Shown one piece after another: positions 1 through 64,000 of a stretch of DNA of 64,000 nt; position 1 is the stretch's first letter, and the number at the start of each line of letters is the position of its first letter. The stretch lies in assembly GCA_006503535.1 (NCBI GenBank), contig QYRS01000012.1, forward strand, positions 1,736,001-1,800,000. The letters run 5' to 3'. This DNA comes from Arthrinium phaeospermum (taxonomy: Eukaryota; Ascomycota; Sordariomycetes; Amphisphaeriales; Apiosporaceae). The notes beneath the pieces are model-generated. The model worked only from the letters and a program-made list of their open reading frames with translations. It searched no databases and was not told where the DNA came from. Position numbers and translations under genes: made by a program.

Positions 1-271
1 CTGACCCTTTTATCTAACCGGGTATTCTATTAATGGAATAATCATTATACCAATAGCATCAAGTGATCCCTTGCAAATATGCAGTACAGCATAATTTGGC
101 GGTTGCGCCACCAATTGAGGGGATATCACGCAGAGCGCATCACCACGCGATCAAAATTGCTTAGCATACTCAAACAGGTCTGAATTCAAATAGATTAATA
201 TTCCCACAAGTTCTATCTTTAATCAAAGGATCGTCTCCAAGAGCCGCCAACCAATCTCCAGCAAGGTCCAA
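1..271. other. Window edge, no gene seen
   Basis: No open frame with recognisable protein character. The stretch lies downstream of the minus-strand sulfite oxidase gene and probably holds its 3' untranslated region. Confidence 0.5.
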
Positions 272-2115
272 TCACTCCTTCGGGTCTCTGCCACCCATCG
301 CTTCCATGGCCTGGTCGTAATGCTCGTCCGTCTCCAGGTCAATCTCCAGGGGCCGAGTAATAGGGAGGATTGACATGCCTTCTCCTCGAGGAGCTTGAGC
401 CGCTGCGCAGTCAGGGGCTTCGAGCGGTTCATGCTGTAGATCTTGACGCGGTGGCAGGAAGATGTCACATGGAGGTCCCAGTTCCTGTTGGTACGCACAT
501 ACGTCAGTCAGTAAATAAGCATTCTCATTTTCGGCGGTCCATTCGGGAACCAAACTTCAATCAGAAGTAGGTATGTATATATAACGTACCATGCGGAGCG
601 GACAAACGTCGGCTGCGTGTTCAGGGCGTTGTCCCAGCACCGCACGCAGAACTCGAGCCAGCCCTCGGCGTCGACGGGCATGTCAATCTCCCACAGCCGC
701 CAGCCGTGGAAGTACTTGGTCGACATGTTCTCGGGCGGGACCTCGTACCAGACGGAGCCGCCGTCGCCCGAGACCTCGACGCGGACGGGCCAGCGGCCGC
801 CGCCGCTGTAGGCCCAGCCCTTCAACTTGACCTTGCCGTCGTGCACGATCTGGTCCATGTCGGCGGGCGACATAATGGCCGACGAGACGGGCATGTCCTG
901 GATGCTGAAGCCGTTGCTGTACATGGCGTTCTGCTTGCCCACCTGCGGCGTGTAGTAGAGGTACTCCTTCTTTTGCACTGGCGCCTGGCTGGGGCCCCGG
1001 ATACCCTTGATCTGGTACAGCCACTTGCAGCTGCGCGCGCCGATGTAGCCGAAGACGACGGTCCGCAGGGGGAACCCGTGGATCTTGGGCAGCGGCTCGC
1101 CGTTCATCTCCCAGGCCAGCAGCACCTCGTTGGCCTTGACCTTACGCCACGGCACGCTGACGACGTAGTTCATGGCCTGGCCCTTCTTGAAGTACGTGTC
1201 GGCGCCGTAGAACTCGAGGTTGTCGGCGCCGTCGACGAGGCCGCCGCAGTGCTTGATGACCTTCTTGAGGCTGACGCCGGTCCAGACCGCGTTGCCGATG
1301 GCGCCCTCGGCCCAGGGCGCGTTGATGAGCTCGTCGCCGTCGCCCGGGTAGACGCCGATCTGCTCCATGCGGCGCGTGCCCGAGCACTGCAGCGTCACCG
1401 TGTTGGTTTGCCGCGGGAAGAGCTCCTCGTTCTGTAGATCGGCCAGAGTGAGACGCTTGGGGTTCTTGACCAGCCCGGAGATGTCCAAGGTGTACTCTTG
1501 GGGGTCTATCTCGGGAATGCCTCCATGATTGCGAACGAAATGGGTGTCGTTGGGAGTGATCTCCGTCTCCACCAGCCGTTCCTGTTCTGAAGATCAATAA
1601 ACACGATTCCATCTCGCTAGTTAGGACCGACTTCGATCATTGATCGTGCTTACCCGTGGGCTTTCGCCGTTATAAGGGAATTGGAGCACGTGGAGCATGT
1701 CCGCGGCCTTCTCCTTTTTCACGTACTCCCAGCTGATATCGGGGACCTTCTCCAGGGTAGGCCCCATGGCATAGTGGTACTGCTTCCACCGCTCTCCCGT
1801 GAGAATGGGGTTCGACTTGGGCAACGGCTGCAATTGAAACTCGGGCGGCTGGCAAAACCATCAGTCAGCATCTTGACCATGGTGGTACATCAAGAGAGGT
1901 GTACTGACGACTGGGAAGTCGTATTGCTTCAAGATCTCGGCCGCCCGCTTCTTCTTCTCCGGGTACTTCTCCCACTCAATATAGCCCTTCCATCCCTTCC
2001 GTTCTTCTTCGAATACGGGCGGCTCGCCCTTGGGTCGGAAAGCCAGCGCGTTTGGTTCAGCGGGTGCCATCGTATTTCGATCGCAATCGCTATCTGACTG
2101 ATTTTGGTCTGACAA
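272..2115 (-). CDS. Sulfite oxidase (molybdopterin enzyme), frame broken near C-terminus
   Basis: Predicted to oxidise sulfite to sulfate with a molybdenum cofactor. Exons on the minus strand are 2115-1909, 1848-1654, 1581-590 and 484-272, with GT-AG introns. The first conserved residues (MAPAEPN) begin at 2070, so that ATG may be the true start. The Moco domain shows the catalytic cysteine in QCSGTRR and the blocks YPGDGDELINAPW, IHGFPLR and GYIGARSCKWL. A C-terminal dimerisation domain follows, with WDLHVTSSCHRVKIYS at the start of exon 4. No cytochrome b5 domain is visible. In exon 4 the frame breaks at about 376-380, where minus-strand GAGAAGGCATG lacks one G. The frame ending at 272 carries the expected ending (PITRPLEIDLETD to GGRDPKE), whereas the unshifted frame runs to 223 with unlike sequence. 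Restoring one base makes the exons sum to 536 codons. Family call firm; whether the break is biological or an assembly error is open. Confidence 0.88.
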
Positions 2116-3530
2116 TAGTGAGAATGTCCAAGAACTCGGTCTAAGTATCCCCGGGAAAGATCAATCGGTTTCGGAAGAATCGCATCTCGAGCGGCCGCAC
2201 CGTTCGTGGCACCTCGTGGCCGAAACCCACCATTAGATCTGGGCCCCATCTTCCCCCTGGTCAAATATACACCATCATGACGTCTACAATCCCAAAGTGG
2301 GATTGCTCGGTGCTTGTCACTGCCAACAAACCACCTCTCTCCATCGTCTGCCAACTAACAACTGCAATGCAGCTCAATCCACCTGATTGATGCATTACAA
2401 GTTTCGCGGGCCCAGTCTTCGTTGTCATTGGTGTAAGCTCATTGGTGTGGACTCTTTAGAGCGACACGATCTCGGATTGGTGTTGCTGCGCTAGGAACGA
2501 AGATTCCGGCCGCCATGCTGATGGAGTTCCGCCTAAGAAAGCCTAAGGCTATTTTTACGGGTGGGGAAATCGGCAGTTGGCCGGCCTGCTCAGTGGAAGC
2601 CAAGCTTTCAACGCGAGATCTGTAGGAGCTTATCTTCAATGGTATTGGAACACCACTGGACTGGTCTCGATTGCAATTGACAGCTGGTCGCCGCAATATT
2701 AGCAGTTTACTGAGCACTCGAAGCACCGGGGAGCTCTACGTTCGGACTTCTTCTCTTCCCCAACTCAATGAGAGCCAGTCTTTCTGCGCTATCTGTGGTC
2801 GTGTGGTCTCGGGGCAGGTTCGGCGTTCTCTCGGGATCTAATTGAAGCTGGTTCAATTCAGCTGTGACGCTCAACACCGTTCGCTAGAGGTTTCAACCGC
2901 TTGTCAACACAACACGCAGATGATGCCAGCCAAGGGCACACATCAATTCCAGCCCTGAAAAGGCGAGCTTCAGTTGCCCAATTAGAAGGTCTTAGCTTAC
3001 GCTTACCGATGTTGGAAATACGATGGGCTTTGCGAAACGGGTCAACAGGCAGATGCATTCGGCTGGTGTTCATGTCGATGCGTCACACGATTGTAGGACA
3101 CTCTCTTTATAGGACCGCTTTACCTCTGCGTGGTATTCACGCCCTTTGGAGAAGAGTTCATACCAAGGATCAAGAGAGACTGGATCACGCCCTTGATGTG
3201 GCCGAACCATCCAGCGTGATCCTCATCCCTCGCCGACGCTGCCGCCACGTGAGCTGGTGCGCTATCCATACGGGCCGTTTATCCTTCCATCGGCATCCAT
3301 CCGGTTGATCGTGGCACAAGTACGGCGGGAGTGGAGGCTGGCAGAGATCATTCAGGGCACTTCAGGTCCACAGTGACAAGACTGCTGCTATCATCTGGTT
3401 GTCGTCTTGGTTGGCAGGTCCAAGGTTCGACCGCACGCCATGAAAAAAGGGGCGATAGGACAATTGACCAAGCCCATTCATATCTGGTGCAACGTAGAGA
3501 AGGCCATGTCCGCTGACATTGCCAAATCAA
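2116..3530. other. Intergenic, no gene recognised
   Basis: Upstream of the sulfite oxidase gene. The few open frames here are short and have no protein-like composition or splice continuity. It probably contains the promoter of the minus-strand gene on its left part. Confidence 0.5.
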
Positions 3531-5000
3531 GCCCCTTATTTAACTTTTCTGTTCCCCTGGTTCGCAACAACGTTTCTGGGTCGTTCAGGATCGAGCGCCA
3601 CGAAAAACGATCACCCCAACCACGAATACGTTCTACCGATCTCTGGTTCCAATATATGCCCTGTTAGCTGAGAGGTCCAGTACCGGAGTCACCCAGATTG
3701 GATGTCATACACTAGATGGTCGAGTGGTAAAACACTCGGCAATCGAGGGTCTGCTTTCAAATCTATTTTTTTTTCACGTTCTTCCGATCTCTGGTTCCAA
3801 TATATGCCCTGTTAGCTGAGAGGTCCAGTACCGGAGTCACCCAGATTGGATGTCATACACTATGGTCGAGTGGTAAAACACTCGGCAATCGAGGGTCTGC
3901 TTTCAAATCTATTTTTTTTTTGTTTCGCTCTTGGCTTCCGTCGCCAAAGGCCCCTGGTTCGAAACACCTTCTTGACCACCACCAGACTATAACCTCAATC
4001 ACAAATGCCACCTCTCGATAGCATTATACAGTATGCGCACACCATGCGAATTGTATCACCCAACTATATTGGTAGAATAGATGAATACTTTAAACAAAAG
4101 ATGGGATGCTTAAATTATGGAATGGTATGATGTATTCGAGGTGCCCAAATAGGGTGAAATCACGAGTGTCATCGTCGGACGATGCCGTCGCTCTTGAAGG
4201 GATGATGTAAATTGGTATGGCAATTTCACTGAACCGTTATCACCTGCACTAGGGAAGAAAAATTCATCTATGCGTATCGTGCATTCTGCATTCTGCATCG
4301 ATGCGAATAATGGGTATTCCAGCTCTGAACTGACAACGCCGCCTCTCGAGCCTTCAAACCTTGCCAATATATGTCCTATTAGCCTAGAGGTCCAGTACCG
4401 GAGTCACCCAGATTAGATGTCATGCTACTAGGTGGTCGAGTGGTAAAACACTCGACACCGAGGGCTGCTTCAAATCTATTTTTTTTTTTTTCCTCTTGGT
4501 CCATCGCCAGTGGCCCCTGGTTCCCATCAACCTTCCTGAGCTGATCTCCACATCAGACAACCACCTCAACCACGAATACCACCCCTTGGGCTCCAAACCT
4601 TGCCAATATATGTCCTATTAGCCTAGAGGTCCAGTACCGGAGTCACCCAGATTAGATGTCATGCCACTAGGTGGTCGAGTGGTAAAACACTCGACACCGA
4701 GAGGCTGCTTCAAATCAATTTTTTTTTTTTTTTTTTTTTTTCAATCTTTTTTCTTTTCACTCTTGGTTCTCGTCGCCACCGCCCTCTGGTTCGCGACAAC
4801 CTTCCTGGGCTGACCACCCTATCAGACGCATCTCAACCACGAATACCACCCCTTGGGCTCCAAAACCTTGCCAATATATGTCCTGTTAGCCTAGAGGTCC
4901 AGTACCGGAGTCACCCAGATTAGATGTCATGCCACTAGGTGGCCAAGTGGTAAAACACTTGGTGACCGAGCGACTGCTTCAAATCTATTTTTTGCCCATT
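3530..5000. repeat. Degenerate repeat array related to a tRNA-like sequence (5 copies)
   Basis: Five related units, with cores at about 3631-3774, 3780-3921, 4351-4491, 4568-4741 and 4830-4993. Each contains, in order, CCAATATATG, GTCCAGTACCGGAGTCACCC, a hairpin CGAGTGGTAAAACACTCG (CAAGTG/CACTTG in the last copy), TTCAAATC and a T tract of 7 to over 20 bases. Shared flanking text (CGAATACCACCCCTTGG, CCCCTGGTTCG) suggests a longer unit of about 240 bp. The GGAGTCACCCAGAT block is also inside the tRNA-like locus at 5284-5366, so the units look tRNA-derived. The plus strand has an A-box-like TGGTCGAGTGG, a weak B-box-like TTCAAATC and a poly-T terminator, consistent with a pol III unit or SINE relic. 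No coding capacity. Confidence 0.75.
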
Positions 5001-5283
5001 CCCGTCGCCAATGTCAAAAGGTTGCGCACCTTAATGTCAAGACCAACTGTTCGAAACCACACAGCAGCACGACTTTTTTTGTTTTAGCAATTGAATCAAT
5101 CACCTTTTTATTCGAATGCCATCGGGCAAAAAGGATGCACATGGCCAAAAATAACTTCATATCATATAGAAGGCCGGCAAAAAACAGTTCGCACAGCCGT
5201 AGCCTACTACATCTGCTTCCCAATACAACGAATTGCAAGGGATAAATCTCTCGAGTTTTACTCGTGAGGAAGCATATAGTCAC

Positions 5284-5366
5284 GCCCCCGACGCGGATTC
5301 GAACCCCGAGTCTTCTTCACCGGAGTCACCCAGATCAGACGTCATAGCCAACTAGACCACCGAGGA
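5284..5366 (-). tRNA. tRNA-like gene or pseudogene, isotype uncertain
   Basis: Read on the minus strand, 5366-5360 (TCCTCGG) pairs with 5291-5285 (TCGGGGG) as a seven-pair acceptor stem including wobbles. The D arm GTCTAGTTGGCTATGAC matches an A box, and the T arm CGGGGTTCGAATCCGCG holds a perfect B box GGTTCGAATCC. The anticodon region is about nine bases too long, and its stem (TCTGA against GAAGA) pairs only partly, so it either carries a short intron or is degenerate. The D arm and anticodon-stem 5' half resemble fungal arginine tRNAs, but no anticodon can be assigned with confidence. Confidence 0.5.
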
Positions 5367-6370
5367 CCGCTTGCTTCTTGGAAGAAAAAGTCGTTTGTTG
5401 GGTTTATTAGGTGACCTCGGTTCTAGTTCCCGTTTGTTTGGCTGGATAAGGCGTATCAGTGGAATAAACAGGTGCATTGGTGGGTGCATGGGACTTGGTG
5501 GGAGAGTGGTGTCCAGGCAGAAGTTGCTCGCGTTGTTGTTTGGTATCTGATCAGCTCATAGAATGTGCAGTACCAAGTGAATGCAGGTAGGTTGCGTGGT
5601 GAAGCTACTCAATTGCCAGCTGGCTTGGCCCAAGTGTGTAGCCGAGAATAGGAGCCAAAAAATTCTCCGGAGATGAAAGGGGGATCTGATGTGGATTCTG
5701 GACTGACAACTCCTGCCCAGGAAAGACTTGGGGCTTGGGCACACAAGTACACGAAAAGAGCCGTGCAAGCCCAGTGATGGTAGATTGCCTGCAAGCAGGG
5801 TCATTGGGTCCGTACATATTCGGGTTCGGCGGGATCACCAAGGCAAGCTTGCTAAGTGTGCTCTGGCAACTGCCGTTGTTGTTGGGGCCTTGTGAATCGC
5901 AGGCTACAAGCATCAGCATACCATTGTGAAGACGGCTGGTGAGACGAAGGCCAGCATAGAGAAGTTCCTCAACACTCATGTACAGAGCCATCGGCACTGG
6001 GGTCGACACCAGGTGGTGCCGACACGATGGCAAGTCTTCGAGAACGCAGCAGCGGACCTCGTTCCTCCCCAAGTCAAGGAGGCAGTAGACAAGATCCCTC
6101 AATTCCAGAACCCGTTCGTGTTTCGATACATATCGTATTGTTGCTTTCTAACATCAATCAGATCGATGGTAGCATTGGTTCTGGGCGACCTGGATTGAAA
6201 ACCACGAAGACTAGAGTCATCTCCTGTATTAGTCTTCGGGCTTTCCGCTTGCGAAGCTTGACACAAGGTGTCACATAGACACTCCAGAAGATGGCTTGGA
6301 CCTTCCAATTGCACAGACACACTTGTATCAGTGAAGTGGTATCATTGGCACGCATATATAGCAATGTGCA
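5367..6370. other. Intergenic with one doubtful open frame
   Basis: A minus-strand frame at 5605-6102 (165 codons) has two similar cysteine-containing segments, SCQSTLSKLA and ACRQSTITGLA, and an ending CTC motif. It could be a remnant of a small secreted protein. It lacks a convincing start, signal peptide or splice structure, and I do not call it a gene. Confidence 0.3.
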
Positions 6371-6490
6371 TAGCAGAACGTAGCAGAACGTAGCAGAACG
6401 TAGCAGAACGTAGCAGAACGTAGCAGAACGTAGCAGAACGTAGCAGAACGTAGCAGAACGTAGCAGAACGTAGCAGAACGTAGCAGAACA
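6371..6490. repeat. Perfect 10-bp tandem repeat, 12 units
   Basis: TAGCAGAACG is repeated head to tail, eleven perfect units plus a twelfth ending in A instead of G. The repeats are identical, so the array is young or actively homogenised. It lies just downstream of the 3' end of the broken desaturase gene. It is not a telomere motif and has no coding significance that I can see. Confidence 0.95.
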
Positions 6491-6646
6491 TAACCATCAA
6501 TCACAAGAATGCTCGTGCATCTCCTCAAGTCATAGTAGCAAGGCACTTGTAACACTCGCCCATACTTCTAGACCAGGAAAGACGTCGTGACGCCCAGGAA
6601 ACAGCAGGCCGCGTATATCAGATCATTCCCGAGAACCAAGAACCCC

Positions 6647-7632
6647 TCAGTTCTTCTTCCCGCCCTTGCGGTTCTTCTTCCAGCTGTCGATGCCGTCCTG
6701 CACCATGGCCTTGCCGTCGCCCGCCTTGCGGCGCCCGCGCTCCTTGACCTGGTGCTTGTCGGCCTCGTCCTGGAGGTCGTCGATGACGTCCTTGCCGACG
6801 CTGGTGCCGTTGGCCCAGTCGAGGAAGCCCATGGGGCTGAAGTTGCCCCGCCCGCCGCTAGTGCGTCGCCGTGCGCCGCGCGACGCCGCCCATGACGATG
6901 CCCGGCACCGCGCTGTAGCCCGACATGGCCAGCGTCTCCTCGACGGTGGTGAGCAGCGTGAAGAGGAAGTAGGTCAGGTGCGGGCGCACCAGCAGCCGGC
7001 AGGTAGACGGGCAGGATGCGGTGCAGGACCAGCGGCAGCGGGTGGTCCGCGTAGGCCATGAGGGCGTAGGGGGCGCCGCGGTGGGCGGCGTGCGCGTACC
7101 GGTTGTGCAGCGTCGCGGCCGACCCGCCGAGCCGGCGCGAGTGCAGCAGGTCGCGGTGGATGTAGTAGGTCAGGACCTCGCGCGCCGTGTAGAGGGTGGC
7201 GACGTGCTTGATGATGTGCCAGGGCAGCGGCAGCGCCGTCGAGGTCTGGAACAGGGGCTCCTGGAGCAGGACCGTGGCGCCCACCGACAGGCCGGCCTGC
7301 ACCGCCGTGACGATCAGGAGGTTCGCGGCGGCCAGGCCGACCTGCTTGGCAGGGCGGCCGCATCGCGCCGGGGAGCGACTGTGTCCCGGAACTTGATGGA
7401 CTCGGCCAGGCTTGGCACCCCGGCATCGAATAGTAGGAAGAGCAGGGACGGGAGCACCAGAAGACTATGCGGACCGCCAAGGTCCCGAAGAGCTCAATCT
7501 TCAGGGGCGAGTGCGACAGCACCAGCGTCGTCCAGGTCATGTAGAAGAACAGCAGGTTCATCGAGGTCGACCATGATGTCAGCATGGCGCCGCGAAATAG
7601 GACACGATCGGCAGGGACAGGATGAAATCCAT
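6647..7632 (-). pseudogene. Sterol desaturase / fatty acid hydroxylase family gene with five frame breaks
   Basis: The minus strand from ATG 7632 to the stop at 6647 encodes a membrane desaturase-like protein of about 328 residues, but only in pieces. Recognisable in order are MDFILSLPIVSYFA, LLFFYMTWTTLVLSHSPLKI, GLSVGATVLLQEPLFQTS, the histidine motifs HRDLLH and HNRYAHAAH, TLLTTVEETLAMSGYS and GFLDWANGTSVGKDVIDD, ending in a Lys-rich tail. Frames change near 7587, 7458, 7349, 6997 and 6860. The first three look like loss of one base, the last two like gain of one or loss of two. Without these breaks the length is a multiple of three. No premature stops occur inside the correct frames. Either a recent pseudogene or a locally poor assembly; this family is normally an ER enzyme using a di-iron centre. 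Confidence 0.75.
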
Positions 7633-9056
7633 CGTGAATAAGCAATTTGAAGTTAGGACTGGGTTGGCTTCAAAAACACAAACTGTATATAGTGTTATCC
7701 TGAATGCTCCTCAATCCTATGGCCAATTGCACATGAAATATGACTTGCATCTTTCCTTTGCTCAACCGACTCCCCGCGCGCGCTGCCTTGTTTCTCATGA
7801 ACCTGTCAATCAGCCTGGCCGCAGTATGACGTAGCGATTTGACAACCTCAGCTGGCGATGGAGTAAGCGACCACACCCCTGCCGTATACATAGTATTTAC
7901 GGAGTAGCGGCGCATTCATTGCTTCTCGACATCTGCAGAGGATCAGCAGCCATCAGGCTTAACCTCCGAGAGAGCGAAAAGGAATTTGAATTCCATATAA
8001 TCCTCAATGTGCGCATGAATGCATGATATGATCCCTTTTCACTTTTGTCGAAAAGTCAAGCCCAGACCCTGTCGGGCCGGACCATTCCAATTGCCGCCGT
8101 ATCGTGAGCCAAGCGGCGGCGATAGGCGTTACAGGCATTGCCGATTGCGAAAAAGCCCCTGCGTAGATCAGAAATGTTTCAACGGTATATCTGTTCGTCT
8201 CTCCTTTTCTGACGAGACGAGGTAGTTAATCGTCTGCCATTGACGAAAAGCATAAGCGAGCCAAGCTTTCGAACTCCCTCTTCTCCCAGCTGCCAGGTGG
8301 GTTCGGTGGTGCTGGCGAACGCGAACATCCCCTCTTGTCGCCAGCAAATCAATCAATTGGTTCGTGGACCCTGCTGCCGGCAAGCGGTTTGGGCATGCTC
8401 TGGCCCAGCGATAGCGGGACTCGGGGCTATATTTGGAGCTCGTACCAACTGCCCTGCCCGCTTGCCGCTGGCGCTGGGCGGCAAAGTCTCCCGAACCATC
8501 GACCCGTCAGTTTGGTTACCAAGTAAGGGCTGATATCCACTAAGAATGCCATATCAATGGCATGTAGTCAACCTGTTGGCGGTTGCGAGTATCGATATCA
8601 CGTCTATCGTCAACTTGCATGTCAATTGCGCATTGCGCACATCTCAGGCGCAACCAGGGACTACGTTGTCCCAGCAATCGAGTGCGGAATAGAATCATGC
8701 GCTCTTTACTGAGTGGAGCTTAGGCTTTTAATTAGTCCGCGATGCATGTCTTTATAATTCCGCTGCTTATTTCAAAGGCTTTAGGTAGTTGCACGCAGCC
8801 AAATAAGAAAGCGGCTTTCCAAACGTCAGAACTGAGGGGGCGCTGCCTTGGGCGACTCGCAAGCATGGGGTGGCTGGCTGTCCGAGCAAAATCAAGGACG
8901 ATCGATGGCCCCCGGAGTGTTTTGAGAGCACATAAAAGGCATTGCTTGCGGATCTTGGGAGGGCTTGACCGTTTTAGACCCTGACCGCCAGAACTTGCCT
9001 TGGGCAGCATTTGTTCTGTGTCACGACAGAGAAAAGACAGTTGGGTTTTGCTCATT
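7633..9056. other. Intergenic, no gene recognised
   Basis: Upstream of the desaturase-like gene. Short open frames on both strands lack protein-like character and I see no splice-linked exons or RNA genes. Confidence 0.5.
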
Positions 9057-9057
9057 G

Positions 9058-9432
9058 GATAGGCAGGAGAAGAGAGAATACAGAAGATGTGATCAGGATG
9101 CCACTAAGCGAGAATCTCACGAATTATCGCAATGCAGTGTATTTTCAATATCCGTATGCTTTGTGGTAATACCTTGGCCTTCCTCAAACAGCGACGAGCT
9201 CGCATCTGTCAGAGCATGTGGGGGTGGCCATGCAGGGGTCACCTGATAGGCAGGAGAAGAGAGAATACAGAAGATGTGATCAGGATGCCACTAAGCGAGA
9301 ATCTCACGAATTATCGCAATGCAGTGTATGTTTCAATATCCGTATGCTTTGTGGTAATACCTTGGCCTTCCTCAAACAGCGACGAGCTCGCATCTGTCAG
9401 AGCATGTGGGGGTGGCCATGCAGGGGAGTCAC
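9058..9432. repeat. Direct tandem duplication, 187-bp unit, two copies
   Basis: A segment beginning AGGCAGGAGAAGAGAG at 9061 is repeated at 9248 and runs to CATGCAGGGG in each copy (about 9234 and 9425). The copies differ by only a few small indels, for example TGTATTTTC against TGTATGTTTC. The unit is probably too short to trigger RIP, which fits its lack of C-to-T decay. Nothing coding is apparent. Confidence 0.92.
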
Positions 9433-11023
9433 CTGCAGCGCAGCAGCCAGGGGGGATCGCTGCAGCGTTGGCCCACTGTCCACTCGGGCCCCAGTTTCGA
9501 TCCCCGTCGGCTCTCCTATTCAGGTACAATCTCCAGGGTCTTAGAGGGGGCCCGGGCCCCCATCGATAACTGATAAGGCGCTTTTCCGTTAATCCCCAGG
9601 TACATGATGCTTGATCGCTTTTTCTGTTGTGGTGTTCCGGGCCATCATTTGCTGAGGGATCCTGCGCATCCGTTGGATTTGGAGGAGCAAGAGGAATGAT
9701 GAGTGAGCAACCAACCACATTCTCCAGTCGCCTGTGGTTACAGTCTCATTTAAGAGACGGGCGCCTGCCCAGCGCACTAGGCCTACTAGAGATGTCGCAC
9801 GGAGCCCCCAAATTTTAAGCAACGAGAGAAGATCTCTGCGTGCATCACACTACGGCAGCTATTGCCCACCTGCTGCTGACGGACCCGATGTCACTGCATC
9901 AATTTGCTGGAGCTGCTGCGCTCTGATTTGACCATGGAGAGATTGGACCGGGGCAAATCACAGCTCTCATCACCATAGTTTTCTTTTCTCCCTCTCTCAC
10001 TCACCCTCTTTTCGCTCTGTCCCTCCTCGGCCGTTTCTGAGTATGTCCGTAGTAAGACCAAAAGGAGAGTGACAGATAGACAGGTGACAGACAAGCCTCT
10101 GGCCTCTTTGGCAACCCCTCGAAACGCAACCATCCCACCCCCGCTGCTTTTATTAGAGTGCGCGCAAAGAGTCATGCCATACTTACCCCAAAGCTTGACG
10201 AGGTGTACCGTGTTACCGCAAATGGACTGACTGACTTTGAGCGAGCCCAAACCAAAACCAACTTCCGACGGCCGCCAGCCTGCCAGAGACGTATTGTATG
10301 TACATGCATGCAGGCCTACATTGCGATTACCACCCAGGTGCTGTTTGAGGAACATCCAGGTTTCAACATAACACCATTGCTACCTACCTACCGACTCATT
10401 ACCTACCGTTTCTCCTAGTCGCGCTCTCTATCTCTCTCGCGCGCGCGCCCCCTTCGCGCTCTTTTCTTCTGTTGTCTTTGTCTTCTAGAGTCCCCACCCG
10501 CAATTCGAAAAAAGCGAGCCAGTCCAACGCCGGCTGCGATCTATAAGCCGCCCGAACTGGTAGTCTGGTTGTTGGTGTCCGGATTGGATCTTGGGCGCTT
10601 CGCCCGAACCGAAACAAAGTCGCAGTCTGGCACAGCCCAAGGCCCCCAAACCACCCCCCAAGCTGCAGGTCGATCGATCTATTTTCAATTAATTCCACCC
10701 GCAGTTGCTTATTGCGAACCCTCGTAACCTGCGACAATTGGGAAACAGGGAGCTCCATTGAAAAAAAGACGCAGGTACTACCTGGTAGGCAACCTGGTAG
10801 GACAGGCTACCCGCCCTCCAAGTTCCAATTAGGCAAAATCTGTTCGGTCTTTACGTACTTGGAGTCGACCGAAACCGTACCGTCGCGTTCTTTGGCACCA
10901 CCGCCTTGCGTTCGGCTCGCCCTTCGTCGAGTTACATTGGTACCGTCAGCAATCAGCCTACCTGCTGCCCACGCCTGTCCTTGTGTGTGCTGCCCGCCCA
11001 GTCGGACGGTCGGCTGTCCGGAC
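9433..11023. promoter_or_regulatory. Long CT-rich upstream region of the hydrolase gene
   Basis: No gene seen. The stretch 10400-10480 is a pyrimidine-rich CTCTCTATCTCTCTCG / CGCGCGCGCC tract of the kind often found in long fungal leaders. An open frame precedes the ATG at 11024 in the same frame, but it has no conserved character. A GAATGATGAGTGAGCAACC motif at about 9693 resembles the arm of a small element at 45.4 kb. Confidence 0.4.
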
Positions 11024-13747
11024 ATGGACTCGACATCGCAGGCAAGCGCCCCTATCCCTCGATACAGCAGCAGTCACAGTCAGACCCGCCACCAATCCCG
11101 CCGCAACGATCTGTCGCTCGATCCGTTGTCCTTCTACGACCAGCCCCGCGGCCATAGTAGTGCTACCGACCACAGCAACCGTGTCACCGTACAACCGGCT
11201 TCCCCAGAGGTCATCTCGTCCCTGATCACGAGCCTATCTGTCATCTCCAAGCCCGCCAACAGCCTCTTCGACGGCCCACCCACACTCCCTACGCCCACAT
11301 CGCCAAGCGACGGTAGCTTCGGCGTCGAATACGGCTCCTTCCAGTTCCCACCCTTGTCCAGGCTAGAAGGGGGTTTCTCTCGACGAACTCGCCGCCTCAC
11401 CACCCATCATCCGTACATCAAAACCTCCTTCCGGCCTCTCGGTAATAACCGCCCCCAAGTCTCCCAGGTCGCCGAGTCGTGAGGTATCGGGTGGTCTTAG
11501 GTCGCTGCTTCGATCATCGCGACCGTCCTCCCGGGGCTCTGAAGTATCGTCGCATGATGATACACGAAGTATAGGGAATCTTTCCGTCGAGCGAGGCCAG
11601 ACACCCGAGTTACACAGGCGAGCATCGCAGGATAGCAGCTGGGGCCGGAAGAGTAGCCGGAATCATAAGAGTGGGATGTACATGAGCTCTAGGGAGCGCC
11701 TGCGAGCGAGTTCAGCGGAGCGCCAGCGCGGTACCACCGCAGCCGGTAGCAGTTCTGGGGCCCTGTCCCCAATAACCAACAGGCCAGATCCGTTCCTGGC
11801 CGAGCACCCGATCCGGGAGGAGCCATCGTTTTATGAGATCGCCTCCCACGGTCAGTTCCCAGGACGCAGCTCCTCACTCGACAACTACCACAACTCCGTT
11901 CCTTTCACGATCCCCACCCGCGATTCTTCCGTCCGGAAGTCAGGCTCAAATGTGAGGCGGGCATCCAACCGGCGACCGAAACGCGAGAGCGACGCCGGAT
12001 TCAACGACAGCATCCCGGAGCACGAAGAACATTACAACCGGTCGCGAGACGCTTCGGCGCCACCACCAATCGCTCGTCGTCACCAATCCTTTCCAGACTT
12101 TGACGGCGAGGCAAGAAGGAGGGAAGAATATCTGCGCCCGGAAATGCCGAACCGGTCGACCACGGCGGGGGGCCGCCACCCCCAAGAAGTTAATTATACC
12201 CATGCGCCCCATGCATTATCACCCGACGACGGTTTGGAAGACGGAGCGCCGTTCCCTTCAGTAGCCTCGAGTCGACGACGTAGTGCGCGGAGCACGGAGA
12301 GACGAAAATCAGGGCGCAACACGCCTGAACCCACCGAAACCCTAAACGCGAAGCGGAGCAGCTCCCGACTGACGCGGCTGTCTGGCAACAAAACCCCCGA
12401 GCCAGGCGATCGCCGCGCAACGACGCCCGACCCGCATGTCAGTGTTAGCTACGAAAGGCCAGAGAGTGCCGATTCGGTAGACGAAGCAGTCGAGTCTTAC
12501 CTCTGCTCTCCGCGCCTGTCGCAAAAGATTAAGCATCCGCAGACTGGTCGCGTGATATCGTTCTCCGAGGTTGGAGACTCTGAAGGCTCGGCCGTGTTCT
12601 GCTGCGTTGGCATGGGACTCACACGTTACATAACCGCATTCTACGATGAGCTTGCGCAGACGCTGAAACTACGGTTAATCACACCAGACCGTCCTGGTGT
12701 GGGAGACAGCGAGGCTTACAACGACGGCACCGCCACACCGTTGAGCTGGCCTGGTGAGTAGAGCCTTCGATACGCTTCTACATTTGTCCTTACTAACTTG
12801 GAACAGATGATGTTTACGCGATATGTCAGTCACTGAAGATCACCAAGTTTTCCATTCTCGCACACTCGGCTGGCGCCATCTACGCGCTGGCCACGGCCCT
12901 TCGAATGCCGCAACACATTCGGGGTCGGATTCACCTCTTAGCCCCTTGGATACCACCATCGCAGATGAACGTGTTTGGTGCCTCGCAAGCCATGCCTCCT
13001 ACCAATGCGATACCGACTTCGCAGCGCATCCTGCGGGCTTTGCCGACTCCGTTCCTGAAGGCCGCTAACAGCTCGTTCATGTCGGCTACGAGTAGCTCCA
13101 TCACCAGTTCGCTGCCCAAGACCCCACGCAGTAAAACCAAGCGGAAATCCGCGGCAGTCGGAAAGGAGAAACGTGACCTCACGCAAGCTTTGGAAAAAGA
13201 AAACCTGCCTTTGGAACTCTACTTGCCGGAAGGCAAAACTTCACCGCTCCTCGCGACAGAAAACATGGACCAGTACCGGCCGAACCCGGAATTCAATTCG
13301 CCGGAGAACGCCATTCTGGAGGCGGCGGCCGATGCCCTGGCAGACAAGGAGCGCCAGGTGAACTACGATACTCGATTGACGCACGCGATTTGGGACCTGG
13401 CTACGACAGGGGCGAACCCAGCAGTTGACCTGCTGGTCTGTCTCGAGCGGCGGCATACGGTCGGCTTCCGCTACGTCGATATCACGCGGCCGGTGGTGAT
13501 CCACCACGGGAGCAAGGATACGCGTGTTCCCGTCGAAAATGTGAAGTGGCTCGGCAAGACGATGAAGAGGTGCGAAGTTCGCGTGCTCGAAGGCGAGGGC
13601 CACGGGCTGATGGCCAGCGCTAGCGTCATGGGCACGGTGCTCATGGAGATTTCGAAGGAGTGGGAGGATTGGCTGAGAGTCACGGGGACATCAAAACGTG
13701 ACGGGGATCGAGAGCGAGGAAGAAGCTCGCGCGCGGGTGGGAGGTAA
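11024..13747 (+). CDS. Alpha/beta-hydrolase-fold protein with long disordered N-terminus, one frame break
   Basis: Exons are 11024-12753 and 12807-13747. The first 500 or so residues are Ser/Arg/Pro-rich and disordered. The C-terminal half is an alpha/beta hydrolase: VFCCVGMGLTRYITAFYDEL near the fold start, the nucleophile-elbow-like AHSAGA (GxSxG variant), an acid in HHGSKDTRVPVEN, and a histidine in EGEGHGLM. Frame 0 from the ATG fails at the G run 11369-11373 in GAAGGGGGTTTCTC. Removing one G gives VSLDELAASPPIIRTSKPPS and a continuous 889-residue protein through the stop. Substrate unknown. It is fungal-specific in appearance and may act as a lipase/esterase-like enzyme or have lost activity. 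The ATG at 11024 opens MDSTSQASAPIPRYS, a plausible start. Confidence 0.78.
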
Positions 13748-15718
13748 AGCAACTGACTATGCTACATCGCTTTGGTGATGAATGAGCTGTGCCGTGTCTG
13801 TGAGAGGTACTCTTGGGAAGGAACTGAGCCCATCCATTCCCTTGGCCGGGCCCTTCGACAAAGTCAAGCTGGCGGGAACGCCATGTGGATGTGTCTGATA
13901 TTGTGTGTAAGCATGGGGAGATGGGAATCTCCGGCCATGTACGACGTTTTTTCATGTGTGGCTATTGTATTTGCTGTTCAGGCAAAGTAGCTGTTGCGGT
14001 GAGCCATATTGTGGTACCCGCTGTTGATGATATCCCATTTGTATGGAGCCCTCTTTTTGTTGTACGTATTGAGGAGTGGAAAGTAACGTAGCCTACGACC
14101 CGAGCTACATACTCGTATTGTTAATGTACTAATACCGTTTCAATGTCAATGAGTCCTTTTTCTCATCCATACTTGGGCACGCCCACTCGCCTCGCTTGCG
14201 GCGGGATTAATTTGGCAGTGAAGTGTCGGGTGGTTAAACCGGGACAAGAAGAAAAAGGGGTGAAGAAAAGGAGGTCAGTCATTGGTGCGGCTGTACGCGG
14301 CTTCAAACTGTCGTGTGTACGTACTCGGTGCGGCTTTAGGTGGGTTGGTTGATTTTGGAAGAGTGAAAGAGAAAAAAAGAGTCAAAGAAGAAAAATCGAA
14401 TTCAACCTCCTGAGACATAACCTGGCAAGGCCAGATGCGGTATGTAGATGTTAGATTGGATCGGGGCAAGCAGGTACGTGTATGTAGGAAATTGAATGGG
14501 GCGGACGTTTCCATCACGATCCCAACGGCGGCAAGCACCGAACGGAAGCTCACGATCGAATGGCCAGTCGTTTCGTGGTCGTGGGCGTGGTCCTGCAGCA
14601 TATCCACCGAGCCACACCTCTAAAGGGAACTCTATGCGACAGAGCCTCCAGTAGCCGTCGAGCCAATCTAAGAGCTCGGCCCGCACCCGTGTCTTTTTCC
14701 CTCTGTCTCTGTGCCAGCGGGTACCATGAGACAGCGCAGGTGGCAGGTTCCAATGTTCCAGACTCGCAAAGGGGGCTTCTCGAACACCTGAGCACATCCT
14801 CGCTGCTGCTCCGTGTAGAAGCCTAGTTGCATCGCGAATTGTGGGCTCGGGTAACAAGAGTGTGGGCTGGATGATTAAGCCGCTGAGAGCCGCTCCCCAA
14901 AACACCTGCAAAATGGCTGAAGCCGGGCTCCACTCCAGTCACGAAGTTTTCGAGTTTTTGCTCGAAATTTTCGAAACCATGGGTTCGGCTGTCACAGCTG
15001 TCACCAGCTAGCCCGGATTGAGACCCGAAGCCTTGCTCGTGGCGTAGGGGGACAGCCGCCATTGGTCGCCTGCCTTGGAAGAGGGTAGAAAATTCAAAGG
15101 ACCTAGCAGTTAGGGGGAGTGGGTTCAACTGACTCCATTTCAAGCAGATTCTAGCGGGCTCCGGTCCTCTCTCTGGGTAAGTACAGTAAAACAAGTCTGC
15201 GGGCGGGATGATCGATCAATACACTGAAAGGATCGCTTTCAGCCCTGTGAGTAACAGCGGGAGGGAGCGGTTTGCTGGAGGTACTGTACCGCTGTACCTG
15301 CTGTACGCCCCATCAATGCGCCCTACCAAGAAGTTTTTTCTCTTCGCTATTTCGCGGGCGCCAGGCCGGGATCTTCAGGGTCGTGCGGCCTCTGATTGGC
15401 TGGCATTACAAGGTACATGCCCCGAAACGGCGTAGCGACCGTGCAAACCCGAGACGACTGCTCCTTATTGCGACAGGTTTCCATGTTTTTGCGTGAGTGT
15501 TTTTTTAGATGCCGCCGGCGATTCAATGGTCATTGGACCTCGTCGCATAGTCACCATGTCGTTCCACGTTTTACGTAAGGGCCCAGGCAGCTGACGACGG
15601 CCCCAAGCTGGTTTACCTAATTGCCAGCAAATTTTTCCTAACAACAATACGACGAATGGTCTGTCCAAGGCGTGCTCGTACCAAGTACGTACTTCGTGAG
15701 TTTGTAAGGCGAAAGGAG
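13748..15718. other. Intergenic, no gene recognised
   Basis: It contains the 3' region of the hydrolase gene and, at about 14947-14970, a small hairpin (TTTCGAG, six-base loop, CTCGAAA). A minus-strand frame of 169 codons at 14402-14911 lacks any protein-like pattern. Confidence 0.45.
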
Positions 15719-15990
15719 ATATATAAGATGGGGGATCGCCATGGGGATACAGACGATTTAGAAGGTCCGAATCAGCATCAAGCATCAAACAACTACCACA
15801 CATTCACACACTAGCATCTTCAGCTTTATATACCTCCGAAGTTCCATCTTCTTATCTATCATCTACTCCAAGAGCCAAGTCAACTAGTCTCAACCAGCCA
15901 ATCACCGAGCTCTGATCTACCCGACTTACACGCAACATCACACCACTCTTATCTATCACCACCACCAACCAACCACAACAAATCACAAGA
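15719..15990 (+). promoter_or_regulatory. TATA box and CA-rich leader of the 107-aa protein gene
   Basis: ATATATAAG at 15719-15727 is a good TATA element. It is followed by CATCAAGCATCAAACAACTA and a C/A/T-rich, G-poor leader up to ATG 15991, the layout typical of strongly expressed fungal genes. Start-site position is inferred only. Confidence 0.55.
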
Positions 15991-16314
15991 ATGCCTTCCA
16001 CCATCATGGCCAACACCACCAAGACCGGCTCGTCCGGCAAGGGCCTCTGGTCCACCATCAAGCGCGCCGCCAAGGAGCACCACCAGTCCGTCAACGCCGC
16101 CTACTCCACCTTCTACGGCATGGGCACCACCGGCATCACCAGCCAGAACAGCAGCCGCGCCAGCTCGGCCGCCACCACGCCCACCGCCTCGCAGGCCGCC
16201 TCCCCGCACGCCTCGCCCCGTACCTCGGCGGAGCACGGCAAGCGCACCCGGGCTCACCAGCAGAGCCTCAACGCCTCCGTCTGGGGCCTCTACGGCGCCA
16301 GCGAGGCCCGCTAA
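15991..16314 (+). CDS. Small Ser/Ala-rich protein with a duplicated motif, function unknown
   Basis: Intronless, 107 residues. It opens MPSTIMANTTKTGSSGKGLW, and a second ATG at residue 6 is possible. A short basic amphipathic stretch WSTIKRAAKEHHQSVN is followed by YSTFYGMG. After a Ser/Thr/Ala/Pro linker the protein ends with a related copy, AHQQSLNASVWGLYGAS. The two copies share an xHQS-hydrophobic-NA core and an aromatic-YG end, so the protein seems built from two repeats around a flexible linker. Strong codon bias (almost only C/G third positions), a TATA box and an A/C-rich leader suggest high expression. I do not recognise the family. Confidence 0.75.
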   Translation: MPSTIMANTTKTGSSGKGLWSTIKRAAKEHHQSVNAAYSTFYGMGTTGITSQNSSRASSAATTPTASQAASPHASPRTSAEHGKRTRAHQQSLNASVWGLYGASEAR

Positions 16315-16995
16315 AGCAACATCGGCGGATGCATCAGAGGCAGCTGGCTCTTTCTCTTCTCTGTGCTTACAGCACTCTCACTCTTCGCCACTCTCTTCTT
16401 CTTTCTAAGGGAGGGGGGAAAGATGGCAAATAATTCTTGACATTCTTGCGAATGATACCCAGAGGGACAGACGGAATTGGTCCAACACGGTGGAAAATAA
16501 TACTTAGTGGATATACAATGGCGATTTGCTATGTAAGGCGTTGGGGATAATAAAAAAAATCAGGGGAATAGCAAACCGCTGGGGACAGGACAGCGAGAGA
16601 CGGGGATCGTCATGGTTTAGATAGAGGATTATTCTTTTTCATGAATAATTCAAGACACTAATACTTCAACTCAACTACTTGCTTCTTTCGGTGCAACAGT
16701 GACTGTAATTTTCTATCTTTGTTTTGCTTTGGGTGCTAGTCGCAAAAGGATCTTAGCTTTGGTTCGCTCTAAGTCGTGATGACTAAGAAAAGGGGGAGGA
16801 TCAGGGGCTCTCAAGACCCACTTCAAGACTCATATGACTTATAGTACTCATCCATACTACAGTTTGGGCAACCTGCAAATATTGTCATCGAGACCGAGCT
16901 ACCCCGAGAGCTTTCAAGGATGCAAGTTGGTTTCACTTGGTACTCAGGGAGGCTTTCTCGTCATCATTGCCTGGAATAGATGTCTACGGCGCCAT
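16315..16995. other. Intergenic, 3' region of the 107-aa gene
   Basis: AT-moderate sequence with no open frames of note; it probably includes the 3' untranslated region of the preceding gene. Confidence 0.5.
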
Positions 16996-17065
16996 GCTAT
17001 TGATGAATACTAATAATGGTTGACATTTCAAGGCTTGTCAACCCTTATTAGTATTCATCAGTAGC
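16996..17065. repeat. Near-perfect 29-bp inverted repeat (foldback)
   Basis: The left arm GCTATTGATGAATACTAATA (from 16996, arm continues to 17024) is the reverse complement of 17037-17065 with two mismatches. A 12-nt spacer (17025-17036) separates the arms. It would form a long hairpin in either strand. It lies between two plus-strand genes. It could be a small foldback/MITE relic or a transcription-termination structure. Confidence 0.9.
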
Positions 17066-17372
17066 CTACCATACCGGTTGTTCATACCACTGAACTGTGT
17101 AATTGGAAGTGGTTCGGGGCATACCTAGGTGTAATGTCTGCTTTGCCCCTTTTCCGCAATCGAATGCTACCAACCCCACCTAGGACAAGTGCAGTTGGTT
17201 CAAATGACCACCCCTTGCATGAGCCTGTCAGGCAATGATCAACTGCAAACCACTCCAGGTCAGTATTGTCCCCCATTGGAATTCCAATGCCAAAAAATCG
17301 GGATATCGTTTACGAGCTCACGATACTATTGCTTCCCGCAGTGGTCAAGTTCGATCCCGGGAACGTCCCAAG

Positions 17373-19019
17373 ATGAGTGTCAAAACATCTCAGGCCATCT
17401 TGGCACTCAGACAGACATTACCGAATGCCCATTTCGTCACCCCCGGTACAACTGACGAATACCAATCACTCAATGACAGTTATCTCTCGGGTTTTGAGAG
17501 TGACCTGTCCCCTGCCTGCATATTCCTTCCCAAGTCCAAGGAGGAAGTCGCCGCCTTCGTCCAGACTATTCGCCCGTTCGTTGGCGACGTCCAGTTCGCC
17601 GTAAGAGCCGCCGGACGACAGCCTTTGCCTGGGTGCGCGAATGTGCAAGACGGCATTACTGTGGATCTTCGATCGCTGACGGGCGTCGAAATTCGAGACG
17701 GTATTGTTCAAGTCGCTGCAGGGGAATCTTGGGGCGCTGTCTACGAGTATCTGGAGCCCCATGGCTTAGGAGTCACTGGGGGTAAGTCGATGACATGTGG
17801 GATCGGAGGGCTGGCAACGCAAGGTACGTATGTGCCAATCAAGGCAGAGTTGTCTACAAAACACAGCTGATATCATTCTGATGGTGGCTAGGTGGTCTCT
17901 CCCTCTTCTCGACTCGGGAAGGCTTCATATGCGACAACGTTGTCAACTTCGAGGTTGTCGTCGCTTCGGGCGAGATCCTCAATGCTAACGCCAAGGAGAA
18001 TCCGGACCTTTGGGTCGCCTTACGCGGCGGTGGCAATAATCTCGGTGCGTGACCCGATGTGATCTCACTATATGCTCTCTTTGTGATGAAGTCTGAGCTA
18101 ACCACTCCACCAGGCATCGTTACCCGCTTTGACTTCCGCACGTTTAAGCAAGGGCCCATCTACGCTGGTTTCGTGTGGTACTTCAAGCAAAGCTTCCCGG
18201 ACCAGATGGCCGCCCTGGTGAAAGAGCTCACGTCGGCAGATGCTAGCGTTGAAGCGCACCTCATGCTCAGCATCGCTTACGCCCAAGTGTTCGGCAACGG
18301 GAATGATGTCGTCTGCCTCAATCAGCTCTACTACACTCAGCCAGTCGAGGATCCTCCCGTGTTGGCCCCGTTCACCCACGTCCAACCCCAGAGATCTGAA
18401 ATGAACACCATGAAGATACAGACGCTTGTCGAGGCCACGACGGAACAGTCCGCCGCTGGACAGAGTATGATTAGGTATGCCATACGCCTCCTATGTTACA
18501 TGAGTACATGTAAGCTAACGAAAGGTTATCCCTAGGTGCTTGTATATGAATGTTTGCGTCAAAGCTGACGTCGAGACACTCATCACGGGCGGCGACATCT
18601 GGTGCGAAGAACTGGAACCAGTCAAAGAAGCCGCCGGTCTCATGTGCTCGTATACCCTGCAGCCGTACCCCGTGTCCCAGCTCCGAAAGACGAGCGTGAA
18701 CGGCGGTAACGTCTTGGGTCTCGACCCCAGCAATGGCCCCGTTATCAATGTGCTGCTGCTATCGTACTGGGCGGACAGGAAGGATGACGAGCGGGTCATC
18801 TCCTTCATGCAGAAAGCCCTGAAGCGGATCGAGCGCAATGCTAAGGATAGGGGCCAGTTGGCTCCGTTCATCTACTGGAACTATGCCTTCTCGGACCAGG
18901 ACGCTCTGCAATCTTACGGCGAGGAGAATGTGCAGAAGCTGCGGGAGGCTAGCAAGAAGTATGACCCTGACGGTGTGTTCCAGACAGCGTGCCCGGGTGG
19001 CTTTAAGCTGTTCAAGTAG
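17373..19019 (+). CDS. FAD-linked oxidase (berberine-bridge-enzyme-like), lacks the usual flavinyl-His
   Basis: Exons are 17373-17823, 17892-18044, 18114-18474 and 18536-19019, giving 482 residues. The start [10 protein letters not shown] was chosen because the PCMH-type FAD domain begins soon after; an in-frame ATG at 17235 would add 46 unlike residues. The FAD domain shows [64 protein letters not shown] and [16 protein letters not shown]. The BBE-type C-terminus shows YWNYAF and YDPDGVFQT. The position that normally carries the covalently flavinylated histidine (GGH..) reads [10 protein letters not shown], so that bond is probably absent. No secretion signal is evident. Substrate unknown; such enzymes oxidise sugars or secondary metabolites. 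Confidence 0.85.
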
Positions 19020-19165
19020 ACGCGCATGGAAGACTGGGTTCGCCACACTGCTACTATGTACGGTGTATTAAACTTTGTGATCGGGAGTATGCTGAGTCCT
19101 GGCGTGTTGATGGTGCCTACTTGGCGTGTTTTCTAGAGGTATAGGTATAGCTATGAGTGTGTAGT

Positions 19166-20690
19166 CTATTTTTCCGTTCTGATATTTGTGCAGGTACAAG
19201 GACCTACGTAAGCTAAATGACCACAATCTAGACAAACAAAGCCTCCCCGTATATGTTTGAAAGTAGTGTACTCGCCACAATTGCAGCACCCGTCTTGGTT
19301 TACTTTTAAGCTCTGTTTACGAAGTTGTAACATGAGACCGGTGCTTTCTGCCACAAGGTCTGCATCCTCCTGGGGCTCTAACTGGTCGTTTACTGCCTCA
19401 TGTTTTCTTTGTTCGGCGACAAGCTGCACTCTCGTAAATCCTGAGGTATCTTCGTCGTCGGACTCTTCCACTTCTGCGGACGGATCACAAGCTTCGAAGC
19501 GAGTCTTTTGGCTGTGCGGCTCAGTGGTAGTTGTGGATGACTCGTCGCTGGGATTTTGAACTTCTGTAATTCTCGTGTAGAACAAGCCACAACCCGCACT
19601 AGTTGAGATGTCAGTCAACCAAAAGTTGAAATCGCGGATTATGTGCATTACCATCGAGTCCCTTCACTTGTAGTCACGGTAGATGCCGAAACGCAGCTCG
19701 GACAGTTGGCGCCTTGAAGTGGTTCGTCCCCAGAGGTCAAGTTACTACTTCGGACGATGCTCATACTGACTTGACTACCAGGCACCATGGTTGATTGCCA
19801 TGAGATGTCGTAGCAAGTCCTTCGGCGCCTGCGGTAGTCTTGTAGCGCATATCGTCTGAGGGAGACACGGCGGAACCCCTGATCGCCTTTGACGCGCGTT
19901 ATCAAGAGGGCATTGAAGGCATCCCACCCATCGCCTAGTCTCAAGAGAACCGGCGCGACGCGGCCAGTGGCGTCCTGGAGCGTGACTTTCTCTTCCGAAA
20001 TAGCTCTTTCAACGGTTTTCGTCAAGTTCGTGAGCCTAATGCATAGATAAAGATGCATGAGTATGTTCATCACGGTCATCCGTCTCGCTTTGCTAAGCAG
20101 AGTGTCACTTAGGTTTTGAACGGAGCGCACAATGAGTCGACCCCTTTCGGCCCATGTAGCAGCATCGTTGCGTCGTGCTTCCTCATTCATTTGGAGCGTT
20201 TTCCTGGGGAGGTTAGGCCATTAGACAGAGCCCAGATGTTTTCAACGACTTACAGAGTCGCCATGTTTAGTATCACGTTCAATGATGCGCTATGCCCAAT
20301 CAATTTCATACGAAACTTGGTGATGTCGTCTTTCTCGGCAAGCCACATGACTTTCAGTGACGTTCGCTTCCAAATATTTCCATTTCTGTCTCCTAGCGAG
20401 GTCTTGTACTTTCGCAGTCGCATCGTGAACAGAGCCAATTCGGCTTGACAGCTGTCGATCGTCTTCTTCGCCCTCTCGTGCAGCAACTTTACGTCGGGAT
20501 TCGTCGCATGAGTATCGCATAATCGATGCGCCAGCGTCAACACCGTGCCTATGGTTTCCAGCTCGTTGGCTAACGAGCGGTAATCAGCAGCGGAGCCATG
20601 AGTGTCTCCGACTGCGTTCACAATGTCCTTGATTAAGATGCTTAAGGAAATGAAGTCGCCGAAGGAGCCAAACGTTGGTGAAAAAGACAT
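19166..20690 (-). CDS. Fungal ubiquitin-like-domain (ULD) protein with C-terminal Cys-rich motif
   Basis: Exons on the minus strand are 20690-20254, 20203-19652 and 19598-19166, giving 473 residues. The N-terminus (FGDFISLSILIKDIVNAVGD, then a helical region with ANELETIGTVL) resembles the N-terminal domain found ahead of fungal NLR-like and ULD proteins. The middle, ISEEKVTLQDATGRVAPVLL then GDGWDAFNALLITRV, matches the ubiquitin-like ULD pattern. The C-terminus holds a paired CxxC motif (CCNCGEY and VCLDCGH) and CTCT, a possible zinc ribbon, after an acidic EVEESDDEDTSG linker. Exact role unknown; related architectures occur in fungal recognition and signalling proteins. The start was chosen because MSFSPTFGSFGDF is the expected family opening; an upstream in-frame start at 20867 exists. 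Confidence 0.75.
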
Positions 20691-21380
20691 CTTGCACGGC
20701 TTGAAAAGCGCCGAGAGAGATCCGTTGGGTGGGTGCAAATCAAAGGTGAGAGTATTGGGTAAGGAGACGCTACGCTGCTTTAAAGAGTATGTCGGCAACC
20801 TCGTAGCATAGCCCAAGGCTTCCCGTCGGGCACAACTTGTGCAACCCAAGATGAGGCAGACTCGCATTACCTAGCGTTGAAAATCTAACCAGTTAGTACA
20901 TAGGTATTTGAATATCCATTATGCATGGCTACATGCAAGCAGCCGTCGAGCAAATGGTTCCTGTTAATTCAGAGCCTGTGGGCAGTTGCTGCCAGCATAT
21001 TCGAGGCTATCATCCTGCTACATGAAGGATAAGTGATACGTGTATCTGGAGCGGACCTCCCCGCCCCTTTTTTACAAAGCGAACAGTCTTCCATTTATTT
21101 GGATTCTATACATGTATGCAAAATGCAACCTGGCAGGCGACCGTGCCAAACACGGTCTGTTCAAGCACTTATTGCCGACAAGAAATGCGGCGGATTGGTA
21201 TTTGAGAAAACATGCGTCCTACTCCCTCCTGTACCCGCCTCAATATTCAAAGCTATGTTCTGTGTGTCTCACTATGGAGTCAGCATGGTCTTCTGCACCA
21301 TCAGCATCCTCCTCGCAATAAGAGACGCGAAAGGGAGAAGGGGTGGGGGCATGGCTAACCTGCCTCTGCTTAAGAGCAGG
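20691..21380. other. Intergenic, no gene recognised
   Basis: Upstream of the ULD-domain gene. No supported coding or RNA features seen. Confidence 0.45.
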
Positions 21381-21659
21381 CTAACCCTTGAACTTCTTCT
21401 GGAAATCATCGAGGGCTTTCTTCGCCCTGTCCTCGTGAGATTTGAAGCGCTGGGCCGGCTCTGAGTTGCTCGTCGCGATTTGCATGTGCATGTTCTCATG
21501 GACATAGTCGTCTGCCCGAGCTATGGACTGCTGTTTCTTTCCCATATTGGCGGCACGTCTTGCACTGTTAGCTTTTGCTGATGCCGCACATGATGGTAGC
21601 ACATTTAGAAATCCATACTTCTCGGATATATGCACATCGTATGAAGCTTGATCGCACAT
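21381..21659 (-). CDS. Possible small hypothetical protein (92 aa)
   Basis: A minus-strand frame from ATG 21659 to stop 21381. The C-terminal half (MGKKQQSIARADDYVHENMH, then a Lys/Asp/Glu-rich amphipathic end FKSHEDRAKKALDDFQKKFK) has believable protein composition. The N-terminal part is less convincing, so the true start may be the internal ATG near 21543. No family recognised, no introns needed. Confidence 0.4.
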   Translation of the reverse strand: MCDQASYDVHISEKYGFLNVLPSCAASAKANSARRAANMGKKQQSIARADDYVHENMHMQIATSNSEPAQRFKSHEDRAKKALDDFQKKFKG

Positions 21660-22117
21660 TTTGAATCTTGTTTCAAGGTATACTAGAAGATTGATGCGCG
21701 AATTCTGTGGGCTCGATCTTGTTGTTCACTATATGCCCAGGCATACGACGGATCTTGACGACACATACAAAAGGCCACAATATATACACGATGGCTTCAT
21801 CACCACACGAACCAATTCTGACACCTGCAATTTATATCTTCAAGTTGTGGCACATCGGCGGCCATACTGGTGTTCTTCTGCAGGCAGCTGTCTAACACAG
21901 CGGACCAGTTTGAGAAACAGGGGTTTGCAGCCAATCACAGGATTGCCCATACAGAAAGGCCGCCAATGTGCCGTAACTTCTCGATTCGCCAGCTGTGCCC
22001 CATTACCTACCCCGTCATTTACCCCGTCAAAAGCGAACTCATCAGCATTGCCTGGCAGTAACACGACCTTCTTCTGCGACATATCAGGACTGCTGAGTAC
22101 TTCGCCAACCAGCTACC

Positions 22118-24500
22118 ATGTCTGAATCCCATTTCCCAGCAGGTAGCAGTGTTAAGGCGCCACGGCAGTACTCGGCAACGGGCACGGGCACTGCTTTCTC
22201 TTCTGCGGCGGACCCCGACGAGGACTGGACCAAGATCTCGGATCTTGCAGAGCGCCGCAGGGTACAGAATCGCATTGCACAGCGCAACTACCGTACGTTA
22301 GTCTTGCCACGAGAGAACATTATCGATATGTTTATTAACTCCTATCTCAGGGAAAAAGCTCAAAAGACGACTAGAAAACCTCGAACGCCGGTCGCAAGCC
22401 AGCAAACCTGAAGGGAATGTATTGGAGTCTGACCAACAAGAAACCCCAACACAGACACCATCTGAATCTACCAAGAAATGCAGCAAGATCAGCAGCAATG
22501 CTATCTCAGTTCCTTCCAATCCGAGAACCCCGGGCCTTCGCTTCCAGCCTCCCATGGAGGCTGATGACAGTCTCTTGTTCCCGGACCAACCTCCCTTGGA
22601 AAATGATGACTGTCTCTCGTTCCCGGACCAGGCTCCCCTGGAAAATGATAATGGCATCTTGTTTCCGTGGCAGCCTAAGCTGGCACCAGACTATCTCGGC
22701 TCCCAATTCGAGAGCCATACTCTTTCGGAGGACGCCGAACTTCGATACATTCAGTTGTACGCCGTGCCACAATATAGCAATGACCGTGTCGCATCTGGGT
22801 TGGAAGGATGGTCCTTACCTTGGATCCCAACGCGATCAAAGATTGCGTAAGTTCTGATCCTATGACTCAGACGTTATCTGACAATCACTTGACAATAATT
22901 CGTGTGTAGTTCCCGACCTAAGCAGGTGGACACTGATGACCAAAGAAACCGAGTCCCCGACTACCAGTACAGCGCACATGGATCTGACAATAGAGACAGT
23001 CCTGGGCGTCTTCATGAGGAGAAAAAGGTTCAAGAATCCGGGACCTCTTCCTCACAACTGGAAGAAACCCGCCGCAGCTCGTCCGACTCCCGTACACTCT
23101 CGAGACATTCCATGAGGGCTGAGCGGCTTCTAAACTTGCGCAATCTGCACTCTCGCATTCTGCAGTCAAATGAAGAGGCTACTGACAAGGACGCTTTACG
23201 AAACAGCCAGAGTCCTTCGAGCGACAGTAGCAAATCTGAACAGACAACCGACGAATCCGACTCCGAAGGCTTGCCAGAGAGTCATACGCTGATGTTCTCA
23301 CTTCCTGCAATTCTGCGCACTTCTCTCCCGCGTTTCATCTCCTGGGCCAACCAGCACGTCGGCGCACAGAACACGGGCGGCGACGGTACCAAGGTCCAGG
23401 GCAGCATAGACAAAGGAAAGGCAGCAGCAAGCTCGTCCAAGCGCAAGTACAATCCACACTCCAGCGGCTCCGGGGACCAGGATGCTATCGATGATGATGA
23501 TGAACTGGGGAGCAACAAAAGACGGAAGGCGACGGGCCCAAACGATGATGACGACGAGGGCCCAACGCTAGCATGCCCTTTCTACAAGAAGGACAAGATA
23601 GCACACAGCAAGTGCTTGCTTTTCCGACTTCGTCGGATCAAGGACGTCAAGCAGCACCTGGCCCGCAAACACATACAACCCCAATTCTGTGCCAGGTGCG
23701 GCCGCCATTTCGATACACAAGAGAGCCTAAGAGCCCACACTCGAAGTGCATTTTGCGCCCTGGCAGACTTCGTGGAGCCTGAAGGCATCACCGAGGACCA
23801 GAAGAAGGAGCTTGGAGCGAGAGTAGGACGCAAGTTCGGACTGGCAGAGCAGTGGTACCAAGTCTGGGCCATTCTGTTCCCCCGCCTCGACCGTCCAATG
23901 TCACCATTTGTCGAAAGCCCCATACAGGAAGTATTGGCAGGATTCCGAGAGTACTGGGCTGAAAATGGCCAGTCCATCATCACAGAGCACATCCAGGGCA
24001 CTGAGGCTCTGCCTTACTCGGTTCCGCACGAGGAGCGGGACCTGGCCTCTCTATACTCGACTAGCCTCCAGCAGTCTATGACTTTGCTCGTGGATCGTTA
24101 CATTGACACTTATATCGCTCGGGCAACGCCACAAACGGACATCGATGTATCATCCACCCAGAACGAAACAAGAACAATGCCCATCGAAACGACAAGAGGC
24201 CTGGACGAGTCCGCGTCAGCCCGGGATCCAGGTCCTCTGGCATTCAGTACAGACCGGGTGGAAAAGGACTGGTGGACGGGCTCGGAGATAGGGCCGTATG
24301 ATCAGGTCGACCTCGCTACGTCCCTTGACATTCTCGGTACTACCGCTGAAGCCTCTCAGGAACTTGGGCGGCCCAGCGTGTTGGACGATGCTGCAGTCAC
24401 CAGTTTGGGTAGCTGCGTTGCTCCTGCGGACCTGGAAAGGCTTGACGACTGGATGGAGTGTCTGATCGAGGGGAGTCATGGAGATTGGCATACTGTTTGA
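22118..24500 (+). CDS. bZIP-type basic region fused to a fungal C2H2 zinc-finger-like domain
   Basis: Exons are 22118-22292, 22351-22846 and 22910-24500, giving 753 residues. Near residues 37-75 is a basic region typical of Ap-1-like fungal bZIPs (ISDLAERRRVQNRIAQRNYR, continuing KKLKRRLENLERRS across intron 1). No long leucine zipper follows. Next come three imperfect 14-residue repeats of the form PPLENDDxLxFPDQ. Exon 3 has an acidic and Ser-rich stretch, then a fungal C2H2-type module: CPFYKKDKIAHSKC, RRIKDVKQHLARKH, FCARCGRHFDTQESLRAH and the PEGITEDQKKELGAR block. Intron 2 (22847-22909) has a GTAAGT donor, CTGAC and a TAG acceptor and keeps frame, which supports one gene. It could instead be two adjacent genes. 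Probably nuclear and DNA-binding. Confidence 0.72.
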
Positions 24501-24797
24501 TCAACGAACTTGGTGATGTATCCGCGAGAGTCCCCATGGCGCAGCACATTCAGGTGCCCAGGAGGAAATGTTACTGTTACCTGACGAAACACTCTCTGCC
24601 TTGTTGTCACAGAGAACAGTCTTTTCCAGTAAGTTGATGAGTATTAATGTATTGTGATTCTGATCTCTATGAACCAGGAAAAGGCAAAACCAACAAATCT
24701 ATGACACGAGACTGGCTCTCGAACCGTCGCTCCAAGCATGAAAACGCCACATGAACAAGCAATTACATCTATAAGTACAATCAACCAACTGCGCCCC

Positions 24798-26618
24798 TCA
24801 ACTCGCCGATCGAGACGACCGGCCGCTATGCTTCTGCGGCGAGTTCCTCCCCGACGGGATATCGTGAATAGCCGTCGTCGGGCTAGCCACATGATCACTC
24901 ATCGACTGCACCGTCGACAGCGCCACGCCCGGGTTGTGGCGCCGCTCGTGGTCGCTGTCCTCCATATTGGGTGAGGGGTGATAGTGTGATCCGCCCCCTT
25001 CTTCGGCGGAGCGTGCAGCGCTACTACTCCACTGCGTCTGCAACATCTGCTGCTGCTGCTGCTGGGTCTGCGTCTGGTCGATGCCGAGCGAGGAGAGGAT
25101 GCGCATGGTGTCCTCGCGCTGCTTCTCGCGCAGCTCGTGGTTGGGGTTCTTGGTCGGGTCGTTCTCGTCGTCGCCGTCCTGGCCCGGGTTCGCCATCTCG
25201 TACTCGAGCATCTTGATGAACTGGTAGAAGCCGATGGCGATGAGGGCGCCGACCCCGGGACCCACCCAGTACACCCAGTGCTCCGGGTCGAACTGCCCGG
25301 TCACGATGCAGGGGCCGAGGCTGCGCGCCGGGTTGAGGGAGCCGCCCGTGTAGTAGACGCCCACGAGCTCGGCGACGAAGAGGGCCAGGCCGATGCCGAC
25401 GGGCGCGATGAAGGTGGACTTGTGCTTCTCTTTCGCCAGCATGAGGATCGTGAACACCAGCTCCGCCGTCATGAAGGCCTCGATGAACACCCCCTGCGGC
25501 AGCGACGTGCCCTCGCTCAGCGTCGTGCGCACATTGAACTCGGTCGGGAACAGGGCGAGCACCAGCGCCGACGCCGTGATGCTGCCCACGATCTGCGACA
25601 GGAACAGGACGACGGCGCGCTTGGCGCTGACGGCGCGGACGGCCCAGAGGGCGAGGGTGACGGCCGGGTTGAAGAGCCCGCCCGAGATGCGGAAGAAGAC
25701 CCAGACGTTGACCATGAGGCTGAAGCCGAACGAGACGGCGATGTAGAGCATGACGACCGGGTCGAAGCCGGCGGTGGCGTTGGTCGTCGTCGCGGCGGCG
25801 GGCGTCTTGCTGCCCGCGTTGGCCACCTGCGTGCCGGCGAAGGCGAAGAAGAGGAACATGGTGGTGCCGACCCACTCCCCCAGCGCCGCCACGAACAGGT
25901 TCTTGGCCTCGCTGTGCATCCACATGGTCAGCGGTAGCCGCATCGAAAAAGGGTCCGGCGTCTCGCGGCCGTTGTTGTTGTAGTTGCTCATGGTCCAGGT
26001 GCCGGCGCTGTGGCGGTTGTTGGGGTTGTAGGCGCCGCTGCGCCGCTGTGGGGGGCGGCCCATGGTGGGCGGGCTGTAGTCGTCGTGGCGGCTGCCGCCG
26101 ATGTGGTCGGCGTAGTGGTAGGGCATCTCGCCGCTGCGCCACGAGGCCCGCTGGATCATGAGCGCGGACCGCCGGTTCTTCTTGGCCTGCAGCTTGGCCT
26201 GCTTCTTGGCCTCCTTGGCCTGCTCCTGCATCTCGTAGAAGGACATGGTCCGCCCCCGCGACGGCGTCAGGAACTGGCCCGGCAGCGGCGACGGGGGGCC
26301 CATGTTGTTGTGGTTGTTGTTGGTGTTGTTGCCGTTCAGGGTGGCGCCCTCGAAGTAGGACTCGCTGTCCCGGTTGGGGGCGCCGTAGTCCAGCTCGTGG
26401 TTGAGGTTGTTGTTGTTGCTCATGGTGTTGGAGCTGGTCCGGCTGCCGGGCCCGAACCGGTTGGCCCGGGGCGTCGTCTTGCCGCGGATGTGGAGGAAGT
26501 TGTCGTGTTGGTCGTCGGTGGAGATGGTGGGTTGCAGCGTCGACCGCTCGGTCAAAGTGCGTTCGATATTACTCGTCCTGCCGGTGGCCGCCGACTGCTC
26601 TGATAATGATGCCGGCAT
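24798..26618 (-). CDS. Aquaporin / MIP channel with long disordered N-terminus
   Basis: Single exon, 606 residues, a six-helix membrane channel for water or small solutes. The MIP domain spans roughly residues 240-470. The first NPA box (GGLFNPAV, residues 317-319) and second (GGSLNPARS, 429-431) are both intact, with Arg432 of the selectivity filter after the second NPA. Helix 1 reads LFVAALGEWVGTTMFLFFAF. The first 230 residues are disordered, with Asn runs (SNNNNLNH, NNTNNNHNN), a Lys/Ala/Gln-rich helix (QEQAKEAKKQAKLQAKKNRR) and many Pro/Ser. The C-terminus also has a Gln-rich stretch. Long tails are usual in fungal aquaglyceroporin-like proteins and are sites of regulation. The 5' leader contains a CT/GA microsatellite at 26622-26652. 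Confidence 0.92.
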   Translation of the reverse strand: MPASLSEQSAATGRTSNIERTLTERSTLQPTISTDDQHDNFLHIRGKTTPRANRFGPGSRTSSNTMSNNNNLNHELDYGAPNRDSESYFEGATLNGNNTNNNHNNMGPPSPLPGQFLTPSRGRTMSFYEMQEQAKEAKKQAKLQAKKNRRSALMIQRASWRSGEMPYHYADHIGGSRHDDYSPPTMGRPPQRRSGAYNPNNRHSAGTWTMSNYNNNGRETPDPFSMRLPLTMWMHSEAKNLFVAALGEWVGTTMFLFFAFAGTQVANAGSKTPAAATTTNATAGFDPVVMLYIAVSFGFSLMVNVWVFFRISGGLFNPAVTLALWAVRAVSAKRAVVLFLSQIVGSITASALVLALFPTEFNVRTTLSEGTSLPQGVFIEAFMTAELVFTILMLAKEKHKSTFIAPVGIGLALFVAELVGVYYTGGSLNPARSLGPCIVTGQFDPEHWVYWVGPGVGALIAIGFYQFIKMLEYEMANPGQDGDDENDPTKNPNHELREKQREDTMRILSSLGIDQTQTQQQQQQMLQTQWSSSAARSAEEGGGSHYHPSPNMEDSDHERRHNPGVALSTVQSMSDHVASPTTAIHDIPSGRNSPQKHSGRSSRSAS

Positions 26619-26652
26619 CTTGAAGAGCGAGAGAGAGAGAATGAGAGAGAGT

Positions 26653-27714
26653 GTGTGTATCGCCCTATGATAATAGAAAGGTATATAGCAAAGAGACGAT
26701 CAACGTTCCGCAAGTATGGTGGTGTGAAAACAAAGAGTGAGTGGTCAGTGTCAGTCGGAAGGCATGCCAGATAAACGCATGTCCTCCATCGACTTTATCA
26801 TCTACTGCCCTGTGGTCTGCGCCTCCATCATCGGACCAGCACACGGGCACCGCGGTGGCCAAAACAAAGGTACGAAAATGAAGATGAAACGACGCTTCTG
26901 CTTGTCAGATTCCAAAAGGGTATAGTCGCGCCCACGAGCCAAAAGTTTCGAAACCATGGCATGCTTCTAGAGCGTCATGGTTGCCGATCGTGCACCACCC
27001 GAGTCCCGGAGAATGGAAGAGCCCGCAAGGCCATAAAGGGAATCAGGAATCTTACTAAATTTCATCATCATCAGAAGCCGGGGGATCTGCGCTAAGCTGT
27101 CCCCGGTCCGGTGCCTGAGATAGAAGGGGCGTCTCCACTTTGCGCAGCGTGCCTAGCGTTATTAAGGGGCGACTACTCCGTAGCGCCCGGCGCCAACGAT
27201 CACTATTGCGCCTGCAGCTCATTCCAGCCCTACGGGGACTGATTAGTCTCCTACAATCAAAAAGCTGCTGAGCTTACTTGTGTCAGGTTGGATCGGACAG
27301 GCCGACGTCGTTGTGGAAGTCCTGATTGGCGGATTGGTCCCTGGCCCCCGTATCCGATATATAAAACCTGCAGGTCTCTCGTCCGCAGCAGACGCCGGAC
27401 GTAGATTCCGGGACCCCATCTCGCAGCCGCAGTATTTGAATATGGACCCTCCATAGAACCATAATAGAACATGTTAATTGATACGACCAGCCTAAGCCAA
27501 TAAGAGCGCGCGATCGCCACTCTCATGACGAATCCCGATGCAAGACACTGCTTTTTCTTTTCTTCTTTTATTTCCTTTTTTCGGGTTTGCACGATTCCTG
27601 CCAAGCCTCGCCGACAGAAAAAAAAAACCTCAAAAAAGGCAGTTACCCCAAAAAGTCCTTTGTAATTTGCAAAAGAAGCCATCACGCCCCCGTGACGCTG
27701 CCTGCTTACGCTGC
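26653..27714. other. Intergenic, no gene recognised
   Basis: Promoter side of the minus-strand aquaporin gene on the left and 3' side of the minus-strand P450 gene on the right. No supported features in between. Confidence 0.5.
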
Positions 27715-29560
27715 TTACGCACCCCCCATCGGCGTCTGCCCAGCCCGCAACCGCAACCGACACACCAACCCCTCCTGCCGCGTAAACCAGCTCCCCGTCA
27801 CCCGCCACTCCCGCCCCGGGTCCTCGAGCTCGACGTGGTACCGCCTGACGATGGTCGCGACCACCTTGTAGATCTCGAGCTGCGCCAGGTTGCGCCCGAT
27901 GCAGACGCGGCTGCCCCCGCCAAACGTCAGGTCCGCCGCGTTGAACCGCCGCAGCCGCAGCCGGTAGTCTTCCTCCGTCTCGTCCGGGGCGCCGGGGGCG
28001 TGCCCCCGCAGCCACCGCTCGGGTCGGTAGGTATCCGGGTCCGAGCCCCAGACGGATTGGTTGCGGCCCGCGACGTACGGGTTGATGCCCACCGCGGCCC
28101 CCGCGGGGACGAAGCGGCCGTCGGGCAGCGTCAGGCCGGCGGCGGGGACGTAGCGCTCCAGCAGCATGCAGACGCCCGGGTGCATGCGGGTGGCCTCGCG
28201 GACCGCGGCCTCGAGGTAGGGCAGGCGGCGGCAGGCGGCATAGGCCGGCACCGCGTCACCTTCTCCCAGGTCGTCGGCGGCGGCGAGGATCTCCTCCTCC
28301 AGCCGGCGGTAGGCGCGGGGTTCGCGCAGGGCGAGGTAGAAGATGGCGCGCAGGGTGATGGCGGTGGTGTCGGCGCCGGCCAGGAGGTTGACGAGCAGGT
28401 AGCCCATGATGATGCCGTCGTCGACCAGGTCCGGGTTGGTCTGCTTGCTGTCGAGGAAGTGCTGCAGGAAGTCGGGCACCCGGGGGTCGAAGTGGGGGTC
28501 CTTCCCTTGTTGGCGGGCGATGAGGTGCTCGAGGGCGATGCGCGTCATGTTGCCCAGGTTGGGCGGGCCGACGCGCATCACAGGGTTCTTGTCCATGAGG
28601 AAGTCGAGGATGGGGATCTGCCCGACGGCGGCGAAACTGGTCCGGACTCTGTCAGATGGGAGTCGTTATTGGATGAGAACGCGAGGAAATACGTACTAGT
28701 CCAGTGTCTTGTCGGCAATAGAAATGGTGTGATCGTAGTCATGACCCTCGTCCATGTAGCCAAATGGGCGGCTAAAGGTGGCAGCACCGCTGATATCCCA
28801 CACACCTGGTAATTCATGAGCACGTTGGACCTTCTAGTAATAGCTTCAAGATCCGTTGTACTTACAAAAAGCGATCCACTCGCCAAAGTCAAAGAATTGG
28901 CCCTTGTCGCTCATGAACCGCGTCTCCAAGTGCCCGCAGAACTCTCGGATCACGTTGTCCATCAGGGGCTCCAGCCCCGCGACACTGCTCGCGGAATAGT
29001 ACGGCGCGATCGGGCGCTTCATCCGGGCATGGTTCTCTTGGTTGATCTCGCTGAAGAGGTGGTACGTGATCTTACCGTTGACAATGGCGCTGTTGTTTTG
29101 GTAGAACTCGGTCTGTATGTGCATCGTTGAGTATTTCGATTCCGGAGGCAACTCCTTCGGGGCGGCGGGCGACGTACCTTCTTCCATTTTCCATCCGTGC
29201 CGTAAAAGGTCTTGCTCAGCTCTGGGTAGTCAATGTCCAGCGTATTGGGACCGATCCGCACGACCGGGCCGTAAGTTTCATGAAGCTTTTTCACGCCGAG
29301 ATGGTAGGAGCCCGTGCGGACGAGGAAGAACCGCCACCAGTTCGTCCAGCCTATGAAGTGAGAGCGGGTAAGCCTGGTGAGTTCATGAGTGGCCAGGGAC
29401 GACGTTGCAACTGACCAGCAAGGAAGGGACCGGGATATTGTCGCAACGGCGAAGCGAGATACGATATAGTCCACCAAATAGCCGTGGTGAGAAACGGCAC
29501 CACGACCAGGGCCACAAGAGCCGGTCCCGGATTTGCGCTCGCAAGTCGAATGGCCTCCAT
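27715..29560 (-). CDS. Cytochrome P450 monooxygenase (pisatin-demethylase-like)
   Basis: Exons on the minus strand are 29560-29416, 29350-29178, 29112-28866, 28805-28697 and 28636-27715, giving 531 residues. The N-terminal membrane anchor (ALVALVVVPFLTTAIWW) precedes a Pro-rich hinge (RQYPGPFLAG). Conserved P450 features follow: the I-helix AGADTTAIT, the K-helix EAAVREATR (ExxR), a PERW motif and the heme-binding FGGGSRVCIGRNLAQLE, with the ligand cysteine present. The overall pattern, including the NHARMKRPIAPYYS block, resembles fungal pisatin-demethylase and benzoate-hydroxylase-type P450s. It acts at the ER with a P450 reductase; substrate unknown. It is divergent from the rhodopsin-domain gene about 1 kb away. 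No secondary-metabolite backbone gene is visible nearby. Confidence 0.9.
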
Positions 29561-30561
29561 TTTAGACTTTCTCTGCCGCCCTTCCGTGCGAAACTGAATC
29601 GACGAGCAAAGAGGGCAGGAGGGGGAAACGACGAAGAAGAAATAGTGAGCAGTTTCGGATTTCTGGCGTCCTGGGCTCTCGGATTAAACGTCGACATGTG
29701 AAGGCCGCATGCGGCGCATGCGGCGAGGCGGACATGATTATGAGAGACGAGGCGATCAGTTCCTATCGAAGTAGACATTGTCGGATATCGCTCTCTGGAG
29801 TGTGGTCCATTGTAACGTCGGATAGCGACCCGGTGCAGGGGATTTTGCTGGGTGTATCCAGTCGGCTGCATTCCCAACTCACCACGGACCAATCGCATCA
29901 AGTTACCGGGCTATATATATCCCCAGTCTTGAAACAATCGACATGCGTTCCTGGTTTTATCTACATCAAAGTCGGGGGCGACGGGCCCGAACATTGCAGA
30001 CTCGGCCTAGACCAGTCCAACCCCATCCTACCACGGCTGAGTGGTGGAGCAGAGGGGCATGACCAGGCAAAACGGTCATTCGACATTTCCACGGCCGCCG
30101 CGAACTCTAAAGGCGCAGAGCTCCAAAGATCGTCAACGCTTTTGTCATCCTCCTCACGGTTGGTTGCACTGGCAGTGGGGCCAAGGCCTGTCTAGCGTCC
30201 CGGGCCGTTGGGCTGACCAGGAACAATCGTATGTTCTCGGCGACCATCCCGCAGGTGGGATACGAACTTTTGGCTAACTACAAGAAAGTGCGGCACCTCC
30301 TGCCCATTCTCCCATTGTACTAGTCTGTCACAAATCATACTGCACCCCTGGTTCAATGCAAACATGCAAATCACACCTGCTTTGCCGATCCGCACTCGGG
30401 GCGGCACTTGCCAATTCTTACATAAGTAAAGGAGGTGGCACTTGCGGAGGGGAATGAAAAGACCACTTGACCTTCGGGCCTCAAAAATTATTGGATTGAT
30501 TGACTGTTGTTACAATTGCCCAATTGCCCAATTGCTTACGTTGGCCGAATGAACTGGAGCC
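29561..30561. promoter_or_regulatory. Intergenic between divergent P450 and rhodopsin-domain genes
   Basis: About 1 kb without a supported gene. It separates two divergently transcribed genes and must hold both promoters. I see no motif that I would name. Confidence 0.4.
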
Positions 30562-32002
30562 ATGGCGATGGGAGGCGAGGGACCATGGGCCATCACCGTC
30601 ATGTGGGCCCTGACCGCCGCCGTCTTTGTCTCCGTCATTCTCCGGACCTACACTCGACTGGTGGTCGTCAAGTCCTTCGGCATCGATGACCAAGTCTACA
30701 TTTTGGCCTTTGTGAGTCAGCCTGGAACCACGTACGACGGCTATGCATTTCCTCTGTTCCCTTTCTTTTACTTTGTCTCTACTCTCCCGCTTCTTTCGCT
30801 AACCTTCTCGTCGGCGCGGCTGTAGGTGCTTCTCCTCTGCTACACTGCCTTCACCACCGTATCGGCGCGCTTCGGATTCGGCCAGAACGTGTACGACCTC
30901 GACCCCGACGACGCCGTGAACGCGATCCTCTTCGAAGCCATCGGCCAGACGTTTGCCGTCGTCGGCATGGCCATCGCCAAGTGGTCCCTCGGCATCTTCC
31001 TCCTGCGCATCGTGGTCGAACTATGGCACACGTGGGCCATCTGGATAGCCATGGCGGCCCTCATGGCGGCCTCCATATCGACATGCTTCGTCTTCTGGCT
31101 GCAGTGTACGCCGCCGGAGTACCTATGGGACCGTCGCATCGCTGGGGGATATTGCCACGTGGACTCGACCCCTGTTTCTACGACCCTTTGCAGTAAGCAT
31201 ATTGTGCTCTTCCCCTTGCTAGTCCATTTGTTAACCTGTAGCTGTTGGATATAGTCATTTGCGTTATAGTCGATTTCTTCTTTGCCTTGTTCCCTTGGCT
31301 ATTCATATGGAAACTCCAGATGAACAGAAGGGAGAAGATCGTGATCCTCGTCAGCATGAGTCTGGGGGTTATGTAAGTGTAGCCTTCCACTGCTAGCATT
31401 GATAACGACGCTGACCATCGGTGTAGCGCAGGAGCCTGCGGAATCAAACGGACGCTCGAGGTCCCGGAGCTGTCCAGCCAGAACTACCTCAGTATGTATT
31501 GATTGACACGCGGGCTCGGGCTCCCCTCCACTCTCGCTCTGGTATACATGCTAATTAAACAACAGAGGATACGGTCGGCCTGATCGTCTGGTCCGCGGCC
31601 GAGATCGCCGTCACCATGATATGCATCGGCATCCCCGTGTGCCGGCCCCTGTACAAGCGCCTCCTGAACCAGCTGACGTCGAGCGACGGGAGCAAATACA
31701 AGAAGCGCGACGAGGAGTGCGACGCGTTCGCCATGCACACGTTCGGCGGCAGCACGCTGAAGCCGCGGGACAGCTCGCTCGAGCCCTCGGCCGGCGGCGG
31801 TGGCGTCGTTGTCAAGGCGGCCGTGGGAGGGGCGTTCAACCGGCCTTACATCTCCAGCGGCGGCGGCGGCGGCTCGGCTGCCGACAATACCAGCGAGGAG
31901 AGCATTCTGGGGCGGTCAGCGGCTGGCAACAGGAGGCCGGTGTCGCAACAGGGCATAATGGTCACGGAGGAATATCAAGTGACTCGACATAGACTGAATT
32001 GA
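30562..32002 (+). CDS. Fungal rhodopsin-domain integral membrane protein
   Basis: Exons are 30562-30711, 30826-31192, 31255-31372, 31427-31491 and 31566-32002, giving 378 residues. It has about seven hydrophobic segments, including WAITVMWALTAAVFVSVILR, FAVVGMAIAKWSLGIFLLRI, AIWIAMAALMAASISTCFVF and VDFFFALFPWLFIWKL. Family hallmarks are FGIDDQVYILAF after helix 1, FGFGQ, FWLQCTPPEYLWD and ELSSQNYLKDTVGLIVWSAAE. The cytosolic tail is Gly/Ser-rich. This matches the fungal rhodopsin domain of PTH11-like and related proteins, often considered receptors or sensors, with no retinal-binding lysine implied. All introns are GT-AG and frame-preserving. Function is inferred only at family level. Confidence 0.88.
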
Positions 32003-32154
32003 AACTAGCCTTTCACCGAGATCGAAATCAAATCTAATTAATGGTCAAGTCCGCTATGGTTGAATTGGAAACCCAGAGTATATTTTTGGTAGTAATCGAT
32101 CTGCTCCTACTTACCCCTATTTGGTCTCTAGCTATAACTCTCCACCACCCAGGC

Positions 32155-33033
32155 CTACTCAGACTTCTGAGCCTCCTGAGCCTCCTGAGCCATGACCTTG
32201 TTCTTCACACCGAGCAGCTTCATGAGATCCAGCAAATCATTCCAACGCTTCTGGAACCCGGCCTCGTTGACGGCCTTCGGCTTCCCCCGAGGCGGGTCAC
32301 ACAACGACAGACGGCTGAGCGGGGGGCTGAGCCGGGCAAAGACGTCATCCATCAGATCGGTCAGCACCTTCGTCTGCTCCTCGCGGCAATCAGGATAGAC
32401 CACCTTTCCCCGCTCCTCCTCGACCACGGGCGCGCAGGTACAAGCCGCCATCTGCCCCGGCGAGCCCATCTTGAAACTCGCCCACCAGGCCTGCTTCACC
32501 CGTCCCCGGACCAGCTCGGGCAGCTCCAGCCCCGGGTTCGCCAGCAGCTGCTGCGCCACGAGCACGGCGTACATAGCCTGATCCAAGACCGCCAGCTCGA
32601 GCGGCTCGCCCCGGCGCACCCAGCACACGAAATCCAAGAACCAGCCCTGCGCGCCGTACAGCCGCAGCGGGTCCCGCAGCACCTCCTCCTCGACGGCAAC
32701 CTTCAAAATCTCCTTTCGAAGGGCGTAGTCGCGCCCGCCCTCGCGGACCTCGTACAGCGAGACCGGGTCCCGGCCCTCGGTGCGCGCGACGTGGCCGACG
32801 GCGTTGCCGGCGAACTTGGCCAGGTTGGCGCGGCCGGCCGGCTCGAGCCAGTGGAAGAACTTGGACAGGACGAAGCGGATGTCTTGGCGGCAGAGCCCTG
32901 CGGCCTCGGCCAGCTTGGCGAGGAGGAGGAAGCGGCGGAATGCCAGGCTCTCCTTGGCTTGGCGGGCGTAGGCGTCGCGGGCCTCTTTCTTGGGCTGGGC
33001 GCCGCCGATGACGAGGTTTCTGCTGCCGGGCAT
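32155..33033 (-). CDS. Hypothetical protein, 292 aa
   Basis: Intronless, GC-rich and mainly alpha-helical in appearance, starting MPGSRNLVIGGAQPKKEARD. Leu/Ala/Arg-rich helices include FRRFLLLAKLAEAAGLCRQD and LAVLDQAMYAVLVAQQLLAN. A central AACTCAPVVEEE holds two nearby cysteines. The C-terminus ends in a short EAQEAQ repeat coded by CTGAGC-type DNA repeats. I do not recognise a domain. The opposite strand also has a long open frame (32041-33219), but its Leu/Arg/His composition looks like a GC-driven shadow. Confidence 0.6.
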   Translation of the reverse strand: MPGSRNLVIGGAQPKKEARDAYARQAKESLAFRRFLLLAKLAEAAGLCRQDIRFVLSKFFHWLEPAGRANLAKFAGNAVGHVARTEGRDPVSLYEVREGGRDYALRKEILKVAVEEEVLRDPLRLYGAQGWFLDFVCWVRRGEPLELAVLDQAMYAVLVAQQLLANPGLELPELVRGRVKQAWWASFKMGSPGQMAACTCAPVVEEERGKVVYPDCREEQTKVLTDLMDDVFARLSPPLSRLSLCDPPRGKPKAVNEAGFQKRWNDLLDLMKLLGVKNKVMAQEAQEAQKSE

Positions 33034-33466
33034 GGTGGAGACTGGGGGTGCTATAGGTTTGAGTGTTGGAAAGAATTCTGTGATATGAAGATGTCAAGGT
33101 GTGAAGATGCTGGTGTGTGCTGCCGAACGAAATGGCAACTGGGAAAGGAATGCAGCCGGGCTTTATATCCATGGCGATGTGCTCTGAACATCGCCGTCGA
33201 CAATGCATTCACACAATAGTAGTAACTACCCCTTTGTCAACAGCACTCTTGTGGGATCTGTTCAATGAGATCCCAGGCGAGAGACTATTTCATAAAGGAG
33301 GCACCATACAGTGCAACAAGAAAGACAACAGACAATGGATCATTCGGAGTGATGATTAAGATTCTTGTTTCATCATGACCCAAACTGGGAATAGTTCAAA
33401 GGGGCTATCCAGTAACTACCCATCTACATGCCTTTCCCTTTTCTACCCGACCTCGCATGGTAAAAC

Positions 33467-35027
33467 CTACGCCCAAGCCCCCACAAGACTCATCAAAAAC
33501 GCCCCCGCCACGACCAACACGCAAGCGCACACCCGGCGCCGGCCCCTCAGGACCCGCCAGCTCTCGTCCGAGAGCAGGTCCTCGGACAGCAGCTCCACGA
33601 GCGACGCAAAGGTCAGCAGCCCCGCCGAGATGGCGTTCATGACGCCGACGAGGATCAGGCCCACCTCGGACTCGGGGCTGTACGCCGTCCGGGACGCCAG
33701 CCCGATGGCCTGCCCGAGGGGCGTGGTGCAGCCGTACGCGACGGCCATGAGGATGGGCTGCGGGCTCTTGGCGGGCCACTCGATGGCGGCGATGCGGGCG
33801 CCGAGGGCGAGGCCTTCGAAGGTTTCTGGGGTGGGGAGGGATTAGCTAACTGTCTTCTGGAGGAGAGGAAGGGGCAATCTTACGATGGAAGGCGATGGCG
33901 ATCAGCAGGACCACAAACTCGTTGCCGCCAATGGACACGCTCAGCGCCATCCCGATGAAGACGCTGTGGAACAAGATGCCCATCTCGAGCAGGACGATCT
34001 GCATGACCTCTTTGCGGCGCTTTTGGGCCTCGCTGAGCACCGGTGGACCGCTCGGCAATCCCACCTCCGCATCCTCCACGTCCTCGGAGGTCTCTTTAGT
34101 CGTCCCAATTTCCTCTCGTGTCGCGGATGTCCGTATAGCATCGCCGCTGTTGGACCGACGATTGATGTTGGAAAGGGTGCGACCGATGCTCTCCGAGCGG
34201 CCGACAACGGGTTTCTTAGCCCGTACTTCCGAGCTGGCATTAGCCGGTGCCGCCGCCGCCACCTTCTTCTTCTCGCCGTCGTCTCCGTCGTCGTCATGAT
34301 CGTTGTCCTCCGGTACCGCCGTGCGCCTCGCGGGATGCAGCAGCATCTCAATGACCGTCACGACGAAGATGCCCACGAGCGCGATGGCGCCCGGCATGGC
34401 CTCGAAGTCCTGGGTCCAGAAGTCGCCGAGGCAGGGGTCCCCCAGCAGCGTGAAGGCCGTGGGCAGCAGGTGCACGAAGGCCGTGGCGATGAGGACGCCG
34501 GTGCCGAAGTGCCGCACCGCGAAGAAGAAGTTGTCCGGGATCCGCAGCCCCGGCAGCCGGGTGACGAGGATGGGGAAGGCGCAGGCGGCCGAGGAGACGG
34601 CGAGGATGATGAAGACGGCGCCCACGCGCAGCGGGAGGTTGTAGTCCGCGGCGTCGTGGCCGCCGGACTGGCACGTCGCGCGCTTGGTGAGGGGCGGGGG
34701 CGCGGCGTGGAACGTCGGCTCTGTCGTGTTGACGGAGGGTGATATGGTTGACCGCGTTTCTTCGGATGGGCGTGCGGAACCGAACAGGAGATCCAGCGGT
34801 GGCCGAACATTCAGCAAGAAGGTGAAGATGACAGACATGGCGAAGCTTGATAAGAGCCACGTCGTCCACGAAGCGCGTTCGGGAGTCCATAGCTTGCTGC
34901 CATCATCCTTGGTGCTCATTCGGTGATGGGAATCGTCATCCAGTGATCGAGTTCCTTCTTTGGAATTGAGCCGCTCCTCAATATTCCACTCGTACGAGTT
35001 CTGAGATCTAGAAGTTGGGAGTGCCAT
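33467..35027 (-). CDS. ZIP family metal (zinc/iron) transporter
   Basis: Exons on the minus strand are 35027-33884 and 33825-33467, giving 500 residues in the plasma membrane or an endomembrane. Predicted helices include WTTWLLSSFAMSVIFTFLLN, VGAVFIILAVSSAACAFPIL, FFAVRHFGTGVLIATAFVHL, ALVGIFVVTVIEMLLH, LLEMGILFHSVFIGMALS and SEVGLILVGVMNAISAGLL. The metal-site motifs are HFGTGVLIATAFVHLLP (helix IV) and FHSVFIGMALS. Helix V has HQTFEGLALG, where HQ is split across the intron. A long cytosolic loop (DNDHDDDGDDGEKKK, then Ser-rich) separates helices III and IV-like segments and may bind or sense metal. An extra N-terminal hydrophobic segment precedes the conserved core. Confidence 0.9.
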
Positions 35028-36099
35028 CTCTGTTTGGTGACGCGACGCGCGTTGGCTGGAACAGCGTTGTCTGGGAGTTTTCTTTTTCTTTTTTTCCCCT
35101 CTGCTTTCACGAGGTCTCTACCAAGTCGCATTGGCAGAAGAAAAGCTTCGCAAAGAGCAGGTTTCCTTCAAATATGAACTCAAAAAGAAGGCCTCATACC
35201 CAGTTACTTCGAAACTCAAAAGAGAAAAAGAACAAAACCTCCGCATCTCAAGTCTTCCATCACTCGAATTCGAATCTCAACTCATGCAGTTTGGTATTTA
35301 TTACATGGACGATGGATGCAGATGGCTTTTTGGACGAAAACAAACCAAAGAATTGGCAGTGCCGAGATCCGGGGATGTGGGTAAGGGGATCCGGTAGACT
35401 CTTGGCGTTGTCGTCAGTGAGCTGGATCGCCAAGAAACGGTTGCCGAGTTGTTCCGAGACGATGTCTCTGGGCGGCTTTCATTTGACGATCCTGCCGACC
35501 GGTCCTAAGGGTAACGGTTAACTTGCGAATTGATATGCTACGATGGGTTTCGAAGAAGAAGAATCGGCCCAGCAAGTGGTGCAACGAGACAAGCCGGGAG
35601 AAGAAGGCTGGACGGCGGCGACCAGTGTCTCTTTGCTTATGTCCGAGCTTTAGCCCTGCCATTTGCTCTATGCAGTGCATGCAGTGAAAGTCTTTGTCCA
35701 AGAATAACTAATAAAGTCTCGGCCCGCGCATTCGACAATCCAATTCGGATATGAGTTTGCGCCAGACCCGTTACCTTGCGCCACCACGTGAGCCTGCACA
35801 TATAATCAGGGCGTCACCGCAGTATACGGCCGGGAGAAGACTTCAAAGCCATATCCGCAATTTCGGTTCCGAAAACGGTAATGATTGATGACTGATCACT
35901 TTCCCCGTAACACCCCCAGATCTACAAAGACGCGGTATTCTATCACTTTTGTCCTACTTTCCCATGTCGTCAGACGTGATTCCGCCCAGACGGTACCTCC
36001 CAATCAGAGGCGTCGGCAATCTCCAAGTGCCAATTCATATCCCCTTAAATGCCAAAGCGCTGCTTGGGGTACAGTACCAGCCATAAGGGATCTACAGGT
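35028..36099. other. Intergenic, no gene recognised
   Basis: Promoter side of the ZIP gene, then sequence leading into the AT-rich island. No supported coding or RNA features. Confidence 0.45.
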
Positions 36100-38130
36100 C
36101 CGTATAAGTATTAATAAAAGTGTTTTCAACCAATTAAATATTCTAAATAATAGGTATAACGTTTCCTATATTAATTTAATTAATAAAAGCTATTCCAATA
36201 TATATCGAATATATAAATAGCTATATTATATTATAAATAGCTTAATATAATTTATTTTAATCTATTATAATTCTATTACTTATCGATTAATATTAATAAC
36301 GCCGGCCTTGTACCTTTAATTATTACTTTAAAATAAGCTTTATATATATTTCTTTTATTTAATTAAATACGTTAATAAAGGTTTTATAATATTAAACGAC
36401 GTTTATTAATTAATATAATAATAAAAGAATAAATATAGCTATTTATAAATAATTCGAATTATTCTAAGTTTAAATTAATTACTTTCTTTATTCAATCCTT
36501 TAAAATACACCTCTTTTTTAAATAATTATTATTAAATTAATATAAATAAAAAGTATTAATAAATATAATATATAAAAGGAAATTAAATATTAAAATATAT
36601 TTAATAACGTTAAAATCGATAATTATAATTAAAATTAACCTTTATTTAATTGTTAATATTAATACTATTTATATTATAATTATAACAATTAATAATTATT
36701 AATATCGTTATCTCCTTTTTAATTTCACTACTAAAATAAGTATAAATTTAATATTTTAGCTAATTTAAATATATTTAATTTTAATAATTAATTATAATAT
36801 TTAAAAATATATCGAAAGGAAAAGAATCGATTATTTATTATATTAATAAATTTAATTAACGAAATTATTAAATATTAACTTTTTAATTTAATTATTATAA
36901 GTAAATATTAATTTAGTTTTTTTAACGTTAATAACAATTATTATTATACTATAATTTAACGTAGTTATTTTAAAAATCGTGATTCTTCGCTTTCGTAATT
37001 AAATATATAATATTAATAAAAAAAAAAATTATTAAAATAAACGTAATAAATTAATAAAGGGTAATAAACGAATAGTTAATTAAATAAGGTTAATATTATT
37101 TTCTATATTAAATTTAATTTCTTATTATTATTAATTTTTAATCTATTAATAAACTTTATATCTTTACCGATCGGATTTTTAAAAGGCTTAAATTTATTTA
37201 AAATATATTATAATTATTATAAAAAATAACTTATCGATACGAGTATTTATATTTTAAATTTAATTAATATCGATTTAAAAAGAATTATTATTTTATCGCG
37301 AGATTTATTATCGAATTTAATAATATTTATTAATAAAAAAGTTAATATTAAGTATATATAATTAATTAAAGGTGCGCCGAATATAAATTAATTACTTTTC
37401 TATTAATTTAAACGCGTAAGCGGTTTATTTTTATTAATTAAAAGGTTATATTTTAAACTTTTATATAATATTTATTATTTATTATAAGAAATAAATTTAA
37501 TAAATAGGTAATATAGTATTTTTATACTAATTTTTTAATAATTAATAAAGTTAATTAAAAAATATAAATATATAAAAATACGTTAAATAGGAATAAGTAT
37601 ACTTTATTAATTATTATTTCTTTTTATTTTAATTCTCGATTTTAAAACTTTCGATCGGCGATATCGTTAAGCTTATATTTATTAATATATTACACTTATT
37701 TCTTAATAATTTATTTCGATATAAATAAAAGTATAAAGTTGAAAGAATCGGTTAAAAAATTATTAATTATCAACTCGATATTAAGTACGTTTATCGGCTT
37801 AAATCGGTCACTAATTATCGAGTTTAAACACGCTTTAAACCGTTTAATATCGCTTAAATCGATTAAATTTCTTATTATATCGGTCGGGTTTAATTAAATA
37901 AATACTTTACATTTAAAAAGTATATTAAAAGAAAATATAACTAATTCTAATAATAGAAACTTTAACAATATAATAACGTATTTCTAACTATTCTATAATA
38001 CGTAATATTAATTAAAACGTTAATAAAATTACCTAAACTTCGCGTTACTACCTAAAACAGTAATATTTCCTTTAAATATTGATATACCGCGAAGATTAAT
38101 AAATTATATACATATAGCCACCGCACGGTT
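36100..38130. mobile_element. AT-rich RIP-degraded island, probable transposon relic
   Basis: About 2 kb made almost wholly of A and T (TTAAT, ATTATAA and similar), with abrupt edges against ordinary sequence. Remaining C and G bases sit mostly in CG dinucleotides, while CA and TG are rare and TA dominates, the signature of repeat-induced point mutation (CpA to TpA). No open frame above about 60 codons survives on either strand. The original element cannot be identified by eye. A centromere is unlikely at this size, although AT-rich islands can carry H3K9me3. Confidence 0.8.
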
Positions 38131-38893
38131 CACCTATTAGTATATACAATACTGCAAATTTGGTAACAAGTAGCGCTTTGGTATTCAAGGGGATAAACCA
38201 ACCGCATTACCCCATGCCGATCTTTGCCGGGAACGATCTATTTGCATATAAGGGGGGCCAACGACGCTCGAGAGCCATACACCCCATCTTTGGTGTTGGA
38301 AGTTCTTATGTCAGCACTAATTTCTCACGAAGATGATAGACCGTTATTTCCAATACCAGGAGTCGTCTTTGACGTACCATGAGGCGGGGAGTAGCAATGC
38401 AAGATATCGACCAGTATACCAGAAAGGAGTGTTTAGCAATTTCGGAATACCGTACCCAGTTTGAAGAGAGCAGATGCCTCTACTAGTCCTCTTTAAAAGG
38501 ATCCTCACTAAGACAATGCGCCTTCCCGGGAAGCCGGGGACATCCACTACCTACCCAGTGCCCGGGAATATGATATATGTAAGGCTTGATCTCATAGAGA
38601 TCGGCGCTGCAGTGCTGCCAACCAAATAGGCAAACTTATGCACGCGTGCCGATCCAGATGGCTTGGAGAGTTGGGGTCATCCCTTGAAAAGGTCCAGAGG
38701 TGCCCCTTTTTGAGTTGGACGGAACTATCCCTCATATATTCCGTATTTATTATATTTGGAGGTTGTCTGGTATCATTCAATAGACCACACTTGCAACTTT
38801 TGTAATACACACTCTCTTTCTTTCACTATACTCATTCAGGTCTTCTTCCCACCCGAGTCTCTCATTGACCAAACCCTCACTTAACCAAGCAAA
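38131..38893. promoter_or_regulatory. Upstream region of the GH17 gene
   Basis: No gene seen between the AT-rich island and ATG 38894. The last 70 bases are C/T/A-rich leader sequence ending in AACCAAGCAAA before the start. Confidence 0.45.
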
Positions 38894-40083
38894 ATGATGC
38901 ACTACGCAGTCAGCGCCCTGGCCGCAGCAGCGGCCCTCGCCCCAGTCGCCAGCGCCGCGGCCGCCAGCCGGACCAACATGCCGCAAGGCATCCAGGGCTT
39001 CAACAGCGGCGCCTTCTTCAAAGACAACAGCGCCAAGGCGCAGTCCGACTTCGAGAAGGAGATGAAGGCCGCGCAGAAGCTGCACGGGAGCCCCGGCCTC
39101 TTCAACTCGGTGCGGCTGTACACCAACATCCAGCACGAGACCGAGGACGAGCCGATCCAGGCCTTCGACGCCGCCATCGCGACCAACACGACGCTGCTGC
39201 TGGGCATCTGGTGCAGCGGCACGGCGTCTATCGACCAGGAGCTCGACGTCCTCAAGAAGTACCTCGATTCCGACAAAGGACCCGCGCTGGCCGACCTGGT
39301 CGTCGGGCTCAGCGTCGGGTCCGAGGACCTCTTCCGTCAGTCCGAGAAGGGCATCAAGAACAAGTCCGGGCCGGGCGCGGAGCCCAAGGTGATTGTCGAC
39401 TTCATCAGGCACGCCCGCGACGAGCTGAAGGGGACCGCGTTGGCCGACATTCCCGTGGGCCAGTAAGCACTCCCCCATCTGGTATCTCCCCCAAATTGTA
39501 ATGGCATTGTTGACTAATGGGGCAATCGTATAGTGTCGACACCTGGAACGCCTGGGGCAACAAAACCAACAAAGCCGTCCTCGACGCCGTCGACTTCGTC
39601 GGCGTCGACATCTACCCCTTCTTCGAGGACGACCTCGGCAACGCCTTTTCCAACGTGACCGAAGTCTGGAACTACACCCTGGGCGTGGCCGAGCGAGCCG
39701 CGGACGCGGCCGACAAGCCCATTTGGTTCACCGAGACGGGCTGGCCGTCGTCGGGCCAGAGGTGGGGCGACGCCGAGCCGACCCCCGAGAGCGCGGCCGC
39801 GTACTGGCAGCAGATCGGCTGCCGGCTGCTGTTCGGCCGGCGCAACGTCTGGTGGTTCACGCTCGAGGACACGAACCCCGAGGACAAGCAGCGGTTCGCC
39901 ATCACGGACGGGGAGCTGAGCACCAAGCCTAACTTCAACTTGACCTGCGCGGCCGACTCCAGGGCGCCGGCTGCTATCAACACCGAGGTGGAGGACGACG
40001 AGTCGGCGGCGGCGTACAGGGGGTCATCGAAGGCGGTGGGGTTGCTTGCTGCTGCTGCGGCTGCAATGATTCTGGCAATCTAG
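38894..40083 (+). CDS. GPI-anchored GH17 endo-beta-1,3-glucanase (EglC-type)
   Basis: Exons are 38894-39462 and 39534-40083, giving 372 residues. An N-terminal signal peptide (AVSALAAAAALAPVASAAA) is followed by the GH17 barrel. VVGLSVGSEDLFRQ carries the likely acid/base Glu and WFTETGWPSSG the nucleophile Glu; the fungal GSED variant is normal for EglC-like enzymes. Other conserved parts are GIQGFNSGAFF, VRLYTNIQ and VDFVGVDIYPFFEDD. The C-terminus ends in a hydrophobic tail (AVGLLAAAAAAMILAI) after a Ser/Ala region, a GPI-attachment signal. It probably remodels beta-1,3-glucan at the cell wall. N-glycosylation sites are plausible (NVTE, NYTL). Confidence 0.92.
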
Positions 40084-40473
40084 GTAACAGGTTGACTACT
40101 GCTATGGTGCGGGTACATAATAAAATGAATCGGTCTTCGTTGGTGCGTATCTGATGGGATTTGTAATTAGCAGGGACATGTACACATATCAGGAGGGTTC
40201 GATGACATTACTACCATCAAATCACATTGGCACGTGGTGTCACTCTTGTGTAATAGCTTTTCATATATACAATGTGTATTCTACTTCTACGAGCGAATCA
40301 AAGCTCTGATCCTATTCCTAGTACGTCTCAACCTCAACAGAGGCTTTTTCGCTACAGAAATACTCCCGAGCGTATCAGCAAATCCATATTCTCATGACTA
40401 CTGCACTTACCTTGCCCTTTCAGCATTGGGGCACCCAGTGATGAAGTTCGCGGAAGTTGGGAATGTGTGACTT
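40084..40473. other. Convergent intergenic, no gene recognised
   Basis: Lies between the 3' ends of the GH17 gene and the minus-strand Cys-rich gene. Nothing supported. Confidence 0.5.
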
Positions 40474-41037
40474 TTACTTACGTCCCGCCTCCGTAAGCTT
40501 GATCAGCTTGGGCTCAGGACGAGGATCATTGACGCGGTCACAAGAATGCTTCAGTATGGCATCGCCCAGGTTCTCCAAGGTGACGATGTACTCCGCCCCG
40601 CCGTCGCGGACGCAGGGCGCATCTTGGATCTCGGCCGTGTGCCCGCCGCCCAAGTCGTGGGACTTGGCCGTGGCCAACGCGTCGAACGCCCCCTCGAGCA
40701 GCTCACTGGGGTTGTATAAGCAGGTCAGCGCATACTCCCGGAGCGCGTACTCTCGCTTGTGGGATCCCGGGTCGACCAGGTCACGGAGCTGGGAGAAGAG
40801 GCTTCTTATCCGCGTCTGGCTCCGGCTGAACCGGGCTGGGTCCGCCGGCGAAGTCGGTGGCTGGCCGAGTTTGTGGTCCGGGCAGTGGGTTGTCGGCTTG
40901 ACACCGGCGGCGCAGGTGCCGAAGCCCGGATTGGATCCGAGCAGGGACTCGGGGCAGTGGATGGGGATGTCGATGCTGTAGGGGTAGAAGTAGCCGCAGC
41001 CCGGGCAGGCAAGGGTCGTGTATTGTTGGAAGCACAT
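40474..41037 (-). CDS. Hypothetical Cys/His-containing protein, 187 aa
   Basis: Intronless, from ATG 41037 to stop 40474. The N-terminal third has cysteines in LACPGCGYFYPYS, IHCPES, GTCAAG and HCPDHK, suggesting a small zinc-binding fold. The rest is helical (TRIRSLFSQLRDLVDP, YALTCLYNPSELLEGAFDAL). No membrane segment or signal peptide. Family not recognised. Confidence 0.6.
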   Translation of the reverse strand: MCFQQYTTLACPGCGYFYPYSIDIPIHCPESLLGSNPGFGTCAAGVKPTTHCPDHKLGQPPTSPADPARFSRSQTRIRSLFSQLRDLVDPGSHKREYALREYALTCLYNPSELLEGAFDALATAKSHDLGGGHTAEIQDAPCVRDGGAEYIVTLENLGDAILKHSCDRVNDPRPEPKLIKLTEAGRK

Positions 41038-41813
41038 CGTGTCAAAAGACAGGTGTGCTGGTGACTGAGATGCGCCGTGATACCTGTAGTGAGTGAGTCA
41101 GGGTTGATCCTTGTGATCGGAGCTCTTGAGCAATCAAGATTGGCCAAAAGGGTCTAGAACTTGAAGCAGGAACCGTCAGCCTTTAAATACAAAATCGATC
41201 TTACAAAGGGTGTTGACTCAACAAAGCACATGTCATCAATTGTCACCTCACAGACAAAGTCTTTCCAAACAGTAAGAGTATTGAGACCCATTCACGAATG
41301 TGTCTTTTATTGTTGTTGTACGACAATGCCATTTTGTTGGGCGGTAGTCAGCGAGGCAGTTAATTGTCAGTGATTGTGATGTGATTGCAACCCGCCGACA
41401 TGAACTACCGGAATTGACGATCGTGACTTGGCGTTCCCCGCTCCCGAACAACCGACCCGAGACCGGGGTAGAATACTGGGGGGCCTAATGCGGAGTGGAG
41501 GCGGGTGGATACGGCAGTGGTGGGAATTGCGACGCAGCAGCAGCGGTGCCCTGTCTTGAACAAATGACTCGTGCTTCCTCACCTGAAGTTTGATAGCCAA
41601 TTCCCCGCTAGGCGACGGCTGAGATGGAGTCGGTACACCAATGTATAAATCAACGGCTGTGCTGCCCGAATCTAGGGACCTTAAGTGACTGTGTTCCCAA
41701 CATTGATCTTGCCATCTGCATTGCCCGTGTCACATACCTGACCAAAGTGCAAAGGGGTAGACGTTGTGTTTTCGCTTCATCGCAAGCAGCTCGTTAGCTG
41801 GTTTCGGGGAACC
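41038..41813. other. Divergent intergenic, no gene recognised
   Basis: Between the divergent Cys-rich gene and the alcohol dehydrogenase gene; holds both promoters. No motif named. Confidence 0.45.
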
Positions 41814-43087
41814 ATGGGCAGCAACAGCCCAGTCAAATCTCGCGCCCTGGTCGCGCGGGGTCCCTTTTCGGAAGGCAAATGGGCCATGGAGGAGGTAACG
41901 CTGCGGGCGATTCGAGAAGACGAGGTGCTCGTCGAGATGGTGGCCTCGGGACTCTGTCATACCGATCTGCACTGCGGCGACACGCCAGACGATAAGGGCG
42001 TGCCCGGCGTGTATTACCCGAGGGTCCTGGGACACGAAGGTTCGTCATAGACCCCTTTCCTTCGTGCCACCCGTCGGCATTCTGCATGCGCTGTACCTGG
42101 AGAGAGAAAAGAAAAAGTTCCTAACACATGTTGCGCTCGATATTAGGCTCAGGTTACGTGCAGCAAGTCGGCAGCGCCGTAACCCACATCAAACCCGGCG
42201 ACCCGGTACTCCTATCCTTCACGTCCTGCGGCCACTGCCACGTCTGCAAGACGGGCCCCGCCTCGCACTGCACCTCCTTCTTCCAGATCAACTTCATGGG
42301 CAACCCCGTCTTCCACCCCTCGCAATCATCGCGCCCCGACGAAGAAGCCCTGGGCGGCCAGTTCTTCGGCCAGTCTAGCTTCGCCCAGCACACCATCGCG
42401 AGCGCCAAATCCGTCGTCCCCGTCGGCGGCCTGGGCCTGACGCGCGACGACCTGAAGGTGCTAGCCCCCTTCGGCTGCGGCCTGCTGACGGGCAGCGGCA
42501 CCGTCGCCAACGTGGCCAAAGCGGGGCCCGAGGACGCCGTCGCCATCATGGGCATGGGCGGCGTCGGGCTAGCGGCCGTCATGGCGGCCAAGCGCGCGGG
42601 CTGCCGGCAGATCATCGGCGTCGACCGGATTCCCGCGCGGCTGGCGCTCGCCGAGAAGTTGGGGGCGACGCACACCATCGACACGACGCAGCTATCCCTG
42701 CCGGGGGACCTAATCGACGCCATCCGGCGGGCGGCCGATGACCTGGGCCCCACGGTCGCCATCGACGCGAGCGGGCACCAGCCGCTGGTCATGGCGGCCG
42801 TCGCGGCGACGCGGCACATGGGCAAGATCATCCAGGTCGGCGCCGGGATGCCGGGCGCGGTGGTGGCGCTGCCCATGCAGGCCTGGATGGACACGGGCAA
42901 GCAGTACTTCGGGGCCGTCATGGGGCAGTGCGACACGACCGAGTACATCCCGCGGATGATACAGTGGTGGAAGGACGGCGAGTTCCCGTTCGAGACGTTG
43001 GTGCAGTCTTTCAGCTTCGACGACTGGGAGGCGGCGATCGAGTCGATGATAAAAGGGACCGTGGTGAAACCGATCATGGTTTGGTGA
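41814..43087 (+). CDS. Zinc-dependent alcohol dehydrogenase (aryl-alcohol type, MDR family)
   Basis: Exons are 41814-42039 and 42147-43087, giving 388 residues. The start MGSNSPVKSRALVARGPFSE is typical; an in-frame upstream ATG at 41766 is less likely. The catalytic zinc ligands are the Cys of GLCHTDLHCGD and the His of VLGHEG. The structural zinc loop is CGHCHVCKTGPASHC, with all four cysteines. The Rossmann fold has IMGMGGVGLAAV and a cofactor-specificity Asp in GVDRIPARLALAEKLGA, pointing to NAD(H). It resembles benzyl/aryl-alcohol dehydrogenases that reduce aromatic aldehydes or oxidise aryl alcohols. Cytosolic, no targeting signal. Confidence 0.9.
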
Positions 43088-43427
43088 GGATCGAGATGGG
43101 CCGCTCTGGCAGTCCGGTTGACTACAGCGAAACAATACAAATTCGATTCGTGAAGCTCAAGCGGCATAGGCGCTAAGAAGGGTGGACTTTGTAGATCATC
43201 GTCATAACCATCATCATCAATGCCGCGAGGAAAACATATCCAGAGACTGTGATTTGGGTAGAGGAGGCTTCTATGGCACCCTAAAATAAGAACTCGGCGT
43301 CCCGGTCATGCCATGGCCATCCGCATAATAGTATGGGTATTGAATAATATAATCCAGTTATGCCAGGGTATCCTATCTTACAGCATCAATTCGAATAATA
43401 CAGGTGGTGTACAGAGATGTCAGAACC
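43088..43427. other. Convergent intergenic
   Basis: 3' regions of the alcohol dehydrogenase and the BCS1-like gene; nothing else seen. Confidence 0.5.
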
Positions 43428-44789
43428 CTACTGGTCCTCTTCTCCTTTCGGCGGAGGCATGATGAGGGCATCTGCCATCGCAATGGCACCTTCCATGTCG
43501 TCCTTGTGGAACACGAAGAGTCCCTGGATCCTGGCCGTACTGGTCCGAGTGGAAGTACCTTCCTTGAAGAGGCCCAGTGCATCAAGCCGGGCCAGGAACC
43601 GTTCCCGGCCCTTCCCGTCCGTATCCACGTCGCCGTAGAATTTGGTCCATAGCTCAGCGGCCTGGTAGCTCGTGGCCTCGCCGATGCGGCTTATCATGTC
43701 GACGCGGCCAGGACGGTAGAGCGCAGGGTCCAGCAACTCAACGTGGTTCGTGGTGAGGAACGCGATCCTGTCCTCCCCCGCCGATATCCCGTCCAGCGCG
43801 TTCAGCAGTCCAGAGTAAGTGACAGTCGGTCCGCTATATCCATCTGCGCCTCGTTTCGTTCGGTTGACAAAGGCAGTGTCCACGTCTTCTAACAGGAGTA
43901 TCGTTCGCTGGGGAAGTTTGGAGAGCAGAAGGGCGAGTTTGTCGTCCGTCAGGCCGAACGCGCTCAGATTGAGCATGGCCACATTATAATCTAGTTCGCC
44001 AGCCAAAGCTTGGATGAAAGACGATTTTCCAGTACCAGGGGGTCCATGCAGCAAGTATCCTCGTCGGTAAGGTATGCCGCGGTCGACATACCACTGTCGT
44101 CGGTTGAGGAAATCTTTGACGTCGCCCACTATGCTTTCCTTCAGACCCTCGGCAAGCACCACGCTATCGAGAGGTCGCTTGAAGCGCGCCTCGCCCTGGG
44201 GCTCCCAGTTGAAGTTGTGTACCATGTACACGACTGTCTTGCCCGCAATGGCTTGTCGGACCTTGGCGTACGCTTCGGTGAAGATGTCCTCGAAGATGTG
44301 TCGGTTTGAGTACAGGGTGGTGAGCTGCATCGTCTCGTGGGGTTCGCCCGTGGTCATGTTGGCAGTCGACTGCTTCATTCTCTCTACCGCTATGTAGGCA
44401 TGCTTGTATTTGACAATGTGGCGGCCGTATCCGGGCTGCAGGAAGAAGCTGGCGTTCGAGGGGCCATTGGGATTCTTGGTGCTGGTGGTGGCGACGGACA
44501 GATGGTTGATTCGGGTCAGACGCTTTGCCAAGAAGGAGGTGTGCGCTCGGTGCTCGGATAGCCATGCCAATATCCATGGATAGGAGGGATCCTGCTTGCC
44601 GATCTCGACGTTGACGAGCATGCGGGTGCGAATGGCACGCGCCGCCGAGATCGCGCCCCGGCGCACATAGGCCAATGTTGCGCCGAGCCCAGCAATTCCA
44701 ACGCCGCCGGCGAAGACAGGGTTGTTGAACAGTTGGTCGAAGTCCAAGAGGGAGTGGCCCCCCGTCTTGACGACGGTATCTGACGACAT
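43428..44789 (-). CDS. BCS1-like mitochondrial AAA ATPase
   Basis: Intronless, 453 residues. The N-terminus has a transmembrane segment (AGGVGIAGLGATLAYV) followed by a basic region (RRGAISAARAIRTRM), the internal import-signal arrangement of BCS1. The BCS1-specific domain covers about residues 50-215. The AAA module has Walker A GPPGTGKSS (249-257), Walker B ILLLEDVD (297-304), a Tyr-Ser-Gly-Leu-Leu-Asn-Ala-Leu-Asp segment, and Arg finger region PALYRPGRVDM. BCS1 inserts the Rieske protein Rip1 into respiratory complex III. A fungal paralogue with another client is possible, since many fungi have several BCS1-like genes. Confidence 0.88.
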   Translation of the reverse strand: MSSDTVVKTGGHSLLDFDQLFNNPVFAGGVGIAGLGATLAYVRRGAISAARAIRTRMLVNVEIGKQDPSYPWILAWLSEHRAHTSFLAKRLTRINHLSVATTSTKNPNGPSNASFFLQPGYGRHIVKYKHAYIAVERMKQSTANMTTGEPHETMQLTTLYSNRHIFEDIFTEAYAKVRQAIAGKTVVYMVHNFNWEPQGEARFKRPLDSVVLAEGLKESIVGDVKDFLNRRQWYVDRGIPYRRGYLLHGPPGTGKSSFIQALAGELDYNVAMLNLSAFGLTDDKLALLLSKLPQRTILLLEDVDTAFVNRTKRGADGYSGPTVTYSGLLNALDGISAGEDRIAFLTTNHVELLDPALYRPGRVDMISRIGEATSYQAAELWTKFYGDVDTDGKGRERFLARLDALGLFKEGTSTRTSTARIQGLFVFHKDDMEGAIAMADALIMPPPKGEEDQ

Positions 44790-46048
44790 GACGTCGGTGG
44801 TTGGATTGAGGTGCCTTGCTGGGATCCCATAGCAAATAATGTTCTTTCAGGATCTAGGCTCTGGTGGGACCCTGCCTGAAAGTACTGCCACCTTCTACCG
44901 CTCCCCCACTACCACCGCCTGTGCCCCTCCGACTCTAGGCCATTAGATTTTCGACTAGATCCCGTCAGCGCAAATGGCGTGGGGCGTGGGCTGAATAGAT
45001 AACCCAAACAGCCAGCCATTACCCAACAGTCGTAAGATTGAGGTAAATAAAACCAATTGACCACAAGGGTATACCTCAGTTTTACTGGGCGCTCATTCAA
45101 TGTATTTTCAAACTTACCTAGTTATTCCATTGAAGTGGTCAATTGACGATCGCATTTCAGTTTTCAGGCTGTGGCACGCTGTACATGCAACACCCATTAC
45201 CAGAGCCGTTGATTGCCCCTGTTACATTGCATACTACAATGATAGCTTCATGTCGTAGAGCCTGGTCCTTGTAGGTACATGTATATTCACTTCCCACCTA
45301 TCCAGGAGAGCTAAATGTGCAGCACGCCTTGTACACGACCACCCGTGGGGGCAGGGACGCTGGATGATACCGGTTCGTCAGGTAGCAGCCGTTCCGAATG
45401 ATGAGTGATCAACCCACCACTCTTCAATATCCACCACTAGCAACCGGCTCCCGGCGACCAAGTCGCTTGCAAACATCCAGTCAGATGGAGGTACCAGTCT
45501 TAGGGGAGCTGGGTGGGATTGAACTACGAAATCAAGAGCCGGGGCCCACAAACCGCCTTCGTCAGCGTTGGGTTGGGTGCGAATGTTCACTAATCATCGG
45601 CCACGATGCCCACGGCTTATGATGGACTGCCGAGGCCTGCCGTCACACTAGGCAATGCATTGCGAAATAACGGTCTGCAAGCACCTCTGCATCCGTCGCC
45701 GGGTCGGCTTTTCAATCCTGATCTGATTTCTAAGCTCCTTGCTGATATATTGGCCCATATCTAGATTGAATGCAGGAATCAGTAATCACATGCCGTCAGT
45801 AGGCAGATATTTATGCGAGCCCCGTCACTTATTGACGGGGCGATTGATCTGTTGCTTGGGCCACGCCATGGAGATATTCTTGAGCACGAATGCGTGTTGA
45901 GAGGCAAACTTAAGCCCGTTTCTAGCAGCTTAGTGCAGACCTTAGCAAACACCATTTTGGTCTCTGAATGATTATTGCCCTTTCATTCAAGCCGATCCCT
46001 TCAGCTCCTCCTGGCACGCCTAAACAAATTCAGACAGAATATCAGAAG
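44790..46048. other. Divergent intergenic with a small inverted-repeat element
   Basis: No gene seen. At 45395-45602 a segment has imperfect inverted ends (GAATGATGAGTGATCAACCC on the left; the complement of GGTGCGAATGTTCACTAATC on the right). Confidence 0.4.
45395..45602. mobile_element. Possible MITE-like element with degenerate terminal inverted repeats
   Basis: About 208 bp. The left end GAATGATGAGTGATCAACCC and the reverse complement of the right end (GATGATTAGTGAACATTCGC) agree over a core TGATNAGTGA. A related left arm GAATGATGAGTGAGCAACC occurs at about 9693, suggesting a dispersed family. No target-site duplication is clear. Confidence 0.3.
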
Positions 46049-47836
46049 ATGGCGGAAGTCGAAGACCCGCCTCGTTCGCATCGAGACACCCCTGACGAGG
46101 AAAAGCAACTCGACGTCAACTTGCCTAATGGAACAGGTATCCTCACTGCCAATGGATCGACGACGGGAGGAAGTCAAACGCCGACGTGGGAGTGGCGAGA
46201 TGACCCAGCCAACCCCTACAATTGGCCGAAGTGGAAGAAAAACGTCCAACTTGCGATGATTGCCATTGTTGCGTTCTCTGGGTGAGTGATCTTCAACACC
46301 CCATCCAAACGCAGGTCAATACTAACACTATGATAGATCTCTAGCAACGTCTATTGTGAGCCCAGCCCATGGCCAGTTCATGGACCAGTTCGGCGTGTCC
46401 AGCACCGTGGCTTTCCTACCCCTATCGCTCTACGTACTTTCTCTCGGAGTTGGCCCCGTCCTGGGCGGGCCTCTCTCCGAAGTAGCCGGCCGCCGCATCG
46501 TCTACCTGATAGCTCCCACACTCGGCGGTATCTTCTCCCTCGCATGTGGCTTCACTCAAAGCTTCGTAGGTCTCTGCATCATGAGATTCCTCGCCGGCTT
46601 TTTCTACGCTCCCAGTCTCGCCGTCGGTTCAGGGGTACTAAATGAGATCTACTACCCTGCGGAGAGAGGCTTGCCATTAGCCCTCTTCATCTTGAGCCCT
46701 TTTCTTGGACCAGGCTTAGGGTGAGTTATTGTCTAATCGTCCATTTTCAAGTGTCATTCCATTGATACACAGCACTGACGCTGCCTTTCTACTTAGGCCT
46801 GTTGTCGGTGTATTCCTAGTGGACCGAAAGGGCTGGCCATGGACCCAATTCACTGTGGTCTTCCTGTCGGTGTTTACTCTGATCTGGGTCCTCCTGACTC
46901 CCGAGACTTACCATCCAGTCCTCATGAGGCGCCGTATGAAGCAGCTCGGACTCGAAGCTCCGAAACAACCACCCTTCTTGTCACTGTGTAGACAATTTCT
47001 CACAATCGGCCTGTTCAGACCGATCCACATGATCTTCACCGAGCCCATCGTGGGTGTCCTCGGCCTCTACATCGCCTGCGAGTTCGGCACCCTCTACCTG
47101 TTTTTCGGGGCCTTCTTCCTCGTCTTTCAAGGAACGTATGGCTGGACCCTTGTCCAGTCCGGCATGGTATTCCTGGCTGTGGCGTTCGGTTGCGTACTGG
47201 GTACCATTCTCGTCTACTTGTGCGACCGGTTTCTGTACCAGTCCAAGGCCCGCCACTTCCCGGCCAACCAGATCCCGCCGGAGCATCGGCTCTATTCGGC
47301 TATGTTCGGTACGCTGCTTCTCCCGACGGCGCTGCTCTGGTTTGGCTGGTCGGCTCGGCCCTCGGTGAACCCGGCAGTGCCCATCGTTGCCATCGCCCTT
47401 TTTGCGTGCGGCAATGTATCTTTGTTCATCAGTACCATGCAATGTAAGTGGCTTTGCCAGATCAGTGTGGCTGTACTTGTAGCCGGGTTCCAATGTGAGC
47501 TTTTGAGTCCCCTTGCTGATGGAAACTGTTAGACACGGGGGATGTATACCATCGAACCAACGTCGCCAGCGCCGCGAGCGCCAATGCTTTGATACGCTAC
47601 ATATTCGGCACAGTATTCCCTTTGTTCGGGCTGCAGAGTAAGTGCCCATCCCCAAAGCGAAGTGAAACAGCTCATAGACTAATGACCTGATGTTAGTGTA
47701 TCGGCGACTCGGTACTGGCTGGGCCACCAGTGTCCTGGCCTTGATTGCCCTGATACTGTTACCTGGGCCCTGGCTGCTGTTCAGGTACGGCAAGAAGGTT
47801 CGAGCAATGAGCAAATATGAGACTGCGAGTTATTAG
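46049..47836 (+). CDS. MFS transporter, DHA1 (drug:H+ antiporter) type
   Basis: Exons are 46049-46281, 46337-46720, 46797-47443, 47533-47637 and 47697-47836, giving 502 residues. An in-frame ATG at 45968 would add 27 residues; MAEVEDPPRS with AGAAGATGG context is preferred. After an acidic cytosolic N-terminus comes DDPANPYNWPKWKKN, the usual lead into helix 1 in fungal DHA1 carriers. About twelve hydrophobic segments follow. Motif A is seen as LGGPLSEVAGRR, motif C-like as LSPFLGPGLGPVVG, and LIWVLLTPETYHPVLMRRR begins the central loop. It probably exports small toxic molecules or polyamines from the cell. All introns are GT-AG and in phase. Confidence 0.9.
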
Positions 47837-48394
47837 CATCTATCCGCGGGAATCTGCCCAAAGGTCTAGCGACGCAACGCAATGTAAATGGACAAAGGGG
47901 CACATAACACACAAGACAGGTCAGCAAAGTCACGCACGCACAAACGACAAACCCAGAAACAAGACAAAGCAAAATACATAGAGGGGAGAAGGAAATAGTA
48001 TTGCACTGCATCGCTAGATGCAGCAGTCAACTGGAATGACTTATACGCAGTTGAACGGATACTTGACGCAATTCGGTCCTTGAAGCTCTCGTGTAAACGC
48101 ATCGAGAATCTGGGTAAACGCTTCAAGAAGCCGAGAAGTCATCGTCGGCGTAAAGATTGTGTCGGCCAAAACAATATCGCTGGGCCCAAGTCGTCAGCCC
48201 CGTTATGTCTCGCCGATTTCCGTTTTAATGGCGACGGATCTGGGGCAAGAGGCATCCATGTCGTAATAATCGTACACATCGTTACTGGGCGTCGCAGTAG
48301 ATCTCTTTTTCGCATCTGTCGTAAGCAGTGAATTAGCAAATGTCCAATTGAGAAACGCCGACAATGGCCGGGATTCCGCCGACAGAACATACCC
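47837..48394. other. Convergent intergenic, no gene recognised
   Basis: Between the MFS gene and the 3' end of the RG-rich protein gene. Short frames on both strands have no support. Confidence 0.5.
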
Positions 48395-49313
48395 TCACAT
48401 GCTGCCGCCATTCCGGCGATGGCCCGGGCAGAAATCCTCGTCGTCCTCGAAGCTGCGACCCTTCTCGTATTGATCACGAGCGGCCGCAATTCGCTCAGCC
48501 TCCTGAATCCGCTGCTGCTGAGCAGCGAACAATCGCTGCAGCTCCGCCTGCTCCTGCTGCTGGCGACGATTCTCGGCGGCGCGCTCGGCGGCACGCGCGG
48601 CCTGAATTTCTTGGCTTCGGCGGCGGCTGGCGATCACGAGCTCGTTCGGAACTGTTTTTTGCGAGAAATAAGTTAGCCACTTTGCGTCCCAATTTCGGTC
48701 GCGCTTCGGTCGCGCAAAAACAGAATTACTTACCCTCGGCGTGACCCGGGCGCGGGCCGGCGAAGCCTCGCGAGATACGGCGATCTGATATATGGTTCGG
48801 AGGATACGCGGCGCCGTCGGAAGAAACGCGGCGACCCGAATTGGCATCGGCGCGCGGCTGGTACGCGGGACCGGACGGGGGCTGGAACAAACCGGGCGGG
48901 GGACGGATGCGGTTGCCCATGCGGTTACCCTGGCGCTCGACGCTGGGCGGCGGGTAGGCTTCGGCACTCGGGTGGCGGACGCGGGTGTTGGTGCCCTCCG
49001 GGACACCAAAGACAACGGCAGCACCACTGCGACCATCATCACCGCTGGGAACACGACTACCGCGGCCGCGGCCTGGGGTTTGGGGAGGCGGGGGGTTCTG
49101 GGTCGGCATAGCTGTCGACGGACCGTGCTGACCAGGAGTCGGCGGCATGTTGGGAACAGCGACGGGGGGCATGGCACCGCGGCCGCGACCCAAACCACTG
49201 GAACCACCACGCGTAGCCTGCTCACGCTCACGCATGTACCGCGGTGCGGTCGGGGCGCCGACGGGGGGTGAGCTCGACGGCTGGTTGGTGTTGTTGGGCG
49301 CGTTTCCAGACAT
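48395..49313 (-). CDS. Disordered Pro/Gly/Arg-rich protein with C-terminal coiled coil, 278 aa
   Basis: Exons on the minus strand are 49313-48734 and 48651-48395. The N-terminal two thirds are low-complexity: SSSPPVGAPTAPRYMREREQ, GLGRGRGAMPP, GRGRGSRVP, PPPGLFQPPSGP and several RG/RGG-like dipeptides. The last 80 residues form a long charged helix (RRRSQEIQAARAAERAAENR, QQQEQAELQRLFAAQQQRIQ), predicted coiled coil. Such a layout is common in RNA-binding or translation-associated scaffold proteins, but I cannot name a family. The intron uses GTAAGT and keeps phase. The 3' end could extend by another intron. Confidence 0.65.
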
Positions 49314-50635
49314 TGCGCGAACGAAATTAAGTACTGGAAAAAGCTGACGAGAAAGGGAAGCGAACGATACAAAAATGGGGCGGCGAACGGGGGCGAATGG
49401 CGGCGACGTCCCTGTCCCTGGGTGGTGGTGGGTGTGGGCGACGGATGAGGGAGAGGGAAAAGTTTCGGCGACCTGAGGAATTGAGGATGTATATATAGGT
49501 TTTCAGAAACCGTGAATGCAGTGTGAACAGTGAATACAGCGGGTTAATGAATGCAGCTGCTGTGAATAGAGCATGCCTTCTGTTTGTTGCTCGCCTGGGT
49601 GACCCGTAGCTCACCTACAGCTCACCTATGGTCCTGCAAAGGGAGCTTAACACGTCCAGTGAATTCAAGCTACTTTCCTAATTCAGACGTGGGGTAGATA
49701 ATGGTCAACTACGGGGTAGTTGTTATCTATCTGGCGTGTCAAGTGCTCTATAGTAGTGAGTAGGAGTGCCCTAAAGCGAACAATCTTCAGGGGGCCAGCC
49801 TCCCTTAATGGGTATGCGGTATTCTGGTCATCACAGCTGCCTGCCCAGAGTCGGAACCCAGAGGGGGTACAATTGCCATAGGAAGGACATTCAGATCCAA
49901 GTGAATAAGCGTCCAAGCGACCTCTTCTTGCCAGGGATACAGTTGCACCCTGCATCGACTTGCTGTGTGATAGGGGTCACCGCTCAGAGGTGCAAGCACA
50001 CTCAGCGGTACCAGCAGTACATAGAACAACTACGATATGAAAAGATTGTGTCAAGTGAAAGCAAAGCGATCTGGTTCTATACATGTGCGAATTTAGTGAT
50101 ACCCAGCTAGCCGGCAGTGAATTTCCAGGCAATGGCTGATCAAGGGTGTTGTTCCCATGCATTACAGTTGCTGCGGGATTGGTCTGTTATTATGTCGAGA
50201 ATTGACGGTAGGGAAATCCTAAATCAAAGCAGATGTAATGAAGTGAGATTGAAAACATCTGCCTTGATGGGGTGTAAGTATAAGATGCAGACCTTGGTCC
50301 AGGAAACAACAGCTGAGATTGGGCATGATGAGGCCATACCACCCTTTGTCTGATACTATGGGAAGCTACATCTTGATACGTGCTACTATGGTGACATGTT
50401 TATTGGCAGGCATTTCGCTTCCTTTATAGGTTGGGCAGCAACGAGAAAGACGCAGATGCAGTCGGTGAAAGAAGTCAGAATTGCTGAGTCAATATCGCTA
50501 CATGAGTAGGCCTATTTAACAGTGACTCCCCAGTAAGTAATCAAAGGCTATCAATGGCATAAAACAAGCTCCGTTCCCCAGGTATCATACAAACAGGCGA
50601 CTCATTCCAGTCAGGCGTGACTATGCGAAGCGCGA
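49314..50635. other. Intergenic, no gene recognised
   Basis: Upstream of the RG-rich gene and downstream of the BRCT gene. No supported coding, RNA or repeat features. Confidence 0.5.
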
Positions 50636-51615
50636 TCATTTCTTGGTCCGCTTTCTGTTGCTGGCAGAAGCAGCCGCTCCCTTCCTCTTCATGACAGGCT
50701 TTTCCTCTTCCGATTCCTCCTTGGGCTCCTCCTTATCGTCGGCAGCCTGTTGGGCGGCCATGCGGTCCCTCTTCTCCTTGGGGACCCCTTCTCCAGGATC
50801 TGGAAGAATTCCTCCTCGCTGATAGTGTCGAGTTCCTTCTCGTTGATCTCCTGCAGCTTCTTGGGGCCGGCCCGGGTGCCGAGGACGATGTAGTTGGTGT
50901 CCTCGAGCTTGGAAACAACTTGGCCGCCGTACTTGATAGCGGTGGCGATGGACGTCTTGCGGTCCATGGCCTCGAAGGTGCCCGTGAACAGCAGCTTGAG
51001 GTCTTTGAGGCAGTCGGGCTTGCCCTCGGGGATCTTCTTGCGATGAGTGGCGGGCACGACGGCAGTCTTCTTCATCTTGGCCCGCCGGACGGGCTTCTTC
51101 TCTTCTTCTTCCTGCTCGTCGTCTTCCTCGGCTTTCGCTACTTCCTCATCGTCCTGCTCCTGCGCAGCTCCCTCTTCGCCTTCAATCTTGGTGGTCTCCT
51201 CCGCGTCCTCGGCTTCAATCTTGGTGTCCGAGTCCTCTTCGTCCTTAACCATCTCCTCTTCACCTTCGGCCTTCATCGCAACTTCATTGCTGCTGGCTTC
51301 AGGGATAGAGTTACCCGGCGCAGCAGCCTTGAAGACCTTGACGCGGGCGCCGATGTGGCCGTTCGAGCCGCCAGCAAGGACGCCGAAGTAGGAACCATCA
51401 GACCCCGAGTGATGATGTGAATTCCAATTCTTCGTACCCTTGGGCAGCTTGAGCTTCTCCGAGTACCGATTCATCATGAGCTTGGCGGACTCATTGGCCG
51501 TGTCGAGATCATGGTAGACCTCGGGCTGCTGGAGGCTCTCGGCCATCTGCTCGTGATCCCAAATGGAGGAGGTGACAACGTAGAGCGGCGCCGAAGCACC
51601 TTCGGCTGAAGACAT
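50636..51615 (-). CDS. BRCT-domain protein, frame broken near C-terminus
   Basis: Minus strand, ATG 51615 (MSSAEGASAPLYVVTSSIWD). The N-terminal domain is conserved-looking (NRYSEKLKLPKGTKNW, GSDGSYFGVLAGGSNGH). A long acidic Glu/Asp/Lys linker follows, then a basic KKPVRRAKMKKT patch. Next is one BRCT domain of the RFC1/NAD-ligase kind: LKDLKLLFTGTFEAMDRKTS, AIKYGGQVVSKLEDTNYIVL, GPKKLQEINEKEL. The frame breaks in a G run (plus-strand CCCC at 50785-50788). One more base gives EKGVPKEKRDRMAAQQAADD and a Lys/Arg tail ending at 50636, total 326 residues. The unshifted frame stops at 50689 with Arg/Pro-rich junk. Likely nuclear, in DNA replication, repair or chromatin binding. Confidence 0.8.
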
Positions 51616-53174
51616 GACTGCTCTCTGACCGTTCAATTGATGTCTGTCGTCATATACTTGCCAAAATAGAAAAGAATAAGCTTGTTTTGCTTGTAAATGA
51701 TTGTCTGGGTGAAATGGATGGTGGACGCAGTATGCAAGCAAGGAGTCAGTGAGCGATTGAGTGTTGTTTGAAATCGCGCGTCGCGTTTTTTCCAGGGGTT
51801 TCCAGGCAGCTGCGGTAGGGGTCTGCACTCTCAAGTCCTGTAGTAAGCCGCCGTTGCTGCACTGCACCGTAATTGCCCAGTCTCAGCTAAGAAAGTTCAG
51901 TTGTCTGTGCTACGCTGCAGGTGAAGGCGCGCCCCACCGGATAAACCAAACAAAAGCTATCTGGCCCAAACAGCAACGGCCGGTGGTTGCTGCGACAAGT
52001 GACTCGCCATTTCACCAGCCAATTGATACGCACTTTCACCCCCTTTTACAAACGCAGCAGGAGCAACGGGTTGATGATAGATGCATGCACCTTCATATCG
52101 CGGCCTCGTTTGGTTGCTTCTCACTGTTGGTGCTGCCTTTCATCAATGGTCGCGTCGCAATGGTACGCCGATGCGAGCCTACCTAGCTTTTCGTCTCGGT
52201 CTGTGTCTTCTCCTTTCAAGCTCATCCATGTGCTCTGGTAAGCACTGCTTTCTGAACCTGAAGTTGTCATGATGGCTAGAATCAAAGCAAGCCTATGAAT
52301 CGAAGCATGAGCAGTTGCCGCAATTGAATTATATGTACTCCCAATGCATGGATGTCATTTAGGGAGATAGCCTTCCCAAGTCGGTGGCCGCGCGCACCTT
52401 CCCGACCTATCAATCCATCACACTCGCCACTTTCTTCCGAGTCGGACTTCATGATCAATGACCAAAAACCCCCAAGTTCTAGTCTGAATGGGGAACAGTA
52501 TTCAATGCTCTTTTGTCGGATCATGCCGTCCCATAGATCTATGTATGTTACCTCGGCCTCAGCACTGACTGTTCAAGGGCGTCACTAGCTCGGCGGGTTT
52601 AACCAGTGGCTGCAAACCCCATGGTATCGTACGTGATCGAGTCCGCAGCTCTTGGATACATAGTTCTTCAAATGCCCCTTACATCAAGCTTGAACACAAC
52701 ATTCAAGGTCGGAAAGCTGCACCCATTATTGGCCAATTGATTCTCATAACTGTTTAAGGGCGTCTACTATGGATTGCAACGGACTCAAGGTCGCCGACTC
52801 TTCATGCTCATGTCGCCGGTTGGATCCGTCTGGTGGGGTTTTCAAGCACGGGGCCCGAACCAGAACTTCTCACGATGGGGCGGTTTTGCGACCAAAAGGC
52901 ACGTGGAATGGTCAGATCGTGCTCCTCCGGAATAATTGTCGTCGTTGGCGCTCAATAGTGACCTGCAGCGATATTCACTTTGCCACGCCGGGGGCCGGGC
53001 TTGTCCCTCCGTCTACCGGAACGGGCTTGGCGTTACATTCGAATCTAGGGTGGGCGGCCCGAATATCGATTTCAGACGGTGCCTGCTTCTGATTCGCGGA
53101 TTTTGTCTGCTTCGAACTCCGTGTAAACCTTACGTTTAGTAGATGATTGTCGGTTCGTGAGTCGGTTGCTGAAT
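51616..53174. other. Divergent intergenic, no gene recognised
   Basis: Between the BRCT gene and the endoglucanase gene. Holds both promoters. No gene or RNA feature that I can support. Confidence 0.45.
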
Positions 53175-53182
53175 GATATAAG
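53175..53182 (+). promoter_or_regulatory. TATA-like box of the GH7 endoglucanase gene
   Basis: GATATAAG lies about 100 bases before ATG 53283, a usual spacing for fungal cellulase genes. No confident binding site for cellulase regulators was identified by eye. Confidence 0.45.
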
Positions 53183-53282
53183 TATCACTTCCGCGTCGGA
53201 GGAGTTCTCCCTACCCAGGTGTCTTCTCCACGCCGCTTGCTATCGTCGCCGTTTCTGTTTTCGCTTACACTCATCCGCTGCA

Positions 53283-54880
53283 ATGGCATCCAAGGCGGTA
53301 TTGGCCTTCGGCCTGGTGGCAGCCCTCATGGGCCACCAAGCCAATGCGCAAAACCCGTAGGTCTTCTTGCCAGTCGCGAGAGAGCGATGCAGTCAAGTCC
53401 ATCCTCTGACTAACTAATTCTTGCAGGGATGACACGGCCGAAGCCTCTCCCAATTTGACCACCTACAAGTGTACTACATCAGGTGGTTGTGTCTCGCAGG
53501 ACACGTCGGTCGTCATCGACTGGAACTACCATTGGTTCCATACCAAGGACTGGCTGTCTTGCACTACCTCCAACGGAGTCGACAAGACCCTCTGCCCAGA
53601 TCAAGCGACATGCGCCAAGAACTGCCAGGTCCAGGGAGACGCGAACTACACCGCGAATGGCGTAGCGACGACTGGCGATAGCATGACCATGAACCAGTTC
53701 GTCTATGGTGCGAACGGGCTTCAGGGCGCTTCTCCTCGGGTGTATCTTCTTGGCGCCGACGGCAACTACGTCTTGACCAAGCTTTTGGGCCAGGAACTGA
53801 CTTTTACGGTCGATCTGTCTACTCTTCCCTGTGGAGAGAACGGTGCATTGTACCTCTCTGAGATGGACCCCAGCGGTGGCAGGAACCCCTACAACACTGG
53901 TGGTGCCAAGTACGGTTCCGGCTACTGTGATGCACAGTGCCCTGTGCAGACCTGGAGAAACGGGACGCTCAACACTTCAGGTGCTGGTTACTGCTGTAAT
54001 GAGATGGATATCCTCGAGGGCAACTCCCGAGCCAACGCCTTCACGCCCCATCCATGCACCAGCTCCGACTGCGACAAGAGTGGCTGCGGTTTCAACCCCT
54101 ACTCACTGGGCAAAAAGGACTACTGGGGCCCGGGCGGGACGGTCGACACCTCCAAGCCTTTTACCGTGATCACCCAGTTCATCACCAACGACGGCACCAC
54201 CAGCGGCTCCCTCAGCAAGATCACGCGCAAGTACATCCAGAACGGCAAGATGGTGGCCAGCGCCATGGCCGGGGGCGACACCATCACCGCCGACGCCTGC
54301 GCCAGCGCGGCCAACTTTGGCGGCCTCGCGGGCATGGGCAGCGCCCTGGGCCGCGGCATGGTCCTGACCTTTGCGATCTGGAACGACGCGAGCGGGTTCA
54401 TGAACTGGCTCGACAGCGGCGCCAACGGGCCCTGCAGCGCGACCGAGGGCGACCCGGCGCTGATCCAGAAGAACCACCCGGACACCCACGTCAAGTTCTC
54501 CAACATCCGCTGGGGCGACATCGGCTCGACCTTCAGCACCGGCGGCGAGGCGCCTCAGCCTGGACCGACGACTACGGCGAAGCCTACGCTTACGACGACT
54601 ACGAAGGCGGCGCCTACGACTACGGCTGCTGGGCCTGTGCAGACGCACTAGTAAGCTTATTACCTCTTCGTGGCAGGCTTCATCACATATGGCCCGACTC
54701 TGGAGCATCTGCTAACGATCGTTACTACTAGCGGCCAATGTGGTGGAACAGGCTACACAGGACCCAAGACTTGTGCCAGCCCATACACTTGCCAGGTCTC
54801 TAACGAATGGTAAGATACCGCCAACTCCTATGTGTTACGCGTAATGCTAATAAACATATAGGTATTCCCAGTGTTTGTAG
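53283..54880 (+). CDS. GH7 endoglucanase (Cel7B-type) with C-terminal CBM1
   Basis: Exons are 53283-53356, 53427-54650, 54732-54809 and 54862-54880, giving 464 residues. A secretion signal ([19 protein letters not shown]) precedes a GH7 catalytic domain. The active-site segment NEMDILEGN holds Glu217 (nucleophile), Asp219 and Glu222 (acid/base). The motifs [42 protein letters not shown] and IRWGDIGST are typical of the endoglucanase (open-cleft) subgroup rather than cellobiohydrolases. A Pro/Thr linker leads to a small exon encoding a CBM1 ([15 protein letters not shown], then [13 protein letters not shown]), whose last codons sit on a 19-nt exon. It hydrolyses internal beta-1,4 bonds of cellulose outside the cell. 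Many cysteines are conserved. Confidence 0.93.
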
Positions 54881-55244
54881 AAGTGGACTTGCTGTCAGTT
54901 GGAATGGAAAGGATGCGGATCTCATAGTAGAAAGCGTATTACCTTGTAACAGATGATTCAGAGACACTTCAGAATCAGATTTCTTTCACGAATAACAGGC
55001 TTATGAGACAACAACACATTAAACCCGTACACATGATGTATTCTGCAAGCAAGAGAACGCTAGCTTCAGTTGTGATTCCAGCAAGAGATATGGTCAATTC
55101 CTATCTTGTGCTACCTAGTACAGTTGGTCATCGTCCCAAGTCCGTCCTCTTAATGAGCAAATTCCGTCAAAGGATTTCCTTTCGAGCATGTTCAGGAAAT
55201 CGAATCGTCGGGACTTGCTGGTCCATAAAGTCTTGCAGTGGGGC
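54881..55244. other. 3' flank of the endoglucanase gene
   Basis: No gene seen. Confidence 0.5.
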
Positions 55245-55350
55245 CGAGGACTTTCTGTTCGCCTCTAAGTTCAGCTCCTTTTTCTGGCCGTTATGATCGA
55301 GGACTTTCTGTTGGCCTCCAAGTTCAGCTCCTTTTTCTGGCCGTTATGAT
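55245..55350. repeat. 53-bp tandem duplication, two copies
   Basis: CGAGGACTTTCTGTTCGCCT at 55245 recurs at 55298 with two substitutions; each unit ends GGCCGTTATGAT. The repeat overlaps the 3' end of the minus-strand gene fragment, so the last coding residues and stop of that frame fall in the second copy. Confidence 0.92.
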
Positions 55351-55711
55351 CTAAGAAGACCTTGCCGTCGTCGGCGACCTCGACGATCCCGTCCTTCATG
55401 ATCTGGGCTCCGACCTTGTTCTGCTGGTCTCGGCGGTGGTTGCCCACAAGGTTCTGGCTCTTTCGCTGTACATCACAGTAAACGTCAGTCGTGAGCGTGC
55501 TATAGGATGGCAGATAGGAAGTCGAGTCACCACTTACCTTGAGCTCGGCCTCAGGGTTCCAAGCCAGTCGGAATAGCCAGTCCTGGTTTGTGATGATATT
55601 TTTGCAGACCAGCTTGGAACTCTTTACTAGGTTAGCCAAAGATTCGATAAAAAGACGCCCCGAACGGGGAGACGTACCTTGAGAACCTCCTCAACAGCCT
55701 CGAATCTCTCC
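55271..55711 (-). pseudogene. Gene fragment lacking a 5' end, function unknown
   Basis: Three linked exon-like pieces on the minus strand: ERFEAVEEVLK (about 55711-55678), SSKLVCKNIITNQDWLFRLA with WNPEAELK, and RKSQNLVGNHRRDQQNKVGA with a Gly/Asp-rich strand region (IVEVADDGKVFLDHNGQKK). The first link uses a GT donor with a weak AAAG acceptor, the second a good GTAAGT/ACAG pair. Upstream, a stop codon directly precedes the first piece and the next gene ends only 19 bases away. The 5' part is therefore missing, or an overlapping intron exists that I cannot see. The 3' end carries a 53-bp duplication. Confidence 0.4.
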
Positions 55712-55729
55712 TAGTCAGTCGGTGACTGA

Positions 55730-56359
55730 CTAGTCGAGAGACTCTTCGCTCTCCGATGAAGATGCGTCCCGCTCGGCGCTGGCCTGACGAGGGCGGGAGC
55801 GCGAGCGCGAGCGCGAGCGGAAGAGAGAGTGACGACGGGGATGGTGGAGAGGGGGACGCCGGATAGGGCGACGGGTCATGAGGAACGAGCCCTCTCCGGT
55901 GGAGGAGGGCAGCGGCAACGAGCTGAAGTCGTTGACCGCCGAGTTGGCGGCCCGGGTGGCGGCGGAGGCGGCGGAGGCAATGGAGGCGGCGGAGGCAGCA
56001 GGGCCAGGGCCGGAGGTGGAGGGGGAGGTGCCGCGGCGGTCCACCGGTCTCTTGCTGGCTACGGCTTTGGGTGCGTAGTGGCCGAGGTGCTCGTACTGCC
56101 GGAGCTGGATCTCGGGAGGTGTGACCTTGCGGTCTTTGTCTCTCTGGAGGGGTGGCGTGGTTGGTTAGTTATGTGATGCTACTTACCTTTCGCCAAGAGA
56201 AAAAAAAAAAAAGAGATCACAGGTTGCAGGGTCTTGGAGTTAACTTACCTGCTCCAGGGCAACGCAAACGATGCAGAAGAGGATGGCGGCAATCTGACCA
56301 GGCGTCAAGCGCAGGTAGATGCCATCAGGGTTGCGGAGGATGTCCTTGTTGGGATCCAT
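55730..56359 (-). CDS. Small single-pass membrane protein, 174 aa
   Basis: Exons on the minus strand are 56359-56249 and 56143-55730. The start MDPNKDILRNPDGIYLRLTP leads into one hydrophobic helix, GQIAAILFCIVCVALEQ. The soluble part begins RDKDRKVTPPEIQLRQYEHL, continues with Ala/Ser/Pro low complexity (SAASIASAASAATRAANSAV) and a Ser-Arg repeat region (FRSRSRSRSRPRQASAERD), and ends in an acidic SSSESEESLD. It may sit in the ER or mitochondrial outer membrane. The leader upstream of the ATG has a CCA/CCT microsatellite (56367-56395). Family not recognised. Confidence 0.65.
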
Positions 56360-56395
56360 GGTGAGTGGTGGAGGTGGTGGTGGTGGTGGTGGGTT

Positions 56396-57052
56396 GAGAC
56401 AAGGAACAGGTCAGATTGTGAAAAAAAGACTGTGGAAGTGAGAAGGAAGGACCTTGGTTGATCAGAGAAGGGCCTCAATTTTAATTAGAGGAAAAAGAGA
56501 AGTGAATTATTGTGCCAGTGGGCAAGCCGCAGGATATGCGGGCCCTGCGGCTCGACTTTCAAAGCTTCATCGTTGCGGCTGGTAACTCGGTCTTGGGTCG
56601 GTCACAGCGGCGACGGCAAGGTCGGCGGTGGCTTGGAGTCACCTTCGGCGATGACATCAGTGTATCAGAGTCTGGCTCGGGCAATGTCAAGCATGTGCCC
56701 AGGGGCGTCAACATGGTCAGAGATATATACAGCAGAGTATATATCTCACATGGGCCGGTTCAGGGGGTCAATATATAAAGGTCGCTGTCACCAACAGTGA
56801 ATACAGTAAGTTTCACACACGACTTGTCTTTCTTTGCTTCTCCTCGGCGTGATGATAAACTGCGCCCATTTCTGAGAGTTGTGATACCTTGTTTGCAATT
56901 TCTTTTGGCTATAGGAATCCAAAGCCGGTGCTGTTAGTTTGCTATGATGCTTCTTTTGTCTTGTGCTTGGAATATTTGAATACTGTTCTTGAAGGGAGCA
57001 TCTTAGACCTGTGAGATCATCAGTGGACAAAGAGGGGTCAGGCAGTATCTAG
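56396..57052. other. Intergenic, no gene recognised
   Basis: Promoter side of the small membrane protein and 3' side of the gasdermin-like gene. Nothing supported. Confidence 0.5.
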
Positions 57053-57989
57053 CTACTTAGCACGGTAACAAATGACCAATTCCTCTCCATCCATAACTTC
57101 CTCAGATGTAAAGTCATCATCTCCTTGGCTTACATCCGTGTCCTCAATCGAGATCTCTAAGTCTTGCTCCTGTATGCTGACTTCCTCGTTCCCAAGCATT
57201 GCCCCCTTTGTGTAATCCTCGTTACTCTTCACCGGGCCCGACTTACTGACCGTGACCTTGCGTACCCTATACGCAAGTACAAAGTCGCTGCTCTCCTTCC
57301 ACGAAGTGGCCTCCTTTCGAGACACGCTGCCCGCGATTCCCGGTCCTCCACTGACAGGCGCGGAACCACCGCTCCAGATGGACCCGTTGACCTCGACCTC
57401 GAGGCCTCCTCCCCTAGACGCAGTCTTGAAGCTGCTGGCGGTTGCGCCTCTGACCGTCTTCAATCCCGTGATGATGTAGAGTGGCTTCTTGTAGCGGGAC
57501 TTCTCGAGGAACCGGCGAACAGGAGCTGCTTCAACGCATATCCGGAGGTATTCGTCTCGCGGGAAGTGTTGCGTTGTCTCGAGACGCTCGAAGGCAAAGG
57601 CTTGTCCCGACCTATTCTTACGTCGTACTTAGCATTAAGTCGGAGGTTCATATGAAAAGAATGGGGAAAAAAGGGGCTATGAAGGAATCTTATGCTTTGG
57701 TCATAACTACCTACCCTTTGCTCTGTTCCATGCCCACATCAACTCCAACACCGAGGAAGCTCAGGAATTTTGTGACTATCGAAAACCTGCCTTCACGGAG
57801 CTTCTCGTACGAAAACTCCACCTGGCGCTTCTCGGTCGAGAATACCTCGTGATCGGCAGGCAAGGGCGCCGTATACAAGGGCGATTCGGGCGTCTTGATT
57901 GACGTCAGCACGTTGCCGATCTTGATGGGCCCGTCCGGGGGAAAATCCCATGTCGGGGCATAGAAGAAGCAGGGCACGCGGTTTGCCAT
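57053..57989 (-). CDS. Candidate fungal gasdermin-like pore-forming protein (RCD-1/HET-Q1 family)
   Basis: Exons on the minus strand are 57989-57715 and 57611-57053, giving 277 residues. The N-terminus MANRVPCFFYAPTWDFPPDG, then IKIGNVLTSIKTPESPLYT, is the opening of a fungal family that I associate with the gasdermin-like proteins RCD-1 (Neurospora) and HET-Q1 (Podospora). Amphipathic strand-like segments follow (FSYEKLREGRFSIVTKFLSF). Exon 2 has PVRRFLEKSRYKKPLYIITG, LKTVRGATASS, a Gly/Ser-rich hairpin region and SSDFVLAYRVRKVTV. The last 64 residues are strongly acidic (QEQDLEISIEDTDVSQGDDD), a plausible inhibitory tail to be removed by proteolysis. About 0.3 kb upstream on the same strand is a subtilisin-domain gene, as in het-Q1/het-Q2. 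Cleaved gasdermins are expected to permeabilise the cell's own membrane. The family call is inferred from motifs and context; frame intact, no breaks. Confidence 0.7.
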
Positions 57990-58300
57990 TATGGATGTCA
58001 CTATTGCACGTATCAATGCAGCAGTTTGCTAGATTGGATGCCAATGTGTGGGGGATTTGGGTTGGTGCTGATGAGGGGATGTCAGCCCAGCCGAGACAGC
58101 CCAGGCAGATTTTCGAGTGTGGTGGCGGGCGCTCCAGGTAAGGCATCCAGGCAATCCTTGACAGCGAATCATTGCTCATGTTGCTCATGCACTTGAAAGC
58201 AGTCAAATCCGCCCGAGGAGGCTTCTCGCAGACTTCGTAAGACCATAGGTTTTGCGTGGCCCATTTATTGATTTCTACACAGGCGATCATCAAAGCTTGC

Positions 58301-61267
58301 TCAACCATCCAAAATGTCCTCGATAGTTCTGTCTATGAACTCCTTATCCTTTCCAAAAAGGCTGTCGGGGTGAAGCCTTATGTCAACGAAGTGGTACCCA
58401 TCTCGTATCCCTCCATCATCCTTCAGCGCGATCCGCCGCATCAACTGTACCATCCGACTGCGACGTCGCAGCTTGTGGGCCTTTTCTGGTAGATTCAGTC
58501 TAGCATATGTCAAGAGAAAAGCAGCAATCCCAGCCATGATGGGTGTTGCATACGATGTGCCCGACTTCACTGCCGTAATTGTGGCTTCTTCATCAGCGGA
58601 TGAAGAGTCCATTGGCCAAGCGGACTCGATCGCCTCGCCGACGGTAGCGAGACTGGTTTGCTCAGAAGGGGCGGTTGGACTAAAGGCCGAGCGGTTGCCG
58701 TTCACGTTGACCGAGTTCACGCACACTACATTGGAGTCGCGCGCCGGGTAACTTCGTCCATGCTGCGCACCGTTGTTTGAGGCCGCCGCGAAGAGAAGGA
58801 CATCTCGGAAGCATGCATGGTTTATCGATCTCTCGAGGTCACCGTATCCGTCATTATTGCCCGCCGGGAACCCAAAGGACATGCTGATTATGTCGACTTT
58901 CCAAACATCCACTGCGTGGTGGATCGCCTTGGAAAATTGAGCGAGTAAGCCAGGATGACTACCAAGATGGAAAGGCATGGGCCGAGTGGTGTCATCAACG
59001 GGTAACACATACATTGGCAATTATCCGGGGGTTGGCAGGCTCCCTATCAGCAATTTTCGCAACATAGATGTCAGCGTCCGGCGCATAGTCAAGCAAAAGA
59101 CTAGTGATAAAGGTGCCGTGGCCATCGAGATCGTGAACGGTTGTTCTGACTCCATCTCGACGCCAACTAAGCTTGGCTTTAATCCTATCACCACAGGCCT
59201 GCATGTCAGGGTGGCTCAGATCGACGCCTGTGTCGAGAATGGCGATCTTGACGGACGCTAGGGACGGGGTAATACAATCATCTGAAATAAATTTGTTGTA
59301 AATGGATCGGTAATCGGATTTCCAACGCAAATACCTTTGGCATCTGTTATTCAACTGCATTAGTGTGTCGCTCTTCGATCGAGTCAGTCGCTTGTCTTGG
59401 TTACATACGCCTGGGGAGAGTGGCCGTCCGAGGGAGTTTCGTCATCGAAGAATTTGAGACCCTGGTCGCCGGAGCGGTAATATAGATGGGAGGGCGGCGG
59501 TGTGAGCTCATCCAGCGGGGTTCCCAGTCTAATTGGTATTGGACTTGGCCCCCTTCGGTTGGGAATAAGGTATTTCCACAGATCCAGCCCTTGCACTGGT
59601 TGTTGTCGTATCACTTGAGCCCATCTGCTCATGTCGAGTTTTTGCACGACTTGGTCCAGGTTCTCGATAGAAATGGAACTGTAAGCCATACTCAGGTCGT
59701 TCTCCAGGGGTTCGATCACCTCGTCATATAGTCTGCCCCTCAAATCCTGAATTCCCAGCCTATTGCCATAGTCATCTTGCCAGACTTTGGGGTCTAGACA
59801 TTTTTGTACCGCGTGAAGAAACTGGGAATTTTCAGGCATATGATCCTCGCAGGCACGGAATACATCCCATGCGTTCAGAAACTTGACGAGGTTCGATACG
59901 TCTGCCTCGACAGGAATGTTGAATCGCTTGGCCAGTTCGGAAAAGGGCGTCACAAAGTAAATTTCCATCAGGGTGATAGCAAGTATGACAATGGTGGGGA
60001 AAGGGTGCGCCATCAGGTCATCAGGGTCGATCTCATCTTCATCGGAATCTCCAAAATATTGGCTCTGTTGTTGTCCATCTGCCTTCAGACCTTCTTCATC
60101 AAATCTTCCAGAAATATTTGTTTGGAGGAATGGCCTTAATGGAATTTGCAAGGCACTCGTACGGAAGAAGAGAATGGTGGAAGAGCTCCACGTCGGCTTC
60201 AGCCATGGTGTATCCTGGAGGTGCAGGACAGCGTAGCCAAGCAGCACAGAGAGGATACGTTTCGTCTTGTCCGTGAAGGCTCGTGGTCCTCCCTGCAGGA
60301 ACTCGTGAAGAGTGACGGGTCTCTGGGTCGGGTCGACTTGAACGTTGCTTCGCTTGGATTCTAATTTGTACAGTCGGCCCCGCATGACTTTGAGTTCAAG
60401 GCGATAATCTGCGGCCATGACACGTCGGGCCTTGTCGATGGACTTGCACAAACGCTTGACTGGGGCACATTGCGCCGCTCGGTATCCAGGTGGCTCGGGC
60501 GCCGCCTGTCCTTTCACGGCGATCCGAACCACGACCTCCCTAGTCGTATGCACCCGCACCTCTTGCCAATCTTCTTTGGCCGAGAGGAACATGTCAAAGT
60601 CTATTTCTTCATCATTCAAGTCGTTGCCTTTGGGTTTGCGATATGTGCCAAGGCCCAGTCTAGCACCGAAGTCATGTACAGGCAAGCACTCGCACCTTTG
60701 GCAGGCGATCAGAGCCTTGAACGTGTCCTCGGCTGCGATTCCCACAGCAAATGATGGCTTGTCAAACTTTCGCTGGGGCGCCAGCTCGTCCCGGGCCCAT
60801 GAGGACCTATCTTCTGGGTAACGAGACTGAACCTCTTTCTCCCACTGTTTCAGAAATTCCATCATGTCGCGACGCTCTTGTCGGCCGCCAAATGCAAGAG
60901 TGGAGCGTATGTAGTTGATCTTAACCTCATCACTTTTGACTTGAACTTCGGTCCATCCGTCGTACAACTCCCGCAGTCTCTTTTCAAAAGGTGCCGTCGA
61001 GATTATGATTGCTCCGATTCGTTTCGTGATGGGATCGGTAAGATCGTATGGTAAACAGATGCCGTCGCGCGCGATACGTTGCATGTGATCATCCGTGATC
61101 ATGAGGCAGTAGGCTCTGAGATCACCGTAGAACTCGTGGAATTCATCATCGTCGGTATGTTCATTTTTGAGAATCCTCGCAATGTCCTGAATGATCCTGA
61201 GTACTTCGTGGATCAAGGCTGTACTCTCGTTGGCTCTGTCGTCGCAATGACAAGGAAGTCGGCTCAT
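58301..61267 (-). CDS. Subtilisin-like (S8) protease with large N-terminal domain, HET-Q2-like
   Basis: Exons on the minus strand are 61267-59405, 59354-59013 and 58927-58301, giving 943 residues, with no signal peptide. The N-terminal 620 residues are mostly helical: HEVLRIIQDIARILKNEHTD, EFHEFYGDLRAYC, PVTLHEFLQGGPRAFTDKTK, ILSVLLGYAVLHLQDTPWLK and HPFPTIVILAITLMEIYF. These resemble the DUF7580-type domain common in fungal recognition proteins. The S8 domain has the full triad: Asp662 in IAILDTGVDLSHP, His700 in DLDGHGTF and Ser860 in SGTSYATPIMAG, with the oxyanion Asn786 in AAASNNG. No propeptide is evident, as expected for an intracellular enzyme held in check by its N-domain. ATG 61267 (MSRLPCHCDDRANES) is the first ATG of the frame. 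Inferred role: recognition-triggered cleavage of the adjacent gasdermin-like protein. Confidence 0.82.
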
Positions 61268-61589
61268 GGCGATCAATGATAGGGGTCGACCGTATCTAAC
61301 TCGACAATGCCGCAAACCTCGCCCTTGGGTGAAATGAATCGAAGACCCCGTGGGGATGAGACTGTTGATTGCAGAGAGCGCTCGTCTGGTTGGTGGGCTT
61401 CAGCCAATCAATCAATCGTCGTTTATGTCCCGGAGCCTTATGGCGGGCTGCAGATGTGATAATACCCCGCCACAGGGGTTGGCACGCCTAGGTCACGCTG
61501 ACACTGGTGGCTGTCTTCTATTTACTTTGGATTCCTTGCATTCTATTTAGTGTTCTCTTCCCTTTTCAATCCTTGTGAAAATCAGCATT
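61268..61589. promoter_or_regulatory. Short divergent promoter between protease and C2H2 genes
   Basis: 322 bp separate the two start codons. A CCAAT box followed by ATC repeats (CCAATCAATCAATC, from 61404) sits near the middle. The compact spacing would suit co-regulation of both genes. Confidence 0.45.
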
Positions 61590-64000
61590 ATGGCAATAGT
61601 TGCAACCAAGGCCCAGGCATGCATTACCTCCTTCGACCAATGTCTTCACCAGGCCGCATTGGTTCACGTGCGAGAGCGTTCTCTAGTGGAAGACCAGCTA
61701 GCAAGGTTTTCCATTTGGACGGGAACTATGCGCGTCCTCGAGCCGGGCAGGCAATCCCTCGACCATCGCCTCCGAATGGCCCCTGAGGTTCAGGATACCT
61801 GCGCCACGCTTTTGGAAGTGATTTTTCGTCGTCTCCAAACTTGTACGTCTTTCGCTCTGGATTTTTACTTTTTCGAGAATATGTTGTCTCTCTTTCCGGC
61901 TTATCTCACCAGCACTCAAGGCAAATCATCTCTGGTGGGCCTACAGCCCCAACACATCGACGACGATACCAACGATGATGCATTCCAGCAAGCCATATGT
62001 GGGATCGCAGAGCACATTGGCCTCTTGAATAAACTATCCAACACCATACGCCGCACTATTAGGGAGTTGCATATTGCTGAAGCAGCTAATGCCGGAGCAT
62101 TCAGGATCTGCGACGATGAAGGCAATGGTGCCGAGGGCTTCCTCAAGGAAATATTCACCCGCTACATCCGTGATAACTTCCCTGCGACTAGCGAAGTGAT
62201 CCAGGAAAGACTAGGAGGCTCAATGATCTTAAGACGGAAGCTAATGCTATACCGAAGGTCGCGCTATGGAACTACGCCTATCCGAGTGCAGAATGTCCCA
62301 TCTCTAGCTAAGACTCGATCACCTTCTCCCAAGCCTGCAGCCGACACACAGGACACATTTACGAGCCACAGAAACGAAGCAACACAATGGCAAGATACGG
62401 TTACGAATCGAAATAACGAAGAACTATCATGGCAGGATTCAATCTCCGTAACTGGGAGCGCAACGACACTCGCTCCTGAAAATTTCCGCAAGCCGTCGGC
62501 TCCATCAATAGTATCAAGCACCAAGACCATTGCGCTGAGCAGTGACGAAAGCCTTGCTTGCCCACCAGCACCAATAGGGTCCATCAAGCAAATGCAAAAG
62601 CAAATAATCATGATGCGAGGAAAGAATACCTGTTCAGGCGAAGAAATCGATGGGATGTCAGGCCAATATTGGGAACATGCAATCAATGCCGTTGCGGAGG
62701 TCATGTGCCCCTATTGTTTTTACATGATACCAGCGTCAGATGTCGCCGATCGGGAAAGGTGGAAGTAAGTCATATTGACTCATTGACCCATGGTACACTG
62801 ACTGACGTGATAATCAGTTCGCATGTGGTGAAAGACCTTGATGTTTACATCTGTCTCTTTGAAGAGTGCGACTCGGCAACAGATATGTACCATCATAGTA
62901 GCCAGTGGCTCGAGCATATGCGACAACATATAGTACGATGGCGTTGTGTTGCCAGGTCCCACGAAGAGTTTTTGGGAAACACTCGGGAGGAGCATGTGGA
63001 GCACATGAAGAGCGAGCACCAAGCAACTCTGACAGAGGCGCAACTTGGCCTGCTCACCGAAAAAGCCGCTCGGCCGATGGGGCCACTGTTCAAATCCTGT
63101 CCCCTGTGTGGCATATTGCAGGGCAGTTCCGATGCTATGGAGGCACACGTAGCAGGGCATCTCAGGTTACTTGCCCTTGAATCTTTGCCTACGTATGAAG
63201 ACGGGGGGTCCAAGCCACTTGAGGAGGACGGAAGTATTACCGGGAACCTCGGCCCAAACAATCGAAGTACAATCCAAAGTTCCATGGCTATACAGCTATC
63301 AGCAGAAGACCCTGCCCTGGGTGGCACCTCTTCCGCCGGAAAAGGATCCTTTGCAAGAAACCTGTTTCGCGACCAAGGCCCTGTCGGCGAGCAGCATAAG
63401 AGACCTGCGGAGGGCACGACAGATATACAACCTATAGAAGATGATGCCCGAAACGATAACGAAGAAGACGGGTGGGACGAAGACGACAACACCGATGAGG
63501 GGGAGGAGGACAAAGACAGCTATGACGAAGACGGAGATATGACGAGCGCCATAGAAAACAGCCGGCGCGCTTACTATGGCTATGACCAGGCAGCTGGATC
63601 GTCTCGTACAGCAGCTCCAGCTTATTCCACAAGTAAGTTCTTGTCACTAGCCAATCTATTACAAATTAGACATGACTAAGGCTCTCAATAGATATAACGT
63701 CCGAGGATGTCGACAGTACACGGACATATGGAGCTCCGGATATATTTGGAGGAAATGAAGAGAACTGTAATTGTATCAGCAAACCATTACCACAAAACAT
63801 GCTTACCAGGTCCTCAGCTTTAGGGATCGATCCAAGCAACTTCTCTGTCGTACCGTCGTCGTATTATGAGCCGGGTAGTGTGAGAGCCATACCTCCCTAT
63901 CCCCCCTTTCCCTGGTCTGATACGGACTATGCTCACTATAAACTTAGGTCTTCAAGGTATTAAGGAGAGAGCCCTGGGACAGGATCACAAGAACGCCTAC
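61590..64000 (+). CDS. Fungal acuF-type C2H2 zinc-finger protein, C-terminus cut by window end
   Basis: Exons are 61590-62764, 62818-63632, 63692-63879 and 63948 onward (partial). The start MAIVATKAQACITSFDQCLH is the first ATG. The N-terminal domain, LVEDQLARFSIWTGTMRVLE and SLDHRLRMAPEVQDT, is the usual opening of fungal proteins annotated with an oxidoreductase acuF-like C2H2 zinc-finger domain. That domain follows: CPYCFYMIPASDVADRERWK, VVKDLDVYICLFEECDSA, QWLEHMRQHIVRWRCVARSH, EEHVEHMKSEH and PLFKSCPLCG. An acidic Asp/Glu stretch comes next. The last visible exon, VFKVLRREPWDRITRTP, looks like the start of a further conserved domain and continues beyond 64000. Divergent from the protease gene. 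Probably an intracellular regulatory or recognition protein; function not established. Confidence 0.8.

What the first reader, a model, noticed from the sequence alone, without database searches (positions are those of the whole stretch)
57053..61267. Gasdermin-like gene next to a subtilisin-domain gene: a het-Q1/het-Q2-like cell-death pair
A 277-residue protein with RCD-1/HET-Q1-like opening and architecture lies 311 bp downstream of, and on the same strand as, a 943-residue protein with an intact S8 triad. Known (recalled, not looked up): in Podospora anserina the gasdermin-like HET-Q1 is cleaved by the subtilisin-like HET-Q2, and fungal gasdermin-like genes are often beside protease genes. 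Seen here: both frames intact, splice sites good, triad complete. Inferred: a working, possibly allelic, allorecognition and regulated-cell-death module.
Basis: partly seen in the sequence, partly recalled or inferred. Interest (0 to 1): 0.93.

Follow-up and report, generated by a model that had tools for sequence, protein, structure and literature searches.

The report
Pseudokinase-protease and gasdermin cell-death cluster
A fungus, probably an Apiospora, carries a membrane-pore (gasdermin) gene beside a protease that most likely switches it on to kill the cell: a known kind of fungal gene pair, but here the protease carries a dead-kinase-like domain and the pair sits next to a zinc-finger gene that seems to be a regular partner.

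Summary
The 277-aa protein is a fungal gasdermin (profile to RCD-1 E=4e-15, to the HET-Q1 pore E=1e-10; fold of its 91% identical orthologue). The neighbour is an intact subtilase, 938 aa rather than 943. Unlike HET-Q2 (388 aa in print), about 650 residues precede its S8 domain: a helical bundle, then Pfam DUF7580, which resembles protein kinases but has an invariant Trp where kinases have the catalytic Asp (67 of 67). The pair is conserved: 39 linked pairs in other fungi; in this genome 6 of 6 DUF7580-S8 genes have a gasdermin nearby, 0 of 25 other S8 loci do. It is a Q2L/fungal-gasdermin sensor-executioner pair, a known kind. 'Allelic allorecognition' is unsupported: both genes sit intact in one genome. 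New here: a C2H2-finger gene (61590-63963) starts 322 bp from the protease gene, and 13 of 15 genome matches of its family lie within 6 kb of a DUF7580 gene (0.07 expected). My paper searches found no description of that link. Cleavage and killing are inferred, not shown.

The parts
57053..57989 (-). Fungal gasdermin gene, 277 aa, exons 57715-57989 and 57053-57611
   Evidence: phmmer to RCD-1 E=2.2e-7; profile to RCD-1 4.2e-15, HET-Q1 pore 1.4e-10; fold of orthologue P0001
57612..57714 (-). Intron of the gasdermin gene (GTAGGT...AATAG, 103 bp)
57297..57989 (-). Pore-forming body of the gasdermin, residues 1-231 (net charge +8), intron included; ends with the conserved EDYxKGAML motif
57252..57296 (-). 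Variable linker, residues 232-246: proposed cleavage zone (inferred)
   Evidence: Mean pairwise identity 0.20 against 0.39-0.58 in the blocks of the body; HET-Q1 P1 residue F238 in print, aligned by extrapolation beyond the end of the alignment
57053..57296 (-). Acidic C-terminal tail, residues 232-277 (net charge -14), proposed inhibitory part
   Evidence: tail charge -5 or lower in 50 of 51 homologues, body charge above 0 in 51 of 51
58301..61267 (-). DUF7580-subtilase gene, 938 aa, exons 59409-61267, 59013-59343, 58301-58927
   Evidence: 938-aa A. marii homologue at 97%
60821..61240 (-). N-terminal helical bundle, residues 10-149, no family assigned
   Evidence: Model with pLDDT mostly above 90 there; Pfam finds only a chance-level match
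59690..60721 (-). DUF7580 (PF24476), residues 183-526: kinase-like fold without catalytic motifs
   Evidence: E=1.2e-28
58493..59255 (-). Peptidase_S8 domain, residues 650-875, spans intron 2
   Evidence: E=2e-28; triad D657, H695, S855
61268..61589 (.). 322-bp gap between the start codons of the divergent protease and C2H2 genes; possible shared promoter (inferred)
61590..63963 (+). C2H2-finger gene, about 753 aa, introns 62765-62817 and 63633-63691 (a 758-aa choice is also open); proposed third member of the cluster
   Evidence: model; family and linkage

Best explanation
A regulated sensor-executioner cell-death module. The 938-aa protein is the sensor and activator: its N-terminal helical bundle and pseudokinase-like DUF7580 domain keep the subtilase in check until an unknown trigger arrives. 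The freed subtilase cuts the neighbouring gasdermin in the variable linker after the EDYxKGAML motif (about residues 228-245), removing an acidic tail of about 45 residues that I propose masks the basic membrane-binding face. The freed N-terminal part (about 230 residues) assembles into pores in the plasma membrane and the cell dies. Shown: gene structure, gasdermin homology and fold, S8 domain with triad motifs, DUF7580, conserved linkage and correlated divergence, acidic tail. Inferred: sensing, cleavage, site, masking by the tail, pore and death.
For: Gasdermin. Protease. Linkage in other fungi: 30 of 67 gasdermin hits share a contig length with a listed protease hit, 9 of 36 further ones too, and 14 of 14 pairs with numbered tags on both sides differ by at most 2. 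Own genome: 6 of 6 DUF7580-S8 genes have a gasdermin within 10 kb, 0 of 12 DUF7580 genes without S8 and 0 of 25 S8 loci without DUF7580 do. Distances of the paired proteins correlate, r=0.75 over 34 pairs, best of 2000 permutations 0.32. Acidic tail and variable linker in the family. Literature: about 80% of fungal gasdermin genes lie near protease genes, about 63% near S8 (PMC10197012 section 15); HET-Q2 cleaves HET-Q1 at F238 (PMC10989679, passages).
Against: No experiment, expression data or trigger. The cleavage site is extrapolated. The correlation of distances does not separate co-evolution from shared species history. RCD-1, the best structural match, works without cleavage, so cleavage is not universal in the family. 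The gasdermin model is of the A. marii orthologue and of middling confidence (pLDDT 66.6). 8 of 17 named organisms in the wider list did not show the two hits on one contig.
Confidence: 0.75

Rival explanations
1. A het-Q-type incompatibility locus: the two genes are (or have alleles) incompatible between strains and kill fused cells.
For: Same two protein classes as het-Q1/het-Q2. The gasdermin differs from A. marii at 26 of 277 positions, the protease at 32 of 938 (ratio 2.75, Fisher p=1.5e-4); the next closest pair of species shows 1.68 (p=0.001), which would fit extra polymorphism at the gasdermin.
Against: Both genes intact in one genome; the protease keeps its long N-terminal part, whereas HET-Q2 is 388 aa. 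The 20 other closest comparisons printed have ratios of 0.80-1.18, none with p below 0.05. No synonymous sites, neighbour genes or strains could be compared.
Confidence: 0.12
2. The gasdermin works like RCD-1: full length, without cleavage, by pairing with a second variant; the protease is not its activator.
For: RCD-1 is the best match in sequence and fold, and RCD-1 works by two antagonistic variants (PMC12881547, passages).
Against: This protein and 50 of 51 homologues carry an acidic tail; [quoted passage not shown] The protease is conserved beside it.
Confidence: 0.06
3. The module is a death system whose gasdermin is not cut directly by the neighbouring subtilase: the subtilase acts on another target or through another protease.
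For: No cleavage has been shown for any DUF7580-S8 protein in what I read.
Against: Conserved one-to-one linkage; direct cleavage reported for HET-Q2/HET-Q1.
Confidence: 0.05
4. Chance neighbours or wrong gene models.
For: No transcripts; the annotated A. marii proteins are predictions too.
Against: Frames open across homologues over several classes of Ascomycota; linkage far above chance.
Confidence: 0.02

Closest known systems
HET-Q1/HET-Q2 of Podospora anserina
   Same: Gasdermin of nearly the same length (277 here, 278 in print) paired with an S8 subtilase; profile match to the HET-Q1 pore chain 9uv9, E=1.4e-10
   Different: HET-Q2 is 388 aa without the long N-terminal part; here both partners are intact in one genome.
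Q2L protease / fungal gasdermin two-gene clusters (Clave et al. 2022, seen only through reviews)
   Same: S8 protease with extra domains within 10 kb of a gasdermin gene; about 63% of fungal gasdermins are near S8 genes (PMC10197012 section 15); fusion to predicted kinase-like domains is mentioned (PMC12881547, passages)
   Different: The passages do not name DUF7580, its loss of kinase motifs, or a C2H2 partner gene
RCD-1 of Neurospora crassa
   Same: Best match in sequence and fold
   Different: RCD-1 needs two antagonistic variants and has no inhibitory tail; this gene has the tail and a protease neighbour
MLKL and fungal HeLo-like/pseudokinase proteins
   Same: Helical bundle followed by a kinase-like domain without catalytic motifs
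   Different: Here the output is a C-terminal protease plus a separate gasdermin; no homology of the bundle to MLKL was tested or seen
Bacterial gasdermin operons
   Same: Gasdermin with short C-terminal inhibitory part beside a protease gene (PMC12881547, passages); weak profile match to bGSDM (3.2e-4)
   Different: Different protease architectures and much more distant sequence

Membership tests
Fungal gasdermin (fGSDM) | Sequence homology to RCD-1/HET-Q1 pore domains | tested here: met
   Single sequence E=2.2e-7; profile 4.2e-15 and 1.4e-10
Fungal gasdermin (fGSDM) | Gasdermin fold | tested here: met
Fungal gasdermin (fGSDM) | Short C-terminal tail after the pore domain | tested here: met
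   46 residues after residue 231, net charge -14
Fungal gasdermin (fGSDM) | Forms pores and kills | not testable with these tools
   Needs an experiment
Q2L protease | S8 or CHAT protease domain with intact catalytic residues | tested here: met
   PF00082 E=2e-28; D657, H695, S855
Q2L protease | Gene within 10 kb of a gasdermin gene | tested here: met
   311 bp
Q2L protease | Cleaves that gasdermin | not testable with these tools
   Needs an experiment
het-Q1/het-Q2 incompatibility system | Short protease (388 aa in print) without a sensor part | tested here: not met
   938 aa with DUF7580; so not filed as this system
het-Q1/het-Q2 incompatibility system | Incompatibility between strains, polymorphism | not testable with these tools
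   No strain genomes available
RCD-1 system | Two antagonistic variants, no proteolysis | not testable with these tools
   No strain data; the conserved protease and tail speak against it
Protein kinase fold for DUF7580 | Kinase-like fold | tested here: inconclusive
Active protein kinase | HRD and DFG motifs | tested here: not met
   TPWLxPTW in place of HRDLKPxN, W355 and W360 in 67 of 67; no DFG in the following columns looked at, 372-392. The motif was matched by eye on the LKP letters, not by superposition

The most novel reading that the evidence does not exclude
The unit is a three-gene immune-type module built on a pseudokinase receptor family. DUF7580 receptors travel with a C2H2-finger partner gene that helps sense or license activation; one branch of the receptors ends in a subtilase and always has a gasdermin beside it, while other DUF7580 genes in the same genome have no subtilase and no gasdermin and (3 of 6 looked at) start with a hydrophobic helix that could itself attack membranes, like MLKL or HeLo-like proteins. 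The same switch would then drive either a necroptosis-like or a pyroptosis-like output, and HET-Q2 could be a cut-down relic of such a receptor.
Probability: 0.3. Interest if true: 0.72.

Novelty: new variant of a known kind. Interest (0 to 1): 0.5.

Why it matters
What triggers the fungal protease-gasdermin pairs is stated to be a major open question (PMC12881547, passages). A defined receptor part (helical bundle plus pseudokinase-like DUF7580) and a C2H2 partner gene that recurs beside DUF7580 genes give concrete handles on it. If the C2H2 gene is required, fungal pyroptosis-like units of this class have three genes, not two. The intact pair also shows what a full-length, regulated form looks like next to the short HET-Q2.

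Tried and rejected
Pfam gives no family for the gasdermin; PF26164, listed for two homologues, is not in the local copy. No hit of the N-terminal helical bundle in Pfam and no other copy in the genome by tblastn, so I could not tie it to HeLo, MLKL 4HB or a STAND N-terminal domain; barely test that part. CHAT proteases as partners of the gasdermins without S8: three CHAT matches in the genome, none on a contig with a gasdermin. General clustering of immune genes as the cause of the C2H2 link: 152 HET matches (only 150 of 241 candidates were scored, so a lower bound); the 90 listed on contigs with a DUF7580 gene were checked, 0 within 6 kb, nearest 6.06 and 6.55 kb, 0.71 expected. That control shows no enrichment, not depletion. 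Positive selection: no coding DNA of A. marii was available, so only protein differences were counted. Clave et al. 2022 is not held. Neighbours of the two gasdermin-like loci without DUF7580-S8 (L015, L033) were not identified.
Full report
WHAT IS THERE. The window is C12:1736001-1800000 of an unnamed 48.4-Mb genome in 19 contigs. The best hits of both proteins are Apiospora marii (gasdermin 91%, protease 97%), so the organism is probably an Apiospora close to that species. The gasdermin gene is 57053-57989, minus strand, one 103-bp intron, 277 aa. The genes are 311 bp apart.

TAIL AND LINKER. In alignment A1 (51 proteins, the window's own not among them) the body ends in a conserved EDYxKGAML motif (Y225 in 51 of 51, G228 and A229 in 50 of 51), then comes a variable stretch (232-246, mean pairwise identity 0.20, against 0.39-0.58 for the blocks of residues 1-231), then a moderately conserved tail (0.31). 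In the window protein residues 1-231 carry +8 and residues 232-277 carry -14; in the homologues the tail is at -5 or lower in 50 of 51 and the body above 0 in 51 of 51. HET-Q1 aligns to the profile up to its residue 227 and is cut at F238 in print (PMC10989679, passages), which falls in or near the variable stretch. I infer that this is where cleavage happens and that the acidic tail masks a basic membrane-binding face.

CONSERVED PAIR. Of the 67 gasdermin hits, 30 share a contig length with one of the 120 listed (of 242) protease hits; of 36 further hits (27 new ones at the end of that list were not used, and only 120 of 184 were listed) 9 do. All 39 agree in organism label, and the 14 with numbered tags on both sides are 1 or 2 numbers apart. 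Where a named organism is in both lists, 26 of 29 and 9 of 17 gasdermin hits are on the shared contig; the misses are listed. Distances correlate at r=0.745 over 34 of the 39 pairs (five dropped for gasdermins under 240 aa), best of 2000 permutations 0.318; shared species history would give this too. One annotated protein, P0120, runs protease and gasdermin together; probably a merged gene model.

OWN GENOME. There are 18 DUF7580 genes (19 matches, two merged), 31 S8 loci (35 matches merged, plus one) and 8 gasdermin-like loci (all but the window re-found with the profile, the weakest at 6e-8; window). Six DUF7580 genes have S8 within 3 kb, and 6 of 6 have a gasdermin within 10 kb. None of the 12 other DUF7580 genes and none of the 25 other S8 loci has one (Fisher p=5.4e-5 for the DUF7580 comparison). 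Two gasdermin-like loci, C5:3132514 (L015) and C5:3024755 (L033), have no DUF7580-S8 gene. One of the six protease genes (C6:234216) has stop codons inside its match, from introns or decay; not examined further.

THE C2H2 GENE. Divergent from the protease gene, 322 bp from start codon to start codon, lies a C2H2-finger gene, 61590-63963, about 753 aa. Genome-wide searches with its finger exon (10 matches) and with a relative (15 matches, all 21 candidates scored) give 15 places in all. 13 of 15 lie within 6 kb of a DUF7580 gene; such zones make up 0.47% of the genome, 0.07 expected, binomial P 6e-29. Leaving out the two query loci, 11 of 13. The 6-kb limit was set after seeing the data, and linked duplication of whole clusters would also give linkage, so the P value overstates independence. 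6 of 6 DUF7580-S8 genes and 6 of 12 other DUF7580 genes have such a neighbour. Controls: 0 of 25 S8 loci without DUF7580 has one within 10 kb; HET-domain genes, 0 within 6 kb (150 of 241 candidates scored, 0.71 expected). In five of the six DUF7580-S8 clusters (window, L010, L011, L012, L014) the C2H2 gene is transcribed away from the protease gene; in L013 it is tandem (coordinates). Seven relatives share the Cys/His spacing. In one (L011) the open frame goes on into what looks like a P-loop NTPase (GPSASGKT; weak Pfam matches at E 0.05, below cut-off), in another (L036) into a kinase-like stretch (Pkinase E=0.0036, below cut-off). This suggests a receptor or adaptor module rather than a plain transcription factor, but that is inference. 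Other species could not be searched.

TWO OUTPUTS? Three of six DUF7580 loci without S8 that I fetched (L028, L029, L031) have a start such as MSGxEVxGxVLGxxPL, a hydrophobic helix; none of the six S8 loci does. The pattern was written from L028 and L029, so only L031 is independent.

POLYMORPHISM. Window against A. marii: gasdermin 26 of 277 differences, protease 32 of 938, ratio 2.75, p=1.5e-4; Daldinia grandis/decipiens 1.68, p=0.001; the other 20 comparisons printed (of 300) 0.80-1.18, p 0.068 or higher. The differences from A. marii are not gathered at the proposed cleavage zone. Without synonymous sites this stays a lead.

LITERATURE. Fungal gasdermin-protease clusters are well known: about 1900 gasdermins in 400 genomes, about 80% near protease genes, about 63% near S8, 18 architectures (PMC10197012 section 15 read). 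Fusion of the proteases to predicted kinase-like domains is mentioned (PMC12881547, passages). HET-Q1 278 aa, HET-Q2 388 aa (PMC10989679, passages). DUF7580 appears in no paper of the library. Searches for fungal + gasdermin + zinc finger + gene cluster gave two unrelated papers (listing only), and C2H2 + NLR + heterokaryon incompatibility + adjacent + kinase one (PMC11412873, listing only, not read). The library lacks most subscription journals and Clave et al. 2022 itself.

VERDICT. A well-supported member of a known kind (Q2L protease plus fungal gasdermin), in a variant with a pseudokinase-like receptor part and a recurrent C2H2 neighbour. Allorecognition is possible but untested.

Noticed in passing
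window 61590-63963: C2H2-finger gene divergent from the protease gene; its family sits beside DUF7580 genes in 13 of 15 places of this genome. Treated as part of the finding.
   Followed up: yes
L011:485-2233 and L036:82-2655: Relatives of the C2H2 gene whose open frame continues into a P-loop NTPase-like and a kinase-like stretch (Pfam matches below cut-off).
   Followed up: partly
L028, L029, L031: DUF7580 genes without S8 start with a hydrophobic helix (MSGxEVxGxVLGxxP), absent from the six DUF7580-S8 loci.
   Followed up: partly
L015:4392-5241 and L033:4630-5625: Gasdermin-like genes with no DUF7580-S8 gene nearby; their partners, if any, were not identified.
   Followed up: no
proteins P0002 and P0020 (Apiospora saccharicola, Apiospora sp. 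TS-2023a): Annotated gasdermins of two further Apiospora deviate at the N-terminus, and P0020 also lacks an inner stretch: gene-model error or decayed copies. Described only.
   Followed up: no
P0120 (Cylindrodendrum hubeiense): One annotated 1443-aa protein holds DUF7580, S8 and a gasdermin-like part; probably a merged model of neighbouring genes.
   Followed up: partly
   Followed up: no
window 43431-44846: BCS1-like AAA ATPase gene (BCS1_N E=1.8e-39).
   Followed up: no
whole genome G000: At least 152 HET-domain matches, a large repertoire of incompatibility-type genes.
   Followed up: no
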